A stretch of 64,000 bases of DNA from Coniochaeta sp. PMI_546. Lineage: Eukaryota; Ascomycota; Sordariomycetes; Coniochaetales; Coniochaetaceae. The notes under the pieces were generated by a model, which saw only the letters and a program-made list of their open reading frames with translations, ran no database searches and was not told the DNA's origin. The stretch's first letter is position 1. Each line of letters opens with the position of its first letter. The stretch is taken from NCBI GenBank assembly GCA_021432605.1, contig MU271149.1, positions 2,356,001 to 2,420,000 on the forward strand, written 5' to 3'. A program made the position numbers and the translations under genes. Shown in pieces: positions 1-64,000 of this stretch.

Positions 1-133
1 CTCAATACCCTCTGACCCATTCTCTCATCGCGCACCCAACATTTCTCCAGCCTCACCTCGTAGAGCAGAACTCGTCGTTCACTCTCTCTCTTTTACCACC
101 TTGCTCCTTCGTTACCATCATCCCCCAAACTCG

Positions 134-690
134 ATGGATCGATCCGACACTGGCAGGAAACCCCCACTCGTAACGTCTCTCCAAGACCTGACAATCATCG
201 AAGCCTGGGACGAAGAGACAGACAAACCCAAATACGTCACTTTCTACCACGTCACATTCGACGAAGAGCTTTACTTTGGCCAGCTGTCCAAGAACAAGAG
301 GGACATAACTCTCGCCGAACACAACTCGGCCCTAGAGTACATTCCAGACGAGGAGATCTATCCAGAGGTTCCGAAAGATGTCACGTTGACGATTGCATCT
401 GATAGCTTAGATGGGGCCTCGGTGTTTATCAAGAGGCCCGGGCTAAGCTGCTACGAGACCATGAAAAATTCCCAATCCATTCCCAAGGCAATCCTGGAAG
501 AGACCTTAATCATGGAGCAGGTGTCCAAAACACACCACCCCAACATCATTGGATACTTTGGGTGCCGCGTGAGACGTGGCCGTATCACGGCACGGGTGGA
601 TGGTATGAGGAGCTGTTCTTCACATCCGAGAAGAAACATGACGAATATTCTCTTGGGAAACTACAAGAGTGGTTGCAAGCGCCAATGTGA
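134..690 (+). pseudogene. Fungal Ser/Thr protein kinase relic with internal deletion
   Basis: The ATG at 134 opens a frame that resembles the N-terminal half of a fungal protein-kinase family often expanded in Pezizomycotina. Visible pieces are AFIKRPGL-like text (VFIKRPGLSCYE), the helix text LEETLIMEQVSKTHHPNIIGY and then GCRVRRGRIT, which corresponds to the end of the kinase N-lobe. At about 585-595 the sequence jumps, in another frame, to text that looks like the C-terminal tail of the same family (GTGGWYEELFFTSEKKHDEY, then SLGKLQEWLQAP and a stop at 688-690). The HRD, DFG and APE regions that should lie between are absent, so roughly 100 or more codons are missing. The original frame stays open to 964 but reads as unrelated sequence. 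This is a dead or non-catalytic copy. Family assignment is from recognised motifs only. Confidence 0.6.
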
Positions 691-2359
691 CAGTCGAAGC
701 CATAACACGGTGCGAGCTATGCAGCTATTGGGCATAATTTTGCTGGATTTTAGGGCACATCGTAGTCGACAAAATCAATGCCATCCCCCTTATTCACCCT
801 TTGTAGTGTCCACGCAGCTCGCACCCTTTATATCGTGTGACACCAAGTTCATCGCTAGCTGTACCCTTCCTAACCAAAGGTTAGGCCACTGCTCGTCTGG
901 CTATGGAGATGATACCTGCTTCGTAGTCTTGGGGATACAAACCCCTATAACCACAGAATTCTAGGTGAGGCAATAACAGAGCAGTTCTCGACACTAGTAT
1001 GGATACGTCCTTGCTGAGGCACTAACATACTTGTGTTTCCCATGTGTTTCCCATCTCCATAACAATGTTTGGGGGGTAGACTTTCCCTTTCGTGGCTGAG
1101 AATCGCATGACTTTTGGTCACAAGTACAGCGGATGAGAGCGTGACAGGCAGAGAAATACGTCGATCTATTCAAACCGACAGATAGATGGCGGAAGGAACA
1201 TCATTCATGGTCCTGAACAGGCTCGTAGCCACACTGAACGCCATGGGCCAACTCACGAGGTAATTATCTGAGCGAATCGCGGCTAACCTGGCATGGGGTC
1301 CGGTGCAATTTATCTGGGCTAACGTTCTTGTTCTAAATCAATCGTATAACCGCAAATTGAATGCGAATGTCTATGTCGCTTAGCCCGAGGCTTGCCATCT
1401 ATGTACATAACTCATTGTTTGCTCGTCAACTCCCTTGCAAGTCAAACCATGCTGAACTATAGAGGGACGTGTAATTACCCAATGCTAACCATGTGTACCT
1501 CACCGTGACATGACATGATCATATGGATATGGTGCAACTTCGGCGTGGCATGAGGGACGCCCCTTACCAAGCCAGTCAGATGCCGGGTCTGGCCTCCCCG
1601 TCACAAACGCCTAACCTATGTTGCATCTCTAATGACAGCTGTCACGGCCTCTCGGTCTCCTCCCGACAATGCTTCAACAATGCGAGACTTCGTTCAAATG
1701 GTCCTGAACGTCTCTGGTCCACAGTCGTGGGAATAGTAAGGGGCGCGTATATTCCCTGCCAATCCGCCTCGTCATTGAACTCGGCAAATTGCGAGCACCC
1801 TGTATGGTTTGTAGCGCCCATTAGCTCGCTTGCTTCTCGGCAAACAAGCTGAAAAAGTTCTGAGTCGATGATCCGACTCCCTCGTTCCAGTCCTGCTCCT
1901 GTTACGTGAATTATCGTCGTTCCTGTCGAGCAGACCTCGTATGACCGTCTTTTCTCCAGCTTGACAGCAATTGGAATCTTGTCGTACAAGAAAAGTCCTC
2001 GAGCCCGGGACTGTAGGTGTTGGGAGGGTATACGTTCCTCAAGGTGAGGTGGTGGGTGAGTGAGACACGGCTAGGCTGCACTGCCTCAACCACTCAATTG
2101 TGCCTTGACACCATAAACCGTTTCCCGTATTTTTTAGGGAACGAGGGAGAGTAGTTGAAGTTCGACGTAATTCAAGCTCCGATCACTAGTATGTTCCAGG
2201 GAGGATGGTGAGCGGAGATGCTGTGTTTGCGTTGATGGCAATGTACTTGTGGTGTCTGTTTCTTAACCAAGGAACAACCCGGCGCTCATCTTCAGTGAGG
2301 TGGGATGGGGAAATGCGGCCGGGCGCCGCATCTTCAGCCCCTCAGCAAAATCAGAGACC
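691..2359. other. Intergenic, no gene recognised
   Basis: Open frames on both strands near 1.5-2.1 kb show no recognisable domain and carry no good splice structure. It holds the 3' flank of the kinase relic and the 3' flank of the patatin lipase gene. Confidence 0.5.
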
Positions 2360-4802
2360 TCACTCGTCAGTTTGAGCGTCGGGAGACGACGAGGAGTCCA
2401 GCGCTGATTCCGGTGTCTCGTCTGCCAGAGACATCAAGGCTGGGTGCGCTGCTAGGAAGGCACCGGCTTTGCTGCCACCACCCCACAAACTCCCCTTCTG
2501 ACTCTGGTTGCTCCTCCCTCCTTCTTCGGCGGGAGTGGCATTGACGGATGATGGCGGCGTCACCGGCTTCGAAAAGTCAAATTCTGGTGCCACACCACGT
2601 CCGGAGAGGATAGGGCCTGTGAAGGGACCAAGATGTCGTGCCGACAGGTGGAACTGTGAGTTCGAGCTGCGCTTGAGCTTCGATTTGCTGTTGCTGTGGT
2701 GATTCATGATACCACCGCCACCAAGATGCAGGCCCCTCGCCCCGCGGCGAACACTCAGTACGCGCCTTTCCTCGTTCTCACTATCGTCCTCTGATGCTAG
2801 GGGGAATTCATTGTGGACCATCTTGTGCCGCGCCATCAGCTGGATGCTGCTTCCGGAACCCCGGCGTCTCCTCCGGTATGGCTCCTCATCCGCATCGCAA
2901 TCCTCGTCAGCCGGAACATACGGTCCGCTCACGGTCTTGCGAGACGGCGGTGCGATAGACCCTGCCGTTACAGCAGTGGACGTGTCACCAGCAGTCACAA
3001 GCCTCCTCAGGTCGACCTGGCTCTTGGAGAAGACGACCCGGGTCCGCAACGCGTGCACTGCTCTATCTAAGGCCAGTTCGATGGCGCACCGATCACGGAT
3101 ACGGCTCAGCTTTGGCCAGGTAGCCTTTTCGCCAACCAAGCAATTGCGTAGCATGAACTCCGGCGTGGGATTCTTCAAAATGCGCGGTAGGTCGTGCGGA
3201 CTGATCTCAGGAAGAATAGTTATGTCGCCTGAGTATCTTTGGCTGAGAACGCTGCGAAGCTTGGTGCAGAGATTCGGCAAGATGCCAAGTTCGGTCAGGA
3301 AGTGGAGACGGTGTAGTGCTTCGTCTTTCGCAAGAGTTGTGAGTGTCTGAATCCAGTCGGTCGAGTCTCCTATGGACTGAGATTGCTGCGCGTCTGTGGA
3401 TTTCTTGTTTGGGTCGAGGAAGTCGTCCTTGGCGAGAAACGGAACGACATGAGGATTGACTTGAGAGACAATGAAGTGATTGACGTTGAACATCTCTGCT
3501 AGTCGAGTCATAGGGAGGTCGTTGTCGACCGACCCGTCAATCCATCTTTCCGGCGTCGGATTCCACGGCATATGTGCACCTGTCGCTGGGTCCTTGACTA
3601 GCAACGATGCTGCATTGAAGACGAGCGGTACTGAGCAGGAAGCAGCCACTGCAGACCATATCATGACGTTAGGAGCCGTCACGTAGTTGAGAAGGCGCGG
3701 CAACTCGTAGATAGATGGTGATGAAACGCAGATATTGCATATCCTTCTCGTACGGTTGTAGGCTTCCTGGAAGGTGATATCACCGAGCATACCTCGCATC
3801 ACCCTAATGAGACGCTTGATGTCGGACCAGCTTCCCTCAGTTAGCAACCGGCGGATGTGGTCCCCCACGCTGTCTGGGTTGACCTCGTCGTCAAAGACGG
3901 CCAAGTCGCCGTGAGGGAACCTTTCAAGCACAGTCGGGATTTCGTCATCGGTCCGGCAGCACATGACGGAGCACACAATGGAACCAGCCGATGCACCAGA
4001 GATGATCCGTGGAAGCATGTTTGCCTCAAACATGGCTTTCAAGACGCCAATGTGAGCCATTCCGAACGTCGCACCACCGCTGAGGAGCAAAGCGCTTCTC
4101 CCAAAACTTTGACGCGCATACAACACGCCCTCTAGCAGGCTTTTGTTGCCTATACCTAGCGGAAGTGCATATGCGCTCTTCTCGACCAAAGCCTCAATGG
4201 TGCTGACCGCCGAGTCGACATATCTTTCGATCAGACGCTTCGTACCAACGTAGGAGTGTCTGTAGAGATCGATGCTCCCCATATTGCCTAGGTCACGCGA
4301 TAACGAAGTGCGCACGAGATGTAGCATTGCTCGGATGTCGCAGTTCGTTCGCGCCTCGTCTAGCTCGCGCATGCGCATCTCGATAATGTCCGGATTGTAG
4401 TCGCCGGTCGCGGAGTCGGCCTTCCATTCATCATTGCCCTCGATGTGGTCTAGTTCTCGGGCGGCGCTGTCCCACTCGTGCATGGTGCGAGCCTGCTCAG
4501 CTAATGTTAGCTCTCCGGGTGATGGAGTGGTCGACTACCACAGGCAGTACACTGACATTTTGGATGCGCGCTCTCAAGATAGCTTTGCGCTCCTCGGTAC
4601 GACGACGATCCTCGCGCTCAGACTCGGTGAGGCCATCTCGTAACGAGAGGACGAGGTTGTTGGTGCCACGGATGATCCTTGACAGAGGGTGGCCAGCGGA
4701 TTGACTCTGTTTTGAGGACAGGGAGCATAGCAGGCTTTGGTCGACTTGCTTCTTCCCATCACTAGACCGCGTGTCAAGCCTATGGAGTACGAGGTCGGCC
4801 AT
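2360..4802 (-). CDS. Patatin-like triacylglycerol lipase (Tgl3/4/5 type)
   Basis: Two exons, 4802-4557 and 4492-2360, joined over a 64-nt intron (donor GTCAGT, branch GCTAAC, acceptor GAGCAG) give about 792 aa. The patatin domain shows the glycine-rich oxyanion text SGGATFGMAHIG, the nucleophile elbow GASAG (Ser near residue 250) and the catalytic-dyad Asp in WIDGSVDND (near residue 401). Before it lies the family's N-terminal region (MHEWDSAARELD, then GTKRLIERYV). The last 250 residues are Ser/Pro/Arg-rich and probably disordered. Yeast Tgl3/4/5 hydrolyse storage triacylglycerol on lipid droplets, and the same role is inferred here. The start at 4802 sits in a good context (GCCATGG), but an upstream exon is possible because most relatives have a hydrophobic N-terminal stretch that I do not see. 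Confidence 0.9.
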
Positions 4803-5981
4803 GGCTGATCGGAGCTTGCGACCGGAGCCAGAGACGGTGAGAATGTAGCAAGTACTGGGGCATCAGGAGTGTGGTCAAAGTTGCTAAACGCGTCGACGAC
4901 GACAGGAGGGGGTAAGGACTGAAAACAAGGTAGACACCGAAAGTGATCTCGTTCTTGGGGAGCCGGTTATTCACCGCTTTCTGTGCTAAACACCGCCATG
5001 TGTTTGATATGTCTGATAGTGACCACTGGCAGTCTAAAATGTGAGGGCTTTGGTTGCAATTGGATCGCCTTATGCGGAAGAGATTTCAGACTTGAAGATG
5101 TGGCACAGTCGAGTGGTGAGAAGGTTGCACGACAGGAGGGACTGGACGGGCTGAGGGCTGTGTCACAAGCAGGCAGGCACGACAGGATAATGTGATGCTG
5201 TCATCAGGTCATTTTGAGTTACCGCCCCTTCCATCGCTACACTAAGACCTGTTCGCCGACAAGGGGAAACTACTCCGAACAACGGGGAGGTTAACGGGAT
5301 TTGATTGGACAACTACCGATCCCCAGCGGGCCGGAGTGTGGGGTGCAGGAACCTGCTGGACACAGTGGACAGTCCTCCGTGACCTCCTTCGCGGGATGAC
5401 CAGCTGATCGACCATTAACAACGATCCTGATTTTTGACGAGTCATTTTCAGTGTCGTGTTTTTTCTTTTCCCCCCAAGATACCCATATGCGAGCTCCAAA
5501 TCTTGTCTCCTTGGTGTGTACCAGTATAGGCTACTTGATGCGTATAATGACCGTTTAAGCATCGGTGGGCTGAAACTACCTACAGCATACATACCTGGGT
5601 ATAATTGAAGAGCTCACAAACAACGGAATGCTGATGTTCGCATGCACACACGTTCACGGGTGTACGCGTACACAGTAAGGTACGTACACTACTCCAGTGG
5701 GGTACCGTAAATGTCAATGAATGACGGTCGACGTCAGTTCTCACGTGGATCTGGAATGTAGCAACATCTGGAAGAGTCGAGTCGGAGTCGTGGGGACCCG
5801 CGAACCTTACAGACCCCCGGTACCCCAGCTTCCCCACGTGAATCTTACCCCACCATCATTACGTGAGGTGTTCCATTGTTTTGCAAACCTGCCGCCCTCA
5901 AGGTCCTTCAGTATCAACAAGCTCCAAACGACAACGACGAGCTATTCTCACCCTCTTGACGTGTTTCCAAACACGGTCACA
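4803..5981. other. Divergent promoter region with two CACGTG boxes
   Basis: This 1.2 kb gap separates the lipase (minus) from the alpha/beta hydrolase (plus). CACGTG palindromes lie at 5742-5747 and 5835-5840, about 240 and 147 bp before the hydrolase ATG; such E-boxes are bound by bHLH factors in fungi, but use here is unproven. No coding sequence recognised. Confidence 0.4.
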
Positions 5982-7391
5982 ATGCTTGACGGTGAAGATG
6001 AGCTCCTTCACGGCAGACCCCTCCCGGAACCGACCTTGACTTTCACTCTGCCCAGTCTCCACGACGGTACTACACTCGACTGCCGCGTCTATCACCCTTT
6101 CTCGCTCAGCATATCACCACGAGCTCCACCATGGCAGAGGCACGCGGCCATCGTCGCGCATCCGTATGCACCCCTTGGAGGCAGCTGGGATGATCATACT
6201 GTCGGTGTCGTCGCGTCGACGTTATTGCGCCTTGGCTACCTAGTCTGCACATTCAACTTCAGGTACCTCAATCGTGATTCCTATCGCCTGAATCGCACGA
6301 CGGGGAAAGAGAGCTGACGTTGGAAAAGAGGCGCATCCGGATCGGCGGGACGCACTTCGTGGACAGCAAAGGCTGAACGTGCCGATTATATGTCGGTAGC
6401 CGGCTTCGTCGCCCACTACGTGCACTTCCTAGATCCCTTTCGACAAGCACGACCGACCGAGGCTCAACCTTCACAAACCCCGGAGAACAAACGGAGTCCC
6501 GTCTTCCTGTTCGCGGGTTACTCCTATGGCGCCATGATCACAACTCAGTTGCCTAGCCTCGAAACCATCCTCGCAATCTTCAAGGCCCCGATTAGCGGAT
6601 CGCCCGCTGCAGAGATACGACTGCGGGCAGAATATATGGCGGACACGGAAAACGCAGTACTCGCAAGCGCGAGAACCGCAGCACTTGATAGGCAAAACAA
6701 CAAGTCACCGAAGAAGGCGATGGCTATGCGTATCGGAGGCGACGAGCAGAACAGAAAGAGTCACGATCTTCCGCGTCGGTCCTTTTCTCTTGAGGCCGAG
6801 GAGAAGTTCAGGGACCTCATCACCAAGGCTAGGAAAGGACACAGGGCTGTGTCAGCCGTCTCAGTATTACAAAAAAAGCCTTCGTCAACCGTCATCCGCC
6901 CTCTATCGGACGAACAAGCCAAGAAAGAGGCGGAGACACACATACAAGTCGTTTCGGGCATGACCAGCTTCCAGCCTGCATATTTGCTGATATCTCCGCT
7001 CCAAGGAATCGTCACCCACCTTGCCACCATGTCATTTACAAACCTTTTCGGGAAGAAGGCGGCAAAAGCACCACACGACAGGGCGTCGAAGACTGATCGG
7101 GATGGCAGCCGGACTCCCGCGGAGACTAATGCACCAGCTTTGGCGTCGGAAGCTGAGCACAAGCTCGTCAGTAACCCTACGTTGGCTGTCTACGGAGACC
7201 AGGATGTCTTTGTAGCGGCTAAGAAACTGCGAGAGTGGGCGCAACGGCTTGAGACCACGCCCAAGTCACGCTTTCGCGCTCACGAGATCTCCACGGCAGG
7301 GCACTTTTGGACCGAGGAAGGGGTCTTATATATCATGAGAGACGCCGTGAGAACGTTTGCTGAGGGACTTCTGATACCCGAGCTTATGTGA
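5982..7391 (+). CDS. Alpha/beta hydrolase, fungal conserved family
   Basis: Exons 5982-6262 and 6329-7391 are joined over a 66-nt intron (donor GTACCT, branch GCTGAC, acceptor AAAAG). They encode 447 aa and restore the conserved stretch FNFRGASGSAGRTSW across the junction. Core motifs are HAAIVAHPYAPLGGS after strand 3, the nucleophile elbow GYSYG (Ser about 159), an acid in VYGDQDVF and the His in STAGHFW near the C terminus. A roughly 150-residue charged insertion (lysine/serine rich) sits between the elbow and the acid, as in relatives. No signal peptide is visible, so a cytosolic hydrolase is inferred; the substrate is unknown. The ATG at 5982 was chosen because homology begins just after it. 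It converges on the FAD monooxygenase that follows. Confidence 0.85.
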
Positions 7392-7545
7392 CCTGGACCA
7401 TAGCCGCGAGAGAAGCGAAGCCAACATTGTTGTGAGGCAGTGGTACATTTTTTGCCTGCAATGATGTTTCCTGCCTTTCTATCTGCGTGATGAAAGCATG
7501 ACTCGAGGGTCATGATTGAGCGCGCCCGGGATCTCGCGAATCGCC

Positions 7546-8861
7546 CTACCTAGACGCGAACGGATGGCTTCCAAACTGACTCCTGTTTCCCAGCTCCACG
7601 CCTCGCCTCTGAAGTCTCTTTGCGAAGTTCATGACCTCCTCCTCGTACTTCTCTCGCTCGATCTCGCCTTCGAAGACTTGAGGAAGGCGCAGGGCATGAA
7701 AAGCCGCCTGGCTCGTCGAAGCAGCAGTGTGCGGACGGAAGCCAGCCACGCAGTCACCGACTAGAACAGCCTTGTCGTCGAGCAGCCAGACTCTACCATC
7801 TGAAGGCGGCTCGAGGTCGGTCACGGCTTGCACAAAGGGTGATTCCGTTTTCAGCACCAACTCGGCGAACTGCGGAGGAAGTAGCTCGCGAGCGCGCTGC
7901 TTCTGGGTCTCCCATACGTCGTTGGCCATGTTGTTCCCGGGGGGCAGACTCCATCTATGGCGCGCGCCGTGCTTGTCTGTCATGATGGCACGGAATTCCT
8001 CCGAACTGTCGTCGACGTTCCAATACCACACCCAATTCACCTTTCGCTTGCCCTTCTCCGTCGTCCCACTCGGACCAGGTATGACATACGCGAGGATCTG
8101 GATTCCTTTTGCATGGAAGAAGGGAAACTTCTCGACGAACACCGCTGCGGCATCTGGTGTGATCTCGGCTTCGGGCACGGTTCCGCGAAATGCAACGTAT
8201 CCCGCATACGTCCGACGTGGTGATGAAGGAGAGAGCAGCTGTCGCATCTCGGATGAAGCTCCGTCAGCGATCACGACGAAGTCGGCGAGTTCGTCTTTGA
8301 CATCACCCTGGTTCTCTCCGTTGATGGTGCTGCGGAATGAGACTTTTGCTTTGGAACCGGCCGACTCCAGGCCGACTACTTGTCGGCCGTATTGGTAAGT
8401 GCCTCGGCCTCCGTCTTGCCGAGCTCCGGAGAAGTGGTTGGGCTTAATATATTCGCTCTTCAGGCCGTCAAAGTTAGCTCGACAGATGTGGTATATCAAA
8501 TCCCAGCTGGTCATGTGCTGTAGGCTCGACTCTCGACTGATGACATTGCCCTCCTTGTCTAAATACAGCCGCGTGTGGCTGGGCACCGCGCTAGGAGTGT
8601 TTGTCTCATCATAGACGTTCAAGAAGTCCTGGGTGTCTCCGCCGGCGACGATGCCGGCGCCCTGATCATGTAATAACGGCGTTGGCGACCGTTCGAATAT
8701 CCTCACGTTATGGCCGAGTCGACGGAGTGATATTGACGTCATCAAACCCGCGAGAGATCCGCCTATCTAGGTAGAACCCGACGATGTCAGCGTTTGGCCT
8801 CATGATGTTCTAGAATTGTACCTACTGTGATGATGTCCAAGGGACGAGAAGCTGGAGCCAT
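7546..8861 (-). CDS. FAD-dependent monooxygenase (salicylate/dihydroxypyridine hydroxylase type)
   Basis: Exon 1 (8861-8822) encodes only 13 codons and is joined over a 59-nt intron to exon 2 (8762-7546); the product is 418 aa. The junction rebuilds the dinucleotide-binding motif VGGSLAGLMTSISLRRLGH followed by an ERS acidic turn, typical of class A flavoprotein hydroxylases. The middle carries DFVVIADGASSEMRQLL (the DG motif) and RGTVPE; the second FAD motif is LVGDCVAGFRPHTAASTSQA near residue 355, where most relatives have GD...P. The C-terminal part resembles 2,6-dihydroxypyridine 3-monooxygenase-like proteins. It likely hydroxylates an aromatic or heteroaromatic substrate with NAD(P)H and O2. 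A 222-bp divergent promoter is shared with the small membrane protein at 9084. Confidence 0.88.
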
Positions 8862-9083
8862 ATTCGGTCGATTGTTGACGGATCTGATTTGTCGGAGGTT
8901 GTGTGTAACGAGGGGTTGTGGTGAGAGATTGCCCACCACTCGTAGTAGTCGCATTCTGTACGACACCAAATCTCACGTCATGACAGCCGCCCAATAGTCA
9001 GCAGGCAAGCAGTGCCTGAATTCTAAACTCTGCCATCAATCTAGCCCGCTATCGTGTTGACCCTATTGCGAAACGGTATCACA

Positions 9084-9416
9084 ATGGGGGTCCCATATTC
9101 CAAGCAGATTGAGCTTGCATTCGATCAAGTCGGACCCTTTCTGCAGACTGCAAAGTACACATTCTTCCTCTTGTGCGCCTTCCAAGTTTTGGCCACGCTT
9201 TTCCTCGGCTTCATCCTTAGTCTCATTTTAATCGCCCTCCTTGCGCTCCTAATCACCGTCAACCCGGATCTCGACACAGAGCGGCGCGCGATCGTGACGC
9301 CTATGATGAAAGGGATGACAATGTGGCTGGGACCCCTCTCAGGCACTTCGGATCCGGGAGTCACGGCCGAGCCAGCTAGTCGTCGGAGGTGGGAGAAGTC
9401 AGACAAGAGCAAGTGA
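9084..9416 (+). CDS. Small conserved fungal membrane protein
   Basis: Single-exon gene of 110 aa starting at the ATG in GGTATCACAATGGGG. It opens with MGVPYSKQIELAFDQV, a beginning I recognise from uncharacterised small fungal proteins. One or two membrane spans follow (FFLLCAFQVLATLFLGFILS and LILIALLALLITV), then NPDLDTERRAIVTP, a short amphipathic stretch and a basic Ser-rich tail. Function unknown. It is divergently placed to the FAD monooxygenase, and that arrangement is the only hint of context. Confidence 0.65.
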   Translation: MGVPYSKQIELAFDQVGPFLQTAKYTFFLLCAFQVLATLFLGFILSLILIALLALLITVNPDLDTERRAIVTPMMKGMTMWLGPLSGTSDPGVTAEPASRRRWEKSDKSK

Positions 9417-10085
9417 GAAGGCCCTCGTGGATTTAAGGTGACATGTTTAGGTACGGCCCGCTAGGAGATCCTGCAGGATCCAACAGAGCATTGCTGTAGC
9501 AGTCCAGAGCCGATCGCTAATCCTACACGTCTCCAATCCAGGCGAATACTGGATGCTAGCCAGAGCAAAGAGACGCTTCTGTCCACACAGTCCACATCTA
9601 CAAGAAGAGTTGAAAGCACAGGTGAAGCTCTTGTGCCAATATTGACAAGTGACGTGCAAATATCAACGTCGGCACCTGCGGATGACCTTGAAATCGATGC
9701 GGGACCTTTTGACCGCATCTACAAGTGTACGAACAGCTCACCACAAATAATGGCCACGGACTTACACGAGGAACCTGACGTAGCCTGCGCGACATGTACG
9801 AAGTGAAGTGAGGTCAACTTTAAAGTCGATGTGGTATAGCTAGGCGCCAAGGCAGCCAAACAGGTGCTTTCCACAGACGACATCGCAATGACGTCGAGCC
9901 AAGGGTGAGGCGACGGTATTATGCTTCTGGTCCCATCCGTTATGTCCACAGAAGGAATGGGGGGAACAGTATAAGAACATACTAAAATCCCAGATGTTGC
10001 CTAATATCCCGTACGATCTCCCATCATACAGCCCCATCTTAGTGTATTGCCATACCAAACATAGCAAACTTACCCACCACAAACC
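9417..10085. other. Intergenic, nothing recognised
   Basis: No domain-bearing frame is visible on either strand. It contains the 3' end of the small membrane protein gene and the promoter of the 82-aa gene. Confidence 0.45.
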
Positions 10086-10334
10086 ATGGCCTCGAAACAC
10101 AACGCTTTCGACAACCAGACCGGCAACCCACCGTCCGGACTCGTCCACGACGACAAAGAACTTAAGGGCCAGAAGCGAGACCAGCCCGTCTCCGCCCACG
10201 ACCGCCTGGGCACCGGCGGCAGCAAGACGGCCGAGCTGGGCAAGATCACAGGCAACTCCATCCCGTCGGACAAGACTTTCCTGGGTACCGGCAAGGGCAG
10301 TGGGAGCCCCGGGGACGTGGCGAACAGGACTTAG
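10086..10334 (+). CDS. Small hydrophilic protein, unknown function
   Basis: An uninterrupted 82-aa frame with an ATG in good context (AAACCATGGCC). The product is rich in Gly, Lys, Asp and Thr, has no Cys or hydrophobic core, and contains short Gly/Lys-rich stretches such as LGTGGSKTAELGK and FLGTGKGSGS. This composition is that of small disordered, LEA-like stress proteins in fungi, which is only an analogy. No neighbour gives a function. Codon use is GC-rich at third positions through the frame (for example ACC GGC GGC AGC AAG), which supports real coding. Confidence 0.55.
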   Translation: MASKHNAFDNQTGNPPSGLVHDDKELKGQKRDQPVSAHDRLGTGGSKTAELGKITGNSIPSDKTFLGTGKGSGSPGDVANRT

Positions 10335-10979
10335 GAGAGGAAGCAAAGGTCCGGATTGCGTTATGTGTGAATGACGGAGACATGTGCATATGCTGATGAT
10401 ATGCATAGGACATGATGAGCCAAACGATACCAACTACTAAATCATGACGACTTAGTGACGCGCATGCTGGGTGGAAGACGGGCGACATCCCAAGGAGCTG
10501 GTTTGGTGGGTTGTGAAGATTGGATACACATTGGCAGGCTATCGGCGCGTTGCACCGACGGAAAGGAGAACAGAATGGATAAAGCTCCATATACTGGGAC
10601 TTGCGATGCATATGCATATATTAATAGACAACAGACGTTCAGTAATCATTGTTGTTTTCTTGGCATATCAGTAAGCAGGAAGCATTCTGAGGACAGAATG
10701 GTAGCATTGGGGGGCTACCTGTGTCAGCACTTAATCCATACGTCCCTCTGCCCGCTGACTTCGACTCTGTCCCAACCTCAACCCGACACCATCCTGACCA
10801 CACTGGCTTGAAGAAACGACAAGTATCGCCCCAGATCATGGCCGGCTTTCCTTGCATAAAGGACAGATACAAGCGCAGCAAACAGGCACAGCCACGCGGC
10901 GACGTTTGCGACTGTACTACGCCTCTGCTTGTCATTGGATCCCTACATGTCTGTCAGCACTGCAACGGCATCATGTCCC
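10335..10979. other. Intergenic, nothing recognised
   Basis: Convergent 3' flanks of the 82-aa gene and the Baeyer-Villiger monooxygenase. No supported gene. Confidence 0.45.
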
Positions 10980-12658
10980 CTAACCTTCCGTCCTCGAGGT
11001 TCGCAACAGGGGGGAGGGGTCAAGCGAACATACACTGAACTGCCAGTCCTTCCAGACAGGGACCAGGCTCCGGTACCAGAAATACGCCTGAGTCCACGGG
11101 TACGTCGTAGAGTTCCACTGCCTACCGCCGTCCGTCTCCTTCACGTACCAGCTGCTGCAGCCCGCGCCAAACACCATCTTCTGCAGGTCGGCCTGTATCC
11201 TGTCGACATACGCCCGCTCGGCGTCAAGCTTGACCTCCGCCGCACTGGCACGGCCATCCAGGATCGGCCTGATGATGCGCAGGGCGTAGTTGATCGAGTT
11301 CTCGGCCGCGATGATGGCGGAGGTGTGGCCGGTGGCGGAATTGGGACCCAGGAGAGCGAAGAAGTTCGGAAAGCCGCTCAGGGCGGACGAGTTGTACGCC
11401 TCCGCGCCGCCGAAGCGCGCCCAGTGCTGGCCGACGGTCTCGCCGTTGCGGCCGACGATCTCGGCGCCGCCGAAGAAGTGGTCTCCGGTCACGAAGCCGT
11501 TGGCTAGCACGATCGCGTCGGCCTCGATGACGCCCTGCAGAGTGCGCACCCCGTTTGGGACGATCTCCAGGACCGGCTCGTCCGTGAGAGTCAGGTTCTC
11601 GGAGTGCAGGCTCGCCAGGTAGCCGGGATCGAATATGCGTCGCTTGCAGCCGATCTCGAAGTCCGGGACGAGCAGGTCGTGGTATTTCTCCGGTGCTGTC
11701 GAGCGCATGTACTGCTCGATCTGGGCGCGTTTCTTTGCCCTGTATTTGGCTCCTGCCTCGGTCATGTAGAAGCCGCGGAAGGCTCTCTCGGACGCGTTGA
11801 AGACGATGAAGCGCTGGAGGAGCATGCTTCCGGGGACGTATTTCGCGATCAGTTTCATGACCTTTTGGCTGGCGGCGTCGACGGCGAAAGGATAGATCCA
11901 GTGCTTGGTCCGCACCACCTGGGCCAGGTGCGCTGTCTTGCCTACGATGCTGGGTACGATCTGTGCGGCGGTGCATCCGTTGCCGAATAGCACGACTTTC
12001 TTTCCGGTGAGGTCGACGTCGTGGCGCCACCGGGCCGAGTGGAAGATTGGGCCCTTGAAAGTCTCGGCGCCGGGGATGTCGAGCTCCCGGGGCTGCACGA
12101 GCTGGCCGGTGGCTGCGAACAGGAACTGCGACTCATGGATGAAGAGCAAATTTGTCTTTCGGTCCCGAACGTGCAGCCGCCAGACACTGCGGTCCTCGAT
12201 CCACTCGCAACGCTCGACATTGACGCCAAAGGTCATCCGCCGGGGCAGGTCATACTTGTCCGCGACCTTCTTCAGATACGCCCACAGCTCCTCTCTGTAA
12301 GGAAGGGGACGAGTCCACTCCGGGTTTGGCTCGAAAGAGAAACTGTAGAGTGCGCTTGGAACATCACATGCAGCACCTGCGGTCTCACAATCAGTACGCG
12401 ATAGCCAGGGATGCGGAAGTGGGAGTGTGTCTGGTCAGTGGTGATGTTGTTTTTGTTGTTGAGTTGCGGCATACCAGGATATTGGTTAATGAACCACGTT
12501 CCCCCGAGGCGCGAGTGTCGCTCAAAGAAGCGGACGTCGGTGATGCCGTACCACCGCTTCAAGGTCGCGCCGAGGCCGATGGCAGAGAAGCCTGTGCCGA
12601 TACATGCGAACTGGCTGTAGCTGGGACTGTTGTGGTCTCTCTGATCCTCTGCCGCCAT
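10980..12658 (-). CDS. Baeyer-Villiger-type flavin monooxygenase
   Basis: Exons 12658-12475 and 12376-10980 are joined over a 98-nt intron and encode 526 aa. The splice rebuilds NQYPGAACDVPSALYSFSFE, a strongly conserved stretch in this family. The FAD Rossmann motif is GTGFSAIGLGA (residues 21-31). The Baeyer-Villiger fingerprint F-x-G-x3-H-x3-W is intact as FKGPIFHSARW, and the NADPH Rossmann motif is LFGNGCTAAQIVP. These enzymes insert oxygen next to a ketone, giving esters or lactones, and are common in fungal steroid, ketone and polyketide metabolism; the substrate is unknown. An in-frame ATG at 12697 would add 13 residues, but 12658 has the better context (GCGGCAGAG follows). The C terminus has no obvious targeting signal. 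Confidence 0.9.
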
Positions 12659-13447
12659 GATGTTGTCATCTCGAATGGACTTCGCTACACACGCCATTCG
12701 AGATGGATTGGCATCTACACCTATATGTTTCCAAGTCTTTAACCCCTTCTAGTGGCGGCCGATTGAGGTGGGGGAGGTAGCTTCCCGAGGCTCGTCGACG
12801 CCATAGAGTACATGACTACCCACATGTGTGACGGGTTGACGGCGGAGCTAGTCTAGCCTAAGCTAGAACTTGTACCTCCGGCTGGTGAGGTAAGCGATAA
12901 AATGTTGGGGACCAGCCTGGTCGACATTCCTGTCAACCCGCTCGTGCATGGCAGTGGCCGGTATATATCGAATTGCGACCGAGCGCCTGAGCAAAAATGC
13001 GTAGAAAGTGGTTCATGTTGTCCACAGGTATACCTTCACATGGTATGGTTACTTGGGTATATGCCATGTGTAGTAGGCATCAGATCGACATACTATGGTA
13101 GACCTTATTATCGCCTAACCGCTGTCTAAATGTTGACTTGAGTCCGTTCAAAGCAGCAACGCGGCAGCTAAGTTAAGCTTACAGGGATTACCTCTACGAC
13201 TTAGTAATTGTGGTTTTGGTACCTCAACGCAACGACTTTACTGCCAATCGTATGAAACAGCGCTGAAACTCGATGTCCCTCGCCAGAAAGTCCCCTTCGC
13301 AAGGTGTGCGGCAACATCAAAACATCGGTGGTACTGACTATAGAATATCTCGATCATGTCCGTTGCTTGGCTTTCTGATCTTTTTCTTGGCCTTTGTCTT
13401 GTTGTATTGTGTTGTTTGTTTACTTGGATTATAATAGAAGGACGATC
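12659..13447. other. Divergent promoter, nothing specific recognised
   Basis: Gap between the monooxygenase (minus) and the O-fucosyltransferase-like gene (plus). No supported coding sequence. Confidence 0.4.
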
Positions 13448-14824
13448 ATGCTTTGCCAAGACCGCCCATGGGTGGTTTGCTTTTCTTCTGCTTGCCTTCT
13501 TGTCATCATTTGGAGTTTTCGCCTCTTCGACGTCCGTGATGCGTTCTCAATATTGGTCTACGACGAGTCGAGGCAGCAACATGAAGAGAGCGTGTTCCTT
13601 CGACAGGCAATAAATGTCGAGTTCCCTGCTCCGATCGACTACAGACCCATCCGGGAGGTATGTGCCCGGACGCAGTTCCGGCCCGGGCTACTGTTCAGCT
13701 GCGAGGAGCAGCACGGCGGTATCGGGATGGTGCGCAATCAGATCCTGAAATGTATCCGGTATGCGATCCACGGCGGCGGCGCACTTGTGGTTCCCTCCAT
13801 GGCACTCCGCAATGCGAGCGACATCACAGACATTGAGACCACTACCGAGGTACCCCTCGATTACATGTTCGATCGTCAGGCCTTCGTCACACATTTAACA
13901 GAAGGATGTCCCGGGATGCGCATCTACGATCGCGCACAGGACTTTCCCTCATATGAGCAGCGAGTCAAGGTGCCTCTGGCTGTCGTAGGCGACCAGTTTG
14001 AGCCAGACCACCCTCGTGAGGGGTTGAGGCACCCCAGGCAATGGCGGCGCTTCTTTGACGAGTGGTTGGCCAAGCAATCAGTAAAGGTCGGACCCGATGC
14101 ACCGGTGCATGTCAGGCTCGAGCAGTCTTTCCTCGAGTATCCGGTCCGCGACGACGGCGACGCTTTTGCCCGCGAGTTCGGAAAAGTTCTGTCCTTCCGA
14201 AACGATACCCGCGAATTAGCAGCCAAGGTGCTCTTCGGACTGAAGCACAAGTTCGCACTGTCCATCGATGCGACGAAAGCCATCAGTCCGGACGCATTTT
14301 ACGGTTGTCATCTTCGCTTGGAGAAGGATGCTGTAGACGCATGGCAGCCAGAAGAGTGGCGCTTTTCGCGGATGGAGGACCAGTTCGAGGAGCAGTTCCG
14401 GAACATAGAGCGGACGGGGCTCGGCATCGTCTACGTGGCATCCGGGGACCAGACAGTGGTCGATGTGTTCGCCGAGCGTCTGGCCGCGCGTCTGGCTTCA
14501 GCGCCGAGCTCGACGAACAGGAACGTGACGGTGGTGACCAAGCACGACTTACTACATGGGCCTGACCGGCGACAGCTGGAGAGTCTCACGTTCGATCAGC
14601 AGGCACTGGTGGACTTCCTGGTACTGTTCAGATCCAGCGCTTTCATGGGCGTCGCGCATTCCAGCTTCCCATGGAACATAGCTCTCCGCAGGCACGAGCT
14701 GAGCAAATATCCGCAATACGGTAACGAAGGGTCGGATCTGCTGAGAGACGAGTACAGCGTCATTATGGGAATGGAGGCAGACTACCCGCATGTCGACCCG
14801 TTTGTGTATGGACTATGGCCATAG
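13448..14824 (+). CDS. O-fucosyltransferase-like type II membrane protein
   Basis: Single exon, 458 aa from the ATG at 13448. The frame is open upstream to 13394 but has no ATG there. A signal anchor follows the short N terminus (VVCFSSACLLVIIWSFRLF), suggesting a Golgi type II orientation. The lumenal part has text I associate with fungal GDP-fucose O-fucosyltransferase-like proteins: SCEEQHGGIGMVRNQILKCI, GGGALVVPSM, GCHLRLEKDAVDAW, VYVASGD and the late motif FRSSAFMGVAHSSFPWNIAL, which matches the acceptor/nucleotide-binding C-terminal peptide of the superfamily. Transfer of a sugar to secreted proteins is inferred; donor and target are unknown. Confidence 0.7.
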   Translation: MLCQDRPWVVCFSSACLLVIIWSFRLFDVRDAFSILVYDESRQQHEESVFLRQAINVEFPAPIDYRPIREVCARTQFRPGLLFSCEEQHGGIGMVRNQILKCIRYAIHGGGALVVPSMALRNASDITDIETTTEVPLDYMFDRQAFVTHLTEGCPGMRIYDRAQDFPSYEQRVKVPLAVVGDQFEPDHPREGLRHPRQWRRFFDEWLAKQSVKVGPDAPVHVRLEQSFLEYPVRDDGDAFAREFGKVLSFRNDTRELAAKVLFGLKHKFALSIDATKAISPDAFYGCHLRLEKDAVDAWQPEEWRFSRMEDQFEEQFRNIERTGLGIVYVASGDQTVVDVFAERLAARLASAPSSTNRNVTVVTKHDLLHGPDRRQLESLTFDQQALVDFLVLFRSSAFMGVAHSSFPWNIALRRHELSKYPQYGNEGSDLLRDEYSVIMGMEADYPHVDPFVYGLWP

Positions 14825-15693
14825 CTAAGACTCAGCAGGTTTGACGAGCAGAATTAGTCCGGTGGTGGTTGAAGAAAAGGAAACCATGTTAATTCTCCAA
14901 CTGCTTCAGTTCCGTCATGATTGATTTGAGGCGTCTCTCCTCGACAGTTGCCCCAGTAGGTTGCGGGGTAGATGAACACCACCTCACTAAATCCACAGTG
15001 GAGAGACATGCCGGGGCCGCATGCAGGGGCCGCTGCTTCCCGCGGGCCTTTTGAGTTCTGACCACCATCGTTTCGACCGAACTGCAAGGTTCAAACAAGC
15101 TTTCAAGCTTACCATTGTTATCTCTTTGAAACGAGTAATAACTTGAGTAGAAGGCCGACAATTCCATTCCTCGAATCCAGGTGTAAAATTAAAGCGTACG
15201 CTATATCCATGGATAGATTTCGTACCTCGTCTACGATGGCCGTTCAGCCCATTTCGCATCGCTGCGGGGTTGTGCATTGCACCTTGATGCTAACAAGGAT
15301 GGCCGATGGCCGTTAGCGTGATGGCCTATCGTGCGCCAGTCCGCGGTCCGATGTTTGTTTCCGTTTGAGGGCCGGGCGGATGGGCGAGACCTCCTCGCGT
15401 TCTGGAGTGTTTTGTCCCAGTACCATACGTAAGGCGCGAGTTCTTGAGCTCCATCAGGCAAGTTGTCTTTGGCAGAGTATCAGTCGTGATCATGGATAAG
15501 GTACGGTTACACACATGCCTGTGTATCCCTCTTGCTCCGATTAGTGTGAAGTAGCCTAACATGCAACGCATTTCTAGTATGCCGACTCCCGAGAGCCTTT
15601 GTTGCTCTCCGAAGCCATTGATCTCCCGTTACGTCTTGTTTTGATTGGTGAGTCAAGTCTGAGGCTCTCTACGTCGTGTTCAAGGCCGTAATC
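14825..15693. other. Intergenic, nothing recognised
   Basis: Several short frames on the minus strand overlap each other without shared features or introns that would connect them. Confidence 0.45.
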
Positions 15694-16818
15694 ATGTTAC
15701 ATTCCCCGTCCCAACCAAATGCTCACGAAGCCCCCTTAGTTCCAATCAGTGTCTTGTTCAACGTTGTCCGCTGCCTCGTCCTGGCTTGGTCCCGTGGACT
15801 GCCACTCCGCTTCTTCGTGGCATGCGGCTTCATCCGAGTAGTGTACCGTCGCTTGACGCCGCGTCAAGTACAGCTTCTTGCACCCTCAACGCTCCAGGTT
15901 TACAGGTCCTGGATTCCTCGGAGGTTAGCGAGGGCTCGGAAGGCGCACGAATCGGCTGTCATATCAAGGCTGGGTCAAGACATCGAGACTCTCCCTGATG
16001 GCCGATCGTCCATCATGTGGCTCGGAGACCGACGGAAGGCAACACGCTTCGTTCTCTTTTTCCACGGTGGTGGATACGTGACTTGGCTGACTCAGGGTCA
16101 TTTGGAGTGGTGTCTCCGGACTTATATCCTGGCAGACGAGAAATTCGAGGTAGCAGTGGCAGTCCTACAGTATACCATGTGCCCTGCCGCGCAGTACCCG
16201 GTTCAGCTACAGCAGGCTTCGGCAGCCCTGGCACATCTACTTTCGTCGGGCATCGACCCGGGCCAGATTGTGGTTGGCGGTGACTCTGCTGGCGGCAATC
16301 TGACTGCCCAGCTCCTCGGTCACATCCTCCATCCGCATCCCAGCGTCGAGCCTGTCAGACTTACCAAGCCCCTGCGTGCTGCCTTCACTGTGTCTCCATG
16401 GGTCAGCACCAGCATCAACACTCCTTCCTTCCGCGAGAACAAGCACATTGACATGCTGTCACCTGAGATTTCGGTCAGGTCGTGCCGGACGCTTTTAGAG
16501 GGTACCGGATACGAGGCCGAAGAACGGAAGGGCCATGGCTGGGCCATGCCGGTCGATACGGACGACACCTGGTTCGACGGTTTAATCACCGCAACCAGGG
16601 CACTGTACGTCACGGTTGGAAGACACGAAGTGCTCAGGGACCAAGGGCTTGTGTTCGCTGACAGGATACGTCGGAGAAACAAGGATGTGCAGGTCACTTT
16701 GGAGGTGGGTGACAACGAGGCACATGACTTTATTCTCTTGGAAGGGATGGAGAACATCATCGGCGATGCAACCATCAGGATGAGGAAGTGGTTCTCGAAG
16801 GTCATCTCTGACGAGTAG
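15694..16818 (+). CDS. HSL-type alpha/beta hydrolase (esterase/lipase)
   Basis: Single exon, 374 aa from the ATG at 15694 (the frame upstream has only a GTG). It has the hormone-sensitive-lipase family signature: the oxyanion HGGG in FVLFFHGGGYVTW, the nucleophile elbow GGDSAGGNLTAQLL, an acidic residue in LYVTVGRHEVLRDQ and the catalytic His in NEAHDFILLE. The N-terminal 80 residues include a hydrophobic stretch (LVPISVLFNVVRCLVLAW), so membrane attachment is possible. Such enzymes act on short acyl or acetyl esters and are common in fungal secondary metabolism. No cluster backbone enzyme lies beside it. Confidence 0.87.
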   Translation: MLHSPSQPNAHEAPLVPISVLFNVVRCLVLAWSRGLPLRFFVACGFIRVVYRRLTPRQVQLLAPSTLQVYRSWIPRRLARARKAHESAVISRLGQDIETLPDGRSSIMWLGDRRKATRFVLFFHGGGYVTWLTQGHLEWCLRTYILADEKFEVAVAVLQYTMCPAAQYPVQLQQASAALAHLLSSGIDPGQIVVGGDSAGGNLTAQLLGHILHPHPSVEPVRLTKPLRAAFTVSPWVSTSINTPSFRENKHIDMLSPEISVRSCRTLLEGTGYEAEERKGHGWAMPVDTDDTWFDGLITATRALYVTVGRHEVLRDQGLVFADRIRRRNKDVQVTLEVGDNEAHDFILLEGMENIIGDATIRMRKWFSKVISDE

Positions 16819-17498
16819 TATGTTTCCCGCAAACAGACTCGGGACATCCCGCCACCTAGTCCAAAGACAGCCTCAAGATCTTGTTTCGTGGCCGAGTGCT
16901 ACTGACCTCGGTCGGCAGAGGTTGCATGCACCTTCTGCTTTCTCGATTTTTCCAAGTATTGATGCGTAACTGCTCAAATCTGATTCGCCGCCGTTTAATC
17001 AGAGTTGCATCGTCAAGGGCTTTCAATTGCCGGACGACACAATCTCAAGCCCACGTTCTAGCCCACGATCTTCAATCCCGACTTGTAAGTGGTCAGTCTC
17101 ATCAGGGCTCTTGATCCTCAAGTGCGACCAGCCGCCGCCTACAGCCTACAGTAGCGCGTCCAGAACAAGAAGGAAGCATCGTTTGGATTAGCTACATATT
17201 TGCGGCGCTTTCCAGTCTTTTAGGTGGCATTTTGCACTTGTCGCACATGGGTTCGATACCCATTACGGTGACCGACGTGACTTCAGAAGTCTGAGGCTCA
17301 CGGCCATGATGAACAACAGCTGCATGATGATTGCAACATCAGAAATGGTCCACGAGTGGTTTTCTTTTCGTGCTTGGTCCAGATAGTGGCTGTATATAAA
17401 AGACCAAGAAAGACACAATTGACCACAGTTGCTACTCTGTGACCGCAGCTAACCACTTCTGAGACCCTTACTTATCGGCAACTCTGAGATTGTTCAAG
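16819..17498. promoter_or_regulatory. Upstream region of acid phosphatase with TATA box
   Basis: A TATATAAA box at 17393-17400 lies about 100 bp before the phosphatase ATG, a normal distance. A CACGTG Pho4-type site was looked for in this stretch and not seen. At 17247-17270 there is a tRNA-like T-arm, discussed under rejected items. Confidence 0.4.
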
Positions 17499-18689
17499 AT
17501 GTTGTTGCGACTTGCCCTGCTCTTGGCCAGTTCCACTGGGGTATGGGCTCAGACACAGTACACCAGTACTGCCACTACTGCTGTGGCCAAGGCCGCGGCA
17601 ACGGCCCTCACGTTGTCCCCGACAAGTAACGTGGCTGGCCTCACGTTTGACCGCTTCGTCCAGATCTGGCTGGAAAACACGGATTATAGTCTTGCCGTGG
17701 GCGACAGTACGTCACAGCTTTGTCTCCTAGTTGGGTTGTTGTGAGCTAACACCCCCCAAGCCAACTTGGCCTACCTAGCAAGCCAGGGTATCCTTCTCAC
17801 CAACTACTTTGCCATTACCCATCCGTCACAAGTAAGTCCTGCTCATCAATTTGCAGGCATTGGTGGCCACGTGAAGGACTTCTACCCAGCGCTGACCTCT
17901 GTATCCAGCCGAACTATGTTGCTGCCGTGGGAGCTAATACCAACGGGGTCACTGGTGATGGGTTCACACGTATCGGATCCAGCGTCAAGACCATCGTGGA
18001 CCTGCTGGAAGCGAAGAGCATCAGCTGGGGCATCTACCAGGAAGACATGCCGTACAGCGGCTTTGAGGGTAACTGGGTCAATCAGAAAACGAAGGCAAAC
18101 GACTACGTCAGGAAGCACAAGTAATTTCACACGATGCATCCATCTACTGCTTGCCGCAGAGGGCCTCGCTGACAAGCTTGTCTCCGGTATATAGCCCACT
18201 CATGAGCTACGACTCGGTCACGTCCGACGTTAACAGGCTGGCCAAGTGCAAGAACTTCACCATGTTCGACAAAGACCTGCAGAACAACAAGCTGCCACAG
18301 TGGATGTTTATCACCCCAAATATGAGTCAGTGTCTCCCATCCCATCAACATTTCTCTGCAGCCACTGATCAAGTCTCCCAGCCAACGACGGCCACGATAC
18401 CTCGGTGACAACCGCGGGAAAATGGGCACGGAACTGGCTGACGCCTCTCCTCTCGAACCCCAACTTCAACATCGCCAGGACGCTCATTATCCTGAATTTT
18501 GACGAGGGCACGACGACCGGCACGAACCAGGTGTATGCCGCGCTTCTGGGCAATGCCATCCCTTCTGCCAAGGTGGGGACGACAAACGGGACGAGGTATA
18601 ATCACTACAGCTTGACCAAGACGGTCGAGCGGAACTGGAACTTGGGGGACTTGGGCCAGAACGATGTTGGTGCTTCCGCGTTCTTCTAA
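17499..18689 (+). CDS. Secreted acid phosphatase (phosphoesterase family)
   Basis: Five exons: 17499-17706, 17761-17831, 17909-18120, 18195-18325 and 18382-18689, 309 aa in total; every junction keeps frame and restores family text. A signal peptide is clear (LLRLALLLASSTGVWAQ). The domain is the PF04185-type phosphoesterase of fungal phosphate-repressible acid phosphatases: WLENTDYSLAVGDTNLAYLA, THPSQPNYVAAVGANTNGVT, MPYSGFEGNW, FITPNMTNDGHDTSV and NFDEG. The enzyme would release phosphate from organic esters outside the cell. The C terminus is shorter than in some relatives that run past 400 residues, ending in a short GASAFF tail. Confidence 0.9.
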
Positions 18690-19997
18690 GAGCAGAGGGG
18701 CATATTCTGTGTATGGAAGGCTATCTTTGAGAGCAAGTGGACGTTTGATGATGGAATGAACGCAGATACGGATTCCTTGTCTTTGCTTGTCGTCCGTAAT
18801 GACAGAAGGAAGGACTGCGGCAGTCGTATACTTACCGTGTCTGTATTATCCGACATGTTGCGACTGATGTGTGTGATGAAATGATAATAGCACAGCGACT
18901 AACTATGCCAACGAGACCTACGCCCTACCTCAAAGACCAAACGCCCATAAAACATGTGTGTCAACGACAACTGCATTCTGATATCATATCAGTCAAATGA
19001 GAAGATATTGTCGGTCGCAAACCATTTGATGAGAACCCGAACTTTCACATCGTTTGGTCGTCGTCCTAGCCTTTGACAAAGGCATGGTGTACAGGTGTGT
19101 GCAGCCTGCCTGACAATGCCTCCCAGTCATGGAGTCATCAAAGGTCGGACGACAAAGAAAGACGATTTAAGTTTGATGCAGCCTTGCATATACCTCAGCT
19201 ATGAGGAAAATCAGTTCGATCCATGACGGGATTGACGATACGTGGTGCTGGGAGTCCGGCGTGTCCGATCGGGGTTGGTACCACCTAAATAGGAAAATCA
19301 GAATTGCTCGGGGCCTTCTCACGTCATCATCTACAGCACTATGATTAAGGCCCAGGGCAAAGCTTGTCTTCAACGAATCTGCAGCATACTTGCCTGGAAT
19401 GGAAAATCAGCTTCCTACCATGCCACCTAGACATATAATGCCCGTTGGCCATTCAGGGATGTGCCCGATGAACGATGCGTATCAACGCGTGTCAGACATC
19501 GGTTGCTGAGGCAGGTACATCCAAGAAGAGAATGCACACGGCGGACTTTGCGGCGCGTCAAGAGGACTGCGGCGCGGCGGAGTTCATGAACCCCGGCAGG
19601 CCAAACCCGCATGTTATCAAAATGTGGTGACGCTATAAGGGTCAGTGTGTTCCTGAACAGTACTTAAGTAGATCTATCGATTGCGAGTCAGTGTGGAAGA
19701 AGAAGGCAGGATTGATCATCTGGTGATTTCTTGTTTGAATTAGGGGGAAGCCCCGTCGCAAAAGAGAAGCTACCCTATACTTAAATGCACGGACATCCCG
19801 GTGTCGATCCTGGAACCCGAGCACCTGGTTGAACCCCACATCAACATCATCCCATCATATTGGACCGTCGAGTCGAGAAACCATGAGTGGTCATTGGCTG
19901 CAGCAAAATATCCGTCTTTGAACCACGCCGAGATAGCAAATCTGATTTATTCCTTCATGACCGACCAGGAACAGACGTCCAAGACACTCGATAGACC
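18690..19997. other. Intergenic, nothing recognised
   Basis: A 1.3 kb stretch between the acid phosphatase and the CocE-type hydrolase. Short frames on both strands have no recognisable domains. Confidence 0.45.
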
Positions 19998-21653
19998 ATG
20001 GCTGAACGCTCGTTGTGGGCCGCCATGATGGACCGCCTCGCAGGCTGGTACCTTGGCTTGTCGGCCGAGAGGTGCTCCTACACCGGCGAAGCAGTCCGGC
20101 TCCCCATGAAGGACGGTGTCGAGCTCGCTGCAGACCTGTATCAGCCCTTGATCACCGGCACCTCTCGACCGTCCGGACTCCTGCTGATCCAATCATGCTA
20201 TGGCAGAAGTGACGCAATGTCCATCTTCAACGCCCGCGTCTATGCCGCTCGTGGTTATCAGGTGCTGTTTGTCAGTTCCCGCGGCACTTTCGGATCCGGC
20301 GGACAGTTTGAGCCCGGCCGCAACGAGCAGGCCGACAGCCAGGACATCGTCAAGTGGATGCGCGCACAGCCGTGGTATCCGGGAAGCTTTGCGACGGCCG
20401 GAGCGTCATACCTGGGATACTCGCAGTGGGCTCTCTTCCATGATCCGCCAGAGGACTGCATGGCTGCTGTCATTCCGGCGGGATTGCACGACCTCAGCCG
20501 TCAGAGTTGGGGTAGTGGGTCGCTTATGTTGCAACGCATCGTCTGGAGCGACATGATCGCTCACCAGGAAGATCCTGGCGTAGGCTTCTTCGCTCGGATG
20601 TGGGCAATGGCGACGACGACCACGGGGACGCAGGGGCTGCAATGTGTGTTGGAGGGACTTCCTTTGATGGACAGTGTCAAGGCTCACTTTGCTGGCCGGG
20701 CACCGTGGATCGAAGACATGATGACGCGGTCCGACTTGAATGATCCTTACTGGGAGCCGATGCAGCACAGCCTCGCTTTGGAGCGGGTCAACATCCCAAT
20801 TTTGCTCATCAATGGTTGGCATGACCTCTTCAGCAGACAATCTCAGACTTTCGACGCGTATCGCCGACTGAAGGAGAGAGGGTGTTCAGTTGCGTTGACT
20901 GTCGGCCCGTGGGATCACGTCGAAGCCTCTGGGCTCAAGACGCTCCCATACATTATGGGGTTCTTAGACAGCCATGTCGCGCGCAACAAACCTCAAGATC
21001 CTTTCCTCGCCCGGATATTTGTCACCGGCGCACGGGAGTGGCGTGAGATGGACTCTTGGCCGCCCGCGACAGTGTCGTCTACAACCTATCTTCATGGGGA
21101 CGGAACTCTAGGTGCCATCGGGATGCCTGCCGACGTGGCCACTTCAAGCTTTACCTTCGACCCTTCTGATCCCACGCCCACAGTCGACCCTGGGAAAGAT
21201 GACAACCTCATCCTCGGTCATCGAGCAGACGTGCTCGTCTACACCAGCAGCCCCCTAGAGTCGGATATGGAGGTGATGGGTCAGCCGGTAGTCCAGCTAG
21301 ACCATTCCAGCGACACACCATTTGTTGACTTGGTGGTCCGCCTGAGCGAACTGGATCCAACCACTGGTGTATCGCGCAGTATCACGGAAACGTTCCAGGC
21401 TCTGGATCCGAACCGCGACTCGACGCCGGTACGGCTGACCCTCTCCGACTGTGCTCACCGGTACCGGAAGGGGATGTGCATACGGCTCACGGTAGCCGGA
21501 GGGTCTTTTCCTTTGTATGCACGGAGTCTGGGGACTGAGGGCAACCGGGTTCTGGGGGCGACTACGCGGCCGTCATGCCATACCATCTCATATTCGGCCG
21601 GGCTTTCGCACTTGACCCTTCCGACAAACGAGGCGTACCATGATGAATCATAA
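19998..21653 (+). CDS. CocE/NonD-type X-Pro dipeptidyl-peptidase family hydrolase
   Basis: Single exon, 551 aa. It starts MAERSLWAAMMDRLAGWYL and quickly reaches the family opening VRLPMKDGVELAADLYQP. The alpha/beta-hydrolase core has SSRGTFGSGG, nucleophile elbow GASYLGYSQW, an acid in LLINGWHDLF and the catalytic His in VGPWDHVEA. The C-terminal 200 residues form the jelly-roll domain of this family, with LVYTSSPLESDMEVMGQPVV and FVDLVVRLSELD. Bacterial relatives cleave cocaine esters or acylated substrates, so an acyl esterase or amidase role is inferred. No signal peptide is visible. The gene is complete and unusually intron-free beside its neighbours, which is normal for this family. Confidence 0.9.
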   Translation: MAERSLWAAMMDRLAGWYLGLSAERCSYTGEAVRLPMKDGVELAADLYQPLITGTSRPSGLLLIQSCYGRSDAMSIFNARVYAARGYQVLFVSSRGTFGSGGQFEPGRNEQADSQDIVKWMRAQPWYPGSFATAGASYLGYSQWALFHDPPEDCMAAVIPAGLHDLSRQSWGSGSLMLQRIVWSDMIAHQEDPGVGFFARMWAMATTTTGTQGLQCVLEGLPLMDSVKAHFAGRAPWIEDMMTRSDLNDPYWEPMQHSLALERVNIPILLINGWHDLFSRQSQTFDAYRRLKERGCSVALTVGPWDHVEASGLKTLPYIMGFLDSHVARNKPQDPFLARIFVTGAREWREMDSWPPATVSSTTYLHGDGTLGAIGMPADVATSSFTFDPSDPTPTVDPGKDDNLILGHRADVLVYTSSPLESDMEVMGQPVVQLDHSSDTPFVDLVVRLSELDPTTGVSRSITETFQALDPNRDSTPVRLTLSDCAHRYRKGMCIRLTVAGGSFPLYARSLGTEGNRVLGATTRPSCHTISYSAGLSHLTLPTNEAYHDES

Positions 21654-22058
21654 AACGATTAGAGATAGAGTCAGTTTGAAACTAGATTTCCGTTTGTTTC
21701 CCGTCGAGGAAGTTGTATCTGCGACCCAACCCTTTCGTCGTTCTGCAAGCTGCGAACGGTCATTTCTCAGAAATGACTTCCGAATTGTCAGAATTCGGCG
21801 CAACTGCTATTGTACTAAGAGATCTTTGTTGGCTAGTAGAGGTCTTGCCGTCTGGTTTCGTATGCGTATGGTTTTATTAACTGCAGGCTGCTCGCAGCGT
21901 ACCTTCACATCACCTTCACCTAACTTATCACCATCAACTCGGCAGTTCACCGCACGTACGTTTTGCGGAGCGCGTGAACTTCAACACAGGAATCAACAAC
22001 ATCTGTGGAAGCAACTTCAGATTTGTTCAACCACTTCAACGCTACCGAACCATCCAAG
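21654..22058. other. Intergenic, nothing recognised
   Basis: Contains the 3' flank of the CocE-type gene and the promoter and 5' leader of the J-protein gene. Confidence 0.4.
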
Positions 22059-22751
22059 ATGGACAAGCCAGAGCCAGATTACTACCTCGACCTGGGGATA
22101 TCACGATCCGCGTCCGCAAGTCAGGTCAGAAAGGCCTACCATCTGCTAGCAAAGATTCACCATCCCGACAAAAAGGCGCCCGGAGAGAATATCGATGCAG
22201 CAGAGTTTCGCAAGGTAAGTTACGGATGATAGCTAAGCTTCGTGCTTCGTTGTGCAACCAAAGAGGCTAATCTCATTTTGGTCTTTCAGATCCACGAGGC
22301 GTACGAACTCCTCAGCGATGCCACGCGGCGCGCGCAGTATGACCGGCGGTATATCCTCATACAGCGCCGATGGACCCAGTATCGAAAGTGGGAGGAGCAA
22401 CAGAGCAAAGCTGAAGAGAAGAGGCGTGCCGAGGAAGAAGACACGAAGAGGAGGGCGGAAAATGCAGACATGTTACGGAAAATCGACGAGATGTGGAAAG
22501 CGGTGGAGGCCGAGAGACTGAAGAGGCAGGAGGACGCAAAGCAGGCTAGGTCGCAGGAAGAGGCGGAGGCCGCTCAGCAACACGATACGTCTGCTATTAC
22601 GCCTTGTGTCCATCCTCACATCGGAGCGGTGTGGTGGAAGAACGGCAAGGCGGACTGTTCCTTCTGCGGCGAGTCGGAGACGTACTGCTTTCGTTGTCCG
22701 GTGTGCGATGTTGCTGCATGCCACGACTGCCGAGAAGACATAGTTGTGTAA
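22059..22751 (+). CDS. J-domain protein with C-terminal Cys-rich knuckle
   Basis: Exons 22059-22214 and 22290-22751 (75-nt intron, donor GTAAGT, acceptor TTTCAG) give 205 aa. The J domain spans about residues 5-70, with YYLDLGISRSASASQVRKAY, the essential HPD in IHHPDKK, and after the splice IHEAYELLSDATRRAQYDRR. A long Glu/Lys/Arg-rich helix (about residues 75-150) follows and probably forms a coiled coil. The C-terminal 50 residues carry paired cysteines (CSFC, CFRCPVC, ACHDC) plus a CVHPH motif, a likely zinc-binding knuckle seen in a fungal J-protein group. It should stimulate an Hsp70; the client is unknown. Confidence 0.85.
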
Positions 22752-23451
22752 CCTCCAAAGGGAAGCTCTAGCATCTGCAGACAGGGCAGCCCGAGGGGAA
22801 GACAGCAACAAAACTAATGGCGGTGTCTCACATGGAGAAGAGTTTGTACTGCTCTAGCTTAAGATAGGAAACAAAAAAGACCACTCGGTGCGTTCAACTG
22901 AAGTGATTATCCGCGGCTGGACCTCCCAACGCTCTTTCTGCTGCGACCGAGTAATAAACCCTGGCCAGCGTTGCCAAAGTTTACGTACTACTTATACCTT
23001 ACCTACCTTAGTGTACAACAAACAGAGCGAACAGGAGGATGACGAAAACGGGAAGAAGGTATCGCGAGGGGTGGCATGTGATGCAGTGACGATGTCCCCA
23101 AAAGCTCCCAAAACCCAGCACTACGTCATGTGGGGCTACCCGCTAGACCCCGCTAACCCACGGCTTTTTGGTGGGACGGAGCAAGTTCCTGCAGGAACAT
23201 TGGCGTGCCACTGCGTCATCGTTCTCTCACCCAAGTGCTCACCCAAGCCATTGACCAGTTAAATAAATATCCCAACACATTGGAACTTGACACTTTTCTT
23301 CTCCCTTCTTCACATAAACACGGAGAATTAATTACAAAACTCACACGTCCTCCACACGTACCTCTCCCGTCTTCAGCCCTTCATACCCTCATTCTACCGC
23401 CCAATTCCGTCGGTCCAATCTAATCCCCCCCATCAACACCACACTCTCACC
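22752..23451. other. Intergenic, nothing recognised
   Basis: Promoter and pyrimidine-rich 5' leader of the mitochondrial protein gene (CT-rich from about 23340 to 23450). No coding sequence supported. Confidence 0.45.
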
Positions 23452-24687
23452 ATGTTCGCCACAAGACAAGTTGGCCGTACGGCTCTCCCAAGAGCTGCAC
23501 GCTCGGTGCGCACCTCGCAATTGAGGCAGACCCGGTTCCAATCCACAAGTCAAACAGCGACAAACGCCAGCTCCAACTCGTCACACATCGTGTCTGGTGT
23601 TGCTGGAGGCGTCGCCGGAGCAGCAGCCCTGTACGGCATCTACCTCATGACACCCTCTGGACAAGCCGCCCGCAAGATCAACAAGGCCGCCCGCGAAGCA
23701 CAGAAGCAGTACAAGCAAGCAGCCGAGAAGCTGCAGCAGTCGACACCGAACGTGGACCAGGCCATCGACAGCATCAAGCAGTTCGCATACTCTTATGTAG
23801 CCTGGGTCCCTGGTGGCCGCGCCTACGTCGACGCAGCCTTCAAGGACCTTGACACTCTTCGCCAGAACCACGGTGACGACGTCGACAAGATCGTGACGGA
23901 TGCCTACCGCAGGCTTCAGGATGTCTCCAAGCAAGGCCTGAGCCTCGACACGGCCGCAAAGGTCTATGATGTCCTTGCTGATGTTACCAAGCAGCTCGGT
24001 AGCCTCGCAGGCGATGCTCTGGGCGATGTTCTGGACAACCACCCGCAATTGAAGAAGCAGTTGGGCCCTGGCGTCGACCAGCTGAAGCAGCTGAGCGACG
24101 AGCTGGGACCTGAGGCGAAGAAGGTCGCCGACGAGACGTGGAAACAGGTGAAGGAGATCGCGGCTGGCGGCTTCACTTTGCAGACCGCCAACAAGATCCG
24201 GCAACTGGTCGACGAGAAGGTGGAGCAGGTTAAGAAGCTGGGCGATGAAGCCTGGAAGAAGGGTCTCGAGCAGGCGAAGCCATACTTGGACAAGAACCCC
24301 CAGGTCAAGGAGCTGGTCGAGAAGAACGCGGACCTCCTCAAGCAAGGCAATGCATCCGAGCTTTTCAAGCAGGTCAAGGATGCTGCTGAGAGTGGAAAGC
24401 TAGGAGACCTTGAGGACTACGTCAACAAGGCCGTCGAGAAGGCCAAGTCCAAGGGATCGGAAGCTGCTGGCAGCCTCGGAGCTGGATACGAGCAGTTCTT
24501 CAAGATGATTCCCGAGGGCTCGGAGATTGTGCCCAAGCTGCAGCAGCTCAGCCAGGTGTTCAAGGAGCACTCCAAGGAGGGAGAGCAGCTCCTGCGGGAG
24601 ACGGCCGAGGACCTGAAGAAGCTACTCGAGGAGAAGACGAAGAAGGCCCAAAAGATCGCGGAGAGCGCCAAGAAGGACGCGAAATGA
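23452..24687 (+). CDS. Mitochondrial coiled-coil membrane protein, conserved in fungi
   Basis: Single exon, 411 aa. The N terminus is a typical mitochondrial presequence: Arg/Ser-rich, no acids, MFATRQVGRTALPRAARSVR then RQTRFQST. A single membrane span follows (VSGVAGGVAGAAALYGIYLM, near residue 50-70). The rest is a long, highly charged helical region rich in Lys, Glu, Asp, Gln and Leu with recurrent short segments such as DQLKQLSDELG and VKELVEKNADLL, reminiscent of apolipoprotein- or LEA-like amphipathic helices. It is likely anchored in the inner membrane with the helical part on one side. Function unknown. Strong codon bias (AAG, GAG, CTC, GCC) suggests high expression. Confidence 0.8.
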   Translation: MFATRQVGRTALPRAARSVRTSQLRQTRFQSTSQTATNASSNSSHIVSGVAGGVAGAAALYGIYLMTPSGQAARKINKAAREAQKQYKQAAEKLQQSTPNVDQAIDSIKQFAYSYVAWVPGGRAYVDAAFKDLDTLRQNHGDDVDKIVTDAYRRLQDVSKQGLSLDTAAKVYDVLADVTKQLGSLAGDALGDVLDNHPQLKKQLGPGVDQLKQLSDELGPEAKKVADETWKQVKEIAAGGFTLQTANKIRQLVDEKVEQVKKLGDEAWKKGLEQAKPYLDKNPQVKELVEKNADLLKQGNASELFKQVKDAAESGKLGDLEDYVNKAVEKAKSKGSEAAGSLGAGYEQFFKMIPEGSEIVPKLQQLSQVFKEHSKEGEQLLRETAEDLKKLLEEKTKKAQKIAESAKKDAK

Positions 24688-25043
24688 GTTTGGCGGCTCA
24701 GACCATTGAGGGATGATTCTTGACATTCATGGCGATGTCCCTATGTAACAATATTGCCTGGGAGTAAAGAGGAGGCACCTGTACGTTTAGTCTTTAGCAT
24801 CATGATAATTGCATGCGCCTCATCACGAGCGCGATTCGGGTTGGGAATGTCATCCTGGCGCTATTCGTCGTCAGTTCTGCAATATCTTACGTAACGCTGG
24901 CCTCCATAATCACTGCGGGTCAGGGTCTCTCGCTTTCGGCACATCGAGCTCTCAACGAGCAAGATCATGCTTCTTTACTCCGGACCTTTGCGACTGTCCA
25001 TTCCAGTTGAAGTTGTCCAGGAACAATTCGAGGATTAGAAAGT
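24688..25043. other. Gap with a hydrophobic short frame upstream of the TPR gene
   Basis: An ATG-initiated 65-codon frame at 24813-25010 encodes a hydrophobic peptide (VGNVILALFVVSSAISYVTL) and ends 33 bp before the TPR gene ATG. It could be an upstream ORF, a tiny membrane protein or chance. Confidence 0.3.
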
Positions 25044-26732
25044 ATGGCTGGGCAACCAGACAGCTCCGGAGCTGACGACCATTATTACAATCTGGGCACT
25101 TACCATTGGTCGGTGACAACGACCAGCGATGAAGCGCAGAAATGGTTCGATCGAGGCCTGATCTGGAGTTACGGCTTCAACCACGAGGAGTCTGCGCAAT
25201 GTTTTCAACGAGCAGCCGAACTCGACCCCTCATGCGCCATGGCTTACTGGGGCCTCGGGTACGCTCTTGGACCAAATTACAACAAGCCTTGGGAGGCTTT
25301 CGATGAAAACGATGTAGCCAATACAACACGAAGAACTCACGAGGCCCTCGTGCAAGCGCGCGAGAAGGCTTCGGCTGCCACGCCGCTGGAGAGGGCACTT
25401 ATCGATGCACTGCGCTTCCGTTATCCGCAAAGCTCCCCGGCGAAGGACTGGTCGATATGGAACCAGGAGTATGCCGACGCTATGGGCCGCGTGTACGACG
25501 AGTTTTCATCGGACCTCGACGTGTCGGCTCTGTACGCGGATGCGTTGATGAACCTCACGCCGTGGAAGCTCTGGGATGTAGATACAGGCAAGCCCGCTTA
25601 TGGAGCACATACTCTGAAGGTAAAGGCCATCCTGGAGTCTGCCTTGCGACAACCAGGAGGAGAGGCTCATCCAGGACTGCTCCATCTATACATCCACCTG
25701 ATGGAGATGAGCTCATCACCCGAGACTGCTCTGACGGCAGCGGACCGACTCCGAGGGTTAGTACCTGATGCAGGGCATCTGGCTCACATGCCGAGCCATA
25801 TCGATATTCTGTGCGGCGACTATAGGCAAGCCATCGCGTCCAACTCTGACGCCATTCGCGCGGACGAGAAGTTTGTCGCCCGGGCAGGGGCTATGAACTT
25901 CTACACACTTTACCGCGCGCACGATTATCACTTCCGCATCTATGCAGCCATGTTTGCTGGGCAGTCAAAGGTCGCACTGACCACTGCGACGGAGCTCGAG
26001 GCGGCTATTCCCGAGCAGCTGCTCCGCGTGGAGTCACCGCCCATGGCCGACTGGCTCGAAGGCTTCCTTGCCATGCGCGTTCACATCCTCATCCGCTTTG
26101 GCAGTTGGGATGATATTGCTCGGTTGGAGCTTCCGGAGGACAAAGAACTGTACTGCGTGACGACAGCCATGATTCATTATGCCAAAGGCGTCGGCCTGGC
26201 TGCCACCGGCCATGTTACCGAGGCGGAAGAGCAGCAGCAGCTGTTCAAGGACGCCGTGAAACGCGTTCCGAGTTCTAGGACTGTGTTCAACAACGAATGC
26301 CTCGAAGTTCTTGCTGTTGCCGCCTCCATGTTGGAGGGAGAGCTCGAGTACCGCCGCGGGAACTACGACCTGGCCTTCAAGCATCTGCGCAGGAGTATCG
26401 AACTTGATGACTCTCTCCCTTATGACGAGCCCTGGGGCTGGATGCAGCCCACGAGACACGCATATGGTGCACTATTGCTCGAGCAAGGTCGTGTTGAAGA
26501 TGCTGCCGCAGTCTACTGTGCAGATCTCGGATTCGACCAGACGCTGCCAAGAGCGCGGCAGCACCCGAATAATGTCTGGTCGCTGCATGGGTACCACGAA
26601 TGCTTGCAGAGATTGGGACGGACAGCGGAGGCAGCCATCGTGCTGTCCCTCCTCAAACCCGCAATGGCTGTTGCAGATGTGCCCATCAAGTCGTCCTGCT
26701 TTTGTCGGACTAGTGCTTCAGGACTAAGCTAA
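25044..26732 (+). CDS. Tetratricopeptide-repeat protein
   Basis: Single exon, 562 aa. The N-terminal quarter contains clear TPR text: AQKWFDRGLIWSYGFNHEES followed by AAELDPSCAMAYWGLGYALG. Later it has HTLKVKAILESALR, LLHLYIHLMEMSSSPETALT, GLVPDAGHLAHMPSHIDILC and a C-terminal TPR pair (YDLAFKHLRRSIELDDSLPY). The LAHMPSHI stretch and the closing SSCFCR are hallmarks of a TPR family shared by bacteria and fungi, of unknown biochemical role. Length is normal for the family. No signal peptide; a cytosolic scaffold is inferred. Confidence 0.82.
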   Translation: MAGQPDSSGADDHYYNLGTYHWSVTTTSDEAQKWFDRGLIWSYGFNHEESAQCFQRAAELDPSCAMAYWGLGYALGPNYNKPWEAFDENDVANTTRRTHEALVQAREKASAATPLERALIDALRFRYPQSSPAKDWSIWNQEYADAMGRVYDEFSSDLDVSALYADALMNLTPWKLWDVDTGKPAYGAHTLKVKAILESALRQPGGEAHPGLLHLYIHLMEMSSSPETALTAADRLRGLVPDAGHLAHMPSHIDILCGDYRQAIASNSDAIRADEKFVARAGAMNFYTLYRAHDYHFRIYAAMFAGQSKVALTTATELEAAIPEQLLRVESPPMADWLEGFLAMRVHILIRFGSWDDIARLELPEDKELYCVTTAMIHYAKGVGLAATGHVTEAEEQQQLFKDAVKRVPSSRTVFNNECLEVLAVAASMLEGELEYRRGNYDLAFKHLRRSIELDDSLPYDEPWGWMQPTRHAYGALLLEQGRVEDAAAVYCADLGFDQTLPRARQHPNNVWSLHGYHECLQRLGRTAEAAIVLSLLKPAMAVADVPIKSSCFCRTSASGLS

Positions 26733-27514
26733 AAAGGATGCACTCTTTCGACGCCCCTGTCAGAGCTGGAGCTGGAGGTACACCGCTCCATCCGCAGCAT
26801 TGCGCTTTGGTTCGGTGCAGGAGACAGGTATATCATACCGTTCCCACCGCACTTGGCGCTTGCGCAGTCCTGCTCGAGCTACCTCACTAGGCGAACTCTT
26901 CAGCCCGGCTACACGCTTTGCGATGAATATGATGTGACATTTCCATGGGTATTGTGAGGTTGACGAGTCGATTTCGTGTGATAAAATCTCAAATGACAGC
27001 ACGGCTGGACCCTATCTCGCATGGCCGCTCATTCAATAGTCAAGCGCCGGAGGTACCGGATTCCCATCCGGCATCCCATTGCATTCGGTTGCCCGCCGAA
27101 GCAGGGGTGGCTGGCCGGTGGTTCGCACTTGGCAGAATACAGGGGACCACTTTCCCTGCAGATTGTTGGCGGGAAAGCATTCCCAAGTGGCCTAGCTGCT
27201 CCTGGCGTGCCGTTGAAAACCACACGATATCGCCGATAATCCCGCACGGAATCATACCTGTTGCTCCAGTTCTGGCCATCCCATCCCGAACCCCGCTCAT
27301 CACCCTAGCCGACGCTGACCACCAGTCTAAGACAAACCCGGGGTCTTCTCCAGGACGTTCGTGAACGCAACCATGCGCTAAAGAAGACACCGACCTTGCG
27401 AGTGTTCAGCTCGAGTCAAGGCAGTTGGAGGACTCGAATAATACAGCTCACTCGGAGAGTCTATACATTTCTCATCTTGATCAGAACTTACACCCGACAT
27501 TGGGCCCCGTAACA
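26733..27514. other. Intergenic, nothing recognised
   Basis: Promoter side of the methyltransferase gene. The frame containing its first exon is open upstream to 27425 but without an ATG. No other gene supported. Confidence 0.45.
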
Positions 27515-28936
27515 ATGGTGGCAGAGTCCAGTGTAATACCTCCCGAGCAGCAGGCTCCTATCGAAGCCGCCACGGAGGCAGACCCTGTGGAGGAAGATGA
27601 GTTCGCGACGTCGGACTTTGATGCATCCAGCAACGCGTCAACCAGCATCACCTCGAGTGTATATAGCCACTCATACGAAAACGGTCGAAGAGTGAGAGAT
27701 GCCCTGCGCTGTCAGGCCGCGTCCTTAGGGGACCCGGTCTTCGCACTCTGCGACGAAGCTGACGGAGGGTCGCTATAGTACCACCAATATCGCCATGGCA
27801 GATATCCAATTCCTAATGACGACACGGAGCAGAATCGGGACGACATGAAGCATGCGATGATGCTCGAACTTACCGAGTAAGACACCACTTGCTTATGATA
27901 TTGCTGCCAGCTCCAGGGTCGGGGGAATGCTGACAAGTCCTGTCTAGTGGAAAGCTATTCTACGCTCCTATAGGCGACAACCCCCAGAAAATCATCGATC
28001 TTGGTACAGGTACCGGAATATGGGCTGTCGATGGTCAGTTTGCCTGCTTTTGAACTTGCCACGCCAAGTAGGGTCTTTCTTGGTTGTGTCCTCGACTAAC
28101 TTTTTGCGCAAAAGTCGCCGACCGCTATCCCAGCGCCTCGGTCGTGGGAGTAGATCTCAGCCCGATCCAGCCGACTTGGGTGCCGTCGAACCTCAAGTTC
28201 TTCGTGGATGACATTGAGGACGGCTGGCTCAACGGCGATGACTGGGATTTGGTCCATCTGCGCTGCATCGCCCCGTGGTTAAAGGACAAAGAAGCCCTCT
28301 TGAAGCGGGCATATGAGTGAGTTGACATTGCAAGTCATCGTCCGTGAGTTTTTCTCAGTTGTGCTTACTCTACGCGCCAGACACATTAAACCTGGTGGCT
28401 GGGTCGAGATCCAGGAGTTTGACGCGCGCGCCAATTGTGATGATGGCACGCTGGCGGACGACGCACCGCTCAAGCGCTTCTTCGACACGGCTGAACAAGC
28501 GGTCAAGACATTCGGGATGGATTTCAGAGCCGGCGAGAAGATGCGAGAGCCTCTTGAGAAGGCTGGCTTCGTGAACGTGTCTTGTGTAACTCACAAGGTG
28601 CCTATCGGCACGTGGCCGAAGGTAAGCTCATCACGATTGATATACAATATAACATCATGTCAGAATGCCAGCGTGATGCTAACGGGGTTTCCCCGATCGT
28701 CATAGGACAAGCGGCTGCGACTGATCGGTCTTTACGCCCGGACGGCGGTCAACGACATGTTCGGTGCCATGGCTGCAAAGCCGTTTCGTGCGCTAAACAT
28801 CGAGCCTGTCGAGATCGAACTGTTCCTCGCAGCGGCAAGGAAGGATCTGAACAACCCGGGGATACACGCATACGAAAAGTTCTTCTTCTGGATGGGCCAG
28901 AAGCCCGAAAAGTCCGGAAAGGGGACTGAGGAGTGA
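27515..28936 (+). CDS. LaeA-like class I SAM-dependent methyltransferase
   Basis: Six exons: 27515-27691, 27779-27876, 27948-28033, 28115-28316, 28381-28621 and 28706-28936 (344 aa). All junctions keep frame and rebuild conserved text. An acidic, Ser-rich N terminus (residues 1-50) leads into [20 protein letters not shown], the usual opening of fungal LaeA-like methyltransferases. The SAM-binding motif I is [20 protein letters not shown], followed by [20 protein letters not shown] and [22 protein letters not shown] is the post-I motif. Family members include the global regulator LaeA and many cluster-local methyltransferases; this divergent copy probably methylates a small molecule or protein, but the substrate cannot be told. 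No cluster backbone gene is adjacent. Confidence 0.9.
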
Positions 28937-29207
28937 CATTGGGTATCATCGCCTTATCGCCACCACATGTTTGTGGCTGCGGTGGGACTGTCTTTCGTCT
29001 GATCACGATCCTCACGTGGCGCTGCCTGCTTTCCTCGCCTTTTTATACCATGATACGACTGATGAAGCCTTGCATTGAGCGAGTTTAGAATACCAGCATT
29101 GAATATAGCTCATTACTCTCAAGCTACAGACGTGTCGCCCACTCCACCACTCGTATATTCCACATCACCCCGTGTGTGTTTCGCAACCTCCTCCTCGCAG
29201 AACCCTC

Positions 29208-30206
29208 CTACATAACCGACATACCACCCGGAAGTTCGGTCAACCACCCATCTGTGTCCTCCTTGACCTTCTGAGTCACGCCACACTTGTTGCCGGCAGC
29301 GATGCTCTGCGTCTTGAGCGCGGGGCAGTTGATGTTGCAGTTCTGGCTCATCGCCTTCTGCAGCGCGTCACCCTTCCAGCCAAAGACATAGTCGCCGTGC
29401 GTCCCGTACCCCGTGGCGTCGCCGTAGCTCCAGACGAACGGCTGCGAGCCGTCCGCCGCCCAGAGAGCCTTGTCGTTGAACTTGCGCGTGTCCCATATGA
29501 CCTCGTAGAACAGCTGCGGGATCTGCACCGGATGCGTCGCCGGGCAAGGGCCGTTGTTCTCAAACGTCCCGCTGGACGGATAGCTTACGTGGCTCATATG
29601 GTCAGGGCTGTCGAGGTTTTTGCCGTCCCAACACGTCGGGAAGCGGATGTTGGCCATGATGCCGGCCGGGCAGGGCTTGGTGGGCAGGTCCTTGGTCTCG
29701 CCGCTGCGGGTCATGGCGTTCTGCAGGCAGGTGTAGGTCAGCTGGCGGTACTGGTCCGCCTGCGCCTTGGTGCGGGCGGCCGGGTTGCCGACCAGCATGC
29801 GGAACCCGGGCTTGAAGGCTGTGACCGTCCCCTTGGCCTCGGGGCTGTAGTATATCGTCATGCCGCCGTTGGCCTGCTCGAAGCCGACGTTGGGTAGCAG
29901 GGGAACGCGCTTGAAGGTGCCGTTGCGGGCACGGAAGTAGAGCACGGCGGTCCAGTAGTTGGAGAAGTCCTCGGCGAAGGTACAGGTGGTGCATGTCGCA
30001 ATGGAGGAGATGTCGGTCGTCGGGTCCATGGTGATGTTAAAGCCGTTCCCGCCCACGATCTGATGCAGATGAGGGGAAGGGGCCATGCCAGGGTTGACTA
30101 GCGGATCGAGCCGGTCGATGACGAGCGATGAGCACGAGAAGCGCAGAAGACCTTGAACGCCGGCGGCGTATATCGCCAGAGCGATTCCGGATGGCCGCCA
30201 GTGCAT
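29208..30206 (-). CDS. Secreted DUF1996 protein
   Basis: Single exon, 332 aa. The N terminus is hydrophobic (IALAIYAAGVQGLL) and fits a signal peptide. The DUF1996 (PF09362) domain covers nearly all the rest: RLDPLVNPGMAPSPHLHQIV, GGNGFNITMDP, CTTCTFAEDFSNYWTAVLYF, GMTIYY, PGFRMLVGNP, FPTCWDGKNLDSPDHMSHVS and CPATHPVQIPQLFYEV, then YVFGWKGDALQKAM. Conserved His and Cys residues are present. Family members are abundant secreted fungal proteins of unknown activity, sometimes fused to a WSC domain; none is seen here. Codon use is strongly GC-ending. Confidence 0.92.
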   Translation of the reverse strand: MHWRPSGIALAIYAAGVQGLLRFSCSSLVIDRLDPLVNPGMAPSPHLHQIVGGNGFNITMDPTTDISSIATCTTCTFAEDFSNYWTAVLYFRARNGTFKRVPLLPNVGFEQANGGMTIYYSPEAKGTVTAFKPGFRMLVGNPAARTKAQADQYRQLTYTCLQNAMTRSGETKDLPTKPCPAGIMANIRFPTCWDGKNLDSPDHMSHVSYPSSGTFENNGPCPATHPVQIPQLFYEVIWDTRKFNDKALWAADGSQPFVWSYGDATGYGTHGDYVFGWKGDALQKAMSQNCNINCPALKTQSIAAGNKCGVTQKVKEDTDGWLTELPGGMSVM

Positions 30207-32517
30207 CTTGACTTCTGAGTTTCAAGGATTTGTCTACACTCGATCTGGTTCCTGAGTTGACTCTCTGGCTCCGAGGGTGTAGACTATCGCCAACAGCTGA
30301 GTGACTTCAGCTTAGATGACCAGGGCAAGCGTTTGGAACTTCGAGAAGCCATGTTGTACCCCCCTAGATAGGCCTTTATTGTATTCTTCTCTCAGGCCAA
30401 CGTTATACACTAGATGGAGGGCTTGTAAGTTCGATTGCCCACACCATGCTCTTCCTCAAGCTATTGGCCACAGATTGATGAGGTGATATCAAGCTTTCTG
30501 CGGGATAGTTCGGCTCTTGTTTGCTGGCGTCTTGGACTGGTCAAAGTAGACCACCACAACACAGAAGGGCATTAGCCTTGTACCGAAACGGGCAACTGCC
30601 GGAATCGGCAGACATGGATCCAATATATGTGATTGTAACATATAGGGGGATCAACTCCATACTAGACGTTCTCAAACGGAGCACCAAGGTCAGTCGCCAG
30701 AGCTGTAAAGTGCCTAAATGGACGACAAACCACACCAAGTCAGACTTGTGGCGACGATGACAGTTTGATGCGATAACATGACCTTTGCTTTTTACCGGAT
30801 CCAGAAGTGAAGACCGCAATATGAGGCGCCATCCGAACATCCGCTGGTAGTGAGTAGAAATGTATTGGTGTGGTGTAGATATGACTGGACTGGGCTCGAT
30901 TCCCATGAGCAGCACTTCTCGCGCTGGAATCAGCCACTGTTTGATCCAGTGAGCATATCAAAGGGGAAGCCAATGATCTTGCCACCATCGAGAACGAGTA
31001 GACCTAAAGCAAGAAGCTGACATTAAGGGACAAGCTTAGAGCTCTAAGACGGTGGTGATCCCATAGTGTGGAGGTCATGTCATGGACGCGACAGTTGCCC
31101 TAGACAAAGCTGTTGATATGCTGTCCATGCCAAGCAGATTTTGGTCTAGGGAAACCGCCCATGCTAAGACGCCTGTTGAAGCCATCATCATTGCCATCTT
31201 CACCATGGAGAACATCGAGAGCAAGCATCATCATTGAGAATAGCTTCTTCTTGCCCATCCCTCATCTGTTTCACTTATTTTCACGGATTAAGAATGGTGA
31301 TCGTCTTCCAATGGATATATGTCATATGATAGTGCTGAATTATCTGCATACACTCGTCTGTGGCCTCTCCGCTGCCTCGAAGAAACCCGTCTTAGACAGG
31401 TCTGGAGCACACTTGTACTGGTAGATGAAGGTAGTTACGGTTATTTGTGGACCACATCAGTTTGTCGAAGCCCAGCTATCCCTGTCGCAAACATAGTTCC
31501 ATGGGCTTTGGATCGTCAGGGTCTCAGGGACAGGAGATGGCTGCATGGGAAGGAGGGTGAATGTGTGTGTCGGCAGAGATGGCGCCGGGCGTGCTGACCG
31601 TGGATACTCAGTTGACATCCCCAACAGGCGACGCCGCGAAGATTCTTCCCAGCGAAAATACTATATGTCACGCCGTAAGCAAAGAACCTGGCCACACAGG
31701 CCATGACGTCCGTACAGGTTACGAGAGTATCTGACTGTGTTGGCAGTGGAGCAGTCCAGAACGAGGTTCAGAATGAGGTTCCGATGTGTGCCGGTCCAGT
31801 CCGGATGTCGGTGGCAGCCGGCAGACCCGGGAGATCGGGTGGCAGAAAGATCGATACAGTGGAAGCTCCTAGAACCAAGGCTAATGGCCAAGTACAGCCT
31901 CCCAATTTGTTGGTGCTGTCCAATGTATGTAACCACGTGTAAAACTAGACTCCCACAAGCTGTTTCTCTGAAGGCCTTGAACGTTAAGAAATTCGCCATT
32001 GAAATGACATAATTGTGCTCGACAATGGCATCGCCCAATCACCACTAGCCAGGATCGCGCAATGCACTGCTAGTCCGAAACAGGATAGCGCGGGGGAGCT
32101 CAGTTCCCCGCATCGAGCAATGGAGGGGCAACTTTTTTGACAATGGAGGCACAGGAGATGTCATGATTTGAATGATTCCGGCAGCCTTTGTGCCCTGGAA
32201 GAAGGTTTTCTTGAGGAGATAGAGTTAGTAGCTGAAAATCCCAGGGTACTTGAGTGCCCAGGCTAATGATGACAATGTATTTGTACCTTTCGACCAACGT
32301 GGAATGGGGGTTAGAGACACGTAAGATTGAAGCTCGGCGAGCTCTTAAATAACGCCCTCGCCGCCCCTCTCCACGGAGCCCTTCCCTCTCACTCCTGTCA
32401 CACCATCTCATACCATACTTCCTCCCACCCCGTGTTCTGTCTTCAGCTGTTCTATTCAAGCATCAACCTCATCATCACCTAAGAGACTTCCACTTTCTTC
32501 AATTCACACGATACACA
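30207..32517. other. 2.3 kb gene-poor stretch
   Basis: No supported gene. Around 31250-31450 two frames together vaguely recall a fungal F-box start (DRLPMDICHMI), too weak to call. The last 150 bp are the CT-rich leader of the peroxiredoxin gene. Confidence 0.45.
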
Positions 32518-33318
32518 ATGGCTGAAGAGCGCGCCGCCCCGTAAGTGTTTCCCCCTGACGTGCTCCGATCTCGGGCTGGTCTGCCTTCGTTCATAATGAT
32601 CCTGGCCGCGGGAGTTGGTTTTCTGCGAGAAGAAGACTTTTGCTGATATGCTTCAATCGCTTCCAGTCTCCGTCTCGGCAGCATTGCCCCCAACTTCAAG
32701 GCCGACACCACCACTGGCCCCATTGACTTCCACGAGTTTATTGGCGACAACTGGGTCGTCCTCTTCTCTCACCCCGAGGACTACACCCCGGTGTGCACCA
32801 CCGAGCTTGGAGAGATGGCTCGTCTCGAGCCCGAGTTCACAAAGCGCGGCGTCAAGCTGATCGGTCTCTCGGCCAACACTCTTCAGAGCCACGAGGGCTG
32901 GATCAACGACATCAAGGAGGTCACCGGCTCGCAGGTCAAGTTCCCCATCATCGGCGACAAGGAGCGCAAGGTTGCCTACCTGTACGACATGATCGACCAC
33001 CAGGACACCACCAACGTCGACTCCAAGGGCATTGCCTTCACCATCCGTTCTGTCTTCGTCATTGACCCGAAGAAGACGATCCGCACCATCCTGTCGTACC
33101 CCGCCTCCACCGGCCGTAACAGTGCCGAGATCCTCCGCATCGTCGACTCCCTCCAGACCGGCGACAAGCACAAGGTTACCACTCCTATCAACTGGACCCC
33201 TGGTGACGATGTCATTGTCCACCCCAGCATCAAGACCGAGCAGGCCAAGGAGATCTTCCCCAACGTTCGCGTTGTCAAGCCATACCTGCGCTTTACTACT
33301 CTCCCCAAGGATGCTTGA
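32518..33318 (+). CDS. 1-Cys peroxiredoxin (Prx6 type)
   Basis: Exon 1 (32518-32540) holds only the first seven codons and two bases; exon 2 is 32667-33318, after a 126-nt intron (donor GTAAGT, acceptor TTCCAG). The 224-aa product has LRLGSIAPNFKADTTTGPID, the peroxidatic Cys in HPEDYTPVCTTELG (T-x-x-C), the conserved Arg region and the long C-terminal extension of Prx6-type enzymes (INWTPGDDVIVHPS, RVVKPYLRFTTLP). No presequence is seen, so it should be cytosolic. It reduces peroxides using the single Cys with an external reductant. Codon bias is extreme (AAG, GAC, ATC, CTC), in line with high expression. Confidence 0.95.
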
Positions 33319-35263
33319 ACATCGAATCTCGAGGATTGATCCAGCGAATGGCGATCTGGAGACGAGGGGATGTTGAGACTCCGACGGATTAGCATATGAT
33401 ACCAATGACGAAATCGGGGTGACTCGGGCTTGATACCGTGTAGCTAGCTACGTACGGCAATTGCAGGGAGACTCTACTCTGTATCCTCTGGACCTAGTCG
33501 CAGTGTTAGCTTGGGGCTAGCTGCCTGTTCATCAGCCCTATGCGCATATTATGAGTATGGTGGCTGGCGATGCTGAAGGAGCGAGGAGATGCGGAGAATA
33601 AATAAAAAGCAGCAATCAATTTACAACACAAATTTCAAGATACTTGTCGAGCTCGAGATTGTTTCAGGTCGAGTCATTCTTTATGTTTTTGCGCCAATGT
33701 TTTCGCCTCAACGTAGCAGAGTACATCCACCATCTGGGATAAGGACCCCTGAGCAGCCTGGCCCCCCTGAAGCAGCAGAGCCGAGAACAAGGACGGTATC
33801 CCTGTCGACCACGTTTTGCTCGGAGTTGGAACTGTCGGGTTCTCTTCCGGCACTCATTTTCAAGGGACCTTTTCTCGTCCAAACAACCTGACAACCTACT
33901 AGCCTTCATAAAACCTGTCATTGATCCCATGTGGGCCAGCAGATAAGACGAGACGATCCACGTTCCGTGCTGTCATTCTGTTTGAGCAGGAGGGAGGCAA
34001 TTGGCAGGGCAGGAACAGTGCATGTGCAAAGTACCTCCGTACCTGCTCTCTCCACTTGTGATTGGCCAGCCACCCGACGGTTGTCCTGTCCTCTTTCAGC
34101 CTGTGACCAAACTGACGACGGCACTCGGACCTCTTGGACCTGCCTGTATTGTGGTAACGTTTAGCTAAGGTACCTGCTTTGAGAGGTGATCTGGGTCGAG
34201 AGAAAAAACATATGATCATCCTCTCGGTCAGACAGTCTCTGGCGTCGAGCTGTCTGGGTGTCTCGGAGTGTCCGCCAGCTTGGAGCAATACTCACACTGA
34301 CATCCTGGACTTGAGTGAGACTTCATCCCCCTAGCTGCTTGGGCAGGATGGCCGGGTACTAGGACGGTATCTCCCGCTAGCGTGAGGGTCATAATCAAAA
34401 GTTACCCCACCGAGACTCCATCTTGATGTCTGTGCGGGAGGCACTCCGCGTCGCTCTTTCTCCTTGTTTTGCCCAGTTGTCCGTCTCGCATCGCATCCAC
34501 GTCCCTCGAGGATCCATCGCTTCGCTTCCACCAGCGGACGAGCGCCACGCACAAACGCACACGCACGCTCGCACACACACACACACACACACGCACACAC
34601 GCGCATATAGACATCGAGATTGAAAGGAGACTCGAGGGCAGACAGATACGGCCGGTGCTTGGGCGCTTACCCTGGACTACTTACCCAGTCCCAGAAAAGA
34701 GGGCCCTGTCGACGGAAATTGAGAGGAGTGCAACCCTCAAGGTCGGACGGAGAGAGAAGTCATTGCTTTTTGCGGGTTCAGGATTGCGTCTGTTTCTGGC
34801 CTTGTCTGCCGCTGTAACTTGTTGGAACCTTGAACAGGTATGATGATGATCTCTCCTTTTCCTCTCCACAGGTACTCTACTTTGTACCCGACGCAGCATG
34901 TGGCCGCACTGTCCGACCGCCGCACCATCGGCTCCGATTCCTGTCTCTGTCCTTCGTCAGACCGCACTACTACTGCAATTCTGCCTCCCGTGTCGGACTG
35001 GGGACGGGTGCTAGAGCTAGTCGCTGCAAACTCCTTCCTCTTTGGTCAGCACTTGACCCTGAACCTGTGCCGGACATCTTCCGCAAAGACCAGAGTGCTT
35101 GTGTAGACGGAGGTGCGGAACAGACACAAGTCGTTCGATCGACACTGGCACACTTCTCGACAGATGCTGTTCTCGCCGTTGCTCTTCCTCTGCTGTCCTC
35201 CGTAATCACGCTGTTCACCCGCGCGGCAAACAGCCTGCCTGCCGCTAGGCTAGCGGGGTTGAG
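33319..35263. other. Long gap and 5' leader of the Kelch/BTB gene
   Basis: No gene recognised in 1.9 kb. A CA microsatellite lies at 34556-34604. The AC/CT-rich last 700 bp look like a long transcribed leader, and a possible leader intron runs from GTATGA near 34840 to CTCCACAG near 34872. Confidence 0.4.
34556..34604. repeat. CA-dinucleotide microsatellite
   Basis: An interrupted (CA)n tract with a pure run at 34572-34592, flanked by CGCA variants. It lies upstream of the Kelch/BTB gene. Confidence 0.9.
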
Positions 35264-38200
35264 ATGTCCGGCTATGGACTAACATTTGGCAACCCAGGCC
35301 AGCAGCAATCCTTCGGCGATTCAAGTCGCTTCTCTGACTCCGAGTCAGAATCACGCGCCGAACGTTCACCCTCGTCCAAGTCGCCATCGGACTACCTATC
35401 CTCCGCATTCCGAGGCATCAAGAAGAGAGCCCCTAGCCGGGACGACATTACCAGGCTTAAGCGACAGCCCTCACAGCTTGCTCTCCGCAAGCCGTCCGAC
35501 TCTAACATTTCTTTCGAGAAAGCGACCTCTTCAGCTCCACTGCCCGACAGGGCCGCGGCTCCGACAACGACGCAGCATGCCCGCAGCTTGAGCCTACAAA
35601 ATAGTCTTGGAAAGCCGCTACCGGAGCCGCCACCACCGCAGCTGTCGCCTGCGAGCCCCCTGACACCGTTAGCAAACCCGGCGCAGGACAGTCTCGCCAC
35701 CGTTCTCGACTACAACATGGACAGCCGCACGAGCACAATGGACTCGGCCTCGTCGGCCGAGATGAGCGGTCTGTATATGCAGTCTCAAACCGGCCTCGAC
35801 TCCAGCATGACGAGTAGCCAGAGCAGCCTGGCGAGTCTGGGGAGGCAGGAAGGCGACGAACAGAGGGATATTCAAACACCTAGGAGTAATGGACCGTCGT
35901 CAGCAGGCCCATCGCCCCAGGTCGGCCAGGCAAGAACGCCTGCGATCGGAACAGCTGTCGGCACACCGAGCACGGCGTCGTCTTCTGCGCACTTGTCTGG
36001 ACTGATGTGCAATGTGCATCGGACGACAGGGCGAGAGCCACACCCGCTCGTAGGGGCGACTACGACGATTTTGGGTGATAAACTTTACGTCTTTGGAGGG
36101 AGAATATTGTCTCGCAGCAGACCGGCCCCTCTTACTGCTGACCTATACGAGTTGGATCTGATCAGGAGGCACTGGTCTAAACTGGAGACAACCGGAGACA
36201 TTCCACCACCACGGTACTTCCACTCTATGTGCCCCCTAGGAGATACGAAGATGGTTTGCTACGGCGGCATGTCGCCCACTCCGAGAGAAAATACTAGCCC
36301 GACAGCCAATGACCAACAGCCCGAAGTCACGGTCATGTCAGACATATACATATACGACGTGCCGACCAGAAAGTGGACGTACATCCCTACTCAGGACTCT
36401 CCTCAAGGCCGATATGCGCACTGCGCCTGCATCCTGCCGTCCTCAGCTGTGTTCTCCTCCCACAAGGCCTCTCTATCAGCCCTCCAACACAATCCTTCCA
36501 CCGGAAATCCTAACGAAGGACGGATAGGTATCAATATCGACGGGACTGGCGGGGCGGAGATGGTCGTCGTCGGTGGCCAGGACGGAGCCAACCACTACAT
36601 TGAGCAGATCAGCGTCTTCAATCTGCGCAGCTTGAAGTGGACATCCACTCAGCCACTAGGGAAGAGCTGCGGTGCATATCGAAGCGTTGTGGCGCCCTTG
36701 CCGCCTGCTGTAGCGGCAAAGTTGGGCAAAGCCAATGTCACCAATGGGGCGAGGCAGGAGGGCATCAGTCAGGAGGCGAGAGAACCGGGATCGAGTATGC
36801 TGATCTACAGCAACTACAACTTCTTGGATGTTAAGTTGGAGCTTCAGATCAGGTCAAGCGACGGTGTCCTTACCGAGAGGCCGATGGGCGGCTCGCATAG
36901 CCCGCCCGGCTTGCGGTTCCCCAACGGAGGAATCATCGATACTCATTTCGTGGTTAGCGGCACCTACCTGACGTCGTCGAAGCAGGAGTACGCCGTCTGG
37001 GCATTGGATTTGCGCACGCTAACATGGAACCGAATCGATGCGGGCGGTGCGGTGTTTAGCCAAGGCAGCTGGAATCGTGGAGTGCTGTGGAACAGGAGGA
37101 ATACCTTTGTGGTCCTCGGCAACCGGAAGAGAAGCCTGGTGGACGACTACAATCACCGCCGCATCAATTTCAGCAACGTGTGCATGGTGGAGCTGGAGGC
37201 TTTCGGCTTCTACGACAACCCGCGGAAGACGGCACCCATGTCGGGCTTTGTCTCGGCGAGCAGTCCGTATACCGGCCCAGGCCTGAGCCTTTCCCGTAAG
37301 GCGGGCATCACTGCCGGGGGGAGGTTCCACTCACGCGCCGCTGAAGAGCTAGGCGAAAAGGCTCTGGTCATGCGCGAGCTCGCTGATATGGATATTCTGT
37401 GCATCGGAGGAGAACGGATACCGGTCAATTCTCGAATCGTTGCCAGGAGATGGGGTCCGTATTTCGTGCAGCTTCTCAGAGAAGGGACCGCCACGAACGA
37501 CGGAAGCGATGCCGTGACCTTGCGATCAGGCTCAATATCCACCTCAGCTGGGAGCGCTGTGCGGAGCTCGATCAATACTATCACTCCAAGCAGCCGGAAC
37601 ACGATGGAGAGCACACTGTCAAACCCAATGTCAGCTTCGAGTTCCACAGGCAAGCCACCCAGCACGGCAGCGACGTCCGTATCTGGCGGGGCCTTGTCTC
37701 CCCCAGCTGATCCCGCGCAAATCAACGTTGCTCCTACACCGCGGACGCTGCCGCCCAATAGCAGACCACGGTGTCTATACTTACCACACACCTACCTCAC
37801 TGTGCAAGCTCTGCTGCACTTCCTCTACACTTCAAGCCTCCCTCAGCCGTCCTCGCCACTATGCACGCCCCAGATCTTGTGCTCGCTGCTCCAGATCGCA
37901 CGTCCGTACAGAGTAGACGGGCTACTAGAAGCTGTCGTCGAGCGTCTGCATCATCTCCTCGACTCGCGCAACGCTGCTGCTGTCTTCAACGCCACCGCAA
38001 TGGCAGCCGGAGGCGGCCGTGGTATCGACGGGTCGCTCAACCCCAACTTCTCCCCGTTGTCAGGCGGTGTCGACGGCCTCATCAGCCCGACCGAGCTCAC
38101 ATCCAACGGGAACAACGAGGCAGGCGACCTAGCAGCAGTAGCCGCATCGGTGAACGGACTGGCGGGTCGCGCGGCGGGGCTGAGCATCAACACGGCGGTA

Positions 38201-38473
38201 TCGCCGAACTCGCGCCCGGAGAGCGACGAGCTGTCGGCCACGACGAGTGCGAGCGGCAGCGAGTGGAGCAGCGAGGTTGGCGACAGCGAGAGAGGCGCCA
38301 CGAGGGAGATCTGGGCGGGGGAGCTGAGCAGCGTCATCGGGCTGCAGAAAAGGGGACTACGGGGGCTGATGGAAGGCAGGAGGATGAGGGAGCGGACGGG
38401 CACGAACACGGGCTTGGGGATGGGTCCTGGCCCGGCCCAGGGGAGGATAGGACTGGGCATTGCCGGTTCTTGA
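35264..38473 (+). CDS. Kelch-repeat and BTB-like protein (Ral2-like)
   Basis: Single exon, 1069 aa. Residues 1-240 are Ser/Pro/Gln-rich and disordered. Kelch repeats begin near residue 260: PHPLVGATTTILGDKLYVFG, LYELDLIRRHWSKLETTGDI, PPPRYFHSMCPLGDTKMVCY, IYIYDVPTRKWTYIP and MVVVGGQDG. A later IPVNSRIVARRWGPYFVQLL plus LYLPHTYLTVQALLHFLYTS and RPYRVDGLLEAVVERLHHLL form a split BTB-like domain with a low-complexity insert. This order matches fungal proteins related to fission yeast Ral2, which acts with Ras1 in mating and cell shape. A scaffold role in Ras signalling is an inference from that resemblance. Confidence 0.75.
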   Translation: MSGYGLTFGNPGQQQSFGDSSRFSDSESESRAERSPSSKSPSDYLSSAFRGIKKRAPSRDDITRLKRQPSQLALRKPSDSNISFEKATSSAPLPDRAAAPTTTQHARSLSLQNSLGKPLPEPPPPQLSPASPLTPLANPAQDSLATVLDYNMDSRTSTMDSASSAEMSGLYMQSQTGLDSSMTSSQSSLASLGRQEGDEQRDIQTPRSNGPSSAGPSPQVGQARTPAIGTAVGTPSTASSSAHLSGLMCNVHRTTGREPHPLVGATTTILGDKLYVFGGRILSRSRPAPLTADLYELDLIRRHWSKLETTGDIPPPRYFHSMCPLGDTKMVCYGGMSPTPRENTSPTANDQQPEVTVMSDIYIYDVPTRKWTYIPTQDSPQGRYAHCACILPSSAVFSSHKASLSALQHNPSTGNPNEGRIGINIDGTGGAEMVVVGGQDGANHYIEQISVFNLRSLKWTSTQPLGKSCGAYRSVVAPLPPAVAAKLGKANVTNGARQEGISQEAREPGSSMLIYSNYNFLDVKLELQIRSSDGVLTERPMGGSHSPPGLRFPNGGIIDTHFVVSGTYLTSSKQEYAVWALDLRTLTWNRIDAGGAVFSQGSWNRGVLWNRRNTFVVLGNRKRSLVDDYNHRRINFSNVCMVELEAFGFYDNPRKTAPMSGFVSASSPYTGPGLSLSRKAGITAGGRFHSRAAEELGEKALVMRELADMDILCIGGERIPVNSRIVARRWGPYFVQLLREGTATNDGSDAVTLRSGSISTSAGSAVRSSINTITPSSRNTMESTLSNPMSASSSTGKPPSTAATSVSGGALSPPADPAQINVAPTPRTLPPNSRPRCLYLPHTYLTVQALLHFLYTSSLPQPSSPLCTPQILCSLLQIARPYRVDGLLEAVVERLHHLLDSRNAAAVFNATAMAAGGGRGIDGSLNPNFSPLSGGVDGLISPTELTSNGNNEAGDLAAVAASVNGLAGRAAGLSINTAVSPNSRPESDELSATTSASGSEWSSEVGDSERGATREIWAGELSSVIGLQKRGLRGLMEGRRMRERTGTNTGLGMGPGPAQGRIGLGIAGS

Positions 38474-38844
38474 GCTGATCTTTAAGCATTTATGGTGATA
38501 AGATGCCAACGGTCTGGTGCATTGGGTAGGCTTTAATGGCTATTTATGTCATTGGGTTCATGTTTTCACTTCCATATTCTAGGCTCTTCTGGGTATCGAT
38601 GTCTGGAGCGATCTCGTAGTTGTAAGATACCAACTAGCGAACGTCTCTGTGGCAAAGTATATATTCGAACAACCATTTCGCAGCTTGTTCCACTGGAACC
38701 GCCACTGCACGAGTCCCGTGTCTGTAAGCACAACAATCATGATTTATTTACATGTGTTCGATATCCTGCGATCAGGTAGACTAAAAACAGGCTTGGAAAA
38801 TTGGGGATATCTCTTCGTAAATTGTACTGCGCTCTCTCGCGTTA
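38474..38844. other. Convergent 3' flanks, nothing recognised
   Basis: Short AT-richer gap between the Kelch/BTB gene and the Fat1-like gene. Confidence 0.4.
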
Positions 38845-40805
38845 TCATAACTTGACCCGACCTCCGTTGAGCTCGGCCCAGTCGCGAGCCGTGAACCGGA
38901 CATAGGTCCCGTTCCTCAACCAGAAAATAGCATCGTCCCCAGTCTTTTGTGGTGAAACACCCTCCTCTCGGAGATGGTGCTTCTGCTGCTTGTTCGTTCC
39001 CGTCGTCTGCATCCCCTGGTCCTTGAGCACCCTCAGAAACAGCGGTAGAGCGTATCTGGGCAGCTCCTTTTGGACGTGCTCCGCTATGCCCTTGAGGGCC
39101 TCGCTGGAAGGTTGTCCGTCAGGTCCGATTATTGCCGGGTCGAGGACAACAGCCGCACAGCCGGCGCGACCCTCGTGGTGCGGCAGCTGGACGCCGTAGA
39201 CGTTCGCCTCGCGTACGCCCGGATGGAGTCCTAGGATATGCGCGACTTCGGCGGTCGAGACGTTCTCGCTCTTCCACCGGAAGGTGTCGCCGATTCGGTC
39301 GGTGAAGTACATCCTCCCTTCACTGTCCCAGCGGACGACGTCTCCAGTACGGAACCAGGCGTCTCCCTTCTTGAACACGTCACGCATGACCTTCTTGTTT
39401 GTCGCCTCGTTGTCGCCGAAGTAGCCCTGGAAACGCTTCTTGACCTCGGCTGGGGGTAGGGCAAACAGCAGCTCACCGGGTTCGCTGGAGGCGGCCCGGC
39501 GGCAGAAGCCTGTCTTCTGATCGCGCCGCGGTAGGTCCGTGTCGTGGTCGACCTCGACGATGGCCATCGCCGGTTTCAGCGCGAGATCGTAAATCCAGCC
39601 ATTGCGGCCGATGGCGCCGACGGAGAAGTCGTTGCGACTCACGTTCCACGTCGCAAAATTGCCCTCTGTCGCACCGTAGAACTCGACGATTCTCTCGATG
39701 CCGAATCGCTCCTTGAACCGGTTCCATACGTCTGGGCGCAGACCGTTTCCGAAGGCCGTGTGCACGCGGTGCTTCCGATCGATATTCTCGCCGGTGACTG
39801 GGTCAAGTGCCGGGGGCGCCGATAGGAGGTAGCGGCAGGTCTCGCCCACGTATAGAATGATGGTGGCCTGGTGCTTGCGCACCTCGTGCCAGAAATGCGA
39901 CGTGGAGAACTTGCGACCTAGTGCAAGTGTTGCGCCAGCCTGAAGAACGTGACCGAATCCCATGAGCGTCGCGGTACTGTGATAGAGGGGCATCGCCTGT
40001 AAGTGGAGGTCGGTTAGACAAACCTCGCTCCCTATGGAGTAACACGGTATGCGGATGCAAAACGTACGATATAGTAAGTGTCGGTAGTCTTTGTACCTAT
40101 GAGTCGTGACGTGAAAGCGCCCGTCATAAAAACCTTCCCCCATGACACGACCGCTGCCTTTGGAAGGCCGGTGGTGCCGGAAGTATAGATGAGTATTGCC
40201 ATGTCCTCCGTCTTCTCTTCTCCCCTGAGCTCGTCAGGATACCGCACGGGATCAGCTGCCGCAGCGTCAGACGCCAGCTCGGACTCGAAAACCCCAAACC
40301 GTACACCAGGAAGTTCCCGGCGGACATCCTCGTCAACATTCTGGGCGATGTTCGGGTCTATCAAGACGAGACGGGTGTTGGCGCGTTTGAGGCAATGAAC
40401 TAGCGCTTTCCCGGTCAGGTTGTAGTTGATGAAGGCAGGTTTTGCACCAATCTCCCACAGAGCCAGGAATAAGAACACGAACTGGGCCGTGTTCTGGAAA
40501 TCGAGCGCGACTATATCCCCCTTGTTGACGCCCATCTGAGTCTTGAGCCAGTTTCCGTAGCGCAGAACGTAGTCATAGGTCTGGCCATATGTATACTTCT
40601 CGTCATCGAAGAGCAGAAACGGACGGTCCGCGGAAGACTTGGAGGTGGCAAGGGTCTCGAGACGGTAGAAACTGTTCAGCCGGCCACGGTACTGGTCCCA
40701 GAGCATGTTGAGGAATGATGGAGCTGCGGCGCGCAGCATTTGCGCATCGTAGAACAAGGAGCCACGCGCATTGAGGTAGGCAGCGCCGGCCGCCGCAGCG
40801 GGCAT
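38845..40805 (-). CDS. Fat1-type very-long-chain acyl-CoA synthetase / fatty acid transporter
   Basis: Exons 40805-40068 and 39996-38845 (71-nt intron) encode 629 aa. The AMP-binding signature is ILIYTSGTTGLPKAAVVSWG, followed across the splice by YYIAMPLYHSTATLMGFGHV. Later motifs are VEFYGATEGNFATWN, AWFRTGDVVRWDSEGRMYFT and the FATP/VLACS signature DRIGDTFRWKSENVSTAEVA. The N terminus PAAAAGAAYLNARGSLFYDA matches family starts, so the ATG at 40805 is likely correct. It would activate and import long or very-long-chain fatty acids at the plasma membrane, ER or peroxisome. The C terminus reads VKL, close to but not a canonical PTS1. Confidence 0.92.
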
Positions 40806-41259
40806 GGCCAGAGAGAGAGGGACTGTTGTCGGATGGCAAGTTTAGCTCGTACTATCCCTCAGAGACGTGCTGGAGTTGGGTATGCGGTTGGAGCAAACTC
40901 GGGTTCTTGGACTTACCAGGCATATCTTTCCTGGCCAGTGCAAGATGTGGAGTGCTCTTTTTGTCTTCAAAGATTCAGCGGCACGCCTTGGGTTACTATG
41001 CAGCGGACTCCGAGGATGGCGAGCAAGGCCACTTGGCCGGTCACTCAAGGACCTGGAAGTCCAGTGATATGGTACACTTCAAGAACCAATCTCAGGTTAA
41101 CAGAAATTTGACAAGAACAAAAGAGGTGGAATTAGGAGCAGGGGGCCAAATCACGGCTTGGAATGGACTCCGGTCTCAAGTATGTCGACCTCAAAACGGA
41201 AAAAAAGTGGTGACGTTGAGGAAATGTTCAAAGTGAAGAGATGTTATGAACATATCCAA

Positions 41260-41307
<48 letters not shown>

Positions 41308-42050
41308 ATGAAGACACCAGACTCGTTGCCGACGACTAGAGAGAAGCAGAGCGGCCGGTTTCAATTACAAGGTCAGGAGCTTCATCGATCGAAAGGATGG
41401 ACAGCAGAATGCAATGCGCGAATCATGTTCATGTCAATTGCGCATGGCGGCGAGGTCAACCTCGGCTCGCGTGCGTGGGGTCCAACTTCGCTTCATCTGT
41501 CGTCAGGCCAGTGTAATGCAGGAGACCGGAAGATCGGATCGTCGGGAGCTGTACTGTCCGCCGGTCGAAATTCATCATTCCGTATGAGGAGGCGAGCACA
41601 CGGCGGTGTTGCAAGATGTGCCGAATGCCTTCTCTTCTTTCATTCCCCTCACCGTTCCCCCGGATCGAGAATTCAGTGTGGTTGACCAGTTTCTATTCAG
41701 TTTTGGGGGCAGGATTGGAGATGTTACCGCAGACCATGTGAAACCGACAGTGCTCATCAAGGAAGGAACAGTGGAGGAAGGAGCTACCGTACACAATAAT
41801 CGTCATCGACTTGGATCTTATCTTCACGTGATGATACCTCTCGAGCAAAAGTGCCCACAGTAACTACGAGGTGGGACCTGCTGGCCTCAGCTGTCACGCT
41901 AGGGTGGTCCCTTGCATTGCCGCGACAGGCAATGGTGGATTGGAGCTTCACAATTACGATACGTGTACATAGTACTACTGGACGGAATCCGCATCTGGTT
42001 CGCATGTTGCCCTGTGTGATCAACCTTGCAGCGAACCAACCTGTGATGGC
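40806..42050. other. Divergent promoter region with GA repeat
   Basis: Gap between the Fat1-like gene (minus) and PIG-S (plus). It contains the GA microsatellite at 41261-41301; no gene recognised. Confidence 0.45.
41261..41301. repeat. GA-dinucleotide microsatellite
   Basis: A pure (GA)n tract of about 40 bp inside the divergent promoter of the Fat1-like and PIG-S genes. Confidence 0.95.
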
Positions 42051-43789
42051 ATGGCGGAAACAATCACAGACTCGGTTCTCGCGACAGAATCGGTGACCAA
42101 CTACGATGGCGCCGACACAGATCGCAAGCAACCGCCGCCCGAGAAGCCGGCCGATGTTCGACGACGCACTCTGGTCATTGTCTCGTTTTGGCTGATCGTT
42201 CTCTGTCTCGGCTTGCCAATATGGTGGCAGACCACCACCATCTACCGCGCGAAGCTGCCGCTGGACGACATGCTGGACTGGGCAGATGGGAGGGTTTGTT
42301 CTCTTGTCTTCTTCCACCGATTAATCAAGTCATTCGTAGTAGACACTGAGTGCTGACGTTGTCCTCCCCGTTCCCCCTTTTCTAGGCTTGCCGTCCTGTC
42401 TTCCCCCTCCGCATCTCCGTCGAAGCCAACGATCTGCAGCAACAGGAAGCGCAGAACCTCCTCCGTCTGACTCAACATGCCCTCGACGACCTGAATGACT
42501 TTTCCGGTCACCACCTGCGCCTTCAGTTATCGGCGCCGGGCCGCCAAAGCGACACTGTCGAGACCGAGGACGCATCAGCTCTCACTATAAGGCTTCGTCC
42601 TGGCGACTCCACCGCTTCAGCCCTACATCCCTACTCGTCCATTCTTGACATCACATATCCGCCAAATCTGGTTCCGACCCAGACGTCATCATCCTCTGCT
42701 CTTGCTAGCTACATTGCCGGTCAACTGCGCTCTACCTTTGCAGAAGAACAGGCCATCATCTCGTACCTTCTGTCAACCACCTCCTTCTCCAACGAGCACC
42801 GACCACAGGGCTTGACACCAGAGGCAGCCGAGTCTCTGGCAAAGCGGACGACTCGATCGCTCAAGTACTCGCCTACGTATCATCTCACCTTCTCGCTCTT
42901 TACTGGTGGACACCTCCCTAGCAGCTGGGAAATCGAGGCCGCTGTAGACGAGTTCATGAAGCCCGTCCTGGACGTTCTCACGCCCATACACAACTTTACT
43001 ATCGATACTCAAATCCAACTATATGCCACGCCGGGCGTGCAGTCTCAGGTCCTCAACAAAGAGGACCTGTCGTCTTTCGTCAATGCTGCCGAGTGGCCGC
43101 TATCGCCCTCTATCGGTGGCGCACCAACCATCAACTTCATCGTCTATATCGGGAACCAGACCATCGGTCTGCCTTCGACGGATCAGGGTACGTCTGAAAG
43201 TGAGATGGCGACCTCTCAGTCCTGGTTGGTGCCTCAGTGGGGGACGGTGTACCTACTACCCCTGGCCGAAGACACGGGGCATGTCTCAGCCTCGACGTTA
43301 AAGCAGCCACTGCTGACCTTTACCTCCCATCTCCTCTCGCTACTGGGCACGCCCCAGTCCGGGTCTCTTCCATTGCGTCTCTCGACGCTGTCCCGAATCA
43401 GATCTGCCGATTTACTACTCCGTGCTTCCTCTACGCTCGGCAGTTTAGCACGCCTGTCGCTCGCCTTACCCTCGATCTCAATTCCCTCGAGCGTTGCCGA
43501 CGGTGTAGCAAAGACCATGTCCCACCTACGGCTGGCTTGCGACACTCTCGGCACTCCCGAAGCTCTTTACCACGCCCGGGTTGCTGAGCAAGAGGCTGAG
43601 CGGGCGTTCTTCGAGAAGAGCATGGTCGGCCAGCTGTACTTTCCGGATGAACACAAGATTGCCGTATACCTTCCGCTTCTTGGACCTGTCGGCGTTCCCC
43701 TTGTGATGGGGTTACTGAATGAGTTGAAGGCCTGGAGAAAGAGGAGGAAGGAGGCTTTGGAGAAGGAGAAGGCTAAAAAAGACACATAA
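42051..43789 (+). CDS. GPI transamidase subunit PIG-S (Gpi17)
   Basis: Exons 42051-42293 and 42386-43789 (92-nt intron, weak donor GTTTGT, acceptor TTCTAG) encode 548 aa. A first membrane span lies near residue 40-60 (TLVIVSFWLIVLCLGLPIWW) and is followed by QTTTIYRAKLP, the hallmark start of the lumenal PIG-S domain. Further family text includes YHLTFSLFTGG, the NFTIDTQIQLYAT strand, LSSFVNAAEWPL, FIVYIGNQ and SWLVPQWGTVYLL. A second span near the C terminus (IAVYLPLLGPVGVPLVMGLL) precedes a Lys/Arg-rich cytosolic tail. PIG-S is part of the ER complex that attaches GPI anchors to proteins. Confidence 0.93.
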
Positions 43790-44096
43790 TGAAGAATAAG
43801 ACGCAACATGGTATACAGGGTATAATCTATTCGCGTTTTAATGGAAGATTCTCTATGGATCCCTGTCGCTTGACATCCGTGTCAACCCTCCAGGTATCAT
43901 CCGCACTTCTTCGTCCGTTCATGGGGAACACCTACAACTCTCTGCCAGTTTGCTTTGGCATCGTTAGCACCCGGTTACACCGTCAGCTCCACCGGCAACG
44001 TATGCGATGTTCTTCGTCTGTGAGGTATGGACCCTCCAACTTCGAGGAAGTTACTGCCATAACCACCTCCTTCTTCGCCAATGAAATTTCTTGTCC
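43790..44096. other. Convergent 3' flanks
   Basis: Short gap between PIG-S and the MFS transporter; nothing recognised. Confidence 0.4.
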
Positions 44097-46695
44097 TCAC
44101 TTCCGGTGGTCCAGCCGTTTCTGCCTCAAAAGAAGAGTGCCACCCAGCCCAGTCAACGAAAATATCAGGGAAAGACCTGCGTACACCGCTCGTCAGTATT
44201 TTTGTCGGGCAAAGACTCAGCCGTACCCGGCGCAACTTAAAAACTTACCGTGACTATACCACAGGCCGTCGACGTAAGCACCAACAACAGCTTGTCGCAA
44301 GGTGCCATGTGTTCTGCTGACGTAGCCCACGTCCGATATTGCTTTAGCTATGACCTGTTGTGCCCAAAGTCAGCAGCGTTTCTCTTCGACCTGAAACCAA
44401 AAGGGCCTCTCTTGGTTCAGTAGCGGATATCCAGCTGGTTACCTTATCTCTCCGGACAGCGTCAAGCCCGAGTTCATCAAGGCGACTCTTCAGACCTATC
44501 CTTAGGAATTGACGCATGGTCGCGCTGGAACTGACGAGGCCAGTCATCATGGAGACCCTTGTTGATAAGTACATCATGGAGACAGCGGGAGCCATGTATT
44601 CTGCATTGACCACAGCTTGTAACGAGATGAACAGGGCGCTCTGCGCAATGCCGGTACCGAAACCTCTGTGAGACCACGTCGTCAGTCTTGGGCCTGATCG
44701 CCGTCGAACCTGGGAACCTTCGAGGCGACTCACCCCGGCATGATGTACAGCGACTCGAGCCAGTTCGTGTTTCCGTGCCATCTCAGCATCAGCAGGAGGT
44801 AACATATGGAGGAAGATATGGTGGCAAAGGTGCACAGGATCTTGTACCGTCCGGATCTAAGGTGATGGTCAGCAACCCGAAACCAGGGCGTACATCTCAA
44901 GCGTTTTGTGCCAGTTGGCTTCGGTTCCAGTCCCATGGTGCTCACCGTTTAATGAAGACTCCGGAAAGCAGGCCACCAAGACAGTTTCCTGCAACGGCAG
45001 GAAACAGGTGTGCGCCAGCCTCTGCGTTCGAGGTTCTCGCTGTGATCTGGAAATACAGTGGAACAGAAAACATCATCTGTCAAAGTGACATAGTCGTGGT
45101 TAGCTCAACAGCGGGGAAAAAGCTACCAGGGCACAATGAAAAGCGTGCGTACTCCAATCTGGGCGGCGCCCTGCAAGCCAAGGATCACATATGACAGGAC
45201 AGCATCCCGGTTGTGGAATATCTCCAGCGGGATAATAGGCTCTTCTGTGCGCTTTTCGACAGCAATGAAGATGAGGAGGAGAACAAGGCTCGAAGCAAAC
45301 AGGATGGCGATGATGGGATGGCTCCATGGGAGGTGGTCTCCTCCCAACTCGGCCGGAACGAGGAAGGCCAGAATCATCGCGCCGAAGAGGAATGCGCCCC
45401 TGAAGTCGATACGGTGAAGCTGCTGCCAAGCGCTCTTGGAGGACCCTTCTCCAGATTCTGGAGTTACGCGGTTGGTCGTGGATGCAGGCAGACAGATGGC
45501 ACAGAGTATCAATGCAAAGCCCACCACCGGGGTCTGCCCAAGGAACGACCTACGTGCGTTGACGAGAGCCGAGTTAGCCAACGCCGCCGGTGTCCAACAG
45601 GACGGAGATGATAGACGTACCAACGCCAGCCGATTACATCGGCGAGCCATCCTCCCAGAGGGCCGCCGAGGCTTCTCCCGGTTGTAGCGGCAATATTCAC
45701 CCACGAACGCCATTGAGCTACATCGCGTATAGGGACAAGATCTGGTGAATGTTATCAGATACCACTGCTTCTGTGTCGTCCTCGCCCAGGGGACCAGGAG
45801 AAGGCCGCACTCACCTGTGATAAGAATAGACACGAGGACTGTCATTCCAGAGCTACCCGCCCCGGATATCACGCGGCCGAGGATAACCTGCAACATGGAC
45901 TGGCCCAGGCCGCTTCAAAAGTCTGTCAGCCACACGCCAGACCATGATTTGCCCTGGATTCTCACTCACACTATCGCGCTGTTTAAGTCCACTAATTAGC
46001 TGCTGTACTAACATCTCATGTGGTCGACCTGAACTAACCAGCCAAGCGCGAAGATCGCGTATGCAAGGAGAATGACAGCCTTCCTGCCATAGATATCACT
46101 GAGTTTTCCATACTGCTCGAAGCGTCAGCGGCCATCCCCGATATAGGGCACATCTTTGTTCGGGACAGGACGGCCTTACAAGTGGCTGTGTAACGGCCCC
46201 GGCAAGCGCAAACCCCGTAATCAACCACGTCGAGTTGGCCAGGTCGTTGAAGTCGGATGCGATCAGAGGGTGCGTAGCCATGACGATGGATCCGTCAATC
46301 TCGGCAACAAGGATACCTGGCGATTGCGCAACATTTTTTAGCATACTGCAGTGAGGCGACCAAAGGGGTCTCAGATCTTCAGGGTCTTCAGGGTCCTCGT
46401 GGGTGTGAACCTGGCCACAGACAACGGAAACAAACATACCGATAAGCAGAATTGAAATGGTCTTTGCGACATGTCTGCGAGACGACAGCTCCTTGGAAAT
46501 GTCGCCGACATCCTCTACTCGAGGAGCCGTTTCTGCATCGACTTCCGGTGTGCTCGCAGTCGACAGATGCGACGACAAGTCCGAAGATACGGACGACACT
46601 TCGCTTCCGCCATATGGATTTGCATCAGATGCTTTCAAGAGAGGAGAACTTTCAGAAGATGACTCTACTGTCGTGACCTGAGAGTTGAATGCCAT
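44097..46695 (-). CDS. MFS transporter, DHA2/vacuolar amino-acid permease type
   Basis: Eleven exons: 46695-46440, 46316-46180, 46112-46039, 45912-45815, 45741-45621, 45549-45135, 45076-44946, 44856-44734, 44665-44443, 44354-44249 and 44176-44097, about 587 aa. An acidic Ser-rich cytosolic N terminus (residues 1-75) precedes 14 expected spans. Diagnostic text: ILLIGILVAEIDGSIVMATH, the motif A loop GKLSDIYGRK, QVILGRVISGAGSSGMTVLV, and SVPLYFQITARTSNAEAGAH. The order matches Vba/Fnx-type vacuolar basic amino-acid or drug:H+ antiporters. The ligand is unknown. Two details are less sure: the junction after the third exon, where relatives have about three extra residues, and the donor after 45135 (GTGCCC), the only one that avoids a stop and keeps FIMMFSVPLYFQ. 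It is divergent to the arylsulfatase. Confidence 0.85.
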
Positions 46696-47285
46696 TATCA
46701 AATGATGGCACTTTCTCAGTTCCAAGTGTCGGCCCAGGAATCTACACTTCTCGACATTACTGAAATTTACTCAAGTTATCGTGGTCCCTCCCTCAGTCTT
46801 TTGAGTCACACATTGAGCTGCCGCCGAAATCGCGTAATCGTTAAGACCCAGTCCAGAATGTTGCCCCTCGGCCCAGGCCGATGGATCCAGACATTTTCAG
46901 ACATTGCGCTGCATTCTGTAATGAGGGCACCCGAGTTTCAAGGCAGTCGTTACGGGAAAGCCCGCCGAGTGTGACGTGGGGGTTAAACAGACCGACATCC
47001 GAGTGTCATTTGGAGACACCTTCTTTTGCAATATGCCCCGTTATCACGCAATCAACATCGCCAAACAAAGCTCAAGAGTCTCGACCGCAGTGTCAATTGA
47101 CAGTGAAGCGATGTAGCGGCCATTGACCACGAGAGGTACTAGCTATATATCCAAGGCTAGACCTCTGCGACTGCAACATTTACATCCGTCGCTATTCATC
47201 GACAGGAGAAACTGGTCTGGACAGGTACTTCTGACTGCAATTTGTAGAAGCATCTGGGCCATTGCACCGGAGCAAGGGTCTCACA
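46696..47285. other. Shared divergent promoter of MFS and arylsulfatase genes
   Basis: 590 bp between the two start codons. I looked for a Cys3/MetR-type sulfur-regulatory palindrome and did not find a clear one. Confidence 0.4.
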
Positions 47286-49188
47286 ATGAAGCTCTGGCTT
47301 GCTATCCAGCTCTTGTCCCTCCGCCTTTCTGGCGCTTCCTTGACAGGTGCAGAGCAAGCACGACTTGGAGTGCCTGAAGCTGAGATACCTCTGGCGCGGA
47401 CGAAGCCAAATATCGTCTTCATCATCACTGACGACCAAGATCTACATTTGCAGTCACTGGACTACCTGCCCTATGTTAAGAAGCATTTGATCGACAAGGG
47501 TCTATTCTACAAGAGACACTATTGCACTACTGCTCTCTGTTGTCCTTCGCGAGTGTCGTTATGGACGGGAAAGCAAGCACATAACACCAACGTGACAGAC
47601 GTCAGTCCTCCATACGGTAGGTCATTGCCCTGTGTGCCCCTGCTTAAAACGAACACATTTCTCACAGCTTGGGCGTTCAGGCGGCTACCCGAAATTCGTT
47701 AAGCAAGGGTTCAATGAAGCTTACCTTCCAGTATGGCTTCAGAATGCGGGCTACAACACCTACTATACCGGAAAACTCTTCAATGCGCACACGGTTGAGA
47801 ACTATAATTCACCCCATGTGCAAGGATGGACCGGGTCTGACTTTCTGTTGGATCCCTTCACCTACATGTACCTCAATGCCACGTACCAGCGAAACAAGGA
47901 CGCCCCTGTTAGCTATGAGGGACAGCACTCTGTCGATGTCCTGGCAGGAAAGGCCTTGGGCTTCTTGGACGAAGCTGCTGAAGGCGACCGTCCTTTCTTC
48001 CTTGCCATCGCGCCAGTTGCGCCACATAGCAACGTCGAGATCAAGAACATTGGCCCCAACTCGAACGATGTACGGGACGCCAAATTCTCAGCGCCCATTC
48101 CGCTCAAACGGCACGAGAATCTCTTCAAGGATGTCAAAGTCCCCAGAACAGACAACTTCAACCCCGACAGCCCGTCAGGAGCGAACTGGGTACGCCGCCT
48201 ACCCCAACAGAGTCAGGAGAATGTCGACTACAATGACCACTTCTACCGTCAACGACTGAGGACGCTGCAAGGTGTTGACGAACTGGTCGACGAAGTCTTC
48301 AAGAAGCTGGAAGAGCACGACCTACTAGACAACACGTATGTCTTCTACACCACGGACAACGGCTATCACATTGGCCAACACCGACTCCAGCCCGGTAAGG
48401 AATGTGGTTTCGAAGAGGATATCAATATCCCTCTCATCGTTCGGGGACCCGGCGTGCCTGCGGGGGAAGTTGCCGATGTTGTCACCACTCATATAGACCT
48501 CGCCCCGACAATCCTGGATCTAGCTGGAGCACCTATCAGGGCCGAATTTGATGGAGATGCCATACCTCTCAGCCAGAGACACTTGCAGGACGCGGCCAAG
48601 TTCCGGCACGAGCATGTCACGGTCGAGTACTGGGGCTTTGCTGCGGCAGAGGGGGATTATTTTGACGGCAGCCGTATCATCGTAAACAACACTTACAAGG
48701 CCCTGCGGGTCATCAGCAAGAACTACAACTTCTACTACTCGGTGTGGTGCACGAACGAGCATGAACTGTATGATCTCAAAGTAAGTGCGCAAACAGGTCA
48801 ACCCCGACGGAGAGGACACTAACAGAAGGAGTAGACGGACCCTCAGCAGTTGAAGAACTTGCTGCATGCCGACGAAAACAGCCCGGAGAGGCTTCTCGGA
48901 CTTCCGTTAACGAAGGTAGTCGCTCGACTGGACTCGTTGCTGTTCGTCCTCAAGTCGTGCAAGGGGCAGACTTGCGTTCGCCCGTGGCAAGCCCTCCACC
49001 CAGCTGGCAATGTCCAGAACCTGCACGACGCGCTAGCACCTCGATTTGACGACTTTTACGAGACTCAACAGAAGAAAGTGCGGTACGATCGGTGCGAGCT
49101 GGGACAGATTCTTGATGCCGAAGGCCCTCAGTTCGAGCGTGATGGCCTTGTCTATCGTCACAATGCACGGTGGGATAACTGGGTCTAA
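47286..49188 (+). CDS. Secreted arylsulfatase
   Basis: Exons 47286-47616, 47681-48780 and 48835-49188 encode 594 aa. A signal peptide is likely (MKLWLAIQLLSLRLSGASL). The sulfatase fold opens with KPNIVFIITDDQD, which supplies metal-binding Asp residues. The formylglycine motif C-x-P-x-R is present as CCPSR in CTTALCCPSRVSLWTG, and its first Cys would be converted to formylglycine. Later come YYTGKLFN, FFLAIAPVAPHS and YTTDNGYHIGQHR (metal and substrate residues). The enzyme releases sulfate from aryl or sugar sulfate esters outside the cell. Splicing after DLK and before TDPQQLKNLL is supported by frame and by the usual sulfatase C-terminal text. Confidence 0.92.
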
Positions 49189-50853
49189 GGACTCCCCCCC
49201 TGTCTTGAACGAGCGCAAAGCGAAGTGTTTGGGAGTATGTTGCGCGGCAAGTAAAGTACTAGCGTTTCCACAAGGAAAAATGTTTAGGCTTTCAGAAGAC
49301 GAAAAGAAGAGAAGTAATCGGCGTTTCTCATGATAAAATTGATTGATCCTTGGGTGGACGAGCTGCGTCAATCGTGACGGACTTGGGCGGCACCCAGTTT
49401 CAAGCCATAAACCTCGTGCTTGCTGTTCATGTAACACAAAGATGAGTGTGAGTCATCCATAGGAACACCATGGTAGCCTCAGCTCGCCTTTTAGATGAGA
49501 TGTCAGTCCTACATACTGGCTCAAACGTGGAACGGCAAGGTGGCGCTGGGTGGCTTCTGTGAGCATACTGCTACTCTCGAGAAAAGGTGAAGCACCTGTA
49601 CCCTCCCACGGTGGGTCTAAGCGTCGTCTGGCACACGTGTCAATGGCGGGGTCCCCTTGTCGGGCGGGTGAGTCGTGGAGGGCAGGGGTGCAGGTCTAGC
49701 AGCCCCAAGTCGACTTGCCCTGATGAGCTCCCGGATTTCCAGCTCAGCCTTATCGGTTTGGAAGATGTACATACCATGCCAATGTCACCTCTGACACCGA
49801 GCGCGGCGCTCCCTGTATATTACGTTGTGTGTGATGCAAAGACAACTATAAAGCCAACAGTGGAACATGCAAGACAGAAAAGTCAGCCCCACAACAGCCC
49901 GCCTGCTGTAGGAATATTGAACACGGTGGATTGTGATGGAGCGGATAACGTCAAGGTCGGTTTCTATACGTGTAGTCCACACTGGGGGATTTCCAAGTTT
50001 TGGAGGTGCGGCAACGGAAGTATGGTCGCTAACCGGGACCGACCCGTATTATACCACCCACGGACAGCCTGGCCAAGTCCTACAGTCATGCACTGGAACG
50101 AACTTCGGCGACGACCAGGCAGCCCAAGGCCAATTTGAGGCCAGGCTGCGTAAGTTCTGGCATGGTAGTGGCTGATACACCGTCCAGAGAGAGCGTTGTT
50201 GTGCTTGGTGAGGCTGAACTTCGCCACGCTCTGGCACCCTGATTCGAGGCCGGTTGGAGAAATGACCAATCAATGCTCCTGTGCCATGCTCACTTTCGGT
50301 GAGCACTGTACACACCCATCAGGCAGTATGCCTTGCCCATTTACTGCCTCTCCAAGTGACCTTTGTGTCGCTGAGTTGGACCTCTGCAGAGTGCCACAAA
50401 GGACCTTCGTGCTGGAGGTAGGCGAAAGTTCTTTGTCGGTTCCCTCGACTGAGGTTGTGCAAGATGTTGGCATGCAGCAAGATCGTGCTTCTGCCTGGTG
50501 TGCAATGCGCAATTCGTAACAAGACCCAAGGCGCCGCTCACACGACTTACACACTCTTCAATCAACCGTTCGTCTTGTCAACCACCACTGACATCTCCTA
50601 CATATACTGCGCTAAGACCTTGACTGTGCATTACTTGCATGAACTCCGAAAACTTAACCACTAAAACCCAAGGCCTTGCTACCCCCTAACTCACCCCATT
50701 TAGTCAAAGTCTGTTGTTGCCCGGAGTCTAATCCAGCATATTTCGTTTCAGCACTTCAGGCCCATCGATCCATTCTCCATTGAGCCCCAGACACCAGCCA
50801 GCCCCTTCTCTGCTTCAGCTTACGTATCGCCAAGTACTTTGGTCAAAGTCGCC
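49189..50853. other. 1.7 kb gap, nothing recognised
   Basis: Several medium frames on both strands without domains. It contains the promoter of the Cys/His-module gene. Confidence 0.45.
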
Positions 50854-52738
50854 ATGCCTCGTAGACGAGGCCGTTCACCAGTCGCTGAGCGGCCAAGCCG
50901 CTGCGCTGTACAGGGCTGCCAGTCCAAACATGGCCTCAAAAACAAGGGTGGAGCGAATAAGATGTCTATATACTGCAAACATCGTGAGCAAAAAACACTC
51001 CTGTCATTGCCTGAACACGGCAGGCTTGGATATTGGATTGTTGCTAACAGGGTCTTCCGACGTAAAGACACGTGCCATGCCCAAGAGGACCAGATCATTG
51101 GCGGCGGGGACTTCTGTTGTTATCCCAAAGATCCTTCTGACGGCGTCAAGTACTGCAATGCACGTGAGTGAACATGGTCTATCAACCAGCAATGAAAAAT
51201 CCCCAGCTGATAAACGTGATCGTAGACCGAAACTGTGGAGTGCAGGGGTGTCCACAGTCAGGCGAAAACCCTACTCATGAGCTTCCTTGGTTTTGCTTCA
51301 GTCACCAATGCATGGTCGCCAACTGCATCGAGCCACGCTTTGGCGCCTTTCGGTACTGCCGGAGACACATCCCAAGTTGCGACGTGCGAGGCTGCGAAAA
51401 TCCGACCGATGGGCAGAGGCGTTTCTGCCCGACCCATTCGTGCAAGGTCCCGGGTTGCTTGAGTATGGCTCCAGAATATCAACGCTGTGATAGTCACTAT
51501 CCTTGTAGCGTCTTAGATTGCACCCGGTACCGAAGGAGCACGGTGTACTTTTGTGAGTACCACACATGTGGTACACCTCACTGTTCTCAGCTCGCAGAAG
51601 GTGGCCAGAGGTGCAAGCAGCACCTTCCTTGCTCCAGTGAAGACTGCACAATATTGAGGGCACCGGGGAAGGCATTTTGTGCCCGACACAACTGCGAGAT
51701 CGACCGCTGCGTCAATGAGCAGGTCAGCAGAAACCGGTGTGAAGAACATCTGGCCTGCAGCAAGGAAGGATGCGGTGGGTTCCAAATTAGGGACAGATTC
51801 GGAGACGGCATGGCCGGATATTGTGAGAAGCGTGAGTCCTAACCCAGTTGTCAGGCCCCTGATCCTAGGAAGGAAAAATGTCTGACACTTATCCAGATAT
51901 TCCATGTCAGAAGGAGGGCTGCCAGAATTCTGTCCATAGTAACATCGAGGACTTCTGCAAACGCCACAAATGCTGGATCTCTGATTGCTCGTTGGAGCGC
52001 AAAGGCAGTTCTCAATTCTGCCGCCGTCATACCTGCCGCGCCAGCTCATGCAACCAGCCATTGTCCGACCTCGAGGGTCGCGACGCGACGTTTTGTACGA
52101 TACATGAATGCGGAGAGGAACAATGCACGGACAGGGCCCGCAGCCTTGAGGGATACTGCAACCTCCACGGCTGCGCTGTCCAAGAATGTCCAGCAAAGAG
52201 GTCGCAGGTGTCGCAATTTTATTGCGACAGCCACCGCTGCCTAGTCTCCGGTTGCATGGCTGAAGGTGTCTCGCACGGGCAGTACTGTCTTGCTAACCGA
52301 CATGCATGCATTGGGCATGGTTGCCGATCGCGAAGGCTGGAAGACGAAGACGCCAAGGGCTTCTGTCTGACTCACTTCCAAGAAGATGCCGCAGAAAGTG
52401 CCGCCAGCGAGGCCCAGAGTGGCTTCGAGGAGCGGCTTCGTCGAGAAGCAGCCGAGAACGAGCGACTCAGGCGTCACGCCGAGCAGGTACTGCAGCGCGA
52501 GCGCGAACGTGAAGAAGCAGCGACGCGTCGCAGAGCGCGGGACCAGGGAATAAGGGACCAGGGAATAAGGGACCGGGGGAGACGTGGTGAAGAGGAGCAG
52601 GCACGAGCTGCCGCTGCTAGGCTAGCACGTGAAAACTTCCGTAGAGACGAAGAAGAGCGGCGGAGACGCGAGGCCACCGAATGGCGACGGCGTGATGCTG
52701 ATCGATGGCATGAAGACGAGTGGAATGGCGGCTGGTAA
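50854..52738 (+). CDS. Tandem Cys/His zinc-module protein with charged helical tail
   Basis: Four exons, 50854-50983, 51068-51163, 51226-51831 and 51897-52738, give 557 aa. The gene was modelled from splice signals and the module rhythm. From residue 17 to about 455 the protein is almost nothing but a repeated unit C-x4-C-x(8-18)-[FY/R]C-x2-H, joined by one or two residues. I count 18 units, for example CMVANCIEPRFGAFRYCRRH, CDVRGCENPTDGQRRFCPTH and CKVPGCLSMAPEYQRCDSH. Unit 2 is degenerate in its first Cys pair and unit 17 has an extra-long C-to-H spacing. Each unit could hold one zinc ion (CCCH). A roughly 100-residue tail rich in Arg, Glu and Ala follows, probably a long helix, containing a short RDQGI tandem. 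The unit loosely recalls plant WRKY19-like C-x4-C/C-x2-H zinc fingers. Function unknown; nucleic-acid or protein binding is a guess. Confidence 0.85.
52539..52578 (+). repeat. 15-bp coding tandem repeat, about 2.7 copies
   Basis: The unit GGGACCAGGGAATAA is repeated at 52539-52553 and 52554-52568, with a partial third copy. It is in frame and encodes RDQGIRDQGIRDRG in the helical tail of the Cys/His-module protein. Confidence 0.95.
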
Positions 52739-54095
52739 TGATGAGTTTCTGTCAGCTGCCAAGCTCATGTCGCCCAAATTCACTGTCGCGTTATGAAGGA
52801 GCGTAGCAGGGTGAAGCTCAAGGGCTGACCAAAACTTGGAGCGGGATGGCAGTAGCGAGGATGTGCCGAGATAAACTGTTCGATACCAGTGTTAACCAAG
52901 AGATTTAGACTGCTAGATACCCAATAGTTCGATGTGTTCAACTCCCATACACGCTGTCGGTTTAAAATTGTGCGCTGCCTGAGAGGACACTTCCTCAACG
53001 ACGTCAGCGCACCTCGCAGTCTGCAACGGACCTGCCAGTTGAGAAATCATTACTCGTGCTGACGAGCTGGACTCCATCCAAACATTGGTCACTGGGACTG
53101 AGAGTAGGGGCTGTCCAAGGGTTGTCCATTCGGCGGCCAGAGCTTCTAGACGCGAGCTCGTGTCATAGTAGGCAGCGTCTTTGGCCGTTGTCTGACCGAA
53201 CTCAGCATCGTGGCCGTTTGTTGCAGAGACACGATAGAGTCATGAACGTTTTCCAGCCATTGCCCGTCAAGGCTATAATTGTCACAGTCTTTTTAAGCGG
53301 CAATCAGGCTGACTCCTCCTGGAAACCTCAATTCTGTCGCGAGGTCCAGAGGCATGGTGATTTTCTTCAGCATAAACAATCGTTGAACCCATCAAGAGTG
53401 CTTCCAGCGATGCTCGACGGGCCTCTTGGCTGCAGCCGAAGGGTTTGCCGCCCGGGTCGACGTTGGTAGCTAGTCCGTGCCCAGTAAGTGTCTATACATC
53501 GATAATAGATAGCAACTGCCTGGAGTAGCTTCTTATTCTGATTGCGATACCCTTCTTGTGTTCAGCGACGCCTCACGGTCACCGTCTGACCGTGCTGCTT
53601 GGCTATGTTGGCCAAAAGTGGACTCAGTAGGAACAAACGCATGAAGCTATTCAATGGCTCGAAACCGCCGACTCAAGAAGCGTCTGAGAATTTCTTCCAT
53701 GATTGTTTGTATCGAAAAGAACTGCGTCTCGTCGCAACATGCCAATGAGGTTATACAAGGGCGTGCCGTTGTTGTTGTGGATGTTGGGGTCGATGACGCG
53801 ACTAGTCCCGCGGTTAGATTGAAAAGAGAGCGGAGAGTGTAGCGACCATCGGCCTTCTATCGCTCGATGCCAGCAATTCGAGGGAAAGCCTGCAACCCAT
53901 CTAATAACACAGAGCCAGCTTCGCAAGGACATGACATTTGCATACCACAGGAAAGACGGAAGCCACGAGCAACCACGAGCAACAGTGTCTGGGGTGGAAA
54001 ATTCCGGATGACGGAATTATCAATCTGCACTATACTGCCCCATATTTCTTCGGATCAAGTGTGGGGCGGATATCTTGGCAGAATAATTTTTGATC

Positions 54096-54104
54096 TTATC
54101 AGAT
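54096..54104 (-). promoter_or_regulatory. ATCTGATAA siderophore GATA-factor site
   Basis: Perfect match on the minus strand to ATCWGATAA, the core bound by SreA/SRE/Urbs1-type iron-repression GATA factors. About 820 bp before the SidI-like ATG. Confidence 0.7.
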
Positions 54105-54222
54105 GCAGGTGGGCCCCCACCCAGTCCCGACTGTCGTCGCATTTCGCGCAAATGTACATGTACGGTGTAGTGTACCTAAGCGATGGTCGGATCATCTCGT
54201 CGTCTGTTTTCCAGGTTGGAAC

Positions 54223-54231
54223 TTATCTGAT
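54223..54231 (-). promoter_or_regulatory. ATCAGATAA siderophore GATA-factor site
   Basis: Perfect ATCWGATAA on the minus strand, about 690 bp before the SidI-like ATG. Confidence 0.7.
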
Positions 54232-54585
54232 CGAACTAAAGAGATCGAGACCCGTAACAAAATTGGAGAGCCCTGCAGAATCTTCCCAATGGCATTCTCT
54301 GATTGGATTCAGCAATCCGCCTCGGCTGCCGCTTGCCGCACCCTCCTGGTTCGACGGCGCGGACCTCAAACCAACAGCGAACCAGCCGTCCCTTAACGGC
54401 CTCTCGGCATAGGGTTTTTGTCCAGCCCTCGTGTAAGTGTACACGTGTAGGGGACCAAATGACGACATATATCCCCCACAGAGGACACACTGAGACTGGG
54501 CAGTGTGGACCTTCGAAGGTTCCGACACCGGCTTCCCGTTGCGCAATTCAGTTAGGAGCGACAAAGATGAGAAGTGCGAAAAGTC

Positions 54586-54594
54586 TTATCTGAT
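54586..54594 (-). promoter_or_regulatory. ATCAGATAA siderophore GATA-factor site
   Basis: Perfect ATCWGATAA on the minus strand, about 330 bp before the SidI-like ATG, with a one-mismatch copy (ATCTGATTA) immediately downstream on the plus strand. Confidence 0.75.
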
Positions 54595-54922
54595 CATCTG
54601 ATTAGATCCAGCGTGCTTGGCAGCCTCCCTTTGGTAATTTCCGCTCTAGTGTACACGTGTAGCTGTGCTGGAATCAGTCGCCCACATTGAGGAGCACAAA
54701 TGACAGGGGCATGTCTACTGGTTAGATGCATAACAAGGAGGAATACATTGGTACCCAATTGCTCCGAAGCAAAAGCATTACGCAATGGGACCAACGTGTT
54801 GCAGCGGCTTATTCAAGTCCAGTCCGGGTCATCAAGCTCAGCACTCCGAGGTTCCATCCCCCTCAGATCAGCAAAAGGCGAGCCATATACATCTACACCA
54901 TTGATCGTTGAACCAGCGAACT

Positions 54923-56891
54923 ATGTCAAGTTCAGCTTCGATTCAATCCTTGAACGAGGTCCTTCCACAGCCGGAAAGACAACGGCTGTCAATTCTACAT
55001 GGACCGACAGATCCGCCGCTCGTTGATCTAACTCTAGGAGAGCTCTTGAACCTGCAATGCCTTCATTATGGCACGCGAGAGTGCCTCGTGATTCCCTGGA
55101 CTGGCGCGAGATGGACGTACAACGAACTCAACTACCAAAGCTCTCTGCTGGCTGCGGCTTTGCTGGACATGGGCATTGGTGTTGGGGATAGAGTGGGTAT
55201 TATGGCAGGGAACTGCGAGCAGTACGCAGCAGTTTTCTTTGCTGTCACGCGAATTGGAGCAATATTGGTGATCTTGAACAACACCTACACGCCAACCGAA
55301 GCCCGCTATGGCCTCGATTTCTCGGGTATGAGCTGAGTGGCGGTCGATTTTCGTCCTTGTGAGATGTGAGTGCAATACTAACGGCTATTGCGCAGAATGC
55401 AAGGTCTTCTTCACAACAAAAGCCATTGGACGTCTCGACAATACACCATTATTGGCTGAACTGGGGTTAGATCCGCAAGCACCCACGACTGTCATTCTCA
55501 GGGGCGACTCAGAAGGCTTCAGCACGTATCTCGACACGCTGCAGCGCGGCAGCAAAGCTGGACCAGACTTGCTGTATTCGGTTGAGAGCAAGGTGCTCCC
55601 ACATTTGATATGCAATCTCCAGTTCACGAGCGGAACCACTGGACATCCAAAAGCGGCAATGTTAAGCCACCAGTAAGACAACATCTACCATTCAGTTCTT
55701 CCACTCTAGCAACACTGAGAGAAGCATACTGATCACCGGCACCAGCAATATTGTGAATAACTCCAGGTTCATTGGAGACCGGATGAGGCTTGGTCCCAAC
55801 GATGCACTGTGCTGTCCTCCTCCTCTATTCCACTGTTTTGGATTGGTACTAGGGCTGATGTCCGTTGTTACACATGGAGGGAAGATTGTGTACCCTGCTG
55901 AGGTATTCGATTCGAAGGCTACATTGGCCGCGATCGTCGACGAGCAGTGCACAGCAGTCCACGGAGTTCCTGCCATGTTCGACAGCATTCTGAGTCTGCC
56001 AGAGGCGAAGGACCTCAATCCCAATCAATTGAAACTTCGAACTGGAATTATCGCTGGGGCTCCAGTACCCAGATATCTGATGGAACTGCTGGTGTCAAAG
56101 CTGGGTATGACGGAATTCACATCCAGCTACGGATTAACTGAGGCGTCACCAACCTGCTTCAACGCCTTTACCGACGATCCTATTGATGTGAGGTTGAGCA
56201 CCGTGGGTACTATTATGCCACATGCACATGCAAAGATTGTGGATCGTGATGGCCGAATCGTTCCAGTCGGTGCCCGAGGCGAACTGTGCATCTCTGGCTA
56301 CCAACTGCAGGCTGGTTACTGGAACAACTCGGAGAAGACAGCCGAGGTTATGGTCCGCGATGAATCAGGAGTCCTCTGGCTACATACAGGCGATGAGGCC
56401 GCCTTCGATGACAGGGGTTATTGCACGATCACCGGGAGGTTCAAGGACATTATCATCAGAGGCAAGTGTTGCTCTTGGACCGATGTCGACATCCGCCTGC
56501 CCCGTCGAAGACTCCAAGTTGTGCTGGGCTAACAAGAGACATCTTTCTAGGTGGCGAGAACATATACCCCCTTGAGATCGAGGAGCGCTTAGCAGCCCAT
56601 CCTTCTGTGGCAATGGCTGTTGTAATAGGGCTGCCAGATACACATTACGGAGAGGTTGTGGGTGCCTTCCTCGCGCGAGAGAATGGGAGTCCTGTACCCA
56701 CCGACGACGAGGTAAGGGATTGGGTCAGGCGCAAGCTCGGGAAACACAAGGCGCCAACTCACATTTTCTGGCTTGGTCAGAATGGGGTCCCTTACGATGT
56801 TCCCCTGACGGGAAGCGGGAAAGTCCGCAAGTTTGAGATGGCTCAGCTAGGCCGCAAACTGCTGGACGACAGGGTGAAGTCAAAACTATAG
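54923..56891 (+). CDS. sidI: Peroxisomal acyl-CoA ligase, SidI-like
   Basis: Four exons, 54923-55325, 55396-55672, 55746-56461 and 56551-56891, encode 578 aa. The ANL-superfamily motifs are all present: LQFTSGTTGHPKAAMLSHHN (P-loop), SSYGLTEASPTC, LWLHTGDEAAFDDRGYCTIT, GRFKDIIIRGGENIYPLEIE and the catalytic-Lys region TGSGKVRKFEM. The C terminus is SKL, a perfect PTS1. Acyl-CoA ligases of this type include fungal SidI, which makes mevalonyl-CoA for extracellular siderophores in peroxisomes. The SidI assignment rests on the adjacent SidF-like gene and the iron-type GATA sites upstream; by sequence alone it could be another medium-chain ligase. The third intron (56462-56550) uses a GC donor. 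Confidence 0.72.
56462..56550 (+). other. GC-AG intron in the SidI-like gene
   Basis: The exon ends ...ATCAGAG and the intron starts GCAAGT and ends TTTCTAG. Only this junction restores the invariant IIIRGGENIYP; the nearby GT (GTGTTG) gives the wrong frame. Confidence 0.8.
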
Positions 56892-57210
56892 AGACGGGTA
56901 GCTCTCCTATCGTCATCATGTACACTACTAGTGGAGGGCAGAAGCACGGTATGCTAGCAAAAGACTTCAGACACACCTCGCCATCTCTTGACAAGCCAAC
57001 AATACGCCCTGTCGCATCTCGACAACGACCGCTAGTCCATCTTACAATCTTGCTATTTGAGTGAAGACCCCAAACTTTCACCAAGGACCGCAGAGGAGTA
57101 CAATCAATTGGGGCTCACGAGCCAGTTATGCAAGTGGGCCGAGCAACACCGCTTCGCCGAGCTCGGGGGTTTCAACGGAAAAGAAGCGGGCGTTTGCCAA
57201 GCCGCTAAAA

Positions 57211-57219
57211 TTATCAGAT
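57211..57219 (-). promoter_or_regulatory. ATCTGATAA siderophore GATA-factor site
   Basis: Perfect ATCWGATAA on the minus strand, about 400 bp before the SidF-like ATG; paired with the site at 57244. Confidence 0.75.
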
Positions 57220-57243
57220 CCGCCTTCTGGCGTCCGAGTAAAG

Positions 57244-57252
57244 TTATCTGAT
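57244..57252 (-). promoter_or_regulatory. ATCAGATAA siderophore GATA-factor site
   Basis: Perfect ATCWGATAA on the minus strand, about 370 bp before the SidF-like ATG. Both sites of this pair continue with CC after the core, so they look like a tandem element. Confidence 0.75.
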
Positions 57253-57622
57253 CCGATGGTGCATCGAATCCAGTCTCATCACGGTCACATTTTGACCAAC
57301 CAACTTGTCAAGCTTCTGACACAAGGTGGGGGCGTGTGTGTGCGAATTCCTGATCCATGGGAGAAAATTATAGCCCCGGTTCGAAGAAATAAAATGGCTC
57401 AAGCACACGTGTACCGAAGTTGCAGGAATCAGGAGGCCTCGTTATACAGATTCGCCCTGAATGCAATGCAGCTGTGCAATAAAGCGAGCGTGACTTCGTT
57501 GTCCCGTTCGGTTCTCCTTCCAAGACGACTGCATGTCATGGCAGCAAGTTCAGGGTCCACACTGGCTTATCTGCTGTTCTCACCATTTTCTCTGAGCAAA
57601 CAGGACAAGCCCAGACTTCATC

Positions 57623-59001
57623 ATGACAACTCGACGACTAGGCGACTACGCTGTGTCGCAGGACCCCGTTCTAAAATTGCCTCACCCCTATCTCACTTCG
57701 TATCGTGTTCATAACGCAGAGGGCTCCGGACTCTACAAGCTCAAAATCGACGACGAGACCACACTCGGCGCAGCAAATCTGGGAGAGTCTTCTATTATAT
57801 TTACCGAGCCTGAGGACTTGAGGTCGGGTGACAGACCGGATGACTCCAACAACACGGCTTGGGCAAGAGCGCGACGCAGCCCTCTAGTCGCCGTTCAATG
57901 GAAACGAGACCAACAACCGGTGGTCTCTGCGGTATGGCTGTTGATCTATGTGGTCTTTACCATTCGTCCGGGTGAGGAGTTCTTCCGCCTGAAGATGCAA
58001 GGACCGGGCGCAGACTCTCTGGCTGCACAACTCAAAACCATCGCCTTGGCAATTGATCATCCACAGCCACTCAAGAATGGCGAAGTCAATGTTACGAAGA
58101 ACTCTGAGGAGCTTCTTGTTCTGCGCGGGTCCTTCTGGCAAGGGGCAGGGTCGCCTTTCGGCCCTCGGCCGATATGGGTCCTCGACGATAAGGATTTACG
58201 GCCAGAAAACCGCATTTCTTCCTACCCTTTAACACCAGTGGACTATACAATGACATTCAATCCTCCTGCGGCCCTATGCTGGCATCCAAGGCGACCCGTG
58301 AAGCCGAGACCCGGCTCTGTGATCTACAGTCGATATATTCCTCACCTCAAAGAAAACTTTTCCATGGAAGCACTTGACTATGAGAACAAAGAGCACCTGC
58401 AGCTCTTCCATCAGTGGCAGAATGATCCGCGCGTGTCCCAGGGCTGGAACCAGACCGGTACGTTGGACCAGCATCGAACCTATCTTCGACAGGTTCATGA
58501 GGATCCACATCAACTTGCGATATTAGGCAAGTTCGAGGATACATACTTTGCCTACTTTGAGGTATATTGGGCAAAAGTGAGCACTGCAACTCCAACTCAT
58601 CTTGGAACATAGCTAATGGATGTGATTGTTTTGCGTAGGAGGATCGTCTAGGCGGTTATTACACCCCGGGAGATTTTGATCGAGGTCGGTACAGTTTGGT
58701 TGGAGATGTGAGATTCCGCGGTCCTCATCGCGTCAGTGCATGGTGGTCAAGCTTGATGCATTACCTGTTCCTAGACGATCCTAGGACCATGTACGTGGTG
58801 GGGGAGCCAAAGTACACCAACACCTCTGTCCTAATGTATGACCTGATGCACGGCTTTGGGTTGGACAAATTTGTCGATCTGCCAGACAAACGATCCGCAT
58901 TTGTGAGGTGCTCGCGGGAGAGATTCTTCCAGCTATGCCCGCTGGACGAGAATCCCAAGGTTATGGGTGGGACTATGGTGGGATTGGTCCCCAAACTCTA
59001 A
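57623..59001 (+). CDS. sidF: N5-hydroxyornithine acyltransferase, SidF-like
   Basis: Exons 57623-58576 and 58639-59001 (62-nt intron) encode 438 aa. The C-terminal half is the siderophore-type GNAT acyltransferase domain (IucB/RhbD-like): [100 protein letters not shown] and [12 protein letters not shown]. The N-terminal half is the less conserved part seen in fungal SidF and SidL. SidF moves anhydromevalonyl from CoA to N5-hydroxyornithine, giving the building block of fusarinines and TAFC. The C terminus is PKL, a variant PTS1, agreeing with the known peroxisomal location of SidF. Length is close to known SidF proteins. An alternative is a SidL-like N5-acetylase, but SidL lacks a peroxisomal tail. 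Confidence 0.82.
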
Positions 59002-59235
59002 AAGTAGGTATAGAGGTCAAATCTAGTGGCTGATGCATTGAGCCTTCTTGTGGCCAAGCCCTTCTGAGCGGACTATAATTGAAAGGCAGACCCCATCTCA
59101 GAACTTCAAAGCATTGTATAGAATACTCTTGTACATTGACGCACAGAAGCTACCTTAAAACTATCGAAAAGAAGTGACATCCCCAGCCGCTCATGTCGCT
59201 GACTATTTCAGCATTCATACCGAACTCCGTGAAAG

Positions 59236-60751
59236 CTATGCCTTTAGCCCGAGCTGGAGATAATTCCAACAAACTGTATCTACGTCAGCTTGAAGATTTC
59301 GTAACCGAAGAAAAGGACGCTTACTCGTGAACCCTAAGTCTTTCCCGAAAAAGGCTTCCATCACATCCTCTCCAGAACTGATGCCGCCCTCTGGCCAGTA
59401 TGAGACGGCTTGCTTGCCAATCGCGAGTCCAATCATAGGCTGAATCTCGTCCAACGTTACAAACTCAGGCACAGAACCTGACAACCTTTGCCTGAAAAGT
59501 TGGTTGATGTTCACCGCCGCCAAATATCCCATATGCATCGCGGAGCCACAGCGTTTGATACCAGACCATTTAGCCAGATCTCCAATAGCAAAATGTTCCG
59601 AAGAGTTTGGAATATCACCTGAGAATGACAGGCTATGATTTATCAGTGGGAGCATGCTGAAATCGGTCTCTGCTACTTACTTGGGGTGGATTTTCACATA
59701 TCCTTCCATATCCAGAGCCGATTGGGGTATGTAAGTTGTGGCCGGTACGCTTTTCGAAATTGCCATAATGACCTCGCTGGCTCTCATCACATGTGCATTG
59801 TTGAACCTCAATTCGAAACACTTCGACTGGTTCTCTGTCTTGACCTCGTGAACAGCCTCGAGACGATGCGACATGAGCACATGAACATTAGCTTCACGAA
59901 CCAGCTCCAGGGCCTTATCTTTCACTTCATCCGGCAACGGCTCAGCAGACAGTAATTTATCTCTCGAATGGACGAGAGTCACCTCAGTGTGTGGTTGGAT
60001 CAATTTCAGCTCTGTAGCCATCTCGATGCCAACAGCCCCTGTAATTGTAATAACCGGTTCAGCATGAGGACTCGTAAAGTCAAGGTGATCATGTTCCAGA
60101 AACATACCTCCTCCCACGACCACAACTCCGAGTTTAGCATCCTGAACGTTGCGTAGGTGATCTCCAACCTCAAACAAGTATTGCTTGCGCCGCAGCGATT
60201 GAGGCACGACAGGCCATGCCCTCCTTAGTCCAGTTGCAGCCACAAGATAGTCGTATTCCAACTGCAGTTCTTCAGTGCTGTTATGAGTGGCTACTGAAGC
60301 AATCTTGCTCGAAGTATTGAGGCCCCGAACACTTCCTTGAATAAGCCGGATGTTGGGCATCTGGAGTGCTGATATGTTCTTATATTCCACCCATGCTTTC
60401 TCCGCGTAACTCTCCGATGCCAGAGCAAGCGGGGAGCCAATGGTATGATCTTCGATCGTCAGCCTTGAGTAGTGAATTAAGAGTGTTTCACCAGGGCCAT
60501 GATAAAGACGGCAAAGGACCATCGTAAGGTCACTTACAAAAACCATCACGCTCATCCACTATGGTGATATCTGCACGGGTTTCTATTTCCGAAGCCACGG
60601 TCTCTAGTGGATCATCGCTCTTATTCCCACACCGTGGATGTCTGTTGAGACAAAGGTCATGTAGATTCAGGGCTGCAGATAGGCCTGCATAAGAGCCACC
60701 GAGTACTAGTACCCTGAAGGGTCGAGTTGCATCAACCAAATTAGAACCCAT
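59236..60751 (-). CDS. AIF-like FAD/NAD(P)H oxidoreductase
   Basis: Four exons, 60751-60538, 60449-60108, 60038-59681 and 59632-59236, encode 436 aa. The FAD motif is VLVLGGSYAGLSAALNL near residue 15. DERDGFYHTIGSPLALASES and LEYDYLVAATGLRRAWP are typical of the fungal AIF/AMID (pyridine nucleotide-disulfide oxidoreductase) group. The NAD(P) motif LGVVVVGGGAVGIEMATELK is rebuilt across an intron, and the second FAD-binding Asp lies in HFAIGDLAKW. No redox-active CxxC is visible. A perfect siderophore-type GATA site lies 437 bp upstream, and the gene is next to the SidF-like gene. A role in ferric-siderophore or quinone reduction is an inference from that setting. Confidence 0.85.
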
Positions 60752-61504
60752 TTGGCAGAGTAAGGCTTTAGACACGTGCTAGGCTCGTATGAACTTCCGA
60801 AACCCTGCGGTCCGTGATGAGCCGTTACTTGATCTGGTTCGTGGACTGGATTACTTGGAGAATGGCAGCTTCTCAATCTTTAAGTGGAAGGACATATGCA
60901 GCTAAAGGGGCTCTTCAGCACTGAAGAGCAACCCTCTTGGTGTTTGGGCGCGGCTTGGTCCTCCCGGACCGATCAGACCTTGGCCCTTTGAAATCATTGG
61001 CAAAGCACGTTATGGAACTCCGAGTTCCACACGGTCAGTACTCGCCTGTCCGGCATCGGCTTGATGGCTTTCGACCTTACCTCTCCAGTCTCCACTAGCT
61101 AGCGCTTAGAACACGATTCCGGGCCAGCTCAGATGTCGCACAAGCTTACAGGGATGCTTGTCCGGTGGATTGGCATCCACCTCAATCTTATCAGATCATC
61201 GGTATGACCAGGATGCGGAATCCGCTATCAACTCGTTGGCTCTGCAATGGGTCAAGATGCGCCGGCTCGATTGAGCGGACGCTGCGTGTCCCACGTGTGA
61301 TGCTGGAAGTCACAAACCATGAGTCACGCCGAGACAATGCTCTTGTATCGCTCAATTTATGCATATTTTCACGACTCTTGCTAATCTCCCTTACCCACGA
61401 CTAGGTCTAACTAACCAAGCTTCCACATCTTGCGCAACCGCGAAGCAAATCTGTATCGAAGTTAACTTGCACCGACATGATGAACTAATGAACCAAGCTA
61501 CATC
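60752..61504. other. Promoter region of the AIF-like oxidoreductase
   Basis: No gene recognised. It contains one perfect GATA site at 61188. Confidence 0.45.
61188..61196 (-). promoter_or_regulatory. ATCTGATAA siderophore GATA-factor site
   Basis: Perfect ATCWGATAA, 437 bp upstream of the minus-strand AIF-like gene. The core lies on the same strand as that gene. Confidence 0.7.
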
Positions 61505-62742
61505 TCAGCTCCATCTCAACACTGCTTTGATGGCCTTCCCAGATTTGGTGTCTTCCATAGCCTGCTTGAAATCGTTGACATCATAAACAGTTGTTAGTTT
61601 CTCTAGCGGAAGGTTGCCGTTGGCGTGCATGTCTATGAGGTAGGGGATGAACTGCCACAGCTAGGTGTTAGCCAAGCTCTCTGAGCCACTTGTTGAACTG
61701 TCTCACGATGGGCTGACTTTTGACGGCTGGCTGTCCCCTTCAGTGCAACCGACATATTCCTTGCCAAAGGTTAGGTGCTCCATAATGTCAATGGAGACAT
61801 GGTTTCCAGGGCCGGGGGCGCCGACGGTAGCAGCTCTCCCTCTGGAACCAAGCGCATCTATCATGGTCCCAACCACGGTAGGGACGCCGGTGCAATCGAC
61901 TGCGAAATCAACACCATGAGGTGGGCATATAGACCGGATCTGGCTCAAGACGTCGACATCTGAGCCTAGGACTCCATGTGTCGCACCTAAACTTCTTGCC
62001 AGGTCGAGGCGGCTGCGCTGCAGATCAATCGCGATGATAGTCCTCGCGCCCCTCATCTTGCCTGCCATCACGGCTGCCATGCCAACAGAGCCGACACCGA
62101 AAACTGCAAGAGTACTTCCGGGACGAAGGTTCAAGGAGTTCAGGACCGCGCCGGCCCCAGTCTGGATACCGCATCCTAGGGAAGCGAATAACTCCAGGTT
62201 GGTGTTTGACGACACTTTGATAACGCTGGACCTATGCACGATAGCCTGCCTGGAGAATGAGCTCTGCCCGAAGAAGGAAGAATAGAATGGCTTTCCGTCC
62301 TTCGCTGATAATATAGCAGCAGATCCGTCAGGCCTTTGGCCCCCGAAGTTTCTGTCGTTGAAGGTATGGCAGTATGCAGGATGCCCAGATTGGCATTCGG
62401 CACATGCTTCGCAATGCGAGAAAGAGAGCAGCACCTTGTCTCCCTTGGTAACTGAACTCACTTCCTCTCCGGTCTCTATTACCACTCCAGCACCTGTTAT
62501 TCATGTTGTCAGATAGGTGGTTCTAGCTTCGAGATATGTATCAACGAACCCTCATGGCCCAGTACCGCGTTTGGAGCACAAGGCAGCTTCCCCACGGCGC
62601 ACGATAAATCTGAATGGCAAATCCCTGACGCATGCACCTGGACGAGCACTTCGTCTGGCTGTAGGTCAGCCAAATAGACTTCGCGTAGCTCGAAGTTTCC
62701 GTCGAGTTGTGGAACAACCAAGGCCGTGGTTGTTCTGGACAT
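61505..62742 (-). CDS. Zinc-dependent alcohol dehydrogenase
   Basis: Exons 62742-62550, 62493-61718 and 61651-61505 encode 371 aa. The catalytic zinc ligand is in GICHSDLSC and the family motif GHEGAGVV is rebuilt across the first intron. The structural-zinc loop has HCEACAECQSGHPAYC (four Cys). Then come LGCGIQTGAGAVLNSL and the cofactor motif VFGVGSVGMAAVMAGK followed by IIAIDLQRSRLDLA, where the Asp favours NAD. The last exon adds FIPYLIDMHANGNLPLEKLT and GKAIKAVLR, so the gene is complete. It resembles aryl-alcohol dehydrogenases of the medium-chain superfamily. Substrate unknown. The P450 lies upstream on the same strand. Confidence 0.92.
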
Positions 62743-63311
62743 GCTGAGTATGAATCTGAATCAAATTTGAGGTGCTTGACTGGATTGACGTTTGTTTCTG
62801 TCAAACCTATAATGAAAGGCCAAATGCTCTTATGTACAGTCCAGCACGTGAAAAGCAACATCACGAGCAGTGCACGATCCGCGCGGCAAGTCCATATCTC
62901 CCTGCGTGGCTGTCCCGAGCAGCGGAACCGAGTGGGCTTGCGGAGTGGCTGTGGGATGGAACTAACGCCGTAGCGCCCGCTCCCCGCACTTGTCGAGTAT
63001 CCATCACCTGGGATGCCCCGTCGAGGTCAAGGTCCAAGTCTACATGTAAGGTAGATTTATTTGGTTCATGTGAGAAACCGTGTACCGCGCACAAGCAAGC
63101 GTTTCGGGTTCTGGTAAGACGCGAGTGGTTCAGAACGCCAGGCTTCCCAGCGAAGGTATGTGGCTGCATGTTGCCGTTGAGCGTGGGTTTACAGCTGATC
63201 TGTCACTATGCTTCTCATTACACGAATTGCAAGAATATCTTTGACAAGCCTATTCTATTGCAGACAAAGGTATCGCAGAAGATGGTGCATGACCAATCAT
63301 CGGCAGTGTGA
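62743..63311. other. Gap between alcohol dehydrogenase and P450
   Basis: Promoter of the alcohol dehydrogenase and 3' flank of the P450. No ATCWGATAA site is seen. Confidence 0.4.
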
Positions 63312-64000
63312 CTATTTTCTGGCAATTGAGGAGATAGGCTGTGTTTTCCACTGCTGTGTTTCCGGATCCAAGCATTCTTTCTCTGCCGCCTTCCACTCTC
63401 TGATGACCAAGTCAGCCCGCTCCTTGGACCGGGGCGTGATTTTCGCTTGGAATACCTCCGGCATACAGACAAACCCTTGCGTCAATCTCTCTTGATTTGG
63501 TATGATGGGCTGTCCTTTGTCGTCAATCGCAGGCTCGATGTTGAAAGCCCAGAGCATCCGCGACATCCCGAGGAAGAGACTGCGCTCGGCGACGTGGATC
63601 CCGGGGCATATTCGACGCCCGGCGCCAAATGTGAATTGGTCACGTTTCGACGCCTCTGGGTTTGCTGCGGCATCTGCCAGGCTTTGGCGGTCATCTCTGT
63701 AACGGTCTGGGTTGAATTTTCGCGGTTCCGGGTGACGGGAAGGGTCCATATGAATGCTCCAGACATTGTTCATGACACCAGCATTCTTCGGAATGAGAAA
63801 TCCTTCGTAGTAGTCGTCTTGAATGACTGCGTGAGGAACCGCTCCCAAAATTGTCGTCGGCATCCAACGAAGAGTCTCTTTCATACAAGCCCTGATGTAC
63901 TGGAGGTCAGAGTCGTCATCCATGGTGGGGAGCCTACTGAGGCCAACAACTCGATCAATCTCTTCTTGGGCCTTTCTTTGCACTTCGGGATAGAGCAACA
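63312..64000 (-). CDS. Cytochrome P450, C-terminal part (cut by window edge)
   Basis: The last 229 codons of a P450; the gene continues past the window end. Visible motifs are the K-helix E-x-x-R (MKETLRWMPT), the meander (PRKFNPDRYRDD) and the heme-binding loop F-x2-G-x-R-x-C-x-G as FTFGAGRRICPGIHVAERSL with the axial Cys intact. The text is like fungal CYPs related to O-methylsterigmatocystin oxidoreductase. The closing tail is rich in Lys and Glu. Substrate unknown. With the alcohol dehydrogenase downstream it may oxidise an alcohol or aromatic group in a secondary-metabolite or detoxification pathway. Confidence 0.9.
   Translation of the reverse strand, partial: LLYPEVQRKAQEEIDRVVGLSRLPTMDDDSDLQYIRACMKETLRWMPTTILGAVPHAVIQDDYYEGFLIPKNAGVMNNVWSIHMDPSRHPEPRKFNPDRYRDDRQSLADAAANPEASKRDQFTFGAGRRICPGIHVAERSLFLGMSRMLWAFNIEPAIDDKGQPIIPNQERLTQGFVCMPEVFQAKITPRSKERADLVIREWKAAEKECLDPETQQWKTQPISSIARK

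What the first reader, a model, noticed from the sequence alone, without database searches (positions are those of the whole stretch)
54096..61196. Six perfect iron-type GATA sites concentrated in one 7 kb locus
ATCWGATAA is the core of SreA/SRE/Urbs1 binding sites in fungal iron regulation. Counting both strands it is expected about once per 65 kb of random sequence. I found six exact copies (54096, 54223, 54586, 57211, 57244, 61188), all in intergenic DNA and all upstream of the SidI-like, SidF-like and AIF-like genes, and none elsewhere in the window. All six read as the same strand (TTATCWGAT on plus).
Basis: partly seen in the sequence, partly recalled or inferred. Interest (0 to 1): 0.78.

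Follow-up and report, generated by a model that had tools for sequence, protein, structure and literature searches.

The report
Iron-repressor sites at fungal siderophore genes
A fungal DNA stretch carries a tight group of the known iron-repressor binding sequence in front of three neighbouring genes, two of which help make an iron-scavenging molecule, so it most likely switches that scavenging off when iron is plentiful; this is a well-known kind of control, here also reaching a less understood third gene.

Summary
Mostly confirmed. The window holds seven exact ATCWGATAA, not six (0.66 expected). Six lie upstream of a SidI-like ligase (three), a SidF-like transacylase (two) and an AIF/FSP1-like oxidoreductase (one). 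All 6 vATCWGATAA of the window fall in three upstream regions totalling 2,485 bp, 3.9% of it. Plain GATA sites there are not enriched (4 found, 4.62 expected).

Best explanation: operators for an SreA/SRE-type iron-sensing GATA repressor. Same-consensus sites upstream of siderophore genes are published for Aspergillus, Histoplasma, Paracoccidioides and Blastomyces, so this is a new member of a known kind.

SidI, SidF, oxidoreductase in this order appears to match the Metarhizium coprogen cluster, with Penicillium copD a likely relative (sequences not compared). And the same regions hold 5 of the window's 8 ACACGTG sites, a possible activator element found post hoc. No expression, binding, whole-genome or cross-species data were available here.

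The parts
54096..54104 (-). ATCTGATAA, preceded by C (fits vATCWGATAA, not RATCWGATAA); -827 to -819 from SidI ATG
54223..54231 (-). ATCAGATAA preceded by G; -700 to -692 from SidI ATG; the 11-nt stretch 54222-54232 is repeated at 54585-54595
54586..54594 (-). ATCAGATAA preceded by G; -337 to -329 from SidI ATG; overlapped or adjoined by one-mismatch copies at 54588(+), 54594(-), 54596(+)
57211..57219 (-). ATCTGATAA preceded by G; -412 to -404 from SidF ATG
57244..57252 (-). ATCAGATAA preceded by G; -379 to -371 from SidF ATG; 33 bp from the previous site
61188..61196 (-). ATCTGATAA preceded by G; 437-445 bp upstream of the AIF-like ATG
45752..45760 (-). Seventh exact copy, preceded by T, in a predicted 73-nt intron (45814-45742) of an MFS gene; judged chance/intron sequence
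54923..56891 (+). SidI-like acyl-CoA ligase, 4 exons (predicted), 578 aa, C-terminal SKL
57623..59001 (+). SidF-like N5-hydroxyornithine transacylase, 2 exons (predicted), 438 aa, C-terminal PKL
59236..60751 (-). AIF/FSP1-like pyridine-nucleotide oxidoreductase, 5 exons (predicted), 421 aa, no CxxC or CxxxxC
61505..62742 (-). Zinc alcohol dehydrogenase family gene (predicted, 3 exons); no ATCWGATAA in 62743-63300 upstream of it; probably outside the regulon
54436..54450 (.). AGTGTACACGTGTAG, first copy of an exact 15-nt repeat with CACGTG core
54648..54662 (.). AGTGTACACGTGTAG, second copy
57404..57414 (.). CACACGTGTAC upstream of SidF
60772..60778 (.). ACACGTG, 27 bp from the AIF-like ATG
61292..61298 (.). 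CACGTGT, 546 bp from the AIF-like ATG

Best explanation
The six intergenic sites are operators for an SreA/SRE/Urbs1-type iron-sensing GATA repressor. In iron-replete cells the repressor binds (G/A/C)ATCWGATAA and shuts down SidI (mevalonyl-CoA ligase), SidF (anhydromevalonyl transacylase) and, through one site, the adjacent AIF/FSP1-like oxidoreductase; iron starvation relieves this, and the genes help make the acyl arm of an extracellular coprogen- or fusarinine-type siderophore. Shown here: site sequence, place, excess over chance within the window, gene families. Inferred: presence of the repressor in this fungus, binding, iron response, and SidI orthology.
For: Six of six vATCWGATAA in the window lie in the three upstream regions; HGATAR outside the extended sites is not enriched there (4 vs 4.62 expected), so the excess is specific to the iron-type form. 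Rank 1 of 7,560 permuted patterns. Published precedents, seen as passages: ATCWGATAA 5.4-fold more frequent upstream of 49 SreA-regulated A. fumigatus genes than genome-wide, and matching in vivo sites of U. maydis and S. pombe orthologues; Histoplasma (G/A)ATC(T/A)GATAA upstream of all siderophore cluster genes, with in vitro binding by Sre1 cited; Paracoccidioides siderophore cluster except sidD; Cladophialophora sidI and others; FgSreA ChIP-qPCR at ATCWGATA promoters. SidF identity: 7qf6, E 1.6e-130.
Against: No binding or expression data. The background is one 64 kb window, because no whole genome is held. The sites lie 329-827 bp from the start codons, while the functional A. fumigatus ftrA site lies 217 bp from its transcription start; transcription starts are unknown here. 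No orthologous promoter could be compared: the one scan made for SidF relatives, in viral contigs, confirmed none. I saw no NRPS, SidH, SidA or siderophore transporter, but scanned only 36 of the 69 listed ORFs directly plus five spliced models. The AIF-like gene rests on a single site. No NCBIfam model reached its curated cut-off for any of the three proteins (best 25 rows shown).
Confidence: 0.88

Rival explanations
1. Chance clustering of a 9-mer, noticed because the reader knew the motif.
For: One of the seven copies (45752) lies in a predicted intron of an MFS gene, so stray copies do occur, at about the expected rate.
Against: 0 of 100 shuffles reached 7; Poisson P for 6 in 2,485 bp at the rest-of-window rate 6.5e-11 (the regions were chosen after the sites were known); rank 1 of 7,560.
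Confidence: 0.03
2. Sites for another GATA factor (nitrogen AreA/NIT2 or others) rather than the iron repressor.
For: [quoted passage not shown] AreA/NIT2 recalled).
Against: HGATAR outside the extended motif is not enriched (4 vs 4.62); the ATC extension is the one published for iron repressors; two of the three genes look like siderophore enzymes.
Confidence: 0.06
3. The SidI and SidF sites are real operators, but the single site at 61188 is incidental and the AIF-like gene is outside the regulon. (Can hold together with the main explanation for the other two genes.)
For: Only one site, 437 bp from the AIF-like ATG and 309 bp past the stop of the ADH gene upstream on the same strand.
Against: Expected number in all three regions together is 0.03-0.04, so chance is small; it fits RATCWGATAA; oxidoreductase genes of the same description sit in coprogen clusters of Metarhizium and Penicillium; Histoplasma OXR1 has the motif and is induced by low iron (same family not tested).
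Confidence: 0.2

Closest known systems
SreA regulon element ATCWGATAA of Aspergillus fumigatus (PMC2610380, passages seen)
   Same: Identical 9-mer; the regulon includes sidF
   Different: Gene order: sidI and sidF lie in different clusters in Aspergillus
Histoplasma siderophore cluster consensus (G/A)ATC(T/A)GATAA (PMC2275787, passages seen)
   Same: Upstream of SID3 (SidF orthologue), SID4 (acid-CoA ligase) and OXR1 (oxidoreductase); 5 of our 6 sites fit it exactly
   Different: The Histoplasma cluster also has NRPS, SID1, ABC and other genes, not seen here. Whether OXR1 is the same family as our AIF-like protein was not tested
Metarhizium robertsii coprogen/dimerumic acid cluster and Penicillium roqueforti cop cluster (PMC8656255, PMC12278577, passages seen)
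   Same: MAA_05335 SidI-like, MAA_05336 SidF-like; SidF-like EFY99278.1 followed in number by a pyridine nucleotide-disulfide oxidoreductase EFY99279.1; copD has 416 aa, ours 421
   Different: SidD/copA NRPS and an ABC transporter belong to those clusters and were not seen here; adjacency in Metarhizium is inferred from consecutive numbers; neither EFY99279.1 nor CopD was compared with our protein

Membership tests
SreA-type iron GATA operator | Exact ATCWGATAA | tested here: met
   Six sites upstream of three genes
SreA-type iron GATA operator | Flanking base of the longer consensus, v (Blastomyces) or R (Histoplasma) | tested here: met
   v: 6 of 6; R: 5 of 6 (54096 has C); the stray 45752 fails both
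SreA-type iron GATA operator | Over-represented upstream of iron-acquisition genes relative to local background | tested here: met
   Within this window only
SreA-type iron GATA operator | Over-representation relative to the whole genome | not testable with these tools
   No whole genome held
SreA-type iron GATA operator | Bound by the SreA orthologue and required for iron repression | not testable with these tools
   Needs gel shift or ChIP and reporter assays
SidF transacylase | Near full-length similarity to A. fumigatus SidF, with GNAT domain | tested here: met
   7qf6 E 1.6e-130 over residues 15-420 of 438; PF13523 E 2.9e-48
SidF transacylase | C-terminal PTS1, (S/A/C)(K/H/R)(L/M): usual in Ascomycetes, not defining (basidiomycete SidF homologues lack it) | tested here: not met
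   Ends PKL, one residue off the strict consensus
SidI mevalonyl-CoA ligase | AMP-binding ligase domains | tested here: met
   PF00501 E 1.9e-85, PF13193 E 9e-15
SidI mevalonyl-CoA ligase | Peroxisomal signal; PTS1 in Sordariomycetes, PTS2 in other Ascomycetes | tested here: met
   C-terminal SKL; no PTS2 match in the first 84 residues; rule from PMC3709128
SidI mevalonyl-CoA ligase | Orthology to SidI rather than another acyl-CoA ligase | tested here: inconclusive
   No SidI sequence in reach; the 60 of 232 PDB matches shown are general acyl-CoA ligases and related adenylating enzymes; adjacency to SidF supports it
FSP1/AIFM2-type oxidoreductase | Best sequence match to FSP1/AIFM2, two Rossmann glycine motifs, no CxxC or CxxxxC | tested here: met
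   8wik E 1.9e-20; motif scan
CBC-HapX site CSAATN12RWT | Present in all three upstream regions | tested here: not met
   One at SidI (54732), none at SidF or AIF-like
SrbA site TCANNCCA | Enriched in the three upstream regions | tested here: not met
   One found, 1.47 expected

The most novel reading that the evidence does not exclude
The FSP1/AIF-like flavoprotein is a dedicated, iron-repressed component of the coprogen-type siderophore pathway, working as an NAD(P)H flavin reductase (for example of ferric siderophore or a quinone) and not as the disulfide enzyme suggested for Penicillium copD; and the three genes share a second element, (T)ACACGTG(TA), read by a bHLH-type activator that opposes the SreA-type repressor.
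Probability: 0.25. Interest if true: 0.5.

Novelty: new member of a known kind. Interest (0 to 1): 0.3.

Why it matters
The site cluster shows a conserved fungal iron switch in another genome, probably a Sordariomycete, and that raw sequence alone can reveal it. What would matter more is the extension: it puts an uncharacterised FSP1-like oxidoreductase under the same likely control as siderophore enzymes and offers a testable candidate activator element.

Tried and rejected
Whole-genome background: not available, so chance was judged from the window only. Known partner motifs CSAATN12RWT and TCANNCCA: not shared by the three regions. CCAAT boxes: 5 in 1 kb upstream of SidI against 1.8 expected, 1 against 1.31 at SidF and 2 against 1.35 at the AIF-like gene, not pursued. 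The seventh site as an iron element of the MFS gene: rejected, because it fails the v flank and sits in a predicted intron; a rebuilt protein without that intron, with other splice corrections made at the same time, scores 139.7 bits on MFS_1 against 31.9 for an automatic model. Strand bias as a signal: rejected, because orientation relative to the genes is mixed. NRPS in the window: two AMP-binding cores, no condensation or carrier core by simple six-frame patterns, which introns could hide. Rfam and tRNA scans: nothing. The Zymoseptoria and Sclerotinia papers, passages only: no gene like ours named in a coprogen cluster; the one pyridine oxidoreductase passage in the former concerns a gliT homologue, and in the latter an FAD-linked oxidoreductase belongs to the intracellular-siderophore cluster, with iron release proposed as its role. 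NCBIfam gave no match at a curated cut-off. Structure prediction was not used, since a spliced protein is not given letter for letter by the window's DNA.
Full report
Observation. The motif scan finds seven exact ATCWGATAA in the 64,000-base window, all on the minus strand: 45752, 54096, 54223, 54586, 57211, 57244, 61188. Dinucleotide shuffles give a mean of 0.66 and never 7 in 100; Markov expectations of order 1-4 are 0.50-0.67 from the whole window and 0.38-0.62 from the window without the locus. As a control for pattern choice, 7,560 patterns with the same letters were counted: only ATCWGATAA reaches 6 in 54001-61300, and one near-copy of it reaches 4.

Gene context. My splice models give SidI-like 54923-56891 (+), SidF-like 57623-59001 (+), AIF-like 60751-59236 (-) and a zinc alcohol dehydrogenase 62742-61505 (-). 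SidF is firm: A. fumigatus SidF structure 7qf6, E 1.6e-130. The SidI-like gene has AMP-binding domains, sits next to SidF and ends in SKL; its orthology was not proven. PMC3709128 (passages) states that SidI orthologues of Sordariomycetes carry PTS1 while other Ascomycetes carry PTS2, so the window is probably from a Sordariomycete. The AIF-like protein best matches FSP1/AIFM2 (8wik, E 1.9e-20). The models are predictions without transcripts.

Where the sites are. Three lie 329-827 bp upstream of SidI, two 371-412 bp upstream of SidF, one 437-445 bp upstream of the AIF-like gene. In the regions 53923-54922, 56892-57622 and 60752-61505 (2,485 bp; the 1 kb limit for SidI was my choice) lie 6 of the window's 7 ATCWGATAA, 6 of 6 vATCWGATAA and 5 of 5 RATCWGATAA. 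HGATAR outside these sites is at background, 4 against 4.62. So the excess is specific to the extended, iron-type form. Two stop-to-stop ORFs of at least 150 aa overlap four of the sites but match no Pfam family.

The seventh site. 45752 lies in a predicted 73-nt intron, GTGAGT...CACCAG, of an MFS transporter gene. The site ends 10 bases before the intron's 3' end, and its CTGAT, with the A 13 bases before that end, also fits a fungal branch point (my reading; consensus recalled). A rebuilt protein without this intron, with other splice corrections made at the same time, matches MFS_1 at 139.7 bits against 31.9 for an automatic model. The site has T before ATCTGATAA and so fails the longer consensus. 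I take it as chance.

Literature, passages only. ATCWGATAA is 5.4-fold more frequent upstream of 49 SreA-regulated genes than in the genome and matches repressor sites of U. maydis and S. pombe (PMC2610380). (G/A)ATC(T/A)GATAA is upstream of every gene of the Histoplasma siderophore cluster, including SID3, SID4 and OXR1 (PMC2275787). It is also upstream of the Paracoccidioides siderophore cluster genes except sidD (PMC4144954). A motif vATCwGATAA was found in Blastomyces (PMC2848559); SreA consensus sites were noted upstream of iron-regulated Cladophialophora genes (PMC10382037); FgSreA occupies ATCWGATA promoters in Fusarium (PMC10602907); a promoter study of ftrA found an SreA motif of this kind there (PMC10294635). 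The kind of element is therefore already known; this locus is a new instance.

The third gene. In Metarhizium robertsii MAA_05334, 05335 and 05336 are SidD, SidI-like and SidF-like (PMC8656255), and the proteins EFY99276, EFY99278, EFY99279 and EFY99280 are SidD, a siderophore acyltransferase, a pyridine nucleotide-disulfide oxidoreductase and an AtrH-like transporter (PMC12278577). By accession order, SidI, SidF, oxidoreductase is the order seen here; this is an inference and the sequences were not compared. The Penicillium authors suggest sulfation or disulfide chemistry given copD and copF. The protein here has five cysteines and no CxxC or CxxxxC, which speaks against disulfide chemistry for this protein. 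I saw no SidD: no condensation or carrier core by simple patterns in six frames, and no such Pfam hit among the 36 of 69 listed ORFs scanned directly or the five spliced models. The window ends 1.3 kb beyond the alcohol dehydrogenase gene, so what lies further on that side is unknown.

A second shared element. An unplanned word count showed ACACGTG enriched in the same regions: 5 of the window's 8 sites, Poisson P 4.2e-7, about 0.003 after correction for 8,192 words. CACGTG is 5 of 17, the best of 64 palindromic 6-mers, P 1.8e-4 uncorrected; 2 of 2,000 resampled region sets reach five. Upstream of SidI it is part of an exact 15-nt repeat, AGTGTACACGTGTAG, at 54436 and 54648. The regions were chosen because they hold GATA sites, not for this word, but the search was post hoc. 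The published SrbA and CBC-HapX patterns are not shared by the three regions. None of the 25 papers listed of 534 held CACGTG; none of the 15 listed of 100 held both CACGTG and siderophore.

Verdict. The mechanism is inferred from close precedents; binding and iron response are untested.

Noticed in passing
54436-54450, 54648-54662, 57404-57414, 60772-60778, 61292-61298: ACACGTG-type E-boxes concentrated in the same three upstream regions as the GATA sites; 5 of the 8 in the window
   Followed up: partly
45752-45760: Seventh ATCWGATAA, in a predicted MFS-gene intron near its 3' splice site
   Followed up: yes
59236-60751: FSP1/AIFM2-like oxidoreductase without CxxC or CxxxxC, possibly the companion gene of coprogen clusters (copD)
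   Followed up: partly
57211-57255: TTATCWGATCCG occurs twice 33 bp apart, close to three helical turns
   Followed up: no
54586-54604: Composite of one perfect and three one-mismatch ATCWGATAA copies on both strands
   Followed up: no
56462-56550: Predicted SidI intron with a GC-AG boundary (GCAAGT)
   Followed up: no
32647-33318: 1-Cys peroxiredoxin-like ORF (AhpC-TSA, 1-cysPrx_C)
   Followed up: no
63314-64000: Cytochrome P450 ORF cut by the window end, beside the alcohol dehydrogenase
   Followed up: no
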